64,000 nucleotides of DNA from Methylotenera sp. (GTDB taxonomy: Bacteria > Pseudomonadota > Gammaproteobacteria > Burkholderiales > Methylophilaceae): the NCBI GenBank assembly GCA_013141075.1, contig JABFRQ010000006.1:62001-126000 (forward strand). Reading direction: 5' to 3'. The translations under genes and the position numbers were made by a program. Each line of letters opens with the position of its first letter. The first letter of the stretch is position 1. A model generated the notes under the pieces. That model worked only from the letters and a program-made list of their open reading frames with translations. It had not been told where the DNA came from and did not search any database. Below are positions 1 to 64,000 of the stretch, one piece after another.

Positions 1-32
1 TTAAGGGATGCGCTGGGTTAAAGTGTTTGCAA

Positions 33-74
33 GCATGCTCTGCAAGCCGCATGGATATTGGCTCCCAGAGCATC
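33..74. repeat. Interspersed imperfect palindrome (family PIR-A), copy 1: ATGCTCTGCAAGCCGCATGGATATTGGCTCCCAGAGCAT
   Basis: Terminal arms ATGCTCTG/CAGAGCAT; core GCCGCATGGATATTGG is shared with copies near 1875, 29558 and 57724. Confidence 0.75.
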
Positions 75-87
75 GTTAATTAGCATT

Positions 88-176
88 GTAGCCCGCATGA
101 AATGCGGGAAAGTTATTTGTTAGATGTTATAAAACTCGAGTAACCAGCGATGTTACCCGTATTTCATACGGGCTAC
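88..176. repeat. Inverted pair of REP-like hairpins (GTAGCCCGCATGAAATGCGGG and CCCGTATTTCATACGGGCTAC)
   Basis: Two hairpins at 88-108 and 156-176 that are near reverse complements of each other (BIME-like arrangement). Confidence 0.75.
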
Positions 177-286
177 GCTTGCTTAAACTCGTCGGTATAT
201 CTGATGCCTCTCATTTAACTTCCTTTTAGTGATTTCAGACATTATCAACTGTCTACTAAATCGGGGGAAGTCCATAGTAAAGACCA

Positions 287-721
287 TTACTTTGGAGGAC
301 GTCTTTCTGGAGCAATCTCATATAGACTCCCAAAGGTACACGCGTTATCCATTAGTTGATATGGCAATCTAAGTTTATCTGGGTTTATGACATCCCAATT
401 GGAAGTGAATGCCCCGTTTTTAACCACACTACCTTTGCCCATATTGTTTGAATGTAAAATGGCTGCAACTGAACGTACTTGCATATTTTTGCAATTAAAT
501 TCTTGCTGTGTCTTTATTGACAACCACTTCCGCCCATTAAAATTTTGACTAACTTTGTAATCACGCAAAGTCCACATCTTCACTAGATCACCTGACTTGC
601 TAATCGTAGATAATTCAATATAGACTGTGAATTCACTACCATCACTGTGCCTAGTCCATTCAGCCATTGCGTTGCTACTCATTGTGATTAGCAATATAGT
701 AAAAATGGTTTGTGCATTCAT
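287..721 (-). CDS. Small secreted protein, possibly surface-adhesin E-like
   Basis: ORF with N-terminal signal peptide (MNAQTIFTILLITMSSNAMA); ATGA overlap with the upstream ORF; family assignment weak. Confidence 0.6.
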   Translation of the reverse strand: MNAQTIFTILLITMSSNAMAEWTRHSDGSEFTVYIELSTISKSGDLVKMWTLRDYKVSQNFNGRKWLSIKTQQEFNCKNMQVRSVAAILHSNNMGKGSVVKNGAFTSNWDVINPDKLRLPYQLMDNACTFGSLYEIAPERRPPK

Positions 722-1593
722 TTCATTCCTATTTCAGCATAGTGTTCATCTAAATACAGAGTTTCTTTAATGGCTTCTTGTTGTTTCTTTGACATGGTAA
801 CTTCTTTTCTGTAATCATTCCCTTCTATATTATAGAAAACCTCATTTTCAGTGTTAGCTGCACATCTTAACAAGCCCATTTGCTCAGTTGTTGCAGGCAT
901 GTCTACCCACTCCCGCACGTCACCGCCACCATTATCACGCTTAACTTCTGAATATTCGAATGGGATAGTGAAACGCTCACCACCACATTTCACTTCAAGT
1001 TTTTTTACGAACAACCAATCACTTCCATAATACATAAACATAAATCTCAATAAATGACTATCTGATGAAGCGTCTAAAGAAGCCGCTATGTATGGAGAAA
1101 TGGACGTCTTATAACTGCTTCTAAATGACTTATGGTGATAAAATTTTATATCTTCTACTTTATTAACTTCTTTATTAAAGGAAGTTGACATTTTCTTAAA
1201 AAGCTTTTCGTTAGCCTTCTTCTCAGCCTCATCAGCCTTCTTCTCAGCCTCATCATTAGCTTCTCGCTGCTTAATGACCTCCTCATCCGCAGCCTTTAAA
1301 CGCATTTCTGCAGGAATAGCTAATTCGGTTGCTTGAAGTGCCTCAGGGGTACCGGGAAAATTATTTGAAATTTCAAGAGCCAAAATCTGGATTTGCAAAT
1401 CGGGAGCACCATCTGCAATTTTTTTCTGCAACTCATTCAACTTACTAGACGCTCTAGCTTTAATCTCAATTTCTGATTTTTCCACTTGAAGTTTGGCATC
1501 GTCTTTTTGAACTTTAACTTCATGCTCAGAAGTTTTAGGCTCGCATGCAGTTAGAATAATGGTTGATAATAGAACTAGAGCAAAAAATTTCAT
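718..1593 (-). CDS. Putative lipoprotein with coiled-coil heptad repeat (ADEAEKK)
   Basis: Lipobox LTAC after signal peptide; charged coiled-coil; 21-nt tandem repeat inside. Confidence 0.65.
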   Translation of the reverse strand: MKFFALVLLSTIILTACEPKTSEHEVKVQKDDAKLQVEKSEIEIKARASSKLNELQKKIADGAPDLQIQILALEISNNFPGTPEALQATELAIPAEMRLKAADEEVIKQREANDEAEKKADEAEKKANEKLFKKMSTSFNKEVNKVEDIKFYHHKSFRSSYKTSISPYIAASLDASSDSHLLRFMFMYYGSDWLFVKKLEVKCGGERFTIPFEYSEVKRDNGGGDVREWVDMPATTEQMGLLRCAANTENEVFYNIEGNDYRKEVTMSKKQQEAIKETLYLDEHYAEIGMK

Positions 1594-1642
1594 TTTTTTC
1601 CTTATTATTTGTTTATTTATTTAACCATTATAGCAAGCGTAG

Positions 1643-1864
1643 GGTGTGCAAATAGCTTTTCATTTGCACACCGTTTATCTAAATCATTCACCATAGCACT
1701 GTAAATCAATATCATCACGTATTTGATGCTCCCAATAACTATCGTAGGGCGTACCCGTTTACGGTACGCCGTATGCAGCAATATTTGGGAATATATTCTT
1801 AAGTCCTTTTAGGTGGGTTACCAATTACACCAATAAGTGGTGGGCAAACTGCGTTTGCGCCACC
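1643..1864. repeat. Three consecutive related hairpins: 1643-1672, 1748-1770, 1839-1864
   Basis: GGTGTGCAAAT..ATTTGCACACC; GGCGTACC..GGTACGCC; GGTGGGCAAAC..GTTTGCGCCACC, read directly. Confidence 0.75.
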
Positions 1865-1874
1865 CTACAAAAAC

Positions 1875-1900
1875 TGCCCTGCGAGCCAATATCCATGCGG
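1875..1900. repeat. PIR-A half copy: TGCCCTGCGAGCCAATATCCATGCGG
   Basis: Shares CCAATATCCATGCGG with the core of other PIR-A copies; right arm degenerate. Confidence 0.65.
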
Positions 1901-2008
1901 GTGCTGGCGCGGTGGGTTTGACACCAAACGCCACTGGATTCCAAATCAAGTTTGGAATGACAAACGAAATTGCTGTTCTCTGTGCCTTTGTGGTGAATAT
2001 GGTTTTCC

Positions 2009-2085
2009 GTCATTCTGAGAATCGCGAAGAATCCAGTAAGGTACGTGACGTCAAAAAACATGGATTCTTCGCGATGCTCAGAATT
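2009..2085. repeat. Long inverted repeat (CATTCTGAGAATCGCGAAGAATCCA ... TGGATTCTTCGCGATGCTCAGAATT)
   Basis: About 25-nt arms (2011-2035 / 2061-2085) with few mismatches and a 25-nt loop. Confidence 0.85.
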
Positions 2086-2545
2086 GCGGTTGTTCGATAG
2101 CTTTGGTGTAAGTGTAAAAAACCTCATCACGCACCCAGCCTAGCGACTCATATAAAGCTTGCGCTTTAAGGTTGTTTTTTGCGGTAGTTAAATCTAATCT
2201 TTGCATGCCATTTGTTGCTGCATATTCGTGTGCGGCTAGCATTAACGCGCGTCCTGCGCCTGTTTGTCTGGCATTTTCAACTACAAATAAATCATAAAGC
2301 ACGCCTATTTTTGCGGCGATGATTGAGCAAAAGCTTGGGTATATTTGGCAAAAGCCGATGAGTTGTTGAGCGTTATTCACCGCTACAAAAATCACAGAAT
2401 CTTGTTGATTAAGCCTTTCCGCAATAAAGCTTTTTGCCAACGCAATATCAGGTGCTTGCTCGTAAAATTGGCGGTAGGCATCAAATAATGTGGCGAGTGC
2501 AGTTAAATCTGTCGCTGCGGCGAGTCTTATGGTTGGGGCTTGCAT
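2078..2545 (-). CDS. GNAT family N-acetyltransferase
   Basis: Acetyl-CoA-binding type motif (ARQTGAGRALM) and C-terminal ALYESLGW pattern. Confidence 0.85.
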   Translation of the reverse strand: MQAPTIRLAAATDLTALATLFDAYRQFYEQAPDIALAKSFIAERLNQQDSVIFVAVNNAQQLIGFCQIYPSFCSIIAAKIGVLYDLFVVENARQTGAGRALMLAAHEYAATNGMQRLDLTTAKNNLKAQALYESLGWVRDEVFYTYTKAIEQPQF

Positions 2546-2559
2546 GGTTTTCCTAGCGC

Positions 2560-2901
2560 TTAACGGGGTGCGTTGTAATGGTTAAATGATGCCGTTGGGT
2601 GTGCAAATTGATTGTCGCCATAAGCGCGTATCACTTGCGCGATGACTACTTGGTAGCCATTTAGCCAGTTGGTTTGTTTAGCTTTTGCTGCTAAATGTGT
2701 TGGGTGCTGCATTAGGTTTTGTATGCTGTCTAGCGTCGCCCAGTAATACACGTTGCAAACGCGGCCAGTTTCTGGGTTTTCCCATGATTCTTCACCAAGA
2801 TAACCCGCTGTATTTTTGGCGATTTCTGCAATGGCTTTATCTAGCGCATAAAATTCATCATCAAATTGTTTTTTGTTAAACATAAAAGTGGCTGAGTACA
2901 T
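2560..2901 (-). CDS. Antibiotic biosynthesis monooxygenase (ABM)-like domain protein
   Basis: Size and pattern (YLGEESWENPETGRVCNVYYWATLDSIQNLMQHPTHLAAK) typical of dimeric alpha-beta barrel ABM-like proteins. Confidence 0.6.
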   Translation of the reverse strand: MYSATFMFNKKQFDDEFYALDKAIAEIAKNTAGYLGEESWENPETGRVCNVYYWATLDSIQNLMQHPTHLAAKAKQTNWLNGYQVVIAQVIRAYGDNQFAHPTASFNHYNAPR

Positions 2902-2935
2902 AGTGGTAGTTTCGCGGTAATGTTGAGTGGGGATT

Positions 2936-4450
2936 TTATTTGCGTAAGGCTGTTTGAATCACATCTGCTAGCACGTTGCCGTAATGCGTAATATGCTCGG
3001 TTGCGGCGTAGGCGTAGCCGATAATTAAACCTTTTTCGCGGTATTCACCTAGGCAGTAATTGCTGAGTGGGTACACGCGCAGGCCTTGTTCGGCCGCGAG
3101 TTCGGCGATTTTAACATCGTCTATATTTGCATCAAATTCAACCACTAAATGCAAGCCAGAATCAACGGGTGATAGCCTTGCGCCAGCTTCAGCAACTGGC
3201 GCTAAAGCGGCTTGTAGTAGGCGGCGGCGCTCGCTATAGGTTTGCTTTAGGCGCCGAATATGGCTAACGAAATGACCTTCTTCAATAAAGTCTGCCATGG
3301 CGGCTTGAATCACCACTTGGCCTGGGCGTTGCAACTCATATAAGCCACTTTTAAAATCATCGACCAATTGCGGCGGCACCACCACATAGCCTAGGCGGAT
3401 GCCAGGGTACATGACTTTTGAAAATGTGCCTAAATACAGCACGCGGCCGTGCGTATCCATGCCTTGTAGCGATGATATTGGGCGGCCTTCAAACCTAAAT
3501 TCGCTGTCGTAATCATCTTCAATAATCCACGCATTGCTGTTTTGCGCGTAGTCTAAAAGCAAGCGGCGGCGGCCATAGCTCATCACCATGCCTTTGGGGT
3601 ATTGATGCGAGGGTGAAGTGTAAATGAGTTTGGGTTTTATGCGAAAATCTTTGGTGCTGGGCGCCATGCCTTCAGCATCTACTGGCACAGCGTGCAGTTT
3701 TAAGCCGTTAATTTCCAGCACGCGCCGTGCCGCCCAGTAGCAAGGGTTTTCTACCCATGCGATGTCATTGTGGTCTGCCAGTAACCGCGCGCATAAATCA
3801 ATGGATTGCTGCGTGCCAGAGGTAATTAGCACTTGGTCAACGGTGAGGTTCACCGCGCGCGAAACGCGTAGATAATCTGCAATGGCTTTGCGTAGCGGTA
3901 AGTAGCCGCCATCGTGGCTAGAATCTAACAAAGTGGGGTTTATGGCGCGCCATTGGCGGTTAAGCAAGCGCCGCCAAAGTGCGAGGGGAAACCTTGAATA
4001 ATCGTCTTCAGTGGGGGTGAAAGGTTGAACTTCGTGTCCAAATTGATAATCGCCAAGCTTGTGAATAGCCGCTAAACCGCGTTGTGAAAGCACGTTGTTA
4101 GCAGCGTTTTCTAAAATGGTTTTGCCTGCTGATTTGTTGATTGGCTGATGATTAGCTTTGCCAAAATCTTCTGGCTGATTATAGTTGACATAGGTGCCGC
4201 TACCCGTTTGTGCGGCTACGTAGCCTTCGTCTAATAACTGCTCAAACGCCGCTAAAATAGTGTTGCGCGATACGTTTAAATCTTCAGATAAGCTACGCGT
4301 TGAAGGCAGGCGCGCGCCAGAAGGCAGAACTTGCTCGGTAATGGCACGGCGAATAGCCTCGTACACGCGCCTATGGTTAGGCATGCGCGCAGGAAACTTA
4401 CCCAAATTAAGTTGGGTTAATAGCCATTCTGAAAGGTTTAATTGCTTCAT
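2936..4450 (-). CDS. MocR/PdxR/GabR-type transcriptional regulator (GntR HTH + class I aminotransferase domain)
   Basis: N-terminal wHTH (VYEAIRRAITEQVLPSGARLPSTRSLSEDLNVSRNTI) plus PLP-fold domain (IIEDDYDSEFRFEGRP..LGTFSKVMYPGIRLGY); divergent from the polyamine cluster. Confidence 0.92.
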   Translation of the reverse strand: MKQLNLSEWLLTQLNLGKFPARMPNHRRVYEAIRRAITEQVLPSGARLPSTRSLSEDLNVSRNTILAAFEQLLDEGYVAAQTGSGTYVNYNQPEDFGKANHQPINKSAGKTILENAANNVLSQRGLAAIHKLGDYQFGHEVQPFTPTEDDYSRFPLALWRRLLNRQWRAINPTLLDSSHDGGYLPLRKAIADYLRVSRAVNLTVDQVLITSGTQQSIDLCARLLADHNDIAWVENPCYWAARRVLEINGLKLHAVPVDAEGMAPSTKDFRIKPKLIYTSPSHQYPKGMVMSYGRRRLLLDYAQNSNAWIIEDDYDSEFRFEGRPISSLQGMDTHGRVLYLGTFSKVMYPGIRLGYVVVPPQLVDDFKSGLYELQRPGQVVIQAAMADFIEEGHFVSHIRRLKQTYSERRRLLQAALAPVAEAGARLSPVDSGLHLVVEFDANIDDVKIAELAAEQGLRVYPLSNYCLGEYREKGLIIGYAYAATEHITHYGNVLADVIQTALRK

Positions 4451-4497
4451 TGACAGCTACCATTATTTTTTAAAGTGGTTCTAGCTAAATAATCTAA

Positions 4498-4545
4498 ATG
4501 GTACTTGTGGAGTTACCAATTGAAGGGATAATATACTTGTAACCA
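4498..4545. promoter_or_regulatory. Candidate operator of the MocR-type regulator (TACTTGT direct repeats; TGGTA/TTACCA arms)
   Basis: TACTTGT at 4502-4508 and 4534-4540 (32-nt spacing) in the divergent intergenic region. Confidence 0.35.
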
Positions 4546-4623
4546 AATTGTTGCAATCTTGTTGAGAGTGAATGGCTAGGCTTACAATTAACATCAAGAT
4601 GTAATAAACATATAACAAAAAAC

Positions 4624-5397
4624 ATGAAAACACATCAACAAAAACCAGTGGTATTGCTACCTGCGGATATTAAGCAGATAGGCGCACATCCTTTTCATGC
4701 GGTTGGGCAAAAGTATATTTTAGCCGTTGCACAAGCCGCGCAAGCCACACCATTGCTAGTGCCAGCCATTAGCGACTATTTAGATATAGATGCATTATTA
4801 GCCATGGCAGATGGCATTTTACTCACGGGTTCGGTTTCAAATTTGCATCCTTCCCATTTTGGGCAAGCAGTGCTTGACCCAAGTTTACCGCTTGACCCAG
4901 CGCGTGATGCGCTTACTTTGAAGCTTATTCATGGCGCAATTGAGGCAGGTATTCCATTACTTGCTATTTGTCGTGGGTTTCAAGAGTTGAATGTGGCTTA
5001 CGGTGGCAGTTTGCACCAAGCCGTGCATGCTGTGGATGGCTTGAATGATCATCGTGAAGCCGATGATGCTTCTGTAGAAACGCAATATGCACCAGCGCAT
5101 GTGGTGAACTTAGCGGTAAATGGTCAATTGGCGGCGATTGTAGGCAGCAATCAAATGATGGTGAATTCAATTCACGGCCAAGGCGTAGATAAGCTCGGTG
5201 CAGGATTAACGGCCGAAGCGCATGCGCCAGATGGCTTGGTAGAAGCCTTAAGTGTGAATGGCGCAAGCGCCTTTGCGCTTGGCGTGCAGTGGCACCCCGA
5301 GTGGAAAGTCATGGAAAACCCACAATATTTGGCCATTTTTAAAGCTTTTGGCGAGGCATGTTTTGCGAGAATGCAAAGGCACAAACCACCTGATTAA
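4624..5397 (+). CDS. puuD: Gamma-glutamyl-gamma-aminobutyrate hydrolase-like class I amidotransferase (PuuD/SpuA)
   Basis: Peptidase C26 motifs: ICRGFQELNV nucleophile elbow; GVQWHPEW. Confidence 0.9.
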   Translation: MKTHQQKPVVLLPADIKQIGAHPFHAVGQKYILAVAQAAQATPLLVPAISDYLDIDALLAMADGILLTGSVSNLHPSHFGQAVLDPSLPLDPARDALTLKLIHGAIEAGIPLLAICRGFQELNVAYGGSLHQAVHAVDGLNDHREADDASVETQYAPAHVVNLAVNGQLAAIVGSNQMMVNSIHGQGVDKLGAGLTAEAHAPDGLVEALSVNGASAFALGVQWHPEWKVMENPQYLAIFKAFGEACFARMQRHKPPD

Positions 5398-5486
5398 CAT
5401 GTTATTAAATACAAGGCTAAGTACGTTTTTTTAAACTTACTATATATCTTAAAACGCATGTTAAAACGCAATACAGGAGAATCAAA

Positions 5487-6887
5487 ATGGCAGAACCCAC
5501 TAACAATTCGGCGAATATCTCGGCAAAAGATGCAGCAAACTATTTAGACATGGATAAATGGCTAACGGACAATAATATTACTGAAATTGAATGTTTGGTG
5601 CCTGATTTAACAGGTGTGGCACGCGGTAAAATTTTACCGCGTGAAAAATTCTCAACCGAGCGCGCTATGCGCTTGCCAGAAGCGGTGTTTGGCATGACGG
5701 TAACAGGCGAATCGCCAGAAGGCCATGAAGGCTACGACCGCGTGTTTGGCTTTACCGATAAAGACATGGTGCTCACACCCGACACTTCAACTTTGCGCTT
5801 AGTGCCTTGGGCAACTGACCCAACCGCACAAGTGATTATGGATTGCGTACACCACGATGGCACGCCGATTGATTTTGCGCCAAGAAGTGTACTGCGCCGC
5901 ATAGAAGGTTTATACAAAGATTTAGGCTGGACGCCAATTGTAGCGCCAGAGCTAGAGTTTTATTTACTGGAACGTAACCCAGACCCTGATATTGCGCTAA
6001 GCCCGCCAGTGGGTCGTAGCGGCCGCAAAGAAACCAGCCGCCAGTTATATAGCATTGATGCGGTGAATGAATTTGACCCGCTTTTTGAAGATATTTACGA
6101 TTATTCAGCGTTGATGGGTTTAGAGCTAGATACGCTGATTCATGAATTTGGCGCAGGGCAAATGGAAATTAACTTTTTGCACGATGAGCCAATGATTTTG
6201 GCAGATAAATCATTCTTCTTTAAACGTTTGCTGCGTGAAGCGGCTATGCGCCACGGCATGTATGCTACGTTTATGGCGAAACCGATGCAAAATGAGCCAG
6301 GTTCTGCCATGCATATTCACCAAAGTGTGATTGATACCAAAACTGGGCAGAATATTTTTAGCAAGCCAGATGGCACAGCCTCACCAATTTTCTTTCATTA
6401 CATTGCAGGTTTGCAAAAATATCTGCCAGCAGCCATGGCATTGCTTGCGCCGTATGTGAACTCGTATCGCCGCATTGTGCGTAATGGCGCTGCGCCAATT
6501 AACATTGAGTGGGGTTATGACAACCGTACTGTGGGTATTCGCGTGCCAATTTCTGGCGCGGCAGATCGTCGTGTAGAAAACCGCGTAGTGGGCGCAGATG
6601 CTAACCCCTATTTAGCGATGGCGGTGACGCTGGCGTGCGGTTATTTAGGTATAAAAGAGAAGTTAAAACCAACAGAAGTGACTACAGGCAGCGCATATGC
6701 GCATGATTACCAATTGCCACGTGGTTTATCTGAAGCCTTGCGTGAGTTAGAAAATGCAAAAGCTTTGCATGAAGTGCTAGGTAAAAATTTTATTGATGTG
6801 TATTTAGCCGTTAAAGAAGCCGAGCACGATGAATTTATGCGCGTGATTAGCCCGTGGGAACGCGAGCATCTTTTGATGCATGTTTAA
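5487..6887 (+). CDS. puuA: Gamma-glutamylpolyamine synthetase, glutamine synthetase family (PuuA/SpuB-like)
   Basis: GS catalytic-fold motifs (APELEFYLLE, AGQMEINFLHDEP, NEPGSAMHIHQS, ENRVVGADANPYLAMA); syntenic with spuB. Confidence 0.88.
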   Translation: MAEPTNNSANISAKDAANYLDMDKWLTDNNITEIECLVPDLTGVARGKILPREKFSTERAMRLPEAVFGMTVTGESPEGHEGYDRVFGFTDKDMVLTPDTSTLRLVPWATDPTAQVIMDCVHHDGTPIDFAPRSVLRRIEGLYKDLGWTPIVAPELEFYLLERNPDPDIALSPPVGRSGRKETSRQLYSIDAVNEFDPLFEDIYDYSALMGLELDTLIHEFGAGQMEINFLHDEPMILADKSFFFKRLLREAAMRHGMYATFMAKPMQNEPGSAMHIHQSVIDTKTGQNIFSKPDGTASPIFFHYIAGLQKYLPAAMALLAPYVNSYRRIVRNGAAPINIEWGYDNRTVGIRVPISGAADRRVENRVVGADANPYLAMAVTLACGYLGIKEKLKPTEVTTGSAYAHDYQLPRGLSEALRELENAKALHEVLGKNFIDVYLAVKEAEHDEFMRVISPWEREHLLMHV

Positions 6888-6907
6888 AAATCTGAATTGA
6901 GAATGTC

Positions 6908-8272
6908 ATGACCAATACAAAAGAAATTCAAGCCATAGATTCTGCACATTATATGCACCCTTTTACCGACCATAAAGGCTTGGCAGATAAAGGCGCGCGC
7001 GTCATTACCAAGGCAGATAATGTTTATATCTGGGATTCTGAAGGCCATAAGATTTTTGATGCGATGTCAGGGCTTTGGTGCGTGAATGTAGGCTATGGTC
7101 GCCAAGAGTTGGTAGATGCAGCCGCCAAGCAAATGGCTGAGTTACCTTATTACAACAGCTTTTTTCAAACGACTAATGTGCCAGCAGTAAAGTTGGCTGA
7201 AAAAATTATAAAACTGGCAGGTGATAATTATAGCCACGTGTTTTTTAGTAGCTCAGGTTCAGAATCTAACGACACCAATATTCGCATGGTACGCCATTAC
7301 TGGGCAACGCTAGGCCAGCCAGAGCGCACGGTGATTATTTCGCGCAATAATGCTTATCACGGCTCAACGCTAGTGGGTTCTTCGCTTGGCGGCATGGGTG
7401 GCATGCATGCGCAGGGCGGTATGATTCCTGGCATTGAGCACATAGAACAGCCGTATCATTATGGCCTAGCGCCAGACCAAGACAGAGATGCGTTTGGCAT
7501 AGAAGCGGCTGGTTGGCTAGAGAAAAAAATTCTTGAAGTGGGTGCAGATAAAGTTGCCGCGTTTATTGGTGAGCCAGTACAAGGCGCGGGCGGGGTGATT
7601 ATTCCGCCTAAAACTTACTGGCCAGAAATTCAACGTATTTGCGATAAATATGGCATTTTACTCATTTGCGATGAGGTAATTTGCGGCTTTGGTCGCCTAG
7701 GAAAATGGTTTGGCTCACAATTGTTAGGCGCAAAACCTGATTTAATGACTTTCGCCAAGGGGGTAACATCAGGCTATATTCCACTAGGTGGCGTGGTGGT
7801 GGGTAAACGCGTGGCTAAAGTGCTGATTGAAGGTGGTGAGTTTAATCACGGCTACACTTATTCAGGCCACCCAACTGCTTGCGCAGTGGCACTAGCGAAT
7901 ATTGAAATTCTTGAAAATGAAGGTTTGGTTGACCGCGTGCTCAATGAAACTGGGCCATATTTAGCTAAAAAATATGCTGAACTTGCTAAGCATCCATTAG
8001 TGGGCGGTGCAGAAACTTGCGGTTTAGTAGCAGGTTTCGTGTTGATTAAAGATAAAGTAAATCATACGCATTTTGATGAGGATTTAGGCGTAGGCATGAT
8101 ATGCCGCGGTCATTGCTTTGCCAATGGCTTAATTATGCGTGCTGTGGGTGATCGCATGATTATTGCGCCTCCGCTAGTGACCACCATCGCACAAATTGAT
8201 GAAATGATGGGGCTGATTTACTTATGCTTAGATGCCACATTATTAGACCTAAAAAAACTAGGCGCACTATAA
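6908..8272 (+). CDS. spuC: Class III omega-aminotransferase, putrescine/polyamine:pyruvate aminotransferase-like (SpuC)
   Basis: PLP class III motifs (LLICDEVICGFGRLGKWFG, FAKGVTSGYIPLGGVVV); position matches spuC. Confidence 0.85.
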   Translation: MTNTKEIQAIDSAHYMHPFTDHKGLADKGARVITKADNVYIWDSEGHKIFDAMSGLWCVNVGYGRQELVDAAAKQMAELPYYNSFFQTTNVPAVKLAEKIIKLAGDNYSHVFFSSSGSESNDTNIRMVRHYWATLGQPERTVIISRNNAYHGSTLVGSSLGGMGGMHAQGGMIPGIEHIEQPYHYGLAPDQDRDAFGIEAAGWLEKKILEVGADKVAAFIGEPVQGAGGVIIPPKTYWPEIQRICDKYGILLICDEVICGFGRLGKWFGSQLLGAKPDLMTFAKGVTSGYIPLGGVVVGKRVAKVLIEGGEFNHGYTYSGHPTACAVALANIEILENEGLVDRVLNETGPYLAKKYAELAKHPLVGGAETCGLVAGFVLIKDKVNHTHFDEDLGVGMICRGHCFANGLIMRAVGDRMIIAPPLVTTIAQIDEMMGLIYLCLDATLLDLKKLGAL

Positions 8273-8545
8273 TATTTTTGTAAAACTGTACCTATGATTA
8301 CTCTATGAGTGAATGCTTTATAGTATGCATAAAGTAACTACATGTTGTAAGATTACTTGCATAACAAATAGCTTGTAGATGAGTGGTAAACAAAGAGCAG
8401 TAGTTGAAATGGATTTCTTAGCTAAAGTTAAGCTAAGTTATAACTAGCAGTTTCGTAATATTTTTTTAGTCATTGATGTTTTAATTGCTGATATTTAATC
8501 ACGTTAAAATTGTAATTTTTGAACATTATATAAGGGGTAATAAAT

Positions 8546-9712
8546 ATGAACGTATCAAATAAAAAACGCTTATTCGGTTTAGTGGCAGCGGTTGTGGTTG
8601 GTATGATGGCAGCCTCATGTACTGATAAAGCGAGTGACAATACAAGCGGCTCAGCAAGCGCGCCTGCACAAGCTGTTGCAGAAGAAAAAGTACTTAATAT
8701 TTATAATTGGTCAGATTACATTGCGCCAGACACCATTGCTAATTTTGAAAAAGAAACAGGCATTAAAGTGCAATATGATGTATTTGATAGCAACGAAATT
8801 TTGCACGCAAAGCTCATTGCAAAAAATACGGGTTATGACATCGTAGTGCCTGGTTCAAACTGGGCGAAATTGCAAATAGATGGCGGTTTGTTTCAAAAGC
8901 TAGACAAAACTAAACTACCCAATTGGAAAAATCTGGACGAAGGTATCTTGAAAAAGATGGCTGAACTAGACCCAGGCAATACCTATTTAGTAGATTGGAT
9001 GTGGAGCTATAACACAGTTGGTATCAATGTGGATAAAGTAAAGGCCGCACTTGGTGATACACCTATGCCTGATAATGCTTGGGATTTAGTATTTAACCCA
9101 ACTTATACCAGTAAATTAAAACCATGTGGTATTACTTTTTTAGATACGCCAGCAGATGTATTTCAAGCGGCATTGCATTATTTGGGTAAGCCAATTTATA
9201 CGGGTACGCCAGATGATTACCAAGCGGCATTTGACTTGCTTATGAAAGTGCGCCCAGATATTAAAAAATTCAATTCTGGTGGGCAAATTGATGATCTAGC
9301 TAGTGGCAATACCTGCGTAGCGTATGGCTGGGCAGGTGATTTCAATTTAGCGAGAAAACGCTCTATTGAGAATAAAGCCGAGCAAAATATTGAGGCGCTG
9401 ATTCCAAAAACAGGCGGCTTGTTATTTATGGACACCATGGCAATTACTGCAGATGCTAAACACCCAGACAATGCGCATAAGTTCATTGATTACGTCATGC
9501 GTCCTGAAGTTGCGGCAGCTAATACGAATGAGGTGACTTATCTAACACCAAATAAAGCGGCAACGGCATTTATTGATGACGAAATCAAAAACAATAAATC
9601 CATCTTTTTATCTGATGAAGATATTGCAAAATTAGTGCCACCTGGTGTTGAAGATGCAAAAACTAAACGTAATATGACGCGTTTATATACCAAGTTTAAA
9701 TCTGGCGTGTAA
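8546..9712 (+). CDS. potF: Putrescine/spermidine ABC transporter periplasmic binding protein (PotF/SpuD-like)
   Basis: Lipobox-like AASC; LNIYNWSDYIAPDTIANFEKETGIKVQYDVFDSNE typical of PotF. Confidence 0.93.
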   Translation: MNVSNKKRLFGLVAAVVVGMMAASCTDKASDNTSGSASAPAQAVAEEKVLNIYNWSDYIAPDTIANFEKETGIKVQYDVFDSNEILHAKLIAKNTGYDIVVPGSNWAKLQIDGGLFQKLDKTKLPNWKNLDEGILKKMAELDPGNTYLVDWMWSYNTVGINVDKVKAALGDTPMPDNAWDLVFNPTYTSKLKPCGITFLDTPADVFQAALHYLGKPIYTGTPDDYQAAFDLLMKVRPDIKKFNSGGQIDDLASGNTCVAYGWAGDFNLARKRSIENKAEQNIEALIPKTGGLLFMDTMAITADAKHPDNAHKFIDYVMRPEVAAANTNEVTYLTPNKAATAFIDDEIKNNKSIFLSDEDIAKLVPPGVEDAKTKRNMTRLYTKFKSGV

Positions 9713-9717
9713 TTCGT

Positions 9718-9754
9718 ATTGCCTGTATTACTTGTGTAGTACAGGCAATTTTTA
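9718..9754 (+). terminator. Intra-operon hairpin with T tract between potF and potG
   Basis: ATTGCCTGTA-N12-TACAGGCAAT followed by TTTTT. Confidence 0.75.
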
Positions 9755-9797
9755 TAAAGCAATCATCTATTAAACGCATTTTTATGTAGGAACTCTT

Positions 9798-10919
9798 ATG
9801 GCAACCGCACCTAAAGATAATAATAAACCAGCGCAAGAGGTGTTGTTGCGCGTTGAAAATGTCACAAAAATTTATGATGGCACAGTAAAAGCCGTAGATG
9901 ATGTTTCGTTGACCGTGATGAAGGGTGAAATTTTTGCATTACTTGGTGGGTCAGGTTGCGGAAAATCCACACTATTGCGCATGATGGCAGGTTTTGAAAC
10001 GCCAACCAAAGGTAAAATTTTTCTTGCAGGGCAAGATATTACTGATTTGCCGCCTTATCAACGCCCAATCAATATGATGTTTCAATCATACGCATTGTTC
10101 CCACATTTAAGCGTGTGGGAAAACATCGCCTTTGGTTTAAAGCGCGACGGTATGCCCAAAGATCAAATTGCAGATCGCGTTGAAAAAATGTTGAGCCTAG
10201 CGCAACTTAATAAATATGCACAGCGCAAACCGCATCAACTATCAGGTGGGCAACAGCAACGCGTTGCGTTGGTGCGTAGTTTGGCAAAACGTCCACAGTT
10301 GCTTTTGTTAGATGAACCATTAGGCGCATTAGATAAAAAATTACGTGAAACGACACAATTAGAGCTAGTAAATATTATTGAAGAAGTTGGCGTGACTTGC
10401 GTATTGGTAACGCATGACCAAGAAGAAGCTATGACGATGGCAAGCCGTATCGCAGTGATGTCTGAAGGCTACTTCTTGCAAGTGGGTGAGCCTGATGCTG
10501 TATATGAAATGCCAAATAGTCGCCAAGTGGCTGATTTTATTGGCAACGTAAATATATTTGAAGGCGTGATTGAAGAAGATGAAGCGGATCACGTAACAGT
10601 ACGTTGCCCAGAATGTGTGCACTATGTGGGGCATGGGGTGAGCGGACATAAAGGCATGGCAGTCGGCGTTGCCTTGCGGCCTGAAAAAATAATGCTCTCA
10701 AAAAATAAACCAACAGGTGAATATAACTGGTGCGCAGGTGAGGTTATCGAAATTGTGTATTTTGGCGCACATACTACTTATCACTTAAAGCTTGATAGCG
10801 GCAAAGTGATTAAAGCGCAAGAATTGAATAATACGCGTGATTTAAGTTGTGGCCTCACGTGGGGTGACCGTGCTTATGCCCATTGGAATGATTTGGCGAT
10901 GGTTGTTTTAACCCACTAA
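9798..10919 (+). CDS. potG: Polyamine ABC transporter ATP-binding protein
   Basis: Walker A GGSGCGKST, signature LSGGQQQR, Walker B LLLLDEPLGALD; TOBE-like C-terminus. Confidence 0.95.
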   Translation: MATAPKDNNKPAQEVLLRVENVTKIYDGTVKAVDDVSLTVMKGEIFALLGGSGCGKSTLLRMMAGFETPTKGKIFLAGQDITDLPPYQRPINMMFQSYALFPHLSVWENIAFGLKRDGMPKDQIADRVEKMLSLAQLNKYAQRKPHQLSGGQQQRVALVRSLAKRPQLLLLDEPLGALDKKLRETTQLELVNIIEEVGVTCVLVTHDQEEAMTMASRIAVMSEGYFLQVGEPDAVYEMPNSRQVADFIGNVNIFEGVIEEDEADHVTVRCPECVHYVGHGVSGHKGMAVGVALRPEKIMLSKNKPTGEYNWCAGEVIEIVYFGAHTTYHLKLDSGKVIKAQELNNTRDLSCGLTWGDRAYAHWNDLAMVVLTH

Positions 10920-10945
10920 AGCGTATTTATTTAAGGAAAAACAAC

Positions 10946-11863
10946 ATGGCTGAAAAACAAAGTTTTTTTTCAAGCGTTAAGAATAGCCTTTTTGATGGAC
11001 GCAATGCGGTTATCGGCGTACCGTATTTTTGGTTTTTGTTGCTTGCGGCAATTCCCTTGTTAATTGTGCTTAAAATCAGCATGTCTGAAATGGAAGGAAC
11101 GCAAGTTTCAAGCATGATAGATTGGAGTAATGGTTGGCCTAAACTCACGCTAAATTTTGCTAGCTACCAGTTTATTGCCAGCGATTCGCTGTATTTTAAA
11201 ACGTATTTATCATCCATTAAATATGCGCTAATCACTACGTTATTGTGCTTAGCGATTGGCTACCCATTTGCTTATTTCATGGCGCGCGCGCCTAAACACA
11301 TGCAGCCGACCTTGCTCATGCTTATAATGCTGCCGTTTTGGACATCATTTTTACTGCGTATTTACGCGTGGAAAACCTTGCTAGTGAGTAATGGTGTGAT
11401 TAACAACGTATTGATGAGCTTGCATATTATTGATACGCCATTAACCATGATGAACAACTCGTTTTCATTACTGCTGGGTATGGTGTATTCCTACTTGCCA
11501 TTTATGATTTTGCCGCTATATGCCAACTTGTCTAAACTAGATTTGCGTTATTTAGAGGCCGCTGCAGACTTAGGCACTAGTCCATTTAAAGCATTTTGGC
11601 TCATCACCGTGCCGCTTTCAAAAGCAGGCATTATTGCAGGCTCAATGTTGGTGTTTATTCCTGCAGTGGGTGAATATGTGATTCCAGAGCTACTCGGTGG
11701 CTCAAGTACGTTGATGATAGGCCGTGTATTGTGGGACGAGTTCTTTAATAACCTAGATTGGCCTATGGCTTCAGCGGTGGCGGTAGTGATGATATTGATT
11801 ATCTTGTTGCCGATGGCGATTTACAATAAATCACAAGCAGATTTAGCGGAGGGCAAGCCATGA
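10946..11863 (+). CDS. potH: Polyamine ABC transporter permease (PotH/SpuG-like)
   Basis: Multi-TM; EAA loop EAAADLGTSPFKAFWLITVPLSKAGI. Confidence 0.93.
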   Translation: MAEKQSFFSSVKNSLFDGRNAVIGVPYFWFLLLAAIPLLIVLKISMSEMEGTQVSSMIDWSNGWPKLTLNFASYQFIASDSLYFKTYLSSIKYALITTLLCLAIGYPFAYFMARAPKHMQPTLLMLIMLPFWTSFLLRIYAWKTLLVSNGVINNVLMSLHIIDTPLTMMNNSFSLLLGMVYSYLPFMILPLYANLSKLDLRYLEAAADLGTSPFKAFWLITVPLSKAGIIAGSMLVFIPAVGEYVIPELLGGSSTLMIGRVLWDEFFNNLDWPMASAVAVVMILIILLPMAIYNKSQADLAEGKP

Positions 11864-12708
11864 GTCAAGCCAGTAATAATAAACTCTTTGCCAAAGGCTG
11901 GATGATTGCGGTTTATATATTTTTATATTTGCCTATTATCACTCTAGTGGTATTTTCATTCAACGATTCAAAATTAGTCACTGTTTGGTCGCACGCTAGT
12001 CTGCGCTGGTATGAGGCATTGGCGAAAGACACCGCCTTAATAGATGCCGTGTTGTTGTCGTTAAAAATCGCATTTTTGTCAGCCTTAATGTCAGTTCTTT
12101 TTGGCACATTTACCGCCTTTGCACTTAACCGTTATAAGCGCTTTAAAGGCCGCACATTGTTGTCTTCTATGTCGAGCATGCCGCTTGTGATGCCAGATGT
12201 GATTGTGGGTTTATCACTCTTGTTGATGATTGTTTCGGCGCAACATTGGCTAGGTTATCCGCAAAAAGGTTTATTAACGATATTGTTAGGCCACGCATTG
12301 TTAGGCACGGCTTATGCAAACGTTGTGGTGACTTCACGCTTGCGCGAAATGGATGGAAAGCTTGACGAAGCCGCAATGGATTTGGGCGCTAAACCTTGGC
12401 AAGTCTTTACGCTAGTCACTTTTCCGCTTTTAATCCCTGCTTTGGTATCGGCATTTTTACTCACATTTACTTTATCGTTTGACGATGTTGTACTGTCATC
12501 ATTCTTGTCTGGTCCTGGTTACTCCACCATGCCGATGGTGATTTTTTCACGCGCACGTTTGGGCTTAAACCCAACCATCAATGCGGTTGCTACCGTGACG
12601 ATTGTGGTGGTAACAATGGCGGTGATTGCCTCAAGCTTTTACACCTCGCACCAAGAGCGTAAACGCAAACGTGAAGAAGCACAGGCTTATAGCGATAGTA
12701 ATAAATAA
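11860..12708 (+). CDS. potI: Polyamine ABC transporter permease (PotI/SpuH-like)
   Basis: Multi-TM; EAA loop EAAMDLGAKPWQVFTLVTFPLLIPAL; ATGA overlap with potH. Confidence 0.93.
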   Translation: MSQASNNKLFAKGWMIAVYIFLYLPIITLVVFSFNDSKLVTVWSHASLRWYEALAKDTALIDAVLLSLKIAFLSALMSVLFGTFTAFALNRYKRFKGRTLLSSMSSMPLVMPDVIVGLSLLLMIVSAQHWLGYPQKGLLTILLGHALLGTAYANVVVTSRLREMDGKLDEAAMDLGAKPWQVFTLVTFPLLIPALVSAFLLTFTLSFDDVVLSSFLSGPGYSTMPMVIFSRARLGLNPTINAVATVTIVVVTMAVIASSFYTSHQERKRKREEAQAYSDSNK

Positions 12709-12712
12709 CATT

Positions 12713-12784
12713 TGTAGGAGCAAATTTATTAGTACCGATAATCATGCATAGCATGAAAGCATTGCTAATAAATTCGCCCCTACA
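12713..12784. repeat. Imperfect inverted repeat TGTAGGAGCAAATTTATTAG ... CTAATAAATTCGCCCCTACA
   Basis: 20-nt arms at 12713-12732 and 12765-12784 between potI and gabD. Confidence 0.8.
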
Positions 12785-12806
12785 TAAACCAACCAAGCAG
12801 AACATC

Positions 12807-14267
12807 ATGTCACTACAAATAAAACACGTAGCATTACTCAAAAACAATCAAACCTTACTTGCAGGTCAATGGGTAGGCGCAGATTCTGGTGAAACATTTG
12901 CAGTTACCAACCCCGCAAATGGCGAGAGCATTGCAAACGTGCCGCGCATGGGTAAAGCCGAAACTGAACGTGCGATTATTGCCAGCCAAGCTGCGCAAAA
13001 ACAGTGGAAAATGCTTACTGCCAAAGCCCGCGCCGCCATACTCAAGCGCTGGTTTGATTTAATTATGCTGCATCAAGAAGATTTAGCGCAAATTTTAACT
13101 GCCGAACAAGGCAAGCCGCTAGCGGAATCGCGCGGTGAAGTGGCGTATGGCGCAAGCTTTGTTGAATGGTTTGCTGAAGAAGCCAAGCGCGTGTATGGAG
13201 AGGTAATTCCAGCGCCTATGGCTGACCGTAAATTGTTAGTCATCAAACAGCCAATTGGCGTTACAGCTGCCATTACGCCGTGGAACTTCCCCATTGCCAT
13301 GATTACCCGTAAAGCCGCGCCAGCATTGGCGGCAGGCTGTAGCATGATAGTAAAACCAGCTGAACAAACGCCATTATCCGCCATTGCATTGGCTGTGCTG
13401 GCTGAAGAAGCGGGTGTGCCAGCAGGCGTGTTGCAAGTAGTCACAGGCAAAGCGCGTGAAATTGGCGCGGTGATGTGCGAAAGCCCAATTGTGACTAAAC
13501 TTTCATTCACAGGTTCTACTGAAGTTGGCCGAATTTTAATGCGCCAATGCGCCGATACCATTAAAAAATTATCACTAGAATTAGGCGGTAATGCGCCATT
13601 TATAGTGTTTGACGATGCTGATTTAGATGCCGCTGTTGAAGGCGCAATGATTAGCAAATTCCGCAACGCAGGCCAAACATGCGTATGTGCCAATCGCCTA
13701 TTTGTGCAAGATGGCGTGTTTGATGCTTTTGCCGCAAAACTTGCCGTAAAAGTCAGCGCTTTAAAAGTGGGTAATGGCACAGCGGATGGCGTCACACAAG
13801 GGCCGTTGATTGATATGGCGGCGATTGAAAAAATTGAAAGTCATGTGGCAGACGCCGTCAGTAAAGGCGCAAAATTAGTGCAAGGTGGCAAGCGCCACGG
13901 TCAAGCGGGCACTTTCTTTGAACCAACCGTGCTGGCAGACGTGAGTGCAGATAGCCTTATTTTTAGCGAAGAAACTTTCGGCCCTGTTGCGCCGCTGTTC
14001 CGCTTTAAAACCGATGATGAAGTGATTGAATTAGCTAACCGTACCGAATTTGGCTTAGCCTCTTATTTTTACAGCCGCGATATTGGCCGCGTTTGGCGCG
14101 TGGCAGAAGCGCTTGAATACGGCATGGTAGGCGTGAATACTGGATTGATTTCTAACGAAGTGGCCCCGTTTGGCGGCGTGAAGCAATCAGGGCTTGGGCG
14201 TGAAGGCTCACATCACGGCATTGATGAATACTTAGAAATTAAATATATTGCGATGGCGGGGCTTTAA
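12807..14267 (+). CDS. gabD: NAD(P)-dependent succinate-semialdehyde dehydrogenase
   Basis: ALDH motifs (LELGGNAPFIVFDDADLD, NAGQTCVCANR). The ORF-track start (12744) lies inside a repeat; ATG at 12807 (MSLQIKHVALL) preferred. Confidence 0.9.
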   Translation: MSLQIKHVALLKNNQTLLAGQWVGADSGETFAVTNPANGESIANVPRMGKAETERAIIASQAAQKQWKMLTAKARAAILKRWFDLIMLHQEDLAQILTAEQGKPLAESRGEVAYGASFVEWFAEEAKRVYGEVIPAPMADRKLLVIKQPIGVTAAITPWNFPIAMITRKAAPALAAGCSMIVKPAEQTPLSAIALAVLAEEAGVPAGVLQVVTGKAREIGAVMCESPIVTKLSFTGSTEVGRILMRQCADTIKKLSLELGGNAPFIVFDDADLDAAVEGAMISKFRNAGQTCVCANRLFVQDGVFDAFAAKLAVKVSALKVGNGTADGVTQGPLIDMAAIEKIESHVADAVSKGAKLVQGGKRHGQAGTFFEPTVLADVSADSLIFSEETFGPVAPLFRFKTDDEVIELANRTEFGLASYFYSRDIGRVWRVAEALEYGMVGVNTGLISNEVAPFGGVKQSGLGREGSHHGIDEYLEIKYIAMAGL

Positions 14268-14269
14268 AA

Positions 14270-15763
14270 ATGGCAGATACTAAAATTGATTGGCACGCAT
14301 GTGCCCAAGCTTTAAAAATTGACGGTCGCGCCTTTATTGGCGGTGTGCGTATGCCTGCTGCTGGCGGCCAAACATATGAATGCTTTTCACCGATTGATAA
14401 TCGCAAGTTGGCTGATGTAGCAAGCTGCCAAGAAATTGATGTGAATTTAGCCGTAGCTTGCGCACGTACTGCATTTAATGATCGCCGCTGGGCGGGTTTA
14501 AGCCCACGTGAGCGCAAGCAAACAATGATTCGCTTTGCCGATTTACTGATTGCCAACAAAGAAGAATTAGCCCTGTTAGAAACCTTAGATATGGGCAAGC
14601 CGATTACGGCCAGCCTGAATGTTGATGTGAACTCTGCCGCCAACACCTTGCGCTGGTTTGGTGAAGCGATTGATAAGGTGTATGACGAAATTGCACCAAC
14701 GGCAGATAACACTTTAGCGATGATTACACGCGAGCCAATCGGCGTGGTCGGCGCGATTGTACCCTGGAATTATCCCATTTTAATGGCGTGTTGGAAAATT
14801 GCGCCTGCCCTAGCGAGCGGCAATAGTGTGGTACTAAAGCCCTCAGAAAAATCACCTTTGACTGCGTTAAAATTAGGTGATTTAGCCATAGAAGCGGGCA
14901 TTCCTGCAGGGGTGTTAAACATTGTACCAGGCTTTGGTGAGCAAGCAGGCACGCCATTGGCAATGCATATGGATGTTGATTGCATCGCGTTTACAGGCTC
15001 AACAGGCGTGGGCAAAAAAATTCAAATCATGGCAGGGCAAAGTAATTTAAAACGCGCTTGGTGTGAGCTTGGTGGCAAGTCACCTAATATTGTATTTGCG
15101 GATTGCAAAGATTTAAACAAAGCTGCAACTGCAAGTGCAGGCTCAATTTTTTACAACCAAGGTGAGAGTTGCAATGCGCCTTCACGCTTGTTGGTTGAGC
15201 GTTCAATTAAAGACGAATTCGTTAAAAAAATACTCGCAGAACTTAAAAATTACCAACCAGGTGATCCGCTAGATGCTAACACTAGCATGGGCGCGCTGGT
15301 AGATTGTGGTCAGATGCAAAACGTACTTAAGTACATTGCCAGTGGCAAAGCGCAAGGTGCAGCTTTGCTGGCTGGCGGTGAGCAAATGCGCACCGAAACG
15401 GGTGGCTTTTATGTGAGCCCAACCGTGTTTGATAACGTGACGAATGACATGACGATTGCTGCAGAAGAGATTTTCGGCCCAGTGTTATCAATCATCGCAT
15501 TTGACACTGAAGAAGAAGCGATTAAAGTTGCCAACGACACGCCATACGGCCTAGCCGCGGCAGTATGGACACAAGACCTAAGCCGCGCGCACTTAGTAGC
15601 AAAACGCTTGCGCGCGGGCACTGTGCATATCAATAGTTATGATGAAGATGATATTACCGTACCTTTTGGTGGTTATAAACAAAGCGGCAATGGGCGCGAT
15701 AAATCGTTACATGCGTTAGAAAAATACACTGAGTTGAAAACGACTTGGATTAAACTAAATTAA
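14270..15763 (+). CDS. puuC: Aldehyde dehydrogenase, gamma-glutamyl-gamma-aminobutyraldehyde dehydrogenase-like (PuuC/KauB)
   Basis: ALDH motifs (CELGGKSPNIVFADCKDL, NQGESCNAPSRLLVE); clustered with polyamine genes. Confidence 0.85.
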   Translation: MADTKIDWHACAQALKIDGRAFIGGVRMPAAGGQTYECFSPIDNRKLADVASCQEIDVNLAVACARTAFNDRRWAGLSPRERKQTMIRFADLLIANKEELALLETLDMGKPITASLNVDVNSAANTLRWFGEAIDKVYDEIAPTADNTLAMITREPIGVVGAIVPWNYPILMACWKIAPALASGNSVVLKPSEKSPLTALKLGDLAIEAGIPAGVLNIVPGFGEQAGTPLAMHMDVDCIAFTGSTGVGKKIQIMAGQSNLKRAWCELGGKSPNIVFADCKDLNKAATASAGSIFYNQGESCNAPSRLLVERSIKDEFVKKILAELKNYQPGDPLDANTSMGALVDCGQMQNVLKYIASGKAQGAALLAGGEQMRTETGGFYVSPTVFDNVTNDMTIAAEEIFGPVLSIIAFDTEEEAIKVANDTPYGLAAAVWTQDLSRAHLVAKRLRAGTVHINSYDEDDITVPFGGYKQSGNGRDKSLHALEKYTELKTTWIKLN

Positions 15764-15800
15764 GTACTTTTTATGACTTTTTTAGTATGTACTCCCAAGC

Positions 15801-15841
15801 AATGCCCTGAGAGCCGCTCTGTAGTTGGGCCACAGAGCATT
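15801..15841. repeat. PIR-A variant copy: ATGCCCTGAGAGCCGCTCTGTAGTTGGGCCACAGAGCAT
   Basis: Terminal arms ATGCCCTG/CAGAGCAT; loop related to the copy at 50784. Confidence 0.65.
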
Positions 15842-15948
15842 GATTTTCTCTCGAGGCTTTTAGGCGGCCTTAGTATGACATTAGAAAATGCAAAAATAGC
15901 GCCCATTACACAAGATATGCAGCTAAGTTATTTAATTAGGAAAGCAAT

Positions 15949-17220
15949 ATGATTACAAATCAACATTTACACGACCGTCGCCTAGCCGCAACCCCGCGCG
16001 GCATTGGCGTGATGGCTAATTTTTTTATTGATCGCGCGTTAAATTCTGAAGTGTGGGATATTGAAGGCAAGCGTTATATTGATTTTGCGGGTGGTATTGC
16101 GGTGTTGAATACAGGTCACAGGCACCCAAAACTGGTTGCGGCGATTGAAGTGCAATTGCACAAATTCACCCATACCTGCTACCAAGTATTGCCTTATGAA
16201 AGCTACGTAACGCTAGCTGAGCGTATTAACAAACTCACGCCTGGCAGCCACAGCAAAAAAACTTGCTTTTTTTCTAGCGGCGCGGAAGCGGTTGAAAACG
16301 CTGTAAAAATAGCACGTGCAAGCACAGGTCGGCCTGGCGTTATTGCTTTTTCAGGCGCATTTCATGGCCGCACGATGATGGGTTGCGCGCTCACGGGCAA
16401 GGTTGTGCCTTATAAAGTAGGTTTCGGGCCTTTTCCTGCGGAAATTTATCATGTGCCGTTTCCTATAGATTTGCATGGAGTGAGTGTTGAAGATTCTCTG
16501 CATGCGTTGCAATCTTTATTTAAAGCAGACATAGACCCCAAGCGCGTTGCAGCCATTATTATTGAGCCAGTACAAGGCGAGGGTGGCTTTTATGTAACGC
16601 CGCCAGCATTAATGCGTGCGTTGCGTAAGCTGTGTGATGAGCACGGTATTTTATTGATTTTTGATGAAATTCAAACAGGCTTTGGCCGCACAGGCAAAAT
16701 GTTCGCAGCCGAGCATTACGACGTGTTGCCAGACATTATCACCATGGCAAAAAGCATGGCGGGTGGCACGACTTTGTCTGCCGTATGTGGAAAAGCGGAA
16801 GTGATGGATGGCCCTGCGCCAGGCGGGCTTGGCGGCACGTATGCAGGCAACCCGTTAGCCATTGCAGCTTCGCACGCGGTGATAGATATTATGGAAGAAG
16901 AACAATTAGTAACACGCGCTAATGTTTTGGGTGAAAAACTCAAGCAAAGATTAAACGCCGCGCAAGCCACAACACCCAGTTTAAAAGATGTACGCGGCTT
17001 AGGCTCTATGATTGCAGCCGAATTTTTTGACCCAGCAACAGGTAAGCCCTCGCCAGAAATTACCAAACGCGTGCAGCAAGCCGCGCTAGATGAAGGTTTG
17101 ATTTTGCTCACTTGCGGCGTGTATGTAAACGCGATTCGATTTTTGTATCCGCTAACTATTCAAGATAATGTGTTTGAAGAAGCGCTAAATATTATTGACC
17201 GCGCGCTGGCTAAAGTCTAA
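15949..17220 (+). CDS. gabT: 4-aminobutyrate aminotransferase
   Basis: Class III aminotransferase motifs (LLIFDEIQTGFGRTGKMFAAEHYDV, IITMAKSMAGG); GABA-T-like start. Confidence 0.92.
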   Translation: MITNQHLHDRRLAATPRGIGVMANFFIDRALNSEVWDIEGKRYIDFAGGIAVLNTGHRHPKLVAAIEVQLHKFTHTCYQVLPYESYVTLAERINKLTPGSHSKKTCFFSSGAEAVENAVKIARASTGRPGVIAFSGAFHGRTMMGCALTGKVVPYKVGFGPFPAEIYHVPFPIDLHGVSVEDSLHALQSLFKADIDPKRVAAIIIEPVQGEGGFYVTPPALMRALRKLCDEHGILLIFDEIQTGFGRTGKMFAAEHYDVLPDIITMAKSMAGGTTLSAVCGKAEVMDGPAPGGLGGTYAGNPLAIAASHAVIDIMEEEQLVTRANVLGEKLKQRLNAAQATTPSLKDVRGLGSMIAAEFFDPATGKPSPEITKRVQQAALDEGLILLTCGVYVNAIRFLYPLTIQDNVFEEALNIIDRALAKV

Positions 17221-17302
17221 TCAGCCTTTAATATTGTTTTTAAAGTTGAAATGAAGCGATTCGTAAGATAAGTAATTTGTAAGATATATGGTAACGCTAA
17301 AA

Positions 17303-17334
17303 TTTGGTGCAAATATAGGGGGTTACGCACCAAA
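17303..17334. promoter_or_regulatory. Inverted repeat TTTGGTGC-N16-GCACCAAA upstream of porin
   Basis: Perfect 8-nt arms in the gabT-porin intergenic region. Confidence 0.45.
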
Positions 17335-17438
17335 CCTAAGCATAAGAAAGTGTTGTATTTTTGTTGAAAAGTAGTGTTTTTGATATTAAGCGGTTGTATG
17401 CAGTGTGAAATTCATACACTATTCATTATGAAAATGAA

Positions 17439-17464
17439 GCCAATATCAAGCAGTTAATATTGGC
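17439..17464. promoter_or_regulatory. Inverted repeat GCCAATAT-N10-ATATTGGC just upstream of porin
   Basis: Perfect 8-nt arms ending about 47 nt before the ATG. Confidence 0.4.
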
Positions 17465-17510
17465 GGCATTTAAAGTTTATGTTGAGTAAAAAAATTTTAA
17501 GGGGAATCAA

Positions 17511-18398
17511 ATGAAAGCGTTAAATTGGATTACAAATCGTCACGTGGTAAGCGCATTATGTGCAGTACCACTTTTATTTACATGTGCTTATGCTTCTGCT
17601 GAAGATGCTGCACCAGCGGCCGCTACAGCTGCACCAGCAGAGCCAGAATCTCCATTTACATTATCATTTAACCTTGGTTTGTATAGTGAGTATATGTTCC
17701 GTGGTGTTTCGTTATCTGATGGGCCAGCATTACAAGGTGGTATTGATTTAGGCCATAGCAGCGGCTTATATGCAGGTACTTGGTGGTCTAACACTGACCC
17801 ATACTTTTTAGGTAAGGGCGATGGCTTTTCTAAAGGCAACCACCTAGAAACAGATTGGTATGTTGGGTATGCGCGTAGCTTTGAAAATGGCTTCGGTTTC
17901 AATGTGATGGGTAATTATTACTTTTATCCAGAAGGTGAAAGATCATATAGCGCTGCAAATGTTGGAAAGAAGCAAAATACATTTGAGGCGTCAATTGCGT
18001 TAACGTATAAATACTTGACCTATACTTACTATCGCGCCTTAACAGATTACTACGGTGCAGCAAGTGATAATACAATTGATGGTACAGGTGACACCAAAGG
18101 TGCGGATTACCATGAATTAAAAGCCAACTATAAACTACCCGTTGGTGGTTTGAATTTATTGGCAAAAGTAGGTTATCAGCGCGTTCCAAATCTTTTGGTC
18201 AATGCAAATGAAGGTGACTGGGCTATTGGTTTAAACAGAGATTTTGCAATGCCTACAGGCGGAAAACCTATTGAGGGTTTCAACGCTGGCGCAACCTACA
18301 CAAGCACCTTTAATGTGAAAGACCAAAGTTATTACGTTGCAAATGGCAGAGATTTAAATTCTAATAGAATATGGTTTTTTGTAAAACGTACTTGGTAG
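17511..18398 (+). CDS. TorF family putative porin
   Basis: Signal peptide; FTLSFNLGLYSEYMFRGVSLSDGPALQGGIDL is the typical TorF/Gcw_chp opening; C-terminal aromatic residue. Confidence 0.88.
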   Translation: MKALNWITNRHVVSALCAVPLLFTCAYASAEDAAPAAATAAPAEPESPFTLSFNLGLYSEYMFRGVSLSDGPALQGGIDLGHSSGLYAGTWWSNTDPYFLGKGDGFSKGNHLETDWYVGYARSFENGFGFNVMGNYYFYPEGERSYSAANVGKKQNTFEASIALTYKYLTYTYYRALTDYYGAASDNTIDGTGDTKGADYHELKANYKLPVGGLNLLAKVGYQRVPNLLVNANEGDWAIGLNRDFAMPTGGKPIEGFNAGATYTSTFNVKDQSYYVANGRDLNSNRIWFFVKRTW

Positions 18399-18435
18399 TT
18401 AGTTAAACAGTTCGTTTAATCAATCATGGTTATGT

Positions 18436-18470
18436 AAAAGGGAGCAATTGCTCCCTTTTGTATTTTATTT
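18436..18470 (+). terminator. Rho-independent terminator after porin
   Basis: AAAAGGGAGCAATTGCTCCCTTTTGTATTTTATTT. Confidence 0.9.
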
Positions 18471-18576
18471 GAAAGATTATTGTGAACCTTCCTGATACAG
18501 TAGGCACTTTATCAGCCTCATAGCTACTATTTAAAAGAGCAATAAGCGACTAGCAAAAGATTTATCGAGTATCTAT

Positions 18577-18605
18577 AAAAAGCGCATCTCACTGCGCTTT
18601 TTTTT
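18577..18605 (+). terminator. Second terminator-like hairpin, upstream of pgm
   Basis: AAAAGCGCATCTCACTGCGCTTTTTTTTT. Confidence 0.75.
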
Positions 18606-18636
18606 GGACTATAATTTAGCTAATTCATAAGGCTAA

Positions 18637-20322
<1,686 letters not shown>

Positions 20323-20380
20323 TACATTTAAGATATAAGCTTTTGTGGTTGATTTAGAATATTCGATTATGGGTTGCTGG

Positions 20381-21436
20381 ATGAAAAAGCTTTCTTTTCT
20401 AATTGTATTTGTTAGCCTGCTTTCACCTATCAGCATCTCACTAGCTCTTGCTGATAATCTAAAGCATACTGAACTAAAAATACTGCCTTATGTTGAAGCT
20501 GAAGGTGAATTGGACTCAATGGATGGGGATGAAAAATTAACTTGGGTGTCACCTAACAAAGTATTATTTGGCACTTCTGGAAACTCAGGCTTTAGCGATC
20601 CATCATGTAACACTAAGAATCCACGCTTAGAGTGCCGTAAACCAACCTTCGATAGAACCAAAATTTTGATGATATTTGATATATCAAACAAAAAAACTAT
20701 TTTTAATATCAAAAATGAATTTTATGATAAACAACTTGAATTGTTTAACCAGCAGCGATACTGGGACACTGATGGTTGTCCAAACCTTAGCAGAGAAGGA
20801 AGAATAGGCTACAGACCTTTAAGAGATATTGATGGATGCATCAAAGAAACAGAAGCAGATAAGGGTGAAGGTATTCGTAAATTTTTTTATGTACAACCAA
20901 ATGGAAAATCGTTTGATCTAATTGAAAGTTCTTCCATTTATGAGTTTCGGTTTTGGTCTTGGATTGATTGGCTAAAGGTTTATTTATTCCGTACTGACCT
21001 ATCACCATCAACCACAAGTGAAGGTAGTCAATCTTATGTAAGAAGTACTTCTTCCGTCATTTTGTTGTCACCTGATAGTGGAAAGTTCAAATTTGTTGAG
21101 GTCGGAGCAAACGATTTTTCTGGTGCAACCATTACGAGAGCTGGTTTGATGGTTTACTTAGATTCAAATGTGAATACAAAATTAGACCCAGAAAAGCAGG
21201 GTTTAACCTTAATCCAAGGAAATAAGCAGTATCTAATCGCAAAAGAAAAGTCGATAAATACTTCGGCTGTTTCCCCAGATGGCTGTCATGTAGCTTATCT
21301 CAGCCCGCGTCGTGTAAATGAAATGCGAAACGGCTATTTAGCGGATGTCATTTATCACAAATTGCGTGTTATAGATATTTGCGGTGGCTTTGGAATTGCT
21401 AGAGATGCAAACCCTTTTGTCAATTTGTTTAAATAA
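20381..21436 (+). CDS. Hypothetical secreted protein
   Basis: Signal peptide MKKLSFLIVFVSLLSPISISLALA from ATG at 20381; ORF-track start 20345 is likely too early. Confidence 0.6.
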   Translation: MKKLSFLIVFVSLLSPISISLALADNLKHTELKILPYVEAEGELDSMDGDEKLTWVSPNKVLFGTSGNSGFSDPSCNTKNPRLECRKPTFDRTKILMIFDISNKKTIFNIKNEFYDKQLELFNQQRYWDTDGCPNLSREGRIGYRPLRDIDGCIKETEADKGEGIRKFFYVQPNGKSFDLIESSSIYEFRFWSWIDWLKVYLFRTDLSPSTTSEGSQSYVRSTSSVILLSPDSGKFKFVEVGANDFSGATITRAGLMVYLDSNVNTKLDPEKQGLTLIQGNKQYLIAKEKSINTSAVSPDGCHVAYLSPRRVNEMRNGYLADVIYHKLRVIDICGGFGIARDANPFVNLFK

Positions 21437-21448
21437 GTCCTCAATGAA

Positions 21449-22996
21449 TTATTTTTTAGGCTTGGCTGGAATAGGTTGTGCAACTTCTAATAGTTTGGCC
21501 TCACGCCCCAAGCATACTTGCTTATATTCCACCGAAGCGCTAAGCTCACAGCGTAACTCTTTTGTTGGAAAGTATTTTTCAACCAAGTTGGCAAGCTGTG
21601 CTAATCTGGTAGTTGCTTCATTTTTTTGTTCAACATAACCTGCTAATCCAACATAGTAAAATCTGTTCACTTTGACACCACCTCTGACTGAGGCTTGGTA
21701 GCGTTTGGGGATACAGCGAGTCCAATCAAAATTATCGCAAAAACCTATGTCATTGTTAACAGGTGTCCAACTATAAAAACCCATTTTTTTTAAATCTGCA
21801 AGAAAACTCCTCACTTTTTTTGAAGGTAGTTTTACAAGCAAATCTTTTCCGACATCTACAAAACTTGTTGCATTTCCTTCGGGACCACCTGGGCCATTTG
21901 CTGTACTTCCAAAAGCAATATTTACCCGTCCATCCGCATACACATCAAACTCATACTCCATGTAATCGTTTACGTAATATGTAAATACTGGCGGATTGTT
22001 TTTTGTTAATTCTTTTCTTGTTTCAACGAGCATGCTAGGTAGTTCCTTTTGCTCAATCATGCCAAGTGTAGTAAAAGTTCTGCGGCCATCTTCCCATGAA
22101 GAGCTATTCCATGCTTTATCAACATCAGGTGCAACAATTTTAAGCTTACCTGATGTGTGCATCTTCTCTAGCAATCGAAATGAGTCACTTTGAGCACTCG
22201 ACTTCATACCCAAAATGCACCACAAATAGGCTTGCTTCAGTTGCTTTGGATCATCTTGGCCTTGGAGCATGTCGCACATAGAGTTGTAGAAAGCGCCCAT
22301 CTCACCATGACCTTTAGCCTCATAGTTTTTAAGGGATTGCTTTAACCAATAGTAGCCCTTGGTTTCATCTCGTGGGCGACAAATAAGTTTTTCTGGAGAT
22401 TCGTCACAACCATATTTTCGGTAATCGACTGTTCTAAGGTAGCTTAGACCTAATAGCATCTGAGCAAATGGGTCACCAAGTTCTGCTCTTTCAATGTCGT
22501 TTAATTTAGAGTAATTAGCTGCCACCAAACTTCCACTTTTGGCATACTCATCATTCGTTTTTATCTTGGCGGTAAGCTGAGGATTGTTGAGTTCACGAAT
22601 TGCAGGGGATAAGTAAAATTGTGCATCTGCATTACTGTTGTTAGTAGCAGTAATTAAAAGTTCTATTAATTCTTGGCGTTGTTGATCTGTGAGTATATTC
22701 TTAAGAGTTGTTTGTTTATTTTCTTGGCTACCTTTGTATAAACTTGTTTTCATTGATGTGCCTCTGTCGATTGACATGGCACTTATAAATAGCATTAAAC
22801 CTCCATTATTATTTTTATTTACACTTTCTTTTACTTCTTTAAGCATTGTTGCACCATCGCGCTTTTGATAGGCATCTATAGCTTTGAAATAATCTGAGTG
22901 AGCTACCCTTGGTAATAGTAAGAAAATTAAAGCTGTAGTGAGAAATTGAAGTAACTTAAAGGTCGGCTTTAACTGGCAAGTCATATTGTTATCCAA
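21449..22996 (-). CDS. Hypothetical secreted protein with Sel1/TPR-like segments
   Basis: Signal peptide; DPFAQMLLGLSYLR...TKGYYWLKQSLKNYEAKGHGEMGAFYNSMC resembles Sel1-like repeats. Confidence 0.55.
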   Translation of the reverse strand: MDNNMTCQLKPTFKLLQFLTTALIFLLLPRVAHSDYFKAIDAYQKRDGATMLKEVKESVNKNNNGGLMLFISAMSIDRGTSMKTSLYKGSQENKQTTLKNILTDQQRQELIELLITATNNSNADAQFYLSPAIRELNNPQLTAKIKTNDEYAKSGSLVAANYSKLNDIERAELGDPFAQMLLGLSYLRTVDYRKYGCDESPEKLICRPRDETKGYYWLKQSLKNYEAKGHGEMGAFYNSMCDMLQGQDDPKQLKQAYLWCILGMKSSAQSDSFRLLEKMHTSGKLKIVAPDVDKAWNSSSWEDGRRTFTTLGMIEQKELPSMLVETRKELTKNNPPVFTYYVNDYMEYEFDVYADGRVNIAFGSTANGPGGPEGNATSFVDVGKDLLVKLPSKKVRSFLADLKKMGFYSWTPVNNDIGFCDNFDWTRCIPKRYQASVRGGVKVNRFYYVGLAGYVEQKNEATTRLAQLANLVEKYFPTKELRCELSASVEYKQVCLGREAKLLEVAQPIPAKPKK

Positions 22997-23138
22997 TAGT
23001 AATTATTAACTACTTTACAGAACATTTCTGTGCTAACTTTAAAGGGTAAATGTGTTTAAATTGATAGATATTCTATCGTAGTTAGTACACTACTTTATTG
23101 CTAAAAACATTGTGGTTAAAAGATTACATTATTTAGCA

Positions 23139-23173
23139 CCTCTGGAAGCCGCCTGCCATGCGGCTTCCAGAGG
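23139..23173. repeat. Perfect 14-bp stem hairpin CCTCTGGAAGCCGC-N7-GCGGCTTCCAGAGG
   Basis: Read directly; downstream of the retropepsin-like gene, possible terminator or PIR-A relative. Confidence 0.8.
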
Positions 23174-23215
23174 CATAAAATTTTATCTGGGATTTATTGC
23201 AGTTAGCGATGGCAA

Positions 23216-23695
23216 TCAATCCACCTGTTTAATTGTCATTTCGCCCTTATAAAGTCGCACATCCATGCGGCCTAAAAATGACATGCCAAGTAGCACATCG
23301 CCATCTAAAGTGGGCGCAATCATGGCTGAGACGTTTTCAGCTTCTACCCCGCCAATTTTCACCGATTGCAAGCGCACCAAATAGCCCACGCTATCACCAT
23401 TGGCGGTGTTGGTGCGAATCGCTTCAATGCTTTGTAATTTAAGTTTATCGGCCACGTTTTGCGAAATCGCTACGCCAGTGGCGCCAGTATCTACCAACAC
23501 ATCTACTTTTTGCCCATTAATGAGCGCTTCTGCGCGGTAATGGCCATCTATGCCGCGCTTTAAAACTACAGTGCTGTTATCGCCTAAGTCATTTAATTTA
23601 TTAGGGTTTTGAATACTATCTGCCAAGTAATAAATGCCGCTGGCTAGCGCTATCCAAATGCTGGCAATAATAAGGTTATGTTTATTCATACCCAA
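23216..23695 (-). CDS. Retropepsin-like aspartic protease (TIGR02281-type clan AA)
   Basis: ALINGQKVDVLVDTGATGVAIS active site motif; single N-terminal TM. Confidence 0.88.
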   Translation of the reverse strand: MGMNKHNLIIASIWIALASGIYYLADSIQNPNKLNDLGDNSTVVLKRGIDGHYRAEALINGQKVDVLVDTGATGVAISQNVADKLKLQSIEAIRTNTANGDSVGYLVRLQSVKIGGVEAENVSAMIAPTLDGDVLLGMSFLGRMDVRLYKGEMTIKQVD

Positions 23696-23704
23696 TGATG
23701 AACG

Positions 23705-23899
23705 CTATTCTGCTTCGTCAATCCAAGCCAATTGGATGGCTTCTAAAATCTTTTCGCCGCAATGTTCTGGTAAATCGTCAAAGCCATCTAGCGCCATTAC
23801 CCACGCCATTAAATCGGTAAAGCGGATTGTTTTTGGGTCAATATCTGGGTGCGTGTCGTAAAGCGTTTCAGCGATTGTGAGTGTATCTGTCCATTTCAT
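23705..23899 (-). CDS. iscX: Fe-S cluster assembly protein IscX
   Basis: MKWTDTLTIAETLYDTHPDIDPKTIRFTDLMAWVMALDGFDD; start corrected to 23899 from the ORF-track 23956. Confidence 0.9.
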   Translation of the reverse strand: MKWTDTLTIAETLYDTHPDIDPKTIRFTDLMAWVMALDGFDDLPEHCGEKILEAIQLAWIDEAE

Positions 23900-24059
23900 G
23901 GTGTATTTCCTTGCAGTGTAAATTGAATGCATTATAACGTTTTTTGATAGGCGCAAAACTTGACTTTAATCTTACTCGCTGGGCATGGTAAAATGCTGCT
24001 AAGATTTTTTAAATGATTTTTTAAATCAAAAATATTCAAATATTTGGAAAGCTAAAACA

Positions 24060-25316
24060 ATGACCGCGCCTTTTAACTATAACAATACCTTAAACCAAGC
24101 CGACCCTGCCTTGTGGGGCATGATAGAGCATGAAGTAGTGCGCCAGCATGAGCATATTGAGCTGATTGCTTCTGAAAACTACACCAGCCCAGCTGTGATG
24201 CAAGCGCAAGGCTCGCAGCTCACTAATAAATATGCAGAAGGTTACCCAGGCAAACGTTTTTATGGTGGTTGTGAGTATGTTGACCAAGTTGAACAATTGG
24301 CGATTGATCGCCTAAAAGCAATCTACGGCGCAGAATACGCCAACGTGCAACCTCATTCAGGCTCACAAGCGAATCAAGCTGTTTACTTTAGTATTCTAAA
24401 ACCTGGTGATACCGTAATGGGCATGAATCTTGGCCATGGCGGGCACTTAACGCACGGTTCACCAGCAAATTTATCAGGCAAATTATTTAACATCGTGCCT
24501 TATGGTTTAAACTCTAGCGAAGAAATTGATTACGATGAGATGGAGCGCATTGCGATTGAATGTAAGCCAAAATTGTTAATTGGCGGCGCATCTGCTTATG
24601 CGTTGCGCTTTGACTGGGCACGCATGGCAGAAATCGCTAAAAAAGTGGGTGCTTATTTTATGGTAGATATGGCGCATTACTCTGGTTTAATCGCTGCTGG
24701 CGTTTACCCTAACCCAGTGCCACATGCGGATTTTGTAACCTCAACCACGCATAAAACATTGCGTGGCCCACGCGGCGGTATTATTTTGGCTAAAGCTGAG
24801 TTTGAAAAGTCACTTAATTCTAGCGTATTTCCAGCTTTGCAAGGTGGCCCGTTAATGCACGTGATTGCGGCTAAAGCCACGGCTTTCTTAGAAGCGGCTC
24901 AACCAGAATTTAAAACTTACCAAGCGCAAGTCATTAAAAATGCCCAAGCCATGGCAGAGGCTTTAACAGCACGTGGCTTACGCATTATTTCAGGTCGCAC
25001 AGAATCACATATGTTCTTGGTAGATTTACGCCCAAAAGGTTTAACGGGCAAAGCGGCTGATGCGGCTTTAGGCTTAGCGCACATTACGGTAAATAAAAAT
25101 TCAATTCCAAACGACCCAGAAAGCCCATTTGTGACTTCAGGCATCCGTATTGGCGCACCAGCCATTACCACGCGTGGTTTTAAAGAAGATGAAGCACGAC
25201 AAGTGGCTAACCTAATTGCCGATGTGTTGGATAACCCAACGGACGAAGCGGTTATTGCTACGGTTAAAGCCAAAGCACATGCTTTAACAGCGCGATTCCC
25301 TGTTTATCAAAAATAA
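24060..25316 (+). CDS. glyA: Serine hydroxymethyltransferase
   Basis: [57 protein letters not shown]. Confidence 0.98.
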
Positions 25317-25329
25317 GCAGACATAATCA

Positions 25330-25773
25330 ATGAAATGCCCATTTTGCGGTGATGCCGACACACAAGTAATTGATTCGCGCGTCAATGACGAAGGCGATTC
25401 TATTCGCCGTCGCCGTAAATGCGGTGTTTGCGATAAGCGTTTCACGACCTATGAAACTGCTGAATTACACATGCCACAAGTGGTTAAAACCAATGGCACG
25501 CGTGAAGAGTTTAATCGTGAAAAATTGCGTTTGTCATTTTCACGCGCTTTACATAAGCGCCCAGTGCCAACCGAGTATGTAGACCGCGCTTTAGATAAAA
25601 TTTCGCAAAAATTATTGAGTTTAGGTGTGCGTGAAATCCCCGCACGAGATTTAGGTGAAAGCGTGATGCACGAACTTAAGCTGATGGATAAAGTGGCTTA
25701 TATTCGCTTTGCCTCGGTGTATCGTAGCTTTTCAGATGTGGATGATTTTAATGATGTTATTCGCGATTTATAA
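25330..25773 (+). CDS. nrdR: Transcriptional repressor NrdR
   Basis: [42 protein letters not shown] (Zn ribbon + ATP cone). Confidence 0.98.
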
Positions 25774-25810
25774 AAGTTTAGTTTGATAAAATAAAGCCCA
25801 AAGGAACAGC

Positions 25811-26188
25811 ATGAAACTAATTAAATGGTCATCCATCGCATTTGCCGTTTTTACAGTGGTATTAACCATTGTATTTTTTGCTTGGTGGACGATGAAAGAT
25901 AGCATTATGTTTGGCAGCGAAAAGTTTGACCAAACCAAGTGGATGCAAAGTGCCGCCTCTATTGAAAAAGACTGTAAACGTGGCGATATGGCCTACGATT
26001 TACAAAAAAATGTTTTAGGCAAAGGCGCGCCAAGAAACTCGGTAAACTTGTTACTAGGCCGCCCCAGCTATGAAGATGGCAACGCAATGGAATATGATTT
26101 AGGTAAGTGCATGCATGTTTACCATGGCTTACTGATATTTTTTGATGAAAACAATCGCTTAATCAATAGCCGTATTTCTTCGCACTAA
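25811..26188 (+). CDS. Hypothetical protein with N-terminal TM
   Basis: Coherent ORF between nrdR and ribD with downstream coupling. Confidence 0.55.
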   Translation: MKLIKWSSIAFAVFTVVLTIVFFAWWTMKDSIMFGSEKFDQTKWMQSAASIEKDCKRGDMAYDLQKNVLGKGAPRNSVNLLLGRPSYEDGNAMEYDLGKCMHVYHGLLIFFDENNRLINSRISSH

Positions 26189-26213
26189 ATTTAATCATGG
26201 CTATTTAAATACC

Positions 26214-27323
26214 TTGTTTACAGTAGCTGACCATACTTATATGACTGCTGCTTTGCACCTAGCAGAGCAGGGTGTATGTAGCACTCAGCCTAATCCGCGC
26301 GTTGGTTGCGTTATTGTTAAAAATAATCAAATTATCGGCAAAGGCGCGCACTTAAAAGCGGGTGAGCCGCATGCAGAAGTGTTTGCTTTGCGCGAAGCTG
26401 GTGCAAATGCGAAAGATGCTGATGTATATGTGACGCTAGAGCCATGTAGCCATCACGGTCGCACGCCGCCTTGTGTAGATGGCCTTATAGCCGCAGGGGT
26501 AAAACGTGTGGTGGTCGCCATGCAAGACCCAAACCCGCTTGTGGCTGGTAATGGCATTAAGCGTTTACAAGCGCATGGCATTGTCGTTGAAATGGGCTTG
26601 ATGGAAAGTCAATCGATGGCTTTAAACCCAGGATTCATTTCACGTATGACCCTCGGCATGCCTTATGTGCGTAGCAAAATCGCTGCAAGTTTAGATGGAA
26701 AAACCGCGCTCAAAAATGGCAAAAGCTTGTGGATTACGGGTGAACCAGCAAGGTTAGATGTGCAACATTGGCGTGCGCAAAGCTGCGCAATTATCACGGG
26801 CATTGGCACAGTGTTGGCCGACAACCCAAGCATGACCGTGCGTCTGCCTAATAATATACGTCAGCCATTGCGCGTGATTGTAGATAGCCGTTTACAAACG
26901 CCAGCTGATTGCAAAATGCTAGATATCACAATGCTGCAAGCAAGCCCAGTGCTGATTGCTTATGCGAGCGATGTGAATAATCGTGTGGCCTCATTAACTG
27001 CCGCAGGTGCAGAATTGTTACATTTTCCTGATGCTAAAAACCGTGTGGACTTAACCGCTTTGCTAAAAAATCTAGCGCAGCGCGGCGTCAATGAAGTATT
27101 GCTAGAAGCAGGGCAGGGTTTGAATGGCGCATTTTTACAAGCACATTTAATTGATGAATTTATTTTATATTACGCACCAAAATTGATGGGTGCGGATGCA
27201 AAATCTATGTTTGTTATTTCAGAACTCACAGATATGAGTCAAGCAACTGATTTGCAGATTTTTGATGTACGCCAAGTAGGCGCTGATATTCGAGTGCGGG
27301 CGAAGCCCATAAGAGACTGCTAA
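26214..27323 (+). CDS. ribD: Bifunctional diaminohydroxyphosphoribosylaminopyrimidine deaminase / 5-amino-6-(5-phosphoribosylamino)uracil reductase
   Basis: GEPHAEVFAL and TLEPCSHHGRTPPCVDGL deaminase motifs; TTG start. Confidence 0.96.
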   Translation: MFTVADHTYMTAALHLAEQGVCSTQPNPRVGCVIVKNNQIIGKGAHLKAGEPHAEVFALREAGANAKDADVYVTLEPCSHHGRTPPCVDGLIAAGVKRVVVAMQDPNPLVAGNGIKRLQAHGIVVEMGLMESQSMALNPGFISRMTLGMPYVRSKIAASLDGKTALKNGKSLWITGEPARLDVQHWRAQSCAIITGIGTVLADNPSMTVRLPNNIRQPLRVIVDSRLQTPADCKMLDITMLQASPVLIAYASDVNNRVASLTAAGAELLHFPDAKNRVDLTALLKNLAQRGVNEVLLEAGQGLNGAFLQAHLIDEFILYYAPKLMGADAKSMFVISELTDMSQATDLQIFDVRQVGADIRVRAKPIRDC

Positions 27324-27325
27324 TC

Positions 27326-27391
27326 AATCCGTTCCCCCTGAGCTTGTCGAAGGGTTTGTTGGCGACTTCGACTGCTCAGCCTGAACGGATT
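27326..27391. repeat. Inverted repeat AATCCGTTC..CTGAGC..GTCGAAG/CTTCGAC..CTCAG..GAACGGATT
   Basis: Imperfect palindrome filling the ribD-tatD gap; matches the common GAGCTTGTCGAAGG-type interspersed repeat. Confidence 0.8.
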
Positions 27392-27408
27392 AAGTTTAAA
27401 GGTTACCG

Positions 27409-28206
27409 ATGCTAATAGACACACATTGTCACCTAGATGCCGCCGAATTTGATGCTGACCGAGACAATATTGCTACGTTAGCTTTGCAACAAGGCATTTC
27501 AAACATCGTAATACCCGCTGTGGCACGCAATAATTTTGATGCTGTCATTCAGGTATGTAATCAACATAAACATTGCGCCTATGCGCTTGGAATTCATCCT
27601 ATGTACGTGGATGATGCGGCATCGAGTGACCTAGAAACGTTAAAAACTTACGTGGCAGAAAATAACCCTGTGGCAATAGGTGAAATTGGTCTTGACTACT
27701 TTTTGACTAAAGAAAACATCAGCAAGCAAACCTACTTTTTTACTGAACAATTAAAAATTGCCAAGCAACACAATTTGCCAGTGATTTTGCATGTGCGCAA
27801 CGCGATTGACGATATTTTAAAACAGTTACGCAGTTATGAAATTCACGGCGGCATTGCGCATGCATTTAATGGCAGTTTTCAGCAGGCCGAGCAATTCATT
27901 GCACTTGACTTTAAATTAGGCTTTGGTGGCGCGATGACTTATAGTCGCGCGTTAAAAATTCGCGAGCTTGCTAAAACGCTACCTTTAGAAGCGATCGTTT
28001 TAGAAACTGATTCACCAGATATTCCACCTGAATGGGTAGGTTCTCAAGGTAGAAATACCCCGCTGGAACTGAGCAAAATCGCACAAGTTTTAGCCGATTT
28101 AAGGCAAGTAAATGTGGCGCAAGTGCTTGATATTACTAGCGCCAACGCACTAAATGTTTTGCCAAAATTAGCTCACTTATGCACACCAGCTAAAGTATTA
28201 CTTTAA
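27409..28206 (+). CDS. TatD family metal-dependent hydrolase
   Basis: MLIDTHCHLDAAEFDADRD; AIGEIGLDYF; VLETDSPDIPP. Confidence 0.93.
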   Translation: MLIDTHCHLDAAEFDADRDNIATLALQQGISNIVIPAVARNNFDAVIQVCNQHKHCAYALGIHPMYVDDAASSDLETLKTYVAENNPVAIGEIGLDYFLTKENISKQTYFFTEQLKIAKQHNLPVILHVRNAIDDILKQLRSYEIHGGIAHAFNGSFQQAEQFIALDFKLGFGGAMTYSRALKIRELAKTLPLEAIVLETDSPDIPPEWVGSQGRNTPLELSKIAQVLADLRQVNVAQVLDITSANALNVLPKLAHLCTPAKVLL

Positions 28207-28219
28207 GTGTTGGAAAAAA

Positions 28220-28233
28220 TTGATATAAATCAA
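28220..28233. promoter_or_regulatory. FNR/Anr-type palindrome TTGATATAAATCAA
   Basis: Exact match to TTGAT-N4-ATCAA in the tatD-mtnA intergenic region. Confidence 0.45.
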
Positions 28234-28339
28234 CAGCCGTTATTTAACTTATTGATTTTAAACGGTAAATTTTTAGTTCATTTTTTAAGCGTTTTGAAAA
28301 AAGCCTTTAAAACTGGTAAGTTACACTTTTAAGTCACAA

Positions 28340-28373
28340 TTATTCACAGAGTTATCCACAGATATTGTGGAAA
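28340..28373. promoter_or_regulatory. DnaA-box-like cluster (TTATTCACA, TTATCCACA, TGTGGAAAG)
   Basis: TTATCCACA at 28352-28360 is an exact consensus box; flanking near-consensus boxes in AT-rich DNA. Confidence 0.45.
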
Positions 28374-28483
28374 GTATTTTGCACTTTAGGGAACTTTTTT
28401 AAAGTCAACTTTTTTATTATTTATTTTTCACCAAAATTGCAAATAGTTTTGCAGAAATTCCAATTTTTTATGTTAGCAAACTT

Positions 28484-29557
28484 ATGTTAATCAACCAGCA
28501 AGTATTCCGTACAATTTGGCCAACTGAGGTCATTGGTTCAGCTGTTAACAGCATTGCGATTATTGACCAAACAAAATTGCCGCATGTGTTTGAGATTGTG
28601 CAAATTGAAAATTTAGCGCAAATGGTTCACGCTATTAAAACCATGCAAGTGCGTGGCGCGCCTTTAATTGGCGCTGCTGCGGCTTATGGCATAGCGCTGG
28701 CGATGCAGCAAGAGGCTAGCGATGCGCATTTACAAGCTGCCGCCGCGCAACTTATTCAAAGCCGCCCCACAGCAGTTAATTTAGCATGGTCTGTGAGGCG
28801 CATGGTTGCTTGTTTGCAGGGCATGCCAATTGAAGCGCGTAATTCAGGCGCTTGGCAAGAAGCCGCCAACATTGCCGAAGAAGACGTGGCGCAGAATCAA
28901 GCAATTGGCCAGCATGGCTTAAGCTTAATTAAAAATTTATATCAAAACAAAACGTTAAATATTCTTACGCATTGCAACGCAGGCTGGCTGGCCACGGTGG
29001 ATTTTGGTACAGCGCTAGCGCCCATTTACGCCGCAAACGATGCAGGTTTAAACGTGCATGTGTGGGTAAGCGAAACGCGCCCGCGCAACCAAGGCGCCGC
29101 ACTCACCGCGTGGGAGCTTGCGCAACACGGCGTAAAACACACGGTGATTACCGATAACGCTGGCGGCCATTTAATGCAACAAGGTTTGGTAGATATGGTG
29201 ATTGTGGGCGCAGACCGCGTGACGAGCACAGGTGACGTGTGCAATAAAATTGGCACTTATTTAAAAGCGCTGGCCGCGTTTGATAACAACATACCGTTTT
29301 ATGCCGCCGTGCCAACGCCCACGATTGATTGGCAAATAAGCCATTATCAAGCAATTGAAATTGAAGAACGCCACGGTGATGAAGTAGCCTATTTACAAGG
29401 CTTGGCGGCAGATGGCAGCGTGCAAAATGTGCGCGTAATTCCTAACGAAAGTAAAACTGCCAACCCTGCGTTTGATGTCACGCCAGCAAGGCTGGTGACG
29501 GGGATTATTACCGAAAAAGGCGTATTTGCACCAAATGTGCTTAAAAATTGCAAATAA
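28484..29557 (+). CDS. mtnA: S-methyl-5-thioribose-1-phosphate isomerase
   Basis: MQVRGAPLIGAAAAYGIALA; LTHCNAGWLATVDFGTALAPIY; VIVGADRVTSTGDVCNKIGTY. Confidence 0.95.
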   Translation: MLINQQVFRTIWPTEVIGSAVNSIAIIDQTKLPHVFEIVQIENLAQMVHAIKTMQVRGAPLIGAAAAYGIALAMQQEASDAHLQAAAAQLIQSRPTAVNLAWSVRRMVACLQGMPIEARNSGAWQEAANIAEEDVAQNQAIGQHGLSLIKNLYQNKTLNILTHCNAGWLATVDFGTALAPIYAANDAGLNVHVWVSETRPRNQGAALTAWELAQHGVKHTVITDNAGGHLMQQGLVDMVIVGADRVTSTGDVCNKIGTYLKALAAFDNNIPFYAAVPTPTIDWQISHYQAIEIEERHGDEVAYLQGLAADGSVQNVRVIPNESKTANPAFDVTPARLVTGIITEKGVFAPNVLKNCK

Positions 29558-29600
29558 AGATGCCCTGCAGACCAGTATCCATGCGGCTCGCAGAGCATCT
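29558..29600. repeat. PIR-A copy AGATGCCCTGCAGACCAGTATCCATGCGGCTCGCAGAGCATCT
   Basis: Full-length palindrome directly abutting the mtnA stop codon. Confidence 0.8.
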
Positions 29601-29658
29601 GTTTCAAAGATGTTGATGCAAAATAAATGACTAAAAACCATCCAAACACTTCACTTTC

Positions 29659-29793
29659 GTCATTCCCGCGTAATGATTTAAGCAGGCATTTTGCTTAGCA
29701 AAAGCTCGCAAAGCGGGAATCCACTTTTACGCTGTTATTGCGGGTCGAGCCCGCAATCTAGCCCTTGAAATAGATTCTGACCTTCGTCAGAAT
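29659..29793. repeat. Composite of hairpins (GTCATTCCCGC..GCGGGAATCC; ATTGCGGG..CCCGCAAT; ATTCTGAC..GTCAGAAT)
   Basis: Several nested palindromes read directly in the mtnA-aldolase gap. Confidence 0.7.
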
Positions 29794-29823
29794 GACAGTG
29801 ATTACGGACTTGAGCTTTAAACT

Positions 29824-30477
29824 ATGCAAAATAAAAGTGAACAACTACTAAAAACCGCCCAAAAGCTCACCGAGCTTGGCCTAAATAAAGGCACTGCGGG
29901 CAATTGCAGCATACGTTTTGGGGATGGCTTTTTAGTCACGCCAAGCGGCATGGCCACAGAAGATATGACGGCAGCTAGTATGGTGCAAATGACTTTTGAC
30001 GGTAGCTTTGAAGAAGGCAAAATCCCAAGTTCAGAATGGCGTTTTCATTGCGATATTTTAAAAAGCCGCCCTGAAATCAACGCCGTCATCCACACCCACA
30101 GCATGTTCGCCACCACGCTGGCGTGCTTGCACAAAGATATTCCGCCGTTTCACTACATGATAGCCGTCACGGGCGCCGATACCATTCGCTGCGCGCCTTA
30201 CGCGCTGTTCGGCACACAAGTGCTTTCTGACCACGCGCTGGCGGCCTTGTACCAAAGCAAAGCCTGCTTGCTGGCTAACCACGGCATGATAGCGCTAGGG
30301 CGAGATTTAGAAGATGCGCTTGCGGTGACAATAGAAGTAGAAAACCTGTGCGAGCAGTATTGGCGTGTGCTTCAAATTTCAAATGGGCAGCTAGGTGAGC
30401 CGCATATTTTAACCGAGGCTGAAATGCGCGAAGTTTTTCAGCAGTTTAAGGGTTATGGCAAGTGGGCGATTGATTAA
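29824..30477 (+). CDS. Class II aldolase/adducin family protein (FucA-like; candidate Ald2 of DHAP shunt)
   Basis: GNCSIRFGDGFLVTPSGM, HTHSMFATTLAC zinc site, LLANHGMIALGRDLEDAL. Confidence 0.9.
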   Translation: MQNKSEQLLKTAQKLTELGLNKGTAGNCSIRFGDGFLVTPSGMATEDMTAASMVQMTFDGSFEEGKIPSSEWRFHCDILKSRPEINAVIHTHSMFATTLACLHKDIPPFHYMIAVTGADTIRCAPYALFGTQVLSDHALAALYQSKACLLANHGMIALGRDLEDALAVTIEVENLCEQYWRVLQISNGQLGEPHILTEAEMREVFQQFKGYGKWAID

Positions 30478-31169
30478 GACGCCTTGATTATAAATTGTAC
30501 TTCTGAGAAATTGTCGGCAATATACTCCAATAACCCGTGAATAAAAATAATCACGCCAGCCATTTCTAGGGTTTCTTCAATAGTAACAAAAGTTAGAAAA
30601 GTTAAATTATTAAAACCATGTAGCTCAGCTTGCCACCCGCCTAGTAATTCCATGCCAATAGCACCTGCGAGGTAAACGCTAGCAGACAATATAAAATTGC
30701 GCCTTACTTTTTTAGGTAGCTGTAACAGAAACTTTAAAAAGTAAAAGCCCAATAAAATTACAACTGCGATGCCTAGAATAACCCAAGAGAAATGAAAGAT
30801 ACTGGCCAGTTCTCCGCCAAATAAACTACGAACAAAATGATTAAGCCGCTCATGAAGCACAATTACTTCATCTAATGACATCAATAAAAACCCGAATGTT
30901 AAAGTTGCCCAATACGAAACATGTGAAGAGGCGCGTTTTTTTTCTAAGAGAGTGATAACTGCAAGAAGTATCAATGCGATTAGTAGCAAGCACATAGAAT
31001 AAAAAGTTGGAAAATTATTTTCTAAGTCTAAGTCAAATAATCCGAGTAACTTGTGCCCCGTATATATTTTTATGGCATAGCCAATTAGGCTCGCAACTAC
31101 TAAAAAAAATGCAATTGCACTTAAGGTAAATGTAATTTTGCGTGGATTCAGCTGCAATTGATTGAGCAT
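30474..31169 (-). CDS. Hypothetical multi-TM membrane protein
   Basis: Multiple hydrophobic segments; convergent overlap with the aldolase 3' end. Confidence 0.6.
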   Translation of the reverse strand: MLNQLQLNPRKITFTLSAIAFFLVVASLIGYAIKIYTGHKLLGLFDLDLENNFPTFYSMCLLLIALILLAVITLLEKKRASSHVSYWATLTFGFLLMSLDEVIVLHERLNHFVRSLFGGELASIFHFSWVILGIAVVILLGFYFLKFLLQLPKKVRRNFILSASVYLAGAIGMELLGGWQAELHGFNNLTFLTFVTIEETLEMAGVIIFIHGLLEYIADNFSEVQFIIKAS

Positions 31170-31256
31170 GATTTGTTTGCATTGTTGCCATGTTAATGTA
31201 GTAATAACTATAAACGATGACTGTAAACATAACTAGTGCATATGCAATACTTTAAT

Positions 31257-31340
31257 GTGAAACATCTGCCCGCATTCTGCCTTACATATAACTCTTCCCA
31301 CAAGCCTTTGGCGCGTTTATCGCGTGCGAGTAGTGGACTC
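31257..31340 (-). pseudogene. Degenerate copy of the 3' end of the actP-like gene
   Basis: GCCCGCATTCTGCCTTACATATAACTCTTCCCACAAGCCTTTGGCGCGTTTATCGCGTG closely matches GCCCGTATTTTGCCTTACATACAGCTCTTCCCACAGGTCTTCGGCGCGTTTATCGCGTG near 32074-32133. Confidence 0.85.
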
Positions 31341-31349
31341 CCCCAATTT

Positions 31350-31511
31350 AGTAAATATTTAGACGATGGGCTTGCGGTGACGGTGATAGTGAAAAGCCTG
31401 TGCGAGCAGTATTGGCGGGCGTTACAGCTCGGTGAACCGCATATTTTATCTGAGGCAGAAATGCGCGATGTATTTCAGCAATTTAAGGGTTATGGGAAGT
31501 GGGCGATTTAG
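31350..31511 (+). pseudogene. Degenerate copy of the 3' end of the class II aldolase gene
   Basis: Encodes LDDGLAVTVIVKSLCEQYWRALQLGEPHILSEAEMRDVFQQFKGYGKWAI, matching the C-terminus of the 29824-30477 product. Confidence 0.9.
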
Positions 31512-32032
31512 GTGTTTGGAATAAATAGAGTTAAAATAACTAGCAGGTTAATAGCACCTCCAATTACAATTGCGCCCCAATTCCACTTGCTGAAGTTGGA
31601 ATTTTTGTAGTGAGCCGGTGCAATTTTATTATTGATTTTATTGGCATATATTTGTACTGGGATTACAAATATGAAGGCCAAAGTTGATACAAGAAAGTAA
31701 GGTTCTGGTAAGTGAGTCATTAACATGGTAACAATCCAGCCAATCGCTAACAGGCTGGCAGGAAAGTTACCAGAAATATTTTCTTCTTGTCCAAAACTGT
31801 TAATTTGCGAAAAACATTGATAGCAATAGAAAAAAGCAAAAAAAGCACGCCAAAACGGTGAAATATCTGATGAGAAACGAGTTTTTATACTTAGCCAGTT
31901 TTTATAAAACCAGTAAAGGTCATAAAGGCTAAAGGTACAAACAGACATTACAATAAGCTTTGGTATTGATACCGCAAAAAATGGAGTTGTTGTATCTGGA
32001 TGATTTTCTTTGTTATGGGTAATCTCAGACAT
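31508..32032 (-). CDS. Hypothetical membrane protein (DUF4234-like)
   Basis: PKLIVMSVCTFSLYDLYWFYKNWLSIK motif and multiple TM segments; convergent overlap with the aldolase remnant. Confidence 0.6.
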   Translation of the reverse strand: MSEITHNKENHPDTTTPFFAVSIPKLIVMSVCTFSLYDLYWFYKNWLSIKTRFSSDISPFWRAFFAFFYCYQCFSQINSFGQEENISGNFPASLLAIGWIVTMLMTHLPEPYFLVSTLAFIFVIPVQIYANKINNKIAPAHYKNSNFSKWNWGAIVIGGAINLLVILTLFIPNT

Positions 32033-32049
32033 AATGTAAGCCTATTAAA

Positions 32050-34047
32050 TTAATGAGATACATCTTCCACATGTAAGCCCGTATTTTGCCTTACATACAG
32101 CTCTTCCCACAGGTCTTCGGCGCGTTTATCGCGTGTAAAAAGTGAGAATAAAATCACCATTAAAAACCCGAGCGGGATAGAAATAATACCTGGATTTTTT
32201 AGCCTAAATAGTGGTTTTTCAAGCCCCATAATGCTGGCGGTTTGAGTTGAAAATTTAGCTAAATCTTCATTGGCTTTGTTGGTCGATTTTTCTAGCTCTG
32301 CAATTTGTTTGTTAATGCCTGCAACCGCCTCTTGGCTGCGGATGCGCATAAGTAACTCTTTTAATTCAGCTATTTTTTGTGGTGCAGAAATCACGGCTTC
32401 TGTTGCAGGTTTTGCGGCTTCACGCTTTTGGCAGATTGTAAAAAATTCACAAATCAACCCTGTGCTTATTGTAGCATCGCTAGCAGCCTTATTCGGTGCG
32501 CCTTCCAGCACGGTTTTTGCATCCGCAATCATCTTTTGTGGGTAAGTCATATTCGGTGAAACCAGCACTAGTAAAATCGCGCTGCCCGCGCCAATCAGCA
32601 TGCCCATCACCACGCCAGTGGTGTTGCATTTTTTCCAGTAAAGCGTGAGGAAAATGGCGGGTAAATTGCTGCTAGCTGCCACCGCAAACGCCATGCCGAC
32701 TAAGTGCGCGACGTTTTGACCTTTGGCTAAAATGCCAATAAAAATCGCCACAATACCCACGCCAATGCTGGCGATGCGCGCCGCTTTCATTTGTTGCGCT
32801 TGGCTGGCGTTGCCGTCTTTAATCACGTTTACGTATAAATCGTGCGCGATTGCGCTAGCGCTTGCTAGCACTAAACCCGCGACTACTGCAACAATGGTCG
32901 CAAACGCAACTGCCGCAACAAATGCCAGCATAAAATTACCGAGCAGCGAGTTTTGCCCGCCGCCCAAATATTGCGCCAATAAAGGCGCTGCCATATTGCC
33001 ACCTTTATCAATACTACCGATGGTTTCTGGCCCTACATGCATCGCCGCGCCAAAGCCTAAAAACAGTGTGAGCACGTAAAAACCGCCAATAATGGCCATC
33101 GCCCACACCACGCTTTTACGCGCGGCTTGCGCGTTTGGCACGGTAAAAAAGCGCATTAAAATGTGCGGCAAACCCGCGGTGCCGAACACCAGCGCCATGC
33201 CTAGGCTGATTTGGTCTATTGGGTCTTTTAAAAACAAACCAGGTTCTAAAAAGCGTTGGCCGAGTTCTTGCGGGCTCATAGTGCTGGCCGCCGCACCCAA
33301 TAATTTCGCCACTTGCGCTTGCACATTTGGGTTATCAACTACCGCTTGCAAAAACGCTGGCAGGCTGAAGCCATAAGGCATCCACACCAATGTGACCAAA
33401 ACCAGCGAGGCAATCACCAATAAAATAGCCTTAACAATTTGCACATAAGTGGTGGCGACCATGCCGCCGAATACAACGTAAGCCAGCATTAACGTGCCGA
33501 CTGCGATGACCGAAACTTCGTAATCGATGCCAATCAATGTTTTAACCAACACGCCACCGCCCACCATTTGTGCGGTAAGGTAAAAAATGCTGACGGTGAT
33601 GGTAGAAATAGCCGCAATAATGCGTGCTTTTTTCGGGTCATTTCTAAACGCTAAAATGTCGCCCAGCGTGTATTTTCCAATGTTGCGGCAGGGTTCGGCA
33701 ATCACCAAAAGCACTGCAATATAACCCATGAGAAAGCCGACGGAATACATAAAACCATCGTAACCATACAGCGATATTAAGCCTGCAATACCCAGAAAAG
33801 ACGCGGCTGACAGGTAATCGCCCGCAATCGCCCAACCGTTTTGCAAGCCAGAAATGGAGTTGCCCGCAGCGTAAAAATCAGCCGTAGATTTTACGCGTTT
33901 GCTGGCGCGCCAAGTAATGTACATTGTGGCCGCAATAATGCTGCTGAATACTAAAAATGTGAGCCAGCGGTATTCACTACTGACTGCACCTTCGGCATGG
34001 GCGAAGGTGCTAAATAACGCTAATAATAATGCAATAAGCTTATTCAT
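32050..34047 (-). CDS. actP: Cation/acetate symporter-like sodium:solute symporter (ActP / VC_2705-type) with an internal coiled-coil insertion
   Basis: SSS-family TM pattern (DFYAAGNSISGLQNGWAIAGDYLSAASFLGIAGLISLYGYDGFMY). Confidence 0.88.
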   Translation of the reverse strand: MNKLIALLLALFSTFAHAEGAVSSEYRWLTFLVFSSIIAATMYITWRASKRVKSTADFYAAGNSISGLQNGWAIAGDYLSAASFLGIAGLISLYGYDGFMYSVGFLMGYIAVLLVIAEPCRNIGKYTLGDILAFRNDPKKARIIAAISTITVSIFYLTAQMVGGGVLVKTLIGIDYEVSVIAVGTLMLAYVVFGGMVATTYVQIVKAILLVIASLVLVTLVWMPYGFSLPAFLQAVVDNPNVQAQVAKLLGAAASTMSPQELGQRFLEPGLFLKDPIDQISLGMALVFGTAGLPHILMRFFTVPNAQAARKSVVWAMAIIGGFYVLTLFLGFGAAMHVGPETIGSIDKGGNMAAPLLAQYLGGGQNSLLGNFMLAFVAAVAFATIVAVVAGLVLASASAIAHDLYVNVIKDGNASQAQQMKAARIASIGVGIVAIFIGILAKGQNVAHLVGMAFAVAASSNLPAIFLTLYWKKCNTTGVVMGMLIGAGSAILLVLVSPNMTYPQKMIADAKTVLEGAPNKAASDATISTGLICEFFTICQKREAAKPATEAVISAPQKIAELKELLMRIRSQEAVAGINKQIAELEKSTNKANEDLAKFSTQTASIMGLEKPLFRLKNPGIISIPLGFLMVILFSLFTRDKRAEDLWEELYVRQNTGLHVEDVSH

Positions 34048-34370
34048 ATCACGCCTTTAATATTATGTGCATCGTTAATAATGGTTTTGGCGCGAACGTC
34101 AAATTCAGTATTGGCACGCTTGGCGTAAATAACTGCAATAATCCAAGCTACAATAAATTGGCTGAGTGCAAACAGCAAACCGATATTGATTACGCCCCAA
34201 ATTTTTACTTTTAAAATGCTTGGAAAATATGCAGTGCTAATTGGCAAAAGAAAGTAAAAAGCCAATGAAAACAACATCATGCGCCATAAAAATCGGTTTT
34301 TATCTTTGTGCAGTTGTTGAAAGCGCGGGTCAGCCTCAACGGCTTCCCAATGAATGCTTGATTTTGCCAA
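34044..34370 (-). CDS. DUF485 membrane protein (YjcH-like), partner of the symporter
   Basis: About 108 aa, two TMs, ATGA overlap with actP-like gene. Confidence 0.85.
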   Translation of the reverse strand: MAKSSIHWEAVEADPRFQQLHKDKNRFLWRMMLFSLAFYFLLPISTAYFPSILKVKIWGVINIGLLFALSQFIVAWIIAVIYAKRANTEFDVRAKTIINDAHNIKGVI

Positions 34371-34537
34371 TGTGACTTCCCCCTGATTGTTCGTGCTAAA
34401 AAATCATTGTGTTTGATGGCGATTTTACTGGTGCTTTTGCTGGTTATTGTACTGGCTTTACGGTAAAATTACTCCCCGTCTGCACGAATTTACTTATCTA
34501 TAGAATTAAATTCTCTGTGTAATTAAATTCTATGTAA

Positions 34538-36193
<1,656 letters not shown>

Positions 36194-36221
36194 GACGAAT
36201 AAAAAATAAAAGGCATTCAAT

Positions 36222-37061
36222 ATGAAATTATGTAACTTCGACGTTGGCCTTGAGCATCCGCTGTTTTTAATCGCAGGGCCATGCGTAATTGAATCTAAAC
36301 AAATGGCGATTGATACCGCAGGTGCACTTAAAGAAATTGCCGCTTCGTTGGGCATTCCATTCATTTATAAATCAAGTTACGATAAAGCCAACCGTAGTTC
36401 AAACAGCACATTTCGCGGCTTTGGTATGGAAGAAGGCTTGCGCATTTTAGATGATGTACGCGCACAAATCGGCGTACCTATTTTGACAGATGTACATACT
36501 GAAGAGCAGGTGCCGCACGTAGCCGCAGTGGTAGATGTGCTGCAAACACCAGCATTTTTATGTCGCCAAACAGATTTTATTACGGCATGTGCAAAATCTG
36601 GCAAGCCTGTGAATATTAAAAAAGGCCAATTTATGGCACCAGGTGATATGCGTAATGTGGTGCAAAAAGCGCGTGAAGCCAATGGCGGCGCAGATAATAT
36701 TATGGTGTGTGAGCGTGGTGTTTCATTCGGCTACAACACGTTGGTTTCAGATATGCGTGGTTTAGCAACAATGCGTGAAACCAATTGCCCTGTGGTGTTT
36801 GATGCGACCCATTCTGTGCAGCAACCAGGTGGGCAGGGCGATAAAAGTGGTGGTCAACGTGAGCATGTGCCAGTGTTGGCGCGGGCTGCAGTGGCGGCTG
36901 GTATTGCAGGGGTATTTATGGAAACACATCCAGACCCATCAAAAGCGTTATCTGATGGACCAAATGCTTGGCCGTTGCATAAAATGCAAGATTTGTTAGC
37001 GGTGTTAGTAGATTTAGATAGATTGGTAAAAAAAGCGGGCTTTATAGAAAGTACGCTCTAA
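36222..37061 (+). CDS. kdsA: 3-deoxy-8-phosphooctulonate synthase
   Basis: [42 protein letters not shown]. Confidence 0.98.
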
Positions 37062-37074
37062 ATAAGAATTTTGA

Positions 37075-38376
<1,302 letters not shown>

Positions 38377-38396
38377 TCGGCATTGAAAGCACTGAT

Positions 38397-38708
38397 TTGA
38401 AAGCCCTTACGCTCATCTTTGTTATCCTGATTGCCTTGCTACAGTATCCTCTGTGGCTAGGCAAGGGTAGCTGGTTACGTGTGTGGGATTTAAGTAGTCA
38501 AATTAAGGTGCAGCAAGACAAAAATGCTGCATTAAAAGCACGCAATGATACGATAGATGCTGAAGTGCGCGATTTAAAAAGTGGCCGTGCTGCCATTGAA
38601 GAGCGCGCAAGAAGCGAGCTTGGAATGGTAAAGCAAGATGAAGTGTTTTACCAAGTACTTGAGAATTCAATGCCTAAAACCACTGCGCCCGCTACAGCTG
38701 CCGAGTAG
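38397..38708 (+). CDS. ftsB: Cell division protein FtsB
   Basis: Small TM + coiled coil protein downstream of eno (LLQYPLWLGKGSW; ERARSELGMVKQDEVFYQ); TTG start. Confidence 0.9.
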   Translation: MKALTLIFVILIALLQYPLWLGKGSWLRVWDLSSQIKVQQDKNAALKARNDTIDAEVRDLKSGRAAIEERARSELGMVKQDEVFYQVLENSMPKTTAPATAAE

Positions 38709-38726
38709 GCAAAACCTTATTTTTAA

Positions 38727-39764
38727 TTATGGGTTATCATTTAACGCATAAGGCAATTGCTTAATTATCAATGCAATAGTGTTCCAATAAATACCATTTT
38801 GTTCTACATTTTCTAATCGGCATTCTGCTAATACGTCAAAGCCCATATCAATCGCTGGCGCGCAACGTACAATTTTACCAATGACTTGTTGGTTAGCATC
38901 GGTGACATCATCGCCGAGCGCAGGTATGGCCGTGCTAGCAATATGCGCAAGCTGAGTACGGCGTTTTACCTTGCCCAAATAATGCGTGCGGGCGACAATT
39001 TCTTGCCCTGTGTAGCAGCCTTTTTTGTAGTTAATGGCATCAAGCGCGTCTAAATTTAGCATTTGTGGTACAAACTCTTCTTGCGTACTCAAATAAACAT
39101 CTGGGATTCCTGCTTGAATCTCTAGCCATTCCCAGCAAGGTTTGCCGACTGGTTTGCAGTCATTTTTCAGTGCTTGCCAAATTTCTTTTGCACGTTCAGT
39201 TTCGCTGATAATTTCATAGCGTGACACGCCAGCATTTGGCAGGCAAATTAAAGTGCTGCCTTCCATGCTTACGCTTTCATACGCAAGTGTTGGAATGCTG
39301 GCGAAAAATGGCGCAAGTAAGTTTGCAATATTGTTGCCGCTTAAGCCAATTTTTACTGTACGGTCAGACACATTATCAATGACTACTTTTGAGCGCATTA
39401 CGTACATTTTTAGCCGCTTGGCGATGGGCTCTGCAAGTTTGTGATTGAGTTGTAAATGCAGTTTATGGTTGAAATTAAATGCTAGAAACAAGGCCAGCAA
39501 TCGGCCTTTAGCGCTACAATAACCTGTGTAATGGGCATTACTACCATTTAGTAGCTTTACATCATTGGTGACTTGGCCTTGTAAAAAAGCTATTGCATCA
39601 TCGCCACTAATCTCAAGTAAATCAAGGTGTGATAAATCACAAATCACATTCTCAGTTTGCGTGTAGGCGAGTTCTTTTTCGTTATTGCCAAAAGATGTAA
39701 TTGTGCCGTTATCAAATATGCCACCTTTAATGAATAAAAACTCTTGCCAGTCGTTGTTTGCCAT
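38727..39764 (-). CDS. ygfZ: Folate-binding protein YgfZ
   Basis: KGCYTGQEIVARTHYLGKVKRR signature; FLQGQVTNDV. Confidence 0.93.
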   Translation of the reverse strand: MANNDWQEFLFIKGGIFDNGTITSFGNNEKELAYTQTENVICDLSHLDLLEISGDDAIAFLQGQVTNDVKLLNGSNAHYTGYCSAKGRLLALFLAFNFNHKLHLQLNHKLAEPIAKRLKMYVMRSKVVIDNVSDRTVKIGLSGNNIANLLAPFFASIPTLAYESVSMEGSTLICLPNAGVSRYEIISETERAKEIWQALKNDCKPVGKPCWEWLEIQAGIPDVYLSTQEEFVPQMLNLDALDAINYKKGCYTGQEIVARTHYLGKVKRRTQLAHIASTAIPALGDDVTDANQQVIGKIVRCAPAIDMGFDVLAECRLENVEQNGIYWNTIALIIKQLPYALNDNP

Positions 39765-39819
39765 GTGTTACTCTTAAATTTTAATTGAACCCTAACATTA
39801 TAACGGTTAGCCCAATATC

Positions 39820-40275
39820 GTGAAGCCTATCACACTAACATTACGTCCTTCGCGCGCATTATTTGTATTGTTAGTCTGCGCGGTATTTTTCTTTGGCCTG
39901 ATGGTATTTTTAGTGCCATTGTCACAAGTAATGCGTGTGGTGATATTGACTATAGCTTTGATTGCAACACTACATTTTTGCTTGCTCAACGCTTTATTAC
40001 TTCGTACTCAGTCAATTGTAGCATTGAAAATTAACAGCAAAAATCAACTGCAATTAGTTTGCAAAAATGGTGAGCAATTAGAAGTCACAGTACAGAAAAA
40101 TACCGTGGTGACGCCTTATTTAACGGTGCTTAATTGTCAGCTTCAAGAGCCCACTTTTTTGCAACGACTTTACCCTAAGCATATTGTCATTTTGCCAGAT
40201 GCGATGAATGCAGAGGACTATCGGCAGTTACGCGTGTGGTTGCGTTGGGCTAAGCTGAGCGATAGTAAATTTTAA
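39820..40275 (+). CDS. YgfX (CptA)-like membrane protein
   Basis: Two TMs; C-terminal ILPDAMNAEDYRQLRVWLRW resembles YgfX; divergent from ygfZ. Confidence 0.65.
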   Translation: MKPITLTLRPSRALFVLLVCAVFFFGLMVFLVPLSQVMRVVILTIALIATLHFCLLNALLLRTQSIVALKINSKNQLQLVCKNGEQLEVTVQKNTVVTPYLTVLNCQLQEPTFLQRLYPKHIVILPDAMNAEDYRQLRVWLRWAKLSDSKF

Positions 40276-40288
40276 ACGGCTTACTAGA

Positions 40289-41272
40289 TCATAGTTTAAC
40301 TACAATTAGACGCGGCTTTGCAGCGCGATTGATACCGTTTTTAATAAGCCATGGTGTGTATGCCGCAAGCAATAACAAGCCCGCAAGCCCAGCCAATATT
40401 GAGGCTATGCTAAATGGTGTCCACTCTCTACGTGCAGGGATTTGTTTTTTCATGGCAGATTGTAGTGCTTGTAAACTGTCGCCACGCACATACGCTGCGC
40501 CAATTTCTTTAGCCATTGATTGCATTGAGCCTTCAGAAAGCTTGGCAATATAGCGGTCGTTCAAACTTTCGGCAATATCCCGTTTACGTTTAAGTAACCC
40601 AGCAGCAGCAATGGGCGCGGCGCCAGGGGCTAATTGCATACTCTCGTGAGACCAATAGCCAGTAAGCTGATTTTTTTCGTCAAATTTTGGAATGGCCGCA
40701 CCTTGTAAGCTGCCAATGCCGACCAGTAACCAGCCATCGGCACTTTGCAGTGTACTTAAATCGCGCGTGTTAAATGCATGTAGTTTGGGGGCTTCTTCGC
40801 CATCACTAAAGTAAACTACCTGTGTAGGTTCAGGAAAGTTGGCAACTACGCGCGCAGTAGAAAGCATACTTTCGCGTATACGGCTATCTGCCGTCCAAGC
40901 ACTACGCCAATTTATGTGATCTAAAGTGTCTTGAATTGAAGAGAAATTCTCGCATACATCAATAGGCAAATACAGTGTCACTACATTCACGCCAGAAAAC
41001 ATGCCTATGCCTACTTTAGTGCCGCATGGTAGCGAAGAGGTTGTCTCACGCAACATTTGCTTAGTGTAGTCTAAACGGCTGGCGGTTTTGCCGTTGACTT
41101 TCATGTCAGCCACATTCATGCTTTGGGTAATGTCAATCACAAAAAAATAACTGTAAATGCTGCGCTTAACTGGAATAGATGGTTGGAATAAAGCCAATGC
41201 GAGCAGACTAAATGCGGTTAGTAGCGTGTATAAATCTCTATTTTGTTTAAACTTTTTAATAACACTGCTCAT
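40289..41272 (-). CDS. VWA-domain protein, MxaL-like paralog 2
   Basis: Extensive similarity to the adjacent 41296-42327 product; MIDAS-like DITQS. Confidence 0.85.
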   Translation of the reverse strand: MSSVIKKFKQNRDLYTLLTAFSLLALALFQPSIPVKRSIYSYFFVIDITQSMNVADMKVNGKTASRLDYTKQMLRETTSSLPCGTKVGIGMFSGVNVVTLYLPIDVCENFSSIQDTLDHINWRSAWTADSRIRESMLSTARVVANFPEPTQVVYFSDGEEAPKLHAFNTRDLSTLQSADGWLLVGIGSLQGAAIPKFDEKNQLTGYWSHESMQLAPGAAPIAAAGLLKRKRDIAESLNDRYIAKLSEGSMQSMAKEIGAAYVRGDSLQALQSAMKKQIPARREWTPFSIASILAGLAGLLLLAAYTPWLIKNGINRAAKPRLIVVKL

Positions 41273-41295
41273 GTTAGGCTGAAAATTTTAGTGTG

Positions 41296-42327
41296 TTAGT
41301 TAATGTGATTATCATGTGCAATGGCGGTTTCATTGGCGCTGATGCGTGGTTTAAGTAAATCTTTTTTATACAACTTAAGGCTTGATTTAATTTGTGCGAT
41401 AGGGTGTTTGCCAATGTACGCGGCTAGCAATAACAGGGCTGCAAGTGAGGCCAGTACCCAGCTTAAGTCAAACGGCGCAATGTCGCGACGCGCAGGTTTT
41501 TGTGTTTTCATGGCATCTAGTAAATTGTGTACATTGTCACCATTGACATAAGCGCCACCGATTTCTTTGGCAACAGATTTTAAATAGGCACTATCTAGCT
41601 TAGAAATAAAACGGTCGTTGGCACCCGCGACATTGTCTTCTCTTACGCCTAGCGTTGATTCTGAAATTTGCGCGATACCAGGCTGTAGCGCGAAGCTCTC
41701 ATTAGACCAAAAACCTATTACCTGATTTTTTTCACTTAGTTTAGGAATTGCCACACCTTTTTCTGTGCCCACACCTACTAATAGCCAGCCATCAGCCCCT
41801 TGAAAATTGGTTAAATCTTTGGTGTTAAACGCATGTAGTTTTGGTGCTTCTTCACCATCGGTAATTAACACCACTTGCGCAGGTTCAGGGAAGCCGCGCA
41901 CCGCTCTAGCAATGCTGTAAAGACTTTCGCGCACACGGCTATTGCCAGACCATGCGTTACGCCAATCTAAATGATCAATTGTGTCTTGAATGGCTGCAAA
42001 GTTGGCGCAAACTTCAATTGGTGTATAAAGCGCCGCAACGCTATTGCCTGCAAATAAACCTATGCTAACTTTGGTGCCACATGGCAGGCTAGAAACCGTT
42101 TCATGCAATAGTTTTTGTGTATAGGCAATGCGTGTGGCAGGCTTGCCGTTGATTTGCATGTCGGCAGCATTCATGCTTTGTGAAATATCTGCAATAAGCA
42201 AATAAGTGTAAATATTGTGCTTAACAGGAATGGCTGGCTGGAATAGCGCCACGAGTAACAAGCCCATTGCACCGCCTAATAGGGCGGTGTCGCGGTTATT
42301 TTTTAAATATTTGAATAGTTTTTTCAT
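41296..42327 (-). CDS. mxaL: MxaL-like VWA-domain protein
   Basis: MIDAS DISQS; follows mxaK in mxaRSACKL order. Confidence 0.85.
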   Translation of the reverse strand: MKKLFKYLKNNRDTALLGGAMGLLLVALFQPAIPVKHNIYTYLLIADISQSMNAADMQINGKPATRIAYTQKLLHETVSSLPCGTKVSIGLFAGNSVAALYTPIEVCANFAAIQDTIDHLDWRNAWSGNSRVRESLYSIARAVRGFPEPAQVVLITDGEEAPKLHAFNTKDLTNFQGADGWLLVGVGTEKGVAIPKLSEKNQVIGFWSNESFALQPGIAQISESTLGVREDNVAGANDRFISKLDSAYLKSVAKEIGGAYVNGDNVHNLLDAMKTQKPARRDIAPFDLSWVLASLAALLLLAAYIGKHPIAQIKSSLKLYKKDLLKPRISANETAIAHDNHIN

Positions 42328-42419
42328 GATTTTTGATTAGAGCCTAGGATGCACTAAGTAAATCCGTTGCTTGGTGCTTAGAGAAAAATACTAAAACGTA
42401 TATTCTTTAAGCGCTTAAC

Positions 42420-42998
42420 TTACGGCAAGCCATTGGGAATGTTACCCATAATCAACCCTGGCGAGTCTGATTCACCCACGCCAGGAGTTGGATTTTCGGG
42501 TAGCAATGTAATCACGCGGTCTAAATTGCGGCGCGTACCCCAGTTGCTGTTATCTTGTTTTAAAGCTTGTTTGTATGAGCTGTGCGCTTGCATTAGTAAA
42601 TATTCAACTTCATCTCTAATTTTTGAATCATTACCACCACTGACTTGTAGTGCTTTTAAGAAGAACATATTGCCAATATTGTGTTGCACAGCGGCTTTTT
42701 GGCTAGGTTCGCCTTTTTGTGTGAGTTGAGAATACAGCAAGGTGGCTTCTTTAAATCGCTCATTTTTTGCTAGCCAGTAGGCGGTGGCATACTTGGCTTC
42801 ATAGCTCTGTTTGTCTGTATGCGGGTTCTTACCAGTGCTAATAGCTTGGTTAAACGCGTTAATTTGGCGAACACGATTAAGTTCCATCACAATGCCTGCT
42901 GTAGCTGTAATGGCAATGATGATGAGTAGAGTCGTTAACTTTTTAATGCTGATTGATTTTAAGCTTATGTTCATATTTGGATGCCCTATGATTTCCAA
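42420..42998 (-). CDS. mxaK: MxaK-like protein
   Basis: Short TPR-like membrane-anchored protein between mxaC and mxaL; C-term NPTPGVGESDSPGL. Confidence 0.8.
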   Translation of the reverse strand: MEIIGHPNMNISLKSISIKKLTTLLIIIAITATAGIVMELNRVRQINAFNQAISTGKNPHTDKQSYEAKYATAYWLAKNERFKEATLLYSQLTQKGEPSQKAAVQHNIGNMFFLKALQVSGGNDSKIRDEVEYLLMQAHSSYKQALKQDNSNWGTRRNLDRVITLLPENPTPGVGESDSPGLIMGNIPNGLP

Positions 42999-43969
42999 GT
43001 TCTAACTTCTAAATACTTTACGCCTAACAGCAGTGCAATCATTAGTGCTGCCAGTAAGTAGCAAAGCTGTGTAAAGTTACGCCCTGGAATTTTCTCTATG
43101 TATTTAATTGGTTTTTTTTCTTTTTGATTGATGTCTGCCATCGCCGCAGCTAAAGATTTTGGGTCTTCTGCCTCATAAGCATTAAATGGCGAACGTAAGC
43201 CTTTAAAGTAATAGTAAAGTTCTACTTCTGTAGGTAATGCTTCTTCATAATGATCTTGATATTTTGGGTCAAAAATTGTGACGCCTCCAGGTTGGCGTAA
43301 CACAATCCAATAGAGTGAAATATTGTAGCGTTGTAGCCAATCGCGCAATTTTTGTTGCACTTCAGCGCCCACGCGGCCAGCACCATCTGAAATTAAAATA
43401 ATCGCGCGTGAGCCTGAATCTGGCACGCCTTCATACAAACCAATAGCACTGCTTAAGCCGCCGCCAATATTAGTTTGAAAAAGCGAGTTGCCAGCAGTGG
43501 CTTTAATGGCGGCCAACACGGCCTCACGGCTTTCGGTGAGTGGCAACACATACATAGCAGAGTTACTAAAAGTAATCACACCAGTCATATCATTTTTACG
43601 CGCATTCACAAAATCAGTCATCAACCTTGCTGCTGCGATAGATTTGGTTTCACCCACGCGACCTTCTGCAGTGCCGCCAGAAAACGGGTCATCCATACTC
43701 GCGCTACGGTCAATCACCATGCCGATTTGTGCGCCTACGCCAATGCGCTCAACTTTTTGCTCAAGGCTGTGTGGCCCAGCTAAACCTAAAATGATGCAAA
43801 ATAAACTAATGGCCGCGAGTATTTTTAGTAGCAAGCCGATTAAGTTAGAAAGGGGGTCGGCTGGCAACATGTCCACCCAAGAATAGGTGCGAGTATTGGA
43901 GCGCTCAAGCAGAATTGGCAACAAAGCCAACGGTAGTAACCACAAGACTAATGGATGTACAAAGCCCAT
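42986..43969 (-). CDS. mxaC: MxaC-like VWA-domain protein
   Basis: VIDRSASMDDPF MIDAS motif; TM segments at both ends; position between mxaA and mxaK. Confidence 0.87.
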   Translation of the reverse strand: MGFVHPLVLWLLPLALLPILLERSNTRTYSWVDMLPADPLSNLIGLLLKILAAISLFCIILGLAGPHSLEQKVERIGVGAQIGMVIDRSASMDDPFSGGTAEGRVGETKSIAAARLMTDFVNARKNDMTGVITFSNSAMYVLPLTESREAVLAAIKATAGNSLFQTNIGGGLSSAIGLYEGVPDSGSRAIILISDGAGRVGAEVQQKLRDWLQRYNISLYWIVLRQPGGVTIFDPKYQDHYEEALPTEVELYYYFKGLRSPFNAYEAEDPKSLAAAMADINQKEKKPIKYIEKIPGRNFTQLCYLLAALMIALLLGVKYLEVRTWKS

Positions 43970-43972
43970 TTG

Positions 43973-45028
43973 CTAGCTTGCCTTTGTATTAGTTGTGGAT
44001 TTTAACTCTGGAAGCAAACCACGTTCGCAATCGCGCAGGTGACGGCAGAATTTTTGCAGCCAAGTTTTTGGCGATGCACTTACATTAGTAACTGCATTAG
44101 GCTCAAAAAACACTTGGCGGGATAAACCAAAAAACTGCTCAATTTCTTGTTTCACAGGCGAAAATGCTGGTTTTTTTTGTAAAAAATCTGCCAGATTGCT
44201 GCTAAATACGCTATTTCCCGCAGTTTTATTTAGCGATTCATGCAGCCGCGCTACCGCTTGCTGTAAGCCTTCAGCGGTATCAGGCATCTTGCGAATGTCG
44301 CGATACGCTTTAGCAAAAGGTGCACCCATTCTTGGCAGCCAAGCGTGCATGCCAAGCATGTATAGTAGGCCTAGTAAAGATGCGGCTAGCACGCCTATTA
44401 ACACTTTAATTGTTAATTTTTCTCTACTTGAATCTAATAGTAAAGGCGCTATAAACGGGCTCATTTCTTCTTTAAGTTTAACTGAGCCAAATACAGAAAG
44501 CGGCGAAATGCGGAAACTGTAAGAGGGTATGCGGTATTGCCGCACGTCTTTATTAGTGGTGTTGCGCATTTTAACAATTTCGGCTCTAAGCGCCGCAGGC
44601 TTGGCGAGCTTGCCAGTGGTAAATATTTGGTAGCGCAAATGCAGCACGTGCGTAACGCTATCACTATGCTTGGTTTCTTCAGTACTGATTTTTACCAGTT
44701 CAATGCCAGAAATTTGCCCTTTATAGCGATGCTCATAACCTTCAATTGGCAGAGATTCTTTCACCAATTCATAGGGTTTTTTAACGGTGAGCGTAATGGT
44801 TCTATCTAGCACATCGCCCACTACAAAACCTGCATCGCGAGTTGGGTTTTCTTCAATAATAGTCACATATTTTGCATTAATGTCAGGCAGAATAACATCT
44901 GCTATGGCTGGTTGAATGCCCAATATTGACGTTAAAGTTATTAGCAAAAAGCTGGCTCGCATAAAAGTACTCTTTAGTTTAGGCTGCAACATATTGGTGA
45001 AAGTATTCAGATAATTGGTCGGCGTCAA
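43973..45028 (-). CDS. mxaA: MxaA-like protein
   Basis: Signal peptide, periplasmic region and TM; position between mxaS and mxaC. Start may be downstream of 45028. Confidence 0.82.
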   Translation of the reverse strand: MTPTNYLNTFTNMLQPKLKSTFMRASFLLITLTSILGIQPAIADVILPDINAKYVTIIEENPTRDAGFVVGDVLDRTITLTVKKPYELVKESLPIEGYEHRYKGQISGIELVKISTEETKHSDSVTHVLHLRYQIFTTGKLAKPAALRAEIVKMRNTTNKDVRQYRIPSYSFRISPLSVFGSVKLKEEMSPFIAPLLLDSSREKLTIKVLIGVLAASLLGLLYMLGMHAWLPRMGAPFAKAYRDIRKMPDTAEGLQQAVARLHESLNKTAGNSVFSSNLADFLQKKPAFSPVKQEIEQFFGLSRQVFFEPNAVTNVSASPKTWLQKFCRHLRDCERGLLPELKSTTNTKAS

Positions 45029-45890
45029 AGCTGTTTTCTACAAAAAATGGCTGCATGTCATACCGCAAAAATAGGTCTTCAATGGTTTTGCGTCTAGCAG
45101 CAAAGCTTTGTAGAATGCGGTCGCGGTAGGCTTTGCGTAAAAATAGCGTACGTTTAGCGCCTGTTTCAGGGTCGGTGACGTTGGTGATGCCAAATTCAGG
45201 TAAGTCGCTATATTCGGTAGAATCCCACAGAACTACAGGCACAATATGGTGGCGCTGCATCAACACCAATGACTCTTCTAAATCTGCAATTGGCATGTGA
45301 AAATCTGACACCATAAAAATTAGCGAGCGCTCGCGTGGCAGCAGCCTTACTGTTTCTATCACGCCACGGCTACCGACTTCTGGTGCGATATAGCTTCTTA
45401 GGTTTTCAGCCATTTCTAAGGTGGTGTGGGGTCTTGCTGAAAGCGTACACAGCCAATCTTCACGCACAATATCATCAAAGCCAATAAAGCCGACTAAATC
45501 GCGATTACGCGTGGCTGATTGCGCGATGGATTGCGCAATATCGGCCGCGATTTCAATTTTCTTAATCGTACTACCATCTTGCTTGGTGCTACCATATTGC
45601 ATTGAGCCAGACATATCGCACAACACGAACACAGGCGTAACGCTTTTTTGGTTAAAAATGCGTACATGTACCTGCTCCATTGGGTCGCGTATGGTTTGGC
45701 GAATATCAATGCGGCGCGGATCAGGGTATGAAAGCAGCGTTGTATGGCCGCGAAACTCCATGCCCATGCCGCGCTGGTTGCTTTTATGGCGGCCAGGGCG
45801 GCGCGAACGTGAGCGCCACGCAATGTGGTAGCTGAATTCTTTGATGAGTTCTTGCATGGCTAGGCTACGTAAGTAATTAAGGCGTAGCAA
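44979..45890 (-). CDS. mxaS: MxaS-like DUF58 protein
   Basis: FVLCDMSGSMQYGS (VWA/DUF58), VSDFHMPIADLEESL; start possibly at an internal ATG (MQELIKEF). Confidence 0.87.
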   Translation of the reverse strand: MLRLNYLRSLAMQELIKEFSYHIAWRSRSRRPGRHKSNQRGMGMEFRGHTTLLSYPDPRRIDIRQTIRDPMEQVHVRIFNQKSVTPVFVLCDMSGSMQYGSTKQDGSTIKKIEIAADIAQSIAQSATRNRDLVGFIGFDDIVREDWLCTLSARPHTTLEMAENLRSYIAPEVGSRGVIETVRLLPRERSLIFMVSDFHMPIADLEESLVLMQRHHIVPVVLWDSTEYSDLPEFGITNVTDPETGAKRTLFLRKAYRDRILQSFAARRKTIEDLFLRYDMQPFFVENSFDADQLSEYFHQYVAA

Positions 45891-46893
45891 TCGCGTTGAT
45901 AATGCCGCTTAGCATGTCGCGCGCAATTTCTGTGCGGCGCATTTCATATACTGGGCTAAACACCAAACGGTGTGCCACGGTTGAGTGCAACACAGCGTGA
46001 ATATCTTCAGGCAATACGGCGGTACGCTCGTTTAACCAAGCATTCACACGGGCTGCACGTAACACCATACCCATACCACGCGGGCTAGCGCCAGATAATA
46101 CCAAGCGATTCATATCTACACCTGAAACTTTTACGCCAAAATCCATTGGCGTTTTAGTGGCACGCCATAAATTAAGTACGTAGCTACGTAGGGTAGGGCT
46201 GGCGGTAATGCTATTTTGTAGTTTAGCCGCAAAGCCGTTTAATTGGTCAAATTGCAAAATGCTTTCAGGCACGTTGGCTACCAGCGCATCTACATCGTGA
46301 AAGCGTGTATCAAACACTAATGATTCCATAATCGCCGCGTCTGACGGCACTACAATTGGAATCTCCATCATAAAGCGGTCACGCGCGGCAGACGGAATAT
46401 CAAATGTTTCTTCTTTTTCTACTTGGTTACGGTCTGCAAACACCAACATGTGCGGAAAGTGATGTTCTTTGTTAAACGCCGTTAAGGTGCGTTCTGCCAT
46501 CACACGCAATAGCAGCGAATGCACTTGCGGGCGCGCACGGTTAATCTCATTAAAAAAGAAAATAGATAAATTTTCACCCGATTGCAATAACGGCCCAGCA
46601 CTCACGTGCGGCTTACCATCTTCACCTAAATACGTGTGGTATACCAAATCATTTGGCATGAGGTCAATGGTGCCTTCAATACGCTGATAACCGCCGCCAA
46701 TGCCGCGTGTAAAGGCGCGTAGTAGCGTTGTTTTACCCACGCCCACATCACCTTCAAGTAGCACATGGCCGCGCGCAAAAATTGAAGTGGTAATTAAGCG
46801 AACGGGCGATTCTTGCCCGACAACGACCTTATTCACCTCAGATTCTAAAGTAAGTGCATGATTGCGCCAATCGGCTAGTTGCGTATCGCTCAT
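45877..46893 (-). CDS. mxaR: MoxR-type AAA+ ATPase (MxaR)
   Basis: GDVGVGKTTLLRAF Walker A; FFFNEINRARPQVHSLLLRVMAE; AAA lid. Confidence 0.92.
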   Translation of the reverse strand: MSDTQLADWRNHALTLESEVNKVVVGQESPVRLITTSIFARGHVLLEGDVGVGKTTLLRAFTRGIGGGYQRIEGTIDLMPNDLVYHTYLGEDGKPHVSAGPLLQSGENLSIFFFNEINRARPQVHSLLLRVMAERTLTAFNKEHHFPHMLVFADRNQVEKEETFDIPSAARDRFMMEIPIVVPSDAAIMESLVFDTRFHDVDALVANVPESILQFDQLNGFAAKLQNSITASPTLRSYVLNLWRATKTPMDFGVKVSGVDMNRLVLSGASPRGMGMVLRAARVNAWLNERTAVLPEDIHAVLHSTVAHRLVFSPVYEMRRTEIARDMLSGIINAIATP

Positions 46894-47536
46894 TTAAGGT
46901 GTCCCTAAGCTAAGAAATTAGTAGTAAGTAATTTGTAACAGAATGTTGCCAGTTTAAAGCCTTTGCTGCAATTTGTGTATGGTCCAGTTTGTATCAATGG
47001 CTAAACATGTAAATGCAATGTAACGACAATATAAACGAAAAATTTGAAAGTGTATACAGGTTTGTATACCTAGGACAAAAATATATTAAATGTACAGTTT
47101 TTTAAAAACAACCCTTATATAAAATGTGTTTTTGGAATAATTGTTGAGCACATCAATGCCTAAGCCAATTTGGTGTTAAGTCTTTCACAAAGGTTCACTT
47201 TTACACACTAATGTCGAAATTGTAACTAAATGTATTTCATAGAGCTTTATATAAAGCTGTAACTTATTGATTATTTTAAATAATTTTTATGGCATGAAGT
47301 GTGCTTTGAATATTACATGCAAGCATGTTTTGCTAATAGTTGAGGCTAACTAAATGTGTAGCCAACTCATTGATTGATGTAATGGAATTAAATGTAATAT
47401 TTGGTATGAATTTGGTACGAATTAAAATAACCTTTTTGTTAAAAAGGTTGCTAATATGTATCTACATGTAACAATTTGTTAGTTATGTGAAATTATAAAA
47501 TTTTATAATAGTGAAATACAACTATAGGGGTAAAAA

Positions 47537-48790
47537 ATGTTGAGCAACAGGGGTGTTAAATATATATTTTCACTGGCCATTATCGCGATAACGGCTACTT
47601 TTTCAATGACCAGTCAGGCGACGCCTGCATTCGCAAGGCAGATGGGTCAAGCTTGTTTGTCGTGCCACTTTCAACATTTCCCTACGCTGAATGCGCACGG
47701 TCAAAAATTTAAAGCTGGTGGCTACACTGAGATGGGTAAGCAAGGCACATTAAAAGGTGAGGGTCTTTCGCTCCCTTCAACGTTGAATGCTAGCTTATTT
47801 ACAAAAATTCGTTATCAAACTACTAATGGGTCTGATTTGCCTGGCACTAGTACAGCGGGTAGTGGTCAGCTTCAGTTTCCTGATGAGTTCGCACTTTTGT
47901 TTGGTGGCCGAATTTCAGACAACATCGGCTTTATGTTAGAAGGCCAGCTAGCCAATGGTGCTGCACCATTTTTAGCAGGCTTCAAAATGCCATTTATGTA
48001 TGATGTTAAAGGCACAAAAGTTGGCGTTATTCCATACACGACTGATGCACTTGGCGCTGCGTACGGGTTTGAGTTATTAAGTACGGGTGCAGTACGTAAT
48101 ATTCGCACAATGGAGCACAGGAACGAGAGTTCTGCGCAACAATACATCGGCACGGCAACAGCAGCAATGGGTGTGGCTTTCGTGGCATGGAATCCTGACT
48201 ACTTTGTAAACGTTTCTAAATGGTCGCCAAATAACGCAGCTGTTTCAGATGGTTTAGCCAATGGCAACCCAAGCTCAACGTATGTTCGCGCTGCTTACAC
48301 GCCTACCTTGGGTACATGGGAAACCGCAATTGGTGGACAGTATTGGGGTGGGCATTCAAACGTGGGTGACGTAAACGATTTGGTTACGCCTGTTGATACT
48401 AAAGCTTGGGCGATTGATGCACAAGCACAAGGTTCAGTAATGAACTTGCCACTTGGCGTATATTTTAGCCATGCCAATGCTAAAGGCTCACCAGCTGGTG
48501 GACAAGTAAACTTGTTTAATGGCAATGTAAATGATAAGCGCGCCACCGCTATTTCTGCTGAGTTAGGCGTTGTGCCAAACAAGGCAACCATTATGCTTGC
48601 TTACCGTAATGGCGATAACGGCAAAGCCACTAATAGTAGTGACAATGCAGTATCAATAGGTGCTACTTACTCAATAGCACAAAACGTGCAATTGCAGTTT
48701 CAGCACAGTAACCGTACGCAAGCTGGTTATGAAGGTACTGCTACTGGTGGCGATAAGCTAACTACCTTTATGCTGTCATCAGGGTTTTAA
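47537..48790 (+). CDS. Cyc2-like outer-membrane fused monoheme cytochrome c / beta-barrel porin
   Basis: Signal peptide then TPAFARQMGQACLSCHFQHFPTLNAHGQKFKAGGY (one CXXCH) followed by a barrel-like region ending in SSGF. Confidence 0.75.
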   Translation: MLSNRGVKYIFSLAIIAITATFSMTSQATPAFARQMGQACLSCHFQHFPTLNAHGQKFKAGGYTEMGKQGTLKGEGLSLPSTLNASLFTKIRYQTTNGSDLPGTSTAGSGQLQFPDEFALLFGGRISDNIGFMLEGQLANGAAPFLAGFKMPFMYDVKGTKVGVIPYTTDALGAAYGFELLSTGAVRNIRTMEHRNESSAQQYIGTATAAMGVAFVAWNPDYFVNVSKWSPNNAAVSDGLANGNPSSTYVRAAYTPTLGTWETAIGGQYWGGHSNVGDVNDLVTPVDTKAWAIDAQAQGSVMNLPLGVYFSHANAKGSPAGGQVNLFNGNVNDKRATAISAELGVVPNKATIMLAYRNGDNGKATNSSDNAVSIGATYSIAQNVQLQFQHSNRTQAGYEGTATGGDKLTTFMLSSGF

Positions 48791-48799
48791 GCTAACTTT

Positions 48800-48828
48800 A
48801 AATAGAGGGCAATTGAGCCCTCTATTTA
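48800..48828 (+). terminator. Hairpin after Cyc2-like gene
   Basis: AAATAGAGGGCAATTGAGCCCTCTATTT. Confidence 0.8.
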
Positions 48829-48891
48829 TTACTTAAATTATTACTTAAACCAGACAGAATTTAAAAATTTACTAGAGATTAGGAATATCTA

Positions 48892-49533
48892 ATGACTAAG
48901 CTTCAATCCACATTGCAACAAGCCGTTGGTTTATTAACTTTAGCTTTAATGGTGTCACCGTCATATGCTAGCGATGCCACGCGTAGTGATCACGAGTGGC
49001 AAGAAAAAATCAATTTGTGTACCAGTTGCCATACGGTAGATGGTAATAGCGCAACGCCAGACTACCCTAAGTTATCAGGCTTACATACTGACTATATTGT
49101 TAAGCAGCTTACTGACTTTAAAGCAGGAAAGCGTACAAGCTTGTTTATGGGGCCAATAATTACACAGATTGAAGAAAAAGAGTTCAAGGCTTTGGCTGAA
49201 TACTTTAGCGCTAAAAAGCGTGTGCCAGAAGTTGCAGTAGCCTCAGAGTTAGCGGCGCAAGGTAAAAAGATATTTGAGAGCGGCTTTGTTGGCAGAGTAG
49301 ATGCATGCTCTAAGTGTCATGGAAACGAAGGCGAAGGTACTAAAACGTATCCGCGTCTAAATGGTCAGCATTCAAAGTATATTGTTTCGCAGCTGCAAAA
49401 CCTTAAAAGTGGCGCACGCAGTAACGATAACAATGAAGAAATGCGCAAAGTGGCTAAACAGTTGAGCGAGCCCGAGATGAAAGCGGTTGCTGAATATATC
49501 GCTAGCTTGAAAGAAGAAGAGCCGCAGGAATAA
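48892..49533 (+). CDS. Diheme cytochrome c (c4-like)
   Basis: Signal peptide; two CXXCH motifs (CTSCHT, CSKCHG) in duplicated c-type domains. Confidence 0.9.
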   Translation: MTKLQSTLQQAVGLLTLALMVSPSYASDATRSDHEWQEKINLCTSCHTVDGNSATPDYPKLSGLHTDYIVKQLTDFKAGKRTSLFMGPIITQIEEKEFKALAEYFSAKKRVPEVAVASELAAQGKKIFESGFVGRVDACSKCHGNEGEGTKTYPRLNGQHSKYIVSQLQNLKSGARSNDNNEEMRKVAKQLSEPEMKAVAEYIASLKEEEPQE

Positions 49534-49591
49534 TGCTGCGAATAGCTGTAAGTTACGCGCGTTAAATTTTATTTATTTCAGAGGGTTAGCT

Positions 49592-50584
49592 GTGAAAGCA
49601 TTAACAAAATTAGGCAAGTTTAGTTTAACTGGCGCATTACTACTTTTAATTTCAGGCTGCGCTAGCTTGCCATCTATGCCTAAAGTTGCAGATCTTTTAC
49701 CTACCCAAGACATTCATGTAGAAGTGCCAGATAGGCCAGCAACCATGGCTTTGCAGCGTACTGGAAAAGATATAGTTTTGCTTGTGCCAGACTATATTGA
49801 CACACGCGCAAATAAAAAATCTCGCCGAGTTGGCGGCATTAGTACTACTGTGGTGAACATGTATGGCGATGAGTTTTTCTTAGATCAAGAAATTACCACT
49901 TTATTAAGCGCTGCCGTAAGAAAGCAATTAACTAATAGCGGGTTTAAAGTGGTTACACAGGCAACTTCGGCTTATGATTTTGAGCTCATTGGCGCCATTG
50001 GCAATTTTTCACTGAATATTGCTGACCGTGATAAGCTCAATATTGCGGTAGAAACAACGGTAATGGACGGCAAAACAGGTAAAGTTTTATGGTCTGGCAT
50101 TATCTCTGAAATATCTGATAGATTTGCAGGCGTATCAGGCAATACACGTAGCTCTATTGAGGAATATCTTGGCAATGGCGTGGCGGAATTTTCTGTTAAA
50201 ACATCTGCTTCAATTAAAGAGAATTTAGCAGGTTCATACCCGTTAACCATGAAAGTTGGACAATCTAAAACAGTCTCATCTGTGCCCGGCGTTACAACCT
50301 TGCAAGCAGTGGTTGATTTGGAGTCTAAGCCAGAATTGGCTGTTGCGGATAGTCCAATTGCTAGCACACAAGTGGGCGTTGGGCATTTTTCAGTGACGAC
50401 TTTTCCTGCTCGTGCAAAAGTGTATGTTAATGACGTATATTATGGAATGTCGCCCTTGAAATTGGCTTTTGACCCAAGTATATATGCACTACGTTTTGAG
50501 CTTGAAGGCTATAAAGCGGTGACAGAAAAAGTTTCTGTACGTCGTGGAGAAACAACTGAGCTTGAAATTAAATTCGCTAAATAA
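49592..50584 (+). CDS. Lipoprotein with C-terminal PEGA domain
   Basis: Lipobox LISGC; SVTTFPARAKVYVNDVYYGMSPLKLAFDPSIYALRFELEGYK. Confidence 0.8.
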   Translation: MKALTKLGKFSLTGALLLLISGCASLPSMPKVADLLPTQDIHVEVPDRPATMALQRTGKDIVLLVPDYIDTRANKKSRRVGGISTTVVNMYGDEFFLDQEITTLLSAAVRKQLTNSGFKVVTQATSAYDFELIGAIGNFSLNIADRDKLNIAVETTVMDGKTGKVLWSGIISEISDRFAGVSGNTRSSIEEYLGNGVAEFSVKTSASIKENLAGSYPLTMKVGQSKTVSSVPGVTTLQAVVDLESKPELAVADSPIASTQVGVGHFSVTTFPARAKVYVNDVYYGMSPLKLAFDPSIYALRFELEGYKAVTEKVSVRRGETTELEIKFAK

Positions 50585-50783
50585 ACAGCAATATTACTTA
50601 GATTATTAAATCGTGATTAACTAGCTAAAATCTTATCTGACAGACACCCAAACTGTTAGATGAGATTGATGCTTTTGCTCTAAATGATTGTCACCCTTGA
50701 TTTTATCTTACATAAATTCAGTCAGCGGCCAGGTTCGCCAATGACTACTTTACTAAACACCAATCCCCAATAGCACTAAAAAC

Positions 50784-50826
50784 AGATGCTCTGCGAGGCA
50801 ATACCAGAGCGGCTCGCAGGGCAGGT
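50784..50826. repeat. PIR-A variant copy AGATGCTCTGCGAGGCAATACCAGAGCGGCTCGCAGGGCAGGT
   Basis: Palindromic arms GCTCTGCGAG / CTCGCAGGGC; related to copies at 29558 and 15801. Confidence 0.75.
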
Positions 50827-50945
50827 GTTTCAATTATGCAGCTATGTACGCAGAACTTATGCGGCTGTTTAAGTAAGTTTTTTGTTGCAGTAAAGAACGT
50901 TTTCAGAATCAATTAGTCATATTTCAGCACTTCATTTACTAATAC

Positions 50946-51503
50946 ATGCGAGCTAATATGAAATTTTATTTAAGTCATAAGATACTATTTTCGGTTTTAC
51001 TTTTGGGGGCTAGCAATATGGCTAACGCTACTTGCTCTGAGCTTTATAATCATCAATTAACCACTTTGCAGGGCGATAAAATTAACCTGTGTGATTATCA
51101 AGATAAACCTATTTTAGTGGTGAACACCGCGAGTAAATGTGGCTTTACGCCACAGTTTGATGCGCTTGAGGCGCTATATGCTAAGTATAAAAGTAAGGGT
51201 TTGTTGGTGATTGGTTTTCCATCGAATGACTTTAAGCAAGAGCCGGGTGACAATAAACAAATTGGCGATTTTTGTAAGCTAACTTATTCGGTGAAATTTC
51301 CGATGATGACCAAAAGCGCGGTCACTGGCGCAAATGCGAGCCCATTCTACAAGCAGTTAAGTGCTAAAACGGGGCAAGAACCTCAATGGAATTTTTATAA
51401 ATATGTGATTTTGCCAGGTGGTAAAGAGGTGTTTGCTTACAGCAGCGATGTGAAGCCAGATTCAGCGGAAATTTTGGCTAGAATTAAGCCGAGCTTGAAG
51501 TAA
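50946..51503 (+). CDS. Glutathione peroxidase with signal peptide
   Basis: LVVNTASKCGFTPQFDALEALYAKYKSKGLLVIGFPSNDFKQEPG (Cys-type active site). Confidence 0.93.
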   Translation: MRANMKFYLSHKILFSVLLLGASNMANATCSELYNHQLTTLQGDKINLCDYQDKPILVVNTASKCGFTPQFDALEALYAKYKSKGLLVIGFPSNDFKQEPGDNKQIGDFCKLTYSVKFPMMTKSAVTGANASPFYKQLSAKTGQEPQWNFYKYVILPGGKEVFAYSSDVKPDSAEILARIKPSLK

Positions 51504-51535
51504 TCGTGCGTTAATAGCTCATCTTAAAATGTTTA

Positions 51536-51598
51536 GTCATTGCGAGCATAGCGCGGCAATCTGAAAGTATTAGATTGCCGCGCTATGCTCGCAATGAC
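51536..51598. repeat. Perfect 27-bp inverted repeat GTCATTGCGAGCATAGCGCGGCAATCT-N9-AGATTGCCGCGCTATGCTCGCAATGAC
   Basis: Read directly; between convergent gpx-like and ppsR genes. Confidence 0.95.
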
Positions 51599-51629
51599 GT
51601 AAATGATTTGATTGCCGCTTTGATGGCTA

Positions 51630-52436
51630 CTAAGTTGGCTTACGTGTTTTTTCCATAATAATCGCGGATAATTCTTCAACTGAGCGGCTAGTTGAATCTG
51701 CCCAAGTGATGCCTGCATTGCGCATTAAATTCTCAGCGGTAATGATTTCTTTTTTGCAATTATCTAATGAGGCATAAAAACTGCCGCTTCTGCGCTCATT
51801 TCGTACTGCATGCAAGCGTTCTGGCTTAATGGTTAGGCCAAAAATTTTATCAAGATGTTTATGTAGTACTGCGGGCAAAGTGCCGCGCTCAAAGTCTTCA
51901 GGAATAAGCGGGTAATTAGCCGCTTTGATGCCAAATTGCATGGCCAAATATACACTGGTAGGCGTTTTACCACAGCGCGAAACGCCAACTAAAATCACTT
52001 GCGCTTCTTCTAAGCCAGAGTTTGTCATGCCGTCATCATGGTTTAACGTAAAGTTAATGGCTTCCATGCGGTCGTTATATTTCGTACCCATCACGCTATG
52101 CGCAATGCCTGCGCCTGTAAGTGGCGCTTGTGCTAGCTCTAAACCTAGCGGGTCAATAAACGTGTTAAATAAATCAATAAAATAGGCGTTAGAGTGCTTA
52201 ATAGCCGCACGTAATTCAACGTTACCGACTGACATAATCACCACTGGTCGCACGCTGTCTTCTTCTTCAGCACGTAATATACTGCCTTGCGCTAGCTTGA
52301 TTTTATCTAATGTATCTGTAAATGGGAGGCGAATTTGGGTAAAGTTAGTGGCTGGAAAATGCTCAAGCAACTTGCCTAATGCACCTGCTGTAATGCCAGT
52401 ACCGTCAGAGATGAAAAATACGGTGCGTTTTATCAT
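51630..52436 (-). CDS. ppsR: PEP synthetase regulatory kinase/phosphorylase (PpsR)
   Basis: MIKRTVFFISDGTGITAGALG; LVGVSRCGKTPTSVYLAMQFG; start corrected to 52436. Confidence 0.95.
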   Translation of the reverse strand: MIKRTVFFISDGTGITAGALGKLLEHFPATNFTQIRLPFTDTLDKIKLAQGSILRAEEEDSVRPVVIMSVGNVELRAAIKHSNAYFIDLFNTFIDPLGLELAQAPLTGAGIAHSVMGTKYNDRMEAINFTLNHDDGMTNSGLEEAQVILVGVSRCGKTPTSVYLAMQFGIKAANYPLIPEDFERGTLPAVLHKHLDKIFGLTIKPERLHAVRNERRSGSFYASLDNCKKEIITAENLMRNAGITWADSTSRSVEELSAIIMEKTRKPT

Positions 52437-52493
52437 GTTGATTGCCTTTAATTTTAGCATTACAGTGCTTATTAACCCGTAAAACTTACAGAC

Positions 52494-52566
52494 CGTCATT
52501 GCCGCGAAAGCGGGAATCCATTTTAATTAAGTACGCACATGGATCCCCACTTTCGCGAGGATGACG
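52494..52566. repeat. Imperfect 27-nt inverted repeat between ppsA and ppsR
   Basis: CGTCATTGCCGCGAAAGCGGGAATCCA vs TGGATCCCCACTTTCGCGAGGATGACG (22/27 paired by eye). Confidence 0.85.
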
Positions 52567-52591
52567 ATATTTGAATGATTATAAAATTAGG

Positions 52592-54964
52592 CTATTTCTT
52601 AGCAAGCCTTTGCCAAGTGCTTACCACGGTGTCAGGGTTAAGTGACATTGATTGTATGCCTTCAGACACTAACCATTCAGCAAAGTCTGGGTGGTCAGAA
52701 GGGCCTTGGCCACAAATACCCACGTATTTACCTAAACGGTTGCAGGTGTGAATTGCCATTTTAATCAATGCTTTAACAGCATCGTTACGCTCATCAAAGC
52801 CATCTGCCAAAATGCCTGAATCGCGATCCATGCCTAATGTGAGCTGGGTTAAATCGTTAGAGCCAATTGAGAAGCCGTCAAAGTAATGTAAGAATTCTTC
52901 AGCTAATAATGCGTTTGAAGGAATTTCGCACATCATAATTAAGCGTAGGCCATTTTCACCACGTTTAAGGCCGTTTGCTGCCATAATTTCAGTTACGGCT
53001 TTTGCTTCAGCAAGAGTGCGCACAAATGGAATCATTAACTCAACGTTGGTTAAGCCCATTTCATCGCGTACTTTTTTCATGGCAGTACATTCCATGGCAA
53101 AGCATTCTTTAAAGTCTTCAGCCATGTAACGCGCCGCGCCACGGAAGCCAATCATTGGGTTTTCTTCATCTGGCTCGTAAATCTCGCCGCCCACTAATTT
53201 TTTGTATTCGTTAGATTTAAAGTCAGACGTACGCACAATCACTGGTTTTGGATAGAAAGCCGCTGCAATAGTGGCTACGCCTTCAGCCACTTTATCAATG
53301 TAAAATTGTTTGGGTGATGCGTAACCGCGTGAACGATTTTTGATGATGGTTTTAATGGCGGTTGGCATGGCTTCAGCGTTTAAAATCGCTTTTGGGTGTA
53401 TGCCGACCATATTGTTAATCACAAATTCTAAACGTGCTAAACCTACGCCATCATTTGGCGTTTTGGCAAAGCCAAAGGCCATGTCAGGGTTGCCTACGTT
53501 CATCATAATTTTGCATGGGGCTGGCGGCAAGGCAGATTGTGCTTGGCGATTCACTTCAAAATCAATCGCACCATGGTACACAAAGCCAGATTCACCTTCA
53601 GCACATGAAACCGTGACAATTTCGCCTTCACGCAATACGTCAGTTGCATTTACCGCACCAACAATGGCTGGAATACCTAATTCACGCGCAATAATCGCCG
53701 CATGGCATGTACGCCCGCCACGGTTGGTGACCAAAGCTGAAGCACGTTTCATTACAGGTTCCCAGTTTGGGTCTGTCATGTCTGCCACAAGCACATCACC
53801 AGGCTGTACCAAATGCATATCTGCTGGGTCTAACACAATGCGCACAGGGCCTACGCCTACTTTTTGTGTCACTGCGCGACCAATAACTAATGGTTTTTCA
53901 TTATGTTTATGCAGTTTGAAAGTTTCGGTCACGTTATTTAATGCTTCTTGTGACTTCACTGTTTCAGGGCGTGCTTGCAAAATATACAATTTGTTATCTA
54001 CGCCATTTTTGCCCCATTCAATGTCCATTGGGCAACCGTAATGGCTTTCAATTGTCATGGCATAACGTGCTAATTCTAAAACGTCTGCATCGCAAAGTGA
54101 ATAACGGTCGCTGTCCGTTGTATCTACATCAACGGTTGATGTACTTTTGCCCGCACGTGTTGCATCGCTAAACACCATTTTAATGAGCTTAGAACCCATG
54201 GTGCGGCGCACAATTGAAGGTTTGCCTAGTGCTAGTGTTGGTTTGTGCACGTAGAATTCATCTGGGTTCACCGCGCCTTGCACCACTGTTTCGCCCAAGC
54301 CGTAGCTTGAAGTAATAAACACCACATCTTTAAAGCCAGATTCAGTGTCAATGGTAAACATCACACCTGCACAGCCAATATCTGAGCGCACCATTTGTTG
54401 CACACCAGCTGATAAAGCAACATCAGCATGCACAAATCCTTTATGCACGCGGTATGAAATTGCACGGTCATTGTATAAAGAAGCGAATACTTCTTTAATG
54501 GCGTGCAAAATATTATCTAAACCCTGGATGTTTAAAAATGACTCTTGTTGGCCAGCAAATGAAGCATCAGGCAAATCTTCTGCCGTGGCAGAAGAGCGCA
54601 CTGCAAAGGTTGCACCATTGCCAGATTTTGCAGTAAGAATATCGTAATTTTCTTTAATCGCTTGGTCTAATGCGGCTGGGAAGGGCGCATTCATAATCCA
54701 TTCGCGTACTTTTTTACCGCATATTGCTAGGGCTTGCGTGTCATCTACGTTAAGCGCATCAAGCTCGGCGTTAATTTTTACGTCTAAGCCATTTACCGAC
54801 AAAAACTCTCGGTAGGCATCGGCCGTAGTGGCAAAACCCGTTGGTACACGCACGCCTTTAGCGGAAAGTTGTGAAATCATCTCGCCTAGAGAGGCGTTTT
54901 TTCCGCCAACAGAAGGGACGTCTACGTTGCGTAGATTTTCAAATGGAATAACGTGGGCTGACAT
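52592..54964 (-). CDS. ppsA: Phosphoenolpyruvate synthase
   Basis: [59 protein letters not shown]. Confidence 0.98.
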
Positions 54965-55153
54965 GATAGTTCCTTAGATGGTCAAACAATTAGAGTGTAA
55001 AACTACGTTAGAAATTTGTTTTTATATTTAAGTTACATTTTGCCTAATTTATCGGCCGCTGTCACCTGAAAATACGTGCTTTCACAATAAAAATTGCATC
55101 AAGCCGCAAGCGCAGGCGTAGGAAAAGTAACGCCTGTCAGCTAGAATAAGCAA

Positions 55154-56146
55154 ATGAGCACTTCAAATTTACAGTCAGCAAAAAATACCGAAATTTTAGT
55201 TAAAAGCGCCGCACGCCTGCACATGGGTTTTTTTGATTTGCATGGCGGCTTGGGGCGTAAGTTCGGCAGCATCGGCTTAAGCCTTTCTGCGCCACATTTG
55301 GTGCTTACCGCAAGCCGTGCAGATAAGTTGCAAATTGCTGGAGGCATTGATAGTAAAGGTGCAACCCGCGCTAACAATATTGCACAACAGCTTATTAAAA
55401 ATCTTAATCTTACGGGTTCGGTTGCGCTTAATATTCAACAAGTGATTCCCGAACATGCTGGTTTGGGTTCAGGTACGCAACTAGTCTTGGCAATAGGTGC
55501 AGCCATTAGCAAACTCTACCATTTGGATTTAACCACGTCACAAATTGCTATGCTCACAGGTCGTGGTAACCGCTCAGGTATCGGTATTGCGGCTTTTGAT
55601 TTAGGTGGCTTGTTAATTGATGGTGGCCGTAAGGCGATTGGAAATGTGCCACCGTTACTCGCGCGATATGATTTTCCAAAATCATGGCGAGTTTTGCTTA
55701 TATTAGATGCCACACAACCTGGAATTCATGGCGAAGAAGAAAAAGAAGCGTTTAATAATTTACCCATTTTTTCTGAAAACTTAGCCGCACATTTATGCAG
55801 GCATGTTTTGATGCAAGCTATGCCAGCGATGGTAGAGCAAGATTTAACTGCCTTTGGCAACAGCATTCAAGCGCTACAAGCCCATGTGGGTGATTATTTT
55901 GCGCCTGCTCAAGGCGGGCGCTATGCCAGCCGCGAAGTAGGCGTGGTGTTGGAATACTTGGCGCACGCAGGTGTGGCTTGTTTTGGGCAAAGCTCTTGGG
56001 GGCCAACAGGCTTTGCAGTGTTTGAAAATGAAGCCAGTGCAAATGCGATGCAGCAACAACTACAAGCGCAGTTCGTGGAAAATAAAAATATTTCGTATGA
56101 AATTGTGCGCGGCAATAACTCTGGCGCAACGATACAGAAACTTTAA
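55154..56146 (+). CDS. Beta-ribofuranosylaminobenzene 5'-phosphate synthase (beta-RFAP synthase)
   Basis: GHMP-kinase fold features (VIPEHAGLGSGTQLVLAIGAAI; GRGNRSGIGIAAFDLGGLLIDGG); first gene of the H4MPT cluster. Confidence 0.9.
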   Translation: MSTSNLQSAKNTEILVKSAARLHMGFFDLHGGLGRKFGSIGLSLSAPHLVLTASRADKLQIAGGIDSKGATRANNIAQQLIKNLNLTGSVALNIQQVIPEHAGLGSGTQLVLAIGAAISKLYHLDLTTSQIAMLTGRGNRSGIGIAAFDLGGLLIDGGRKAIGNVPPLLARYDFPKSWRVLLILDATQPGIHGEEEKEAFNNLPIFSENLAAHLCRHVLMQAMPAMVEQDLTAFGNSIQALQAHVGDYFAPAQGGRYASREVGVVLEYLAHAGVACFGQSSWGPTGFAVFENEASANAMQQQLQAQFVENKNISYEIVRGNNSGATIQKL

Positions 56147-56169
56147 AGAGCTTTTAAAAAGAGACTGCG

Positions 56170-57093
56170 ATGGAAAAAACTTCAATTTTACACCTGATAA
56201 CGCCTGCCAAAAACGCCAGCCCATTCGACGTCAACATGGCATTTGACGCGGGTTTTGACAAAATTATGCCTTACACCAATGTGTTGTTAGGTGAGGTGGC
56301 CGCGCTGACGCAAGATGCGATTTTTTCACGTAGCCCAAGCGGGGTAAAACGAGAAGCCTTATTCATCGGCGGGCGCGATATTGATGTAGCCATGCAGATG
56401 CTAGAAGCAAGCAAGCAAGCAATGTTCGCACCTTTTGCCTGCTCAATTTTTGCTGATCCATCAGGTGCATTTACCACGGCGGCGGCCATGGTGGCTAAAG
56501 TTGAGTTTCATTTGCACAAGCATTTTGACGAAAATTTAAGCGGAAAATCCATCAGTATATTTGGGGCGGGCGGCCCTGTAGGTGGCTGTGCGGCAATTAT
56601 TGCAGCCAAACAAGGCGCAAAAGTGCGCTTGGTTGCGCATCATTCTGTGGCTGAATTAGCACAAAAAGCACAAGTTTGGAACGTGAAATATCAGCTCAAC
56701 TTGCAAGTGGTGGATGGTACAAATGAGTCTAATAAAGAAGCTATTTTAGCCAATACCGATATTGCGCTTTGCGCGGCTGCCGCTGGCGTGCGCGTGTTGT
56801 CAGCAAGTCAAATTGCGCATGCTGGGCAGTTAAAAATGATTGCTGATGTGAACGCGGTTGCACCAACGGGTGCAGAGGGTGTGGATGTGATGGCTGATGG
56901 CGTTGCAATTGAATCTACTAATGTGATTGGCATAGGTGCGCTAGCGATTGGCAACTTAAAATATGCCACGCAACATAACTTACTTAAACAAATGTTAGCC
57001 ACGCATAAATTCAATGGTGAGCTGAACGATAAACCTTGTTATTTAGAGTTTATGGCAGCGTTTGAAATGGCGCAGCATTTAACGCGTGTGTAA
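56170..57093 (+). CDS. mtdB: NAD(P)-dependent methylene-tetrahydromethanopterin dehydrogenase
   Basis: SIFGAGGPVGGCAAIIAAKQGAKVRLV Rossmann motif; MtdB-like N-terminus. Confidence 0.92.
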   Translation: MEKTSILHLITPAKNASPFDVNMAFDAGFDKIMPYTNVLLGEVAALTQDAIFSRSPSGVKREALFIGGRDIDVAMQMLEASKQAMFAPFACSIFADPSGAFTTAAAMVAKVEFHLHKHFDENLSGKSISIFGAGGPVGGCAAIIAAKQGAKVRLVAHHSVAELAQKAQVWNVKYQLNLQVVDGTNESNKEAILANTDIALCAAAAGVRVLSASQIAHAGQLKMIADVNAVAPTGAEGVDVMADGVAIESTNVIGIGALAIGNLKYATQHNLLKQMLATHKFNGELNDKPCYLEFMAAFEMAQHLTRV

Positions 57094-58183
57094 AAAACTT
57101 ATTATAGCGGCGGCCTCTGCGCGCGGCTTTGCACAGGCTGCGGCTACGTGTGGCTATAGCGTGATTACGCTAGATGCCTTTGCCGATGCCGATACGCGAC
57201 TTGTTGCAGTGCAATCATTTAAAATTAAAATGCATGAATCTGCGCAAGGTTTTATTGTTGATGAAGTTGATTTTAAGCGCGTGTTTTCAAGCATAAATTT
57301 AGACGAAGTTGAAGGTTTTTTATTTGGCAGTTTGTTTGATGCAGCACCAGATTTATTAGCTTGGGTGGCAGCGCGGGTGCGGGTGCTAGGCAATCCGCCA
57401 GAAGTGATGCGTGCGGCAAAAAGCTTTGAATTCTTTAAATTATTAGATGATTTGGGAGTTCAGCATCCTGAAGTACGTTTAACGCTGCCAGATTCCGCCG
57501 AGCAATGGCTAAGCAAGCATCTAGGCGGCTCAGGCGGCACACATATTCAATGCGCCTCACAGGGCGGTTCTGGCGATTATTTTCAGCGTAAAATTGCAGG
57601 TATTCCAGTATCAATGTTGTTTGTCGCAGATGGCATCACGGCGCAGTTAATCGGGTTTAATCGCCAATTCACGGCGCCTACCACCAAAATGCCATATCGC
57701 TTTGCAGGCGCTGTGAGTGGTGTTGCTCTGCAACCCAATATCCATGCGGTGTTTGAGCATGCTGCGCAGCAATTAACTAGCACCTTACACTTACGCGGCA
57801 TCAATAGTTTAGATGCCATTTTGAATGACGACACACTGTATATCTTGGAGCTAAACCCAAGATTAAGTGCGACTTTTCAGCTTTATCCAAACCTTATGCG
57901 CGCGCATTTGCAAGGATGCGCAGGCAATTTAACGGCTTTGTCCGAGCATAAAAATGCATGTGCGCATTTGGTTTTATATGCTGAAAACGCAGTTGAAATT
58001 CCTGCTGATTTTGTATGGCCAATGGATGCGATGGATATTCCTAGTATTGAAGCTAATGCAAGCAGTGTTAAAATTGCGCAAGATGCACCCATTTGCACTG
58101 TGCGTGTAGAGGCGGAAACGGCTGATTTGGCGCATAAATTAGTGATTGAGAAAGCAAGCCAATTAAAAGAACGTTTTATGTAA
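57086..58183 (+). CDS. ATP-grasp protein, H4MPT-cluster Orf17-like
   Basis: ATP-grasp C-terminal pattern (INSLDAILNDDTLYILELNPRLSATFQLY); GTG start overlapping mtdB stop. Confidence 0.82.
   Translation: MCKKLIIAAASARGFAQAAATCGYSVITLDAFADADTRLVAVQSFKIKMHESAQGFIVDEVDFKRVFSSINLDEVEGFLFGSLFDAAPDLLAWVAARVRVLGNPPEVMRAAKSFEFFKLLDDLGVQHPEVRLTLPDSAEQWLSKHLGGSGGTHIQCASQGGSGDYFQRKIAGIPVSMLFVADGITAQLIGFNRQFTAPTTKMPYRFAGAVSGVALQPNIHAVFEHAAQQLTSTLHLRGINSLDAILNDDTLYILELNPRLSATFQLYPNLMRAHLQGCAGNLTALSEHKNACAHLVLYAENAVEIPADFVWPMDAMDIPSIEANASSVKIAQDAPICTVRVEAETADLAHKLVIEKASQLKERFM
57724..57760. repeat. PIR-A-like copy inside the Orf17-like CDS (TGCTCTGCAACCCAATATCCATGCGG...)
   Basis: 23/26 identity by eye with the copy at 1875, including exact CCAATATCCATGCGG. 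Confidence 0.6.
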
Positions 58184-58196
58184 GAGCGAATTTATT

Positions 58197-59162
58197 ATGA
58201 CAAAGCAAACAACACATATCAGCATCAACGCGCTTGCAAACTCATTAGTACAACAACTAATTGACGATGCTGACGCGCTACAAATTGGTGTTTCAAAGCA
58301 CGCAACTGGTGCGACAATAGTAGATGCTGGTATCGAAAAAGCAGGCGGCGCAGAAGCGGGGCGGCTTATTGCCGAAATTTGCATGGGTGGTTTGGGGCAA
58401 GTCACTTTTAAAGAGGGTGATGATTTTAAAACATACCCAAAAATTATTTGTGCCTGTTCGCAAACCCCAATATTGGCGTGCCTTGCCAGCCAATATGCAG
58501 GTTGGGCGCTGCAGCATGAAAAGTTCTTTTCACTTGGGTCAGGCCCCGCGCGCGCGATTGCGCAACGCGAAGATTTATTTAAAGAGTTGGGTTACAAAGA
58601 TCATGCTGAGAAAACCGTATTGGTGCTAGAAACCGATAAAATCCCGCCAACTGAAATTATAGAAAAAGTCGCATTTGATACGAATATTAAAGCTGAAAAT
58701 CTGACTTTTATTTTAACGCCAACCAAAAGTCTAGCAGGCACCACGCAAATAGTGGCGCGGGTGCTAGAGGTGGCCTTGCATAAATTGCACACTTTACATT
58801 TTCCGTTAGACACGGTTGTTTCAGGTAATGGTAGTGCGCCTTTACCGCTAGTTTCAGCCGATTTTTTAACCGCGATGGGGCGCACAAATGATGCGATTTT
58901 GTTCGGCGGATTTGTGCAGTTGCAAGTGAAATGTACCGATGCAGAAGCCGAAAAGCTGGCGCGTGAACTACCCAGCAAGTCATCCAAAGATTATGGCAAG
59001 CCATTTGCCGAGATTTTTAAAGCGGTGAATATGGATTTTTACAAAATTGACCCACTATTATTTTCGCCTGCAAAAGTACGCATTACCAATGTTAATACGG
59101 GCAATAGTTTTGAGGGTGGCGAGTTGAATGAAGCCTTGTTAAACCAATCTTTTGGCGGTTAG
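58197..59162 (+). CDS. mch: Methenyltetrahydromethanopterin cyclohydrolase
   Basis: ISINALANSLVQQLIDDADALQIGVSKHATGATIVDAGIEKAGGAEAGRLIAEICMGGLGQV. Confidence 0.97.
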   Translation: MTKQTTHISINALANSLVQQLIDDADALQIGVSKHATGATIVDAGIEKAGGAEAGRLIAEICMGGLGQVTFKEGDDFKTYPKIICACSQTPILACLASQYAGWALQHEKFFSLGSGPARAIAQREDLFKELGYKDHAEKTVLVLETDKIPPTEIIEKVAFDTNIKAENLTFILTPTKSLAGTTQIVARVLEVALHKLHTLHFPLDTVVSGNGSAPLPLVSADFLTAMGRTNDAILFGGFVQLQVKCTDAEAEKLARELPSKSSKDYGKPFAEIFKAVNMDFYKIDPLLFSPAKVRITNVNTGNSFEGGELNEALLNQSFGG

Positions 59163-59166
59163 CTAA

Positions 59167-60036
59167 GTGCGCATTGTCATTTTTACCGATGAGCCAGAAA
59201 AGCGTGGCGGTTGGCACGGTGAGCAATTAGCGAAAGCTTTTGCTGTGCACAATGTTGAAGCCGTTTTTGTGTCGTTGCAAGATTGCGTCATTGATTTATC
59301 TGCTAAAAAACCTACTATCCAAATTCCATTTTTTGAAACCTTACCCAAAGCGGCCTTTGTGCGCGGCATTGCGGGTGGCTCGTTGCAACAAATCACCACG
59401 CGTTTGAATGTGTTGCACATGTTAAAAATGCTAGGCGTGAGCATTTACAACGACGGCAAAGCGATTGAGCGTACGGTGGATAAAGCCATGACCAGCTTTT
59501 TATTACACAAAAACGGTATTGCAAGCCCAAAAACTTGGGTGTGCGAATCACGTGACTTTGCACATAAAATCATGGCGCAACATGCTAATTTGGTCATTAA
59601 GCCACTGTTTGGCTCGCAAGGTGCTGGCGTGCGTTTAGTTGATAAAAAACGACCATTGCCGATGGATAAGTTTGTTGATGGCGTTTTTTACCTGCAAAGT
59701 TTTATTAAAGCCCAGCATGACTATCGTGTGTTTGTAGTGAATAACCGAGCGGTTGCCACCATGCGCCGCACAGGTGAAACTTGGCTGCATAACGTGGCGC
59801 AAGGTGCGCAGTGCGAATCTTGCAATGAGGCTGATGTTTTAGCTATTGCTCTACGAGCCGCGCTGGTGCTAGAGATTGCGTATTGCGGTGTGGACGTGAT
59901 TCGAGATGAAGATGGAAAATTGTTGGTGTTAGAAGTCAATAGCATTCCCGCTTGGCGCGGCTTACAAAGCGTTTCACAAGTGAATATTGCACAAGCTTTA
60001 GCTGATGATTTTTTGAGTAAAATTGATGCAAAATAA
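59167..60036 (+). CDS. RimK-like ATP-grasp ligase, H4MPT-cluster Orf5-like
   Basis: KTWVCESRDFAHKIMAQHANLVIKPLFGSQGAGVRL; LVLEVNSIPAWRGLQ; GTG start. Confidence 0.82.
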   Translation: MRIVIFTDEPEKRGGWHGEQLAKAFAVHNVEAVFVSLQDCVIDLSAKKPTIQIPFFETLPKAAFVRGIAGGSLQQITTRLNVLHMLKMLGVSIYNDGKAIERTVDKAMTSFLLHKNGIASPKTWVCESRDFAHKIMAQHANLVIKPLFGSQGAGVRLVDKKRPLPMDKFVDGVFYLQSFIKAQHDYRVFVVNNRAVATMRRTGETWLHNVAQGAQCESCNEADVLAIALRAALVLEIAYCGVDVIRDEDGKLLVLEVNSIPAWRGLQSVSQVNIAQALADDFLSKIDAK

Positions 60037-60892
60037 TCTGACATCAGCACGGCTGCAAGCCGCATATATACTGGCTTGCAGGGCAGAGCTTATGGCATTA
60101 AAACCTGGTAATGTGCATGTGTTTGCTGATGGCCACGGCATGGTGATTGAAGATTTTATTGCAAGTGCTGATGCTTCAGCCGCTGCAATTGCAGCGCTGA
60201 ATTTGAGTGTGGGTGAACGTATTTTTAATGCGGTTGAAGCTACGCAAAATGCCGTAGGTATAAACACGAATTTAGGCATAATCTTATTGTGCGCGCCTTT
60301 AATTCATGCAGCTTTATGCTGTGATGCAGGTAAAACATTCCAGCAGAATTTGAACGATACTTTAAGTCAGCTTACAGTAAAAGATGCACAGCTTACAGCG
60401 CAAGCGATTTTGCTAGCAAACCCTGCAGGCCTTGGCGCCGCTAGTAAGTATGATGTGCATGCGCCGCTTAATGTGAGCTTATTTGTCATGATGCAAGTAG
60501 CACAACATAAAGACCGTATCGCATGGCAATACGCTAATAATTTTTCTGATATTTTTGAGTTTGGTTTGCCGCTTTATGAAAAAGCACTGGATAGATGGCG
60601 AGACTTTAGCAATAAAGGGCAGAATCAGGCATGGGCAACCACGATGGTTTATTTAGGTTTTTTGGCGCGGCAATGTGATACGCATGTCATCCGCAAACAT
60701 GGTGAAGCGTTAGCCACTAGCGTGATGAATGAAGCGCGAGAATTGGAAGCTGGTTTTTGGGCAGGGGATAACCCAAAATTGATGCAAAAACCATTACTCG
60801 CTTGGGATGCTTCATTAAAAACACGCAACATTAACCCCGGCACCTCGGCAGATTTGACAGTGGCTTGTCTTTTAGCGGCGTTTTTAGCTTAA
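60026..60892 (+). CDS. Triphosphoribosyl-dephospho-CoA synthase (CitG/MdcB)-like protein, H4MPT-cluster Orf7-like
   Basis: ALKPGNVHVFADGHGM; NTNLGIILLCAPLIHA; NPAGLGAASKYDVH; ATG at 60026 preferred. Confidence 0.83.
   Translation: MQNNLTSARLQAAYILACRAELMALKPGNVHVFADGHGMVIEDFIASADASAAAIAALNLSVGERIFNAVEATQNAVGINTNLGIILLCAPLIHAALCCDAGKTFQQNLNDTLSQLTVKDAQLTAQAILLANPAGLGAASKYDVHAPLNVSLFVMMQVAQHKDRIAWQYANNFSDIFEFGLPLYEKALDRWRDFSNKGQNQAWATTMVYLGFLARQCDTHVIRKHGEALATSVMNEARELEAGFWAGDNPKLMQKPLLAWDASLKTRNINPGTSADLTVACLLAAFLA
60052..60084. repeat. PIR-A-like palindrome inside the Orf7-like CDS (CTGCAAGCCGCATATATACTGGCTTGCAGGGCA)
   Basis: Near match to the reverse complement of the copy at 29558; CTGCAAGCC/GGCTTGCAG arms. 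Confidence 0.6.
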
Positions 60893-61066
60893 TTGCTTGG
60901 CGCTTTTACCCAAGTGGGTATATTGTGTAGATTGTAATTTAATGTTAATTTGACGAAAATTACTAGTAATATCAATGATTTGGTATTTCTTTGGTATTTT
61001 TTGCAATCTATAATAATAAAAGTTTTTTTGAAGTGCTTGTAAATGAGTTTTAGAAAGTAAAAAAAT

Positions 61067-61756
61067 ATGAAAATAGCCTTGTTAGAAGATGATTTAGCCT
61101 ACGCAGAAACAATAATAGAGTGGCTACATGCGGCTGATTTTGAAGTGGATCACTTTGTAACAGGGTTAGACTTTTTGCGTAAATTTTCAAATTCGCAATA
61201 CGACCTTTGTATTTTTGACTGGCAACTGCCCGATATGGAAGGCCCTGATGTGATGGTGAGCATTAAGCTCAGGTCTAACAAGTTGCCCCCTATTATTTTT
61301 GTAACTGGCCGTAGTGAAGAAGACGACATTGTGCGCGTGATTGAATCAGGCGCGGATGATTACATTGTAAAGCCAGTCAGTCGCCAAATGTTAATGGCGC
61401 GCGTGAGTGCTTTGCTGAGAAGAGCTTCTCCAGAACATAAAAATGAAACAGTATGTGTTTTCGGTGGCTTAACAATTGATTCTAAGCAGCGCTTGGTGAT
61501 GCTTGATGGTGAAGAAATTAAACTTACCGATAAAGAGCTAGATTTAGCTTGGTATTTTTTGAGAAATGAAGGCGTTTTATTATCAAGAGCGCACTTAATG
61601 CACGTGGTTTGGGGTTCTAGTGCCGATGTTGAAACGCGTAAAGTGGATGTGCACGTGAGCCATTTACGTACTAAATTGAAGCTAACACCAGAATTTGGCT
61701 GGAAGCTCACTTCAGTGTATCAGCAGGGTTATCGCTTAGAACGTAGCGAGTCTTAA
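61067..61756 (+). CDS. OmpR/PhoB-family response regulator
   Basis: Receiver domain (LCIFDWQLPDMEGPDVM, SGADDYIVKPVS) and wHTH (VDVHVSHLRTKL..YQQGYRLE). Confidence 0.95.
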   Translation: MKIALLEDDLAYAETIIEWLHAADFEVDHFVTGLDFLRKFSNSQYDLCIFDWQLPDMEGPDVMVSIKLRSNKLPPIIFVTGRSEEDDIVRVIESGADDYIVKPVSRQMLMARVSALLRRASPEHKNETVCVFGGLTIDSKQRLVMLDGEEIKLTDKELDLAWYFLRNEGVLLSRAHLMHVVWGSSADVETRKVDVHVSHLRTKLKLTPEFGWKLTSVYQQGYRLERSES

Positions 61757-61819
61757 AAACCCGTAAATTAAGACTTCTAATTAACATCATAAGAATTAAA
61801 ATCAATAAAAATTACATCT

Positions 61820-63181
61820 ATGAAAATAAGCACATATTTAATAGGCTTGTTGCTATGCGCAAGTTTTAGCGCTAATGCTCAATCGCCTAGCACTGCATTA
61901 CCCAGCGCTGAAACTTCACGTGCTGAAGCCCCTAGCGTGCAAAACTCAGCTGGCATCTGGTTATACACTATCAATAAAAATGATTCTTTTGAGCTTATTT
62001 ATCAAAAATATTTGAATAAACGTACTAATATTTTGGCGTTGTCTGAATATAACCAGCACAAACTCACAAAAAAACTAAAGCCTGGTCAAGTCATTAGTAT
62101 TCCTGTTGAAATGCTCAAAAGAACGCCTACCCCCGCGCAAGTGATTGTGGTGTATGGCGATGTGCTCGCAACTACGCTGAGCAGTAATCAACGTAAAATC
62201 AACAAAGGTGATTCGTTAACGCAAGGTGATACGGTGCAAACTGGTAAAAACAGCCTAGCAAAATTGCTTTTTGCTGATAGCTCGGTCATAGAAATCCAGT
62301 CAAATTCTAGCTTGAGTATTGTTGATAGCTTTAAATATGCAGGTAAGGAAACTTATGTGACTAATGTAAAGCTTACGCGTGGCCGTACATCAGTCGCGGC
62401 TAATCCAAACCATGCTGTTGGTAACACCATGCAAGTTGCAACGCCTTCGGCCATTGCGGCTGTGCGCGGCACGCAGTTTAGGGTGGGGGCTGATGGCGAC
62501 ATAGCTTTGCAAGAAACTTTAGAAGGCCAAGTGGCGTTTAGCGCAAGTGGCCAAGAGATTTTGCTGGCAAAAGGTTATGGTAGTTTGGCAGAAAAAGACA
62601 AGGCACCTTTGCCACCGATTGTGTTGCCATCTGCGCCAGATGTAAGCGCCTTCCCTAAGCTTATGGAGAGCATTCCCGTAGTCTTCAATTTAGCTCCACA
62701 GCAAGACGCGGCCGCTTGGGTAAGTCAACTGGCGCTAGATGCGGAATTCACGCAAAATGTGAATGAGCAAGTAATTCAAACGACAAGCTTATCTTTTGCA
62801 GATTTAGCCGATGGACAGTATTACTTGAAACTAAGGGCGCAAGATTCGCATGGTTTGCAAGGCTCAGATGCGGTGCATGCATTTAGCGTTAAAGTGCGTG
62901 CGCCTGAGCCTGTGTTAGAGCTGCTAGAGCCGCAAGATTCTGAAGTGATTCCATTGGCGCCAACAGAGCTTAGCTGGAAACCGATGCCAAATGCAAATAA
63001 CTATATAGTACAAATTGCGCGCGATAAGGATTTTGCTAACATTGTTTACGAGCGCCATGCTTCGTTTAATAAACTCACCATTAATCAATCGTTTGGTGCG
63101 GGTGAGTTTTATTGGCGGGTTGCAGTTTTAATTCACGGTAAGCCACAAAAGTTCTCAAAAATGAGAAAATTCTCGCGCTAA
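61820..63181 (+). CDS. LysM + FecR-domain protein with C-terminal FN3-like repeats
   Basis: Signal peptide; LysM-like region (NKNDSFELIYQKYLNKRTNILALSEYNQ); FecR core (KGDSLTQGDTVQTGKNSLAKLLFADSSVIEIQSNSSL; AIAAVRGTQFRV). Confidence 0.87.
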   Translation: MKISTYLIGLLLCASFSANAQSPSTALPSAETSRAEAPSVQNSAGIWLYTINKNDSFELIYQKYLNKRTNILALSEYNQHKLTKKLKPGQVISIPVEMLKRTPTPAQVIVVYGDVLATTLSSNQRKINKGDSLTQGDTVQTGKNSLAKLLFADSSVIEIQSNSSLSIVDSFKYAGKETYVTNVKLTRGRTSVAANPNHAVGNTMQVATPSAIAAVRGTQFRVGADGDIALQETLEGQVAFSASGQEILLAKGYGSLAEKDKAPLPPIVLPSAPDVSAFPKLMESIPVVFNLAPQQDAAAWVSQLALDAEFTQNVNEQVIQTTSLSFADLADGQYYLKLRAQDSHGLQGSDAVHAFSVKVRAPEPVLELLEPQDSEVIPLAPTELSWKPMPNANNYIVQIARDKDFANIVYERHASFNKLTINQSFGAGEFYWRVAVLIHGKPQKFSKMRKFSR

Positions 63182-63250
63182 CTTTTTTCTGACACGTTTA
63201 CTAGCTTTTGTTAATCAAATAATCTTGACCAATTTCTAAAAAGACAACGT

Positions 63251-64000
63251 GTGTATTTCAAGCTCAGCCAAATAAATGATCGCATTTTTACCGCTGTTAT
63301 ACTCGCGTTAATTGCCGCGACCATCGCCTACAGCGCCGCATTTGTTCGTTTTGATAACATTCATTATGATTTAGGCCGCTACTTTACCTTTAAGCCAGCG
63401 CCTGCTGATATTGTCATTGTAGCCATTGATGAGGCCAGCTTAGCGAGCATTGGTCGCTGGCCTTGGTCACGCACTGTGCATGCCGATTTAATCGAAAAGC
63501 TACGGCTATCGCAAGCAAAAGTCATTGGCATTGATATTATATTTTCTGAGCGAGAATTTAGTAATCCAGACGCAGATTCAGCGCTAGACCTTGCGCTAAT
63601 TAAAACCAATAATGTAGTGCTACCCATGTTGTTCGAAGAGCCTTACATAGGTGCTGAGCTTAAGCAAAGCGTGCCTATAAAAGATTTTAGCGAGCATGCC
63701 GTTGCGTTGGGGCGTGTGCATGTACCGTTGGATTCAGACGGTATAGCGCGAGGCATTTATCTATGGGAGGGCTTAGGCTCAGCACCTATGCAACAACATT
63801 TTGCGCAAGCTGTTTTAATGGCCGCACATGAATTGCCGAGCAACTTCAAATTATTGCCACCTAAAGTGAACGCAGCTAATACCAATGATTTAATTTCAGC
63901 AGACGCGCGTAAAGTGAAGTTTTTAGGGCCACCAGGGCATTTTCAGCGCATTTCATACATCAATGCGCTCACTGGTGAATACCCAGAAAATTACTTTAAA
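63251..64000 (+). CDS. CHASE2-domain signalling protein (adenylate cyclase or kinase), truncated by window end
   Basis: GTG at 63251 opens an uninterrupted frame: VYFKLSQINDRIFTAVILALIAATIAYSAAFVRFDNIHYDLGRYFTFKPAPADIVIVAIDEASLASIGRWPWSRTVHADLIEKL...; not in the ORF track. Confidence 0.87.
   Translation, partial: MYFKLSQINDRIFTAVILALIAATIAYSAAFVRFDNIHYDLGRYFTFKPAPADIVIVAIDEASLASIGRWPWSRTVHADLIEKLRLSQAKVIGIDIIFSEREFSNPDADSALDLALIKTNNVVLPMLFEEPYIGAELKQSVPIKDFSEHAVALGRVHVPLDSDGIARGIYLWEGLGSAPMQQHFAQAVLMAAHELPSNFKLLPPKVNAANTNDLISADARKVKFLGPPGHFQRISYINALTGEYPENYFK

Follow-up and report, generated by a model that had tools for sequence, protein, structure and literature searches.

Could a methylotrophic bacterium draw electrons from dissolved iron by means of a small set of acquired genes? 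The question is raised by a cytochrome-porin gene and its neighbors in the window, the whole stretch of 64,000 nucleotides of Methylotenera sp. DNA that was analysed. We consider it fairly probable that the locus is a horizontally acquired iron-oxidation cassette, composed of cyc2 of the Cluster 1 type, c4 and a PEGA lipoprotein gene, and integrated into the chromosome of a methylotrophic Methylophilaceae bacterium. The original prediction described a cyc2 and c4 pair. The two genes are adjacent as described, but the third gene of the unit, encoding the PEGA lipoprotein, and the Cluster 1 type of the Cyc2 had been overlooked. The features of the locus are as follows.

47537..48790, + strand: Cyc2 of the Cluster 1 type, a predicted secreted outer-membrane monoheme cytochrome/porin fusion of 417 aa (motif, homologues, tree, barrel model).
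47624..47689, + strand: heme-attachment region PAFARQM GQA CLSCH FQHF PTL, residues 30–51 (alignment of 38 members).
About 48799..48829, + strand: strong attenuator- or terminator-like hairpin between cyc2 and c4, with a 12-bp stem, -19.2 kcal/mol, z = -5.25 relative to shuffled sequences.
48892..49533, + strand: secreted diheme cytochrome c4 (Cyc1-like) of 213 aa with two CXXCH motifs (Cytochrom_C, c4 matches in the PDB, tree).
49592..50584, + strand: Cyc2-linked PEGA-domain lipoprotein of 330 aa, with a GTG start, lipobox ISGC and a C-terminal PEGA domain (PEGA, 1.7e-13).

The open reading frame at 47537–48790 begins with an ATG codon, and its product has a hydrophobic N-terminal stretch ending in ...MTSQA, judged by eye to be a leader, and a terminal phenylalanine. 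The only CXXCH motif of the 417-residue protein occupies residues 40–44, behind the leader. The coordinates and sequence match the description in the original prediction. Cyc2 proteins are defined by a signal peptide, one CXXCH, an upstream AXPXFAR[Q/K][T/Y] motif, PXL four residues downstream of CXXCH, a length of at least 365 residues and a 16-strand porin (Keffer et al. 2021, PMC8406198). The window protein exceeds this length, and its motif string is ATPAFARQM-GQA-CLSCH-FQHF-PTL, in which PTL follows CLSCH-FQHF. Eight of the nine positions of the upstream motif agree with the definition, and the last is M instead of T or Y. The same position is occupied by T in 92, V in 16, M in three and Q in two of the related motif-bearing sequences, and it is therefore not strict in the clade of the window Cyc2. 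Residues R34, Q35, C40, C43, H44, P49 and L51 are invariant across the 38 aligned members, and the spacing of the heme motif is that of the Chlorobium ferrooxidans homologue (L045).

The AlphaFold model of the protein, calculated with 31 homologues as input, is a porin barrel (pLDDT 79.7, pTM 0.80), in agreement with the barrel of 16 strands that had been expected. Fifteen strands of the model are at least eight residues long, and we counted shorter ones as the sixteenth. The heme segment is poorly resolved, with pLDDT below 50. A Foldseek search with the model matched porins from the PDB, including OprP (2o4v) at 3e-9, a structure that the published Cyc2 model likewise lists among its homologues. 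The porin part of the open reading frame has a weak Pfam match to Porin_4, under the cut-off (E = 0.0016). Searches of the 417-residue protein sequence against Pfam, NCBIfam and the PDB yielded no Cyc2 assignment, so that membership in the family rests on motif, tree and fold.

Homologues were collected from one genome per species, and 80 loci that match most or all of the window protein, far above chance, were retained. These loci are from Gallionella, Sideroxydans, Ca. Ferrigenium straubiae, Ca. Gallionella acididurans and Chlorobium ferrooxidans DSM 13031, and also from groundwater MAGs with the labels Nitrospirae, Nitrospinota and Deltaproteobacteria; the homologues of Gallionella, Sideroxydans, Ca. 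F. straubiae and C. ferrooxidans are full-length. The top match, 65% identical, comes from a Burkholderiales MAG (L017), and identities to the Gallionellaceae and Chlorobium proteins are about 37–44%. In a tree of 120 rows, the window Cyc2 lies inside a clade with Gallionellaceae and C. ferrooxidans, nearest to L017, G468 (L098/L164), G200 (L116/L165), L018 and L021 (SH-aLRT 97 and 99). This clade is split from a distant Cyc2-like type of about 460 residues with SH-aLRT of 97 and 100.

Published classifications place the Cyc2 proteins of Gallionellaceae and C. ferrooxidans in Cluster 1 (PMC7029218; PMC10734462), a member of which, from Mariprofundus ferrooxydans PV-1, oxidises Fe(II) (PMC8406198). 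Of the Cyc2 types, Cluster 1 has the strongest support for iron oxidation. The anchors of our tree were named Gallionellaceae and C. ferrooxidans, and the Cluster 1 assignment rests on these two and not on Mariprofundus or other Zetaproteobacteria. Judged from tree position and full-length homology, the window protein belongs to the Cyc2 type of Gallionella, Sideroxydans and Chlorobium ferrooxidans, published as Cluster 1, and not to the distant type. The resemblance to Cyc2 noted in the original prediction is upheld by the porin fold and by the placement among the Cyc2 of neutrophilic iron oxidisers, away from soluble cytochromes, and indirectly by the motif.

Nitrospinota and a deltaproteobacterial MAG encode, close to Cyc2, a second and very divergent cytochrome-porin-like protein (L044:11043-12374, L046:10856-12253 and L027:4659-5948). 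It contains FARKHEIACMLCHSTWPRLNEFG in L044 and L046, and FARQYGASCRLCHAAYPRLNSFG in L027.

The intergenic hairpin and the secreted diheme cytochrome that had been predicted behind cyc2 were both found. The tail of the hairpin, TTTATTACTT, is not a pure run of T, and for this reason a simple terminator scan did not report the hairpin at 48799–48829. The cytochrome matches Cytochrom_C of Pfam at 8.4e-20, and a phmmer search against the PDB aligned it over residues 37–206 to solved cytochromes c4, with values down to 1.5e-33; the match to 1h1o (CYTOCHROME C-552) has a value of 4e-25. Like cytochromes c4, it is secreted and has two cytochrome c domains of about 90 residues, each with a CXXCH. In the c4 tree, the window protein joins the cyc2-linked c4 of other lineages (SH-aLRT 95) and is separate both from the second c4 of the host and from the c4 encoded beside the distant Cyc2 type. 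The adjacency of cyc2 and c4 is kept in Gallionellaceae, Nitrosomonadales, Rubrivivax, gammaproteobacterial MAGs, G468 and G200. The relatives of the cassette have a c4 of the same clade after cyc2, and mostly a second diheme cytochrome gene too, which is absent at the window locus. In three related loci (L017:1108-3280, L164:234-2398 and L165:2361-4468), genes of a two-component system, with a histidine kinase and a response regulator, lie upstream of cyc2 in divergent orientation; the window locus lacks this system.

The PEGA lipoprotein gene begins 58 bp after the end of c4 and, by its genomic distribution, appears to belong to the cyc2–c4 cassette. Counting the window, 22 loci from several phyla have a lipoprotein gene of this kind downstream of cyc2 and in the same orientation; none was found anywhere else within the flanks read around cyc2 loci. 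It is present downstream in 18 of the 64 loci with at least 2.5 kb of downstream sequence. We scanned 400 genomes of the order for strong lipoprotein matches (E < 1e-70) and found them in 13, all of which are among the 20 genomes that encode a full-length Cyc2 of the window type (naive hypergeometric value 9e-20). Ten of the 13 belong to Gallionellaceae (f25), and independent support therefore comes mainly from three separate families, f1 (Methylophilaceae), f15 and f38, and from loci outside Pseudomonadota. In the lipoprotein tree, the window protein groups with those of L017, L164 and L165 (99), as in the cyc2 tree. Within the genus, one of 52 genomes has the lipoprotein.

Each of these three patterns, namely the position 3' of cyc2 in several phyla, the confinement of strong matches to genomes with window-type Cyc2, and the agreement of the trees for the group of the window, argues against the lipoprotein being a hitch-hiking bystander to a functional unit of cyc2 and c4 alone. 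Such a bystander would fit the many Gallionella loci in which Cyc2 of the window type has no adjoining lipoprotein gene, and the six f37 genomes that, together with G499, have this Cyc2 and no lipoprotein match. It would also fit the location of the Gallionellaceae gene (L227–L234), which is away from cyc2 and recurs at a site close to coaBC and rppH. On balance, we regard a bystander role as somewhat unlikely.

The lipoprotein was modelled with a pTM of 0.57 as a PEGA domain and an N-terminal domain resembling DUF330/PqiC, FlgT, CsgG and PelC. Several of these proteins assemble into rings or serve as docks at the outer membrane. In the present analysis, we define Cyc2-linked PEGA lipoproteins as a class by a lipobox, a DUF330/CsgG-like N-terminal domain, a PEGA domain and a Cyc2-bearing genome, all of which apply to the window protein. 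Among open-access papers, we found none on Cyc2 together with PEGA or on a PEGA domain in Sideroxydans. The irc genes of Sideroxydans encode two cytochromes c, a hypothetical inner-membrane protein and a cytochrome b. We considered the lipoprotein as a part of this cluster and rejected the assignment: the irc gene list lacks such a gene and the Gallionellaceae copy is near coaBC, so the lipoprotein is probably not in irc. We tentatively suggest, as a possibility short of an expectation, that the lipoprotein works as a hitherto unrecognised component of the Cluster 1 Cyc2 system, in the role of an outer-membrane assembly or docking factor, and that cyc2, c4 and the lipoprotein gene form a mobile kit that gives heterotrophs such as methylotrophs Fe(II)-driven energy.

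The host is a methylotroph, as had been supposed: it is a member of Methylophilaceae, its genome encodes three PQQ alcohol dehydrogenases, and the window contains tetrahydromethanopterin genes (mch, 7.5e-120). A MoxR/vWA cluster in the window looks like mxaRSACKL, with the MoxR part recognized by Pfam. The genome also encodes a second c4 and two heme-copper oxidases, which we read as aa3-type and cbb3-type from their neighboring genes. No match to RuBisCO was found in the genome, which is about 90% complete, so that its absence is not final.

Cyc2 of the window type is rare in the family. Among 187 Methylophilaceae genomes, 24 have only the distant Cyc2 type (loci L004–L016 and L128–L136), three have a full-length match of the Cluster 1 type, and the gene is well anchored in the window genome only. 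The other two full-length genes are on contigs of 2 kb (L002/L040, G055:C111) and 5 kb (L003, G023:C199), and their products nest beside a deltaproteobacterium and within Gallionella, respectively. Considering the short contigs and foreign tree positions, these are probably contaminant contigs in public genomes, and we set them aside as relatives from the family.

With two such precedents, the cassette itself could be iron-oxidiser DNA that was binned into a methylotroph assembly. However, it lies inside a 168-kb contig of an assembly with an estimated contamination of 0.02, and is flanked by mxaR on one side and gpx-ppsR-ppsA on the other. The mxaR gene is 83–97% identical in most genomes of the genus, and ppsA is 92–95% identical in those compared. 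The codon use of the cassette is at or slightly under the range of local genes. A binning artefact is therefore highly improbable, and the position on a long contig between genus-typical flanks indicates a real chromosomal acquisition in a methylotroph. The trees of cyc2, c4 and the lipoprotein are congruent; the three genes arrived together as a cassette. Neither a tRNA nor clear flanking repeats were seen around it as marks of insertion. In the relative L152 the mxaR flank continues into fabA-fabB, and about 520 kb separate mxaR from ppsR in G090, a genome on a single contig. With the flanks apart in relatives, no direct empty site could be demonstrated, and the cassette junction also marks a rearrangement. 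A perfect 27-bp inverted repeat, GTCATTGCGAGCATAGCGCGGCAATCT, is located right behind gpx at 51536–51598 of the window and is REP-like.

How might the cassette work? We propose that Cyc2 forms a barrel in the outer membrane, of about 16 strands, whose periplasmic opening is close to the single c-type heme. Dissolved Fe(II) would enter the Cyc2 pore and be oxidised, and the heme would take up the electron. As the putative direct partner, the diheme c4 would ferry it across the periplasm to one of the two oxidases, of the aa3 or the cbb3 type. The lipoprotein, probably anchored on the periplasmic side of the outer membrane, may aid Cyc2 assembly or the docking of c4. Since RuBisCO was not found, electrons from iron would be an energy supplement during C1 growth rather than a basis for autotrophy. 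Against this scheme stand the poorly resolved heme segment of the model, the lack of the second diheme cytochrome gene and of the two-component system of the related loci, and the case of Sideroxydans CL21, in which iron oxidation does not follow the expression of Cyc2 by itself (PMC12442390).

Electrons could also flow outward at low oxygen: those from methanol or methylamine would leave the cell via c4 and Cyc2, with humics or Fe(III) outside as acceptors. A study of a humic bog proposed this direction for Methylotenera and Methylobacter that carry Cyc2 and porin-cytochrome genes (PMC6344600), and it would suit a host that oxidises C1 compounds via PQQ dehydrogenases. We nevertheless hold outward flow to be unlikely: the tested Cyc2 proteins oxidise Fe(II) (PMC8406198), a single heme in a narrow barrel is better fitted to dissolved Fe(II) than to solid acceptors, and the named relatives are mostly iron oxidisers. 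Alternatively, Cyc2 might serve protection or sensing, and not energy, by oxidising a soluble reductant at the cell surface, be it Fe(II) or another such as reduced humics or Mn(II). Cyc2 has been suggested as a possible Fe(II) sensor (PMC12442390), and the host is a C1 specialist in which RuBisCO was not detected. The retention of a dedicated c4 of the cassette clade and the presence of two terminal oxidases favor a respiratory path, which makes a purely protective or sensory role more unlikely still.

Cyc2 in Methylotenera MAGs was already reported (PMC6344600). Within the literature that we searched, two elements are new: the lipoprotein partner, and a Cyc2 of the Cluster 1 type whose gene is well anchored in a Methylophilaceae chromosome. 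If Fe(II) oxidation by the cassette is correct, a C1 heterotroph can gain extra electrons from dissolved iron; this would couple the cycling of methanol- or methane-derived carbon to iron oxidation and would show that the latter can be taken up with a small kit of genes. The lipoprotein is a new candidate component of the Cyc2 pathway, whose partners are otherwise poorly known. Cyc2 markers in methylotroph genomes call for caution, as they comprise two very distant classes and some are probably on contaminant contigs.

Comparison with known systems places each part of the cassette. The N-terminal domain of the PEGA lipoprotein has a predicted fold in common with CsgG, PelC, FlgT and PqiC/DUF330, which are lipoproteins or periplasmic proteins; in contrast to them, the window protein has an additional C-terminal PEGA domain, and its N-terminal part has no sequence family match.

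The distant Cyc2-like type of other Methylophilaceae (L004–L016) has an N-terminus, PSFARQTG..C..CH, that resembles that of the window protein and, like it, a C-terminus of porin length, and several of its loci likewise have a c4 neighbor. However, the two types align over roughly the first 135 residues only, with 29–47% identity. The distant Cyc2 forms a separate clade (100), as does its c4 (98), and it is probably of Cluster 2 or 3.

With Cluster 1 Cyc2 of the M. ferrooxydans PV-1 type and of Gallionella, Sideroxydans and C. ferrooxidans, the window protein shares length, a single CXXCH, motif context and the porin barrel. It also shares full-length homology and the clade, a likeness established via Gallionellaceae and Chlorobium and not by direct comparison with PV-1. 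It differs in the M at the last motif position, in place of T or Y, and in its host, a methylotroph without detected RuBisCO.

In the rus operon of Acidithiobacillus ferrooxidans, the cyc2 product is of Cluster 2, whereas that of the window is of the Cluster 1 type, and the rusticyanin and cox genes have no counterpart downstream in the window, where the PEGA lipoprotein gene is found instead. The order of a cytochrome-porin gene followed by a diheme c4 gene, cyc2-cyc1 in A. ferrooxidans, is common to both.
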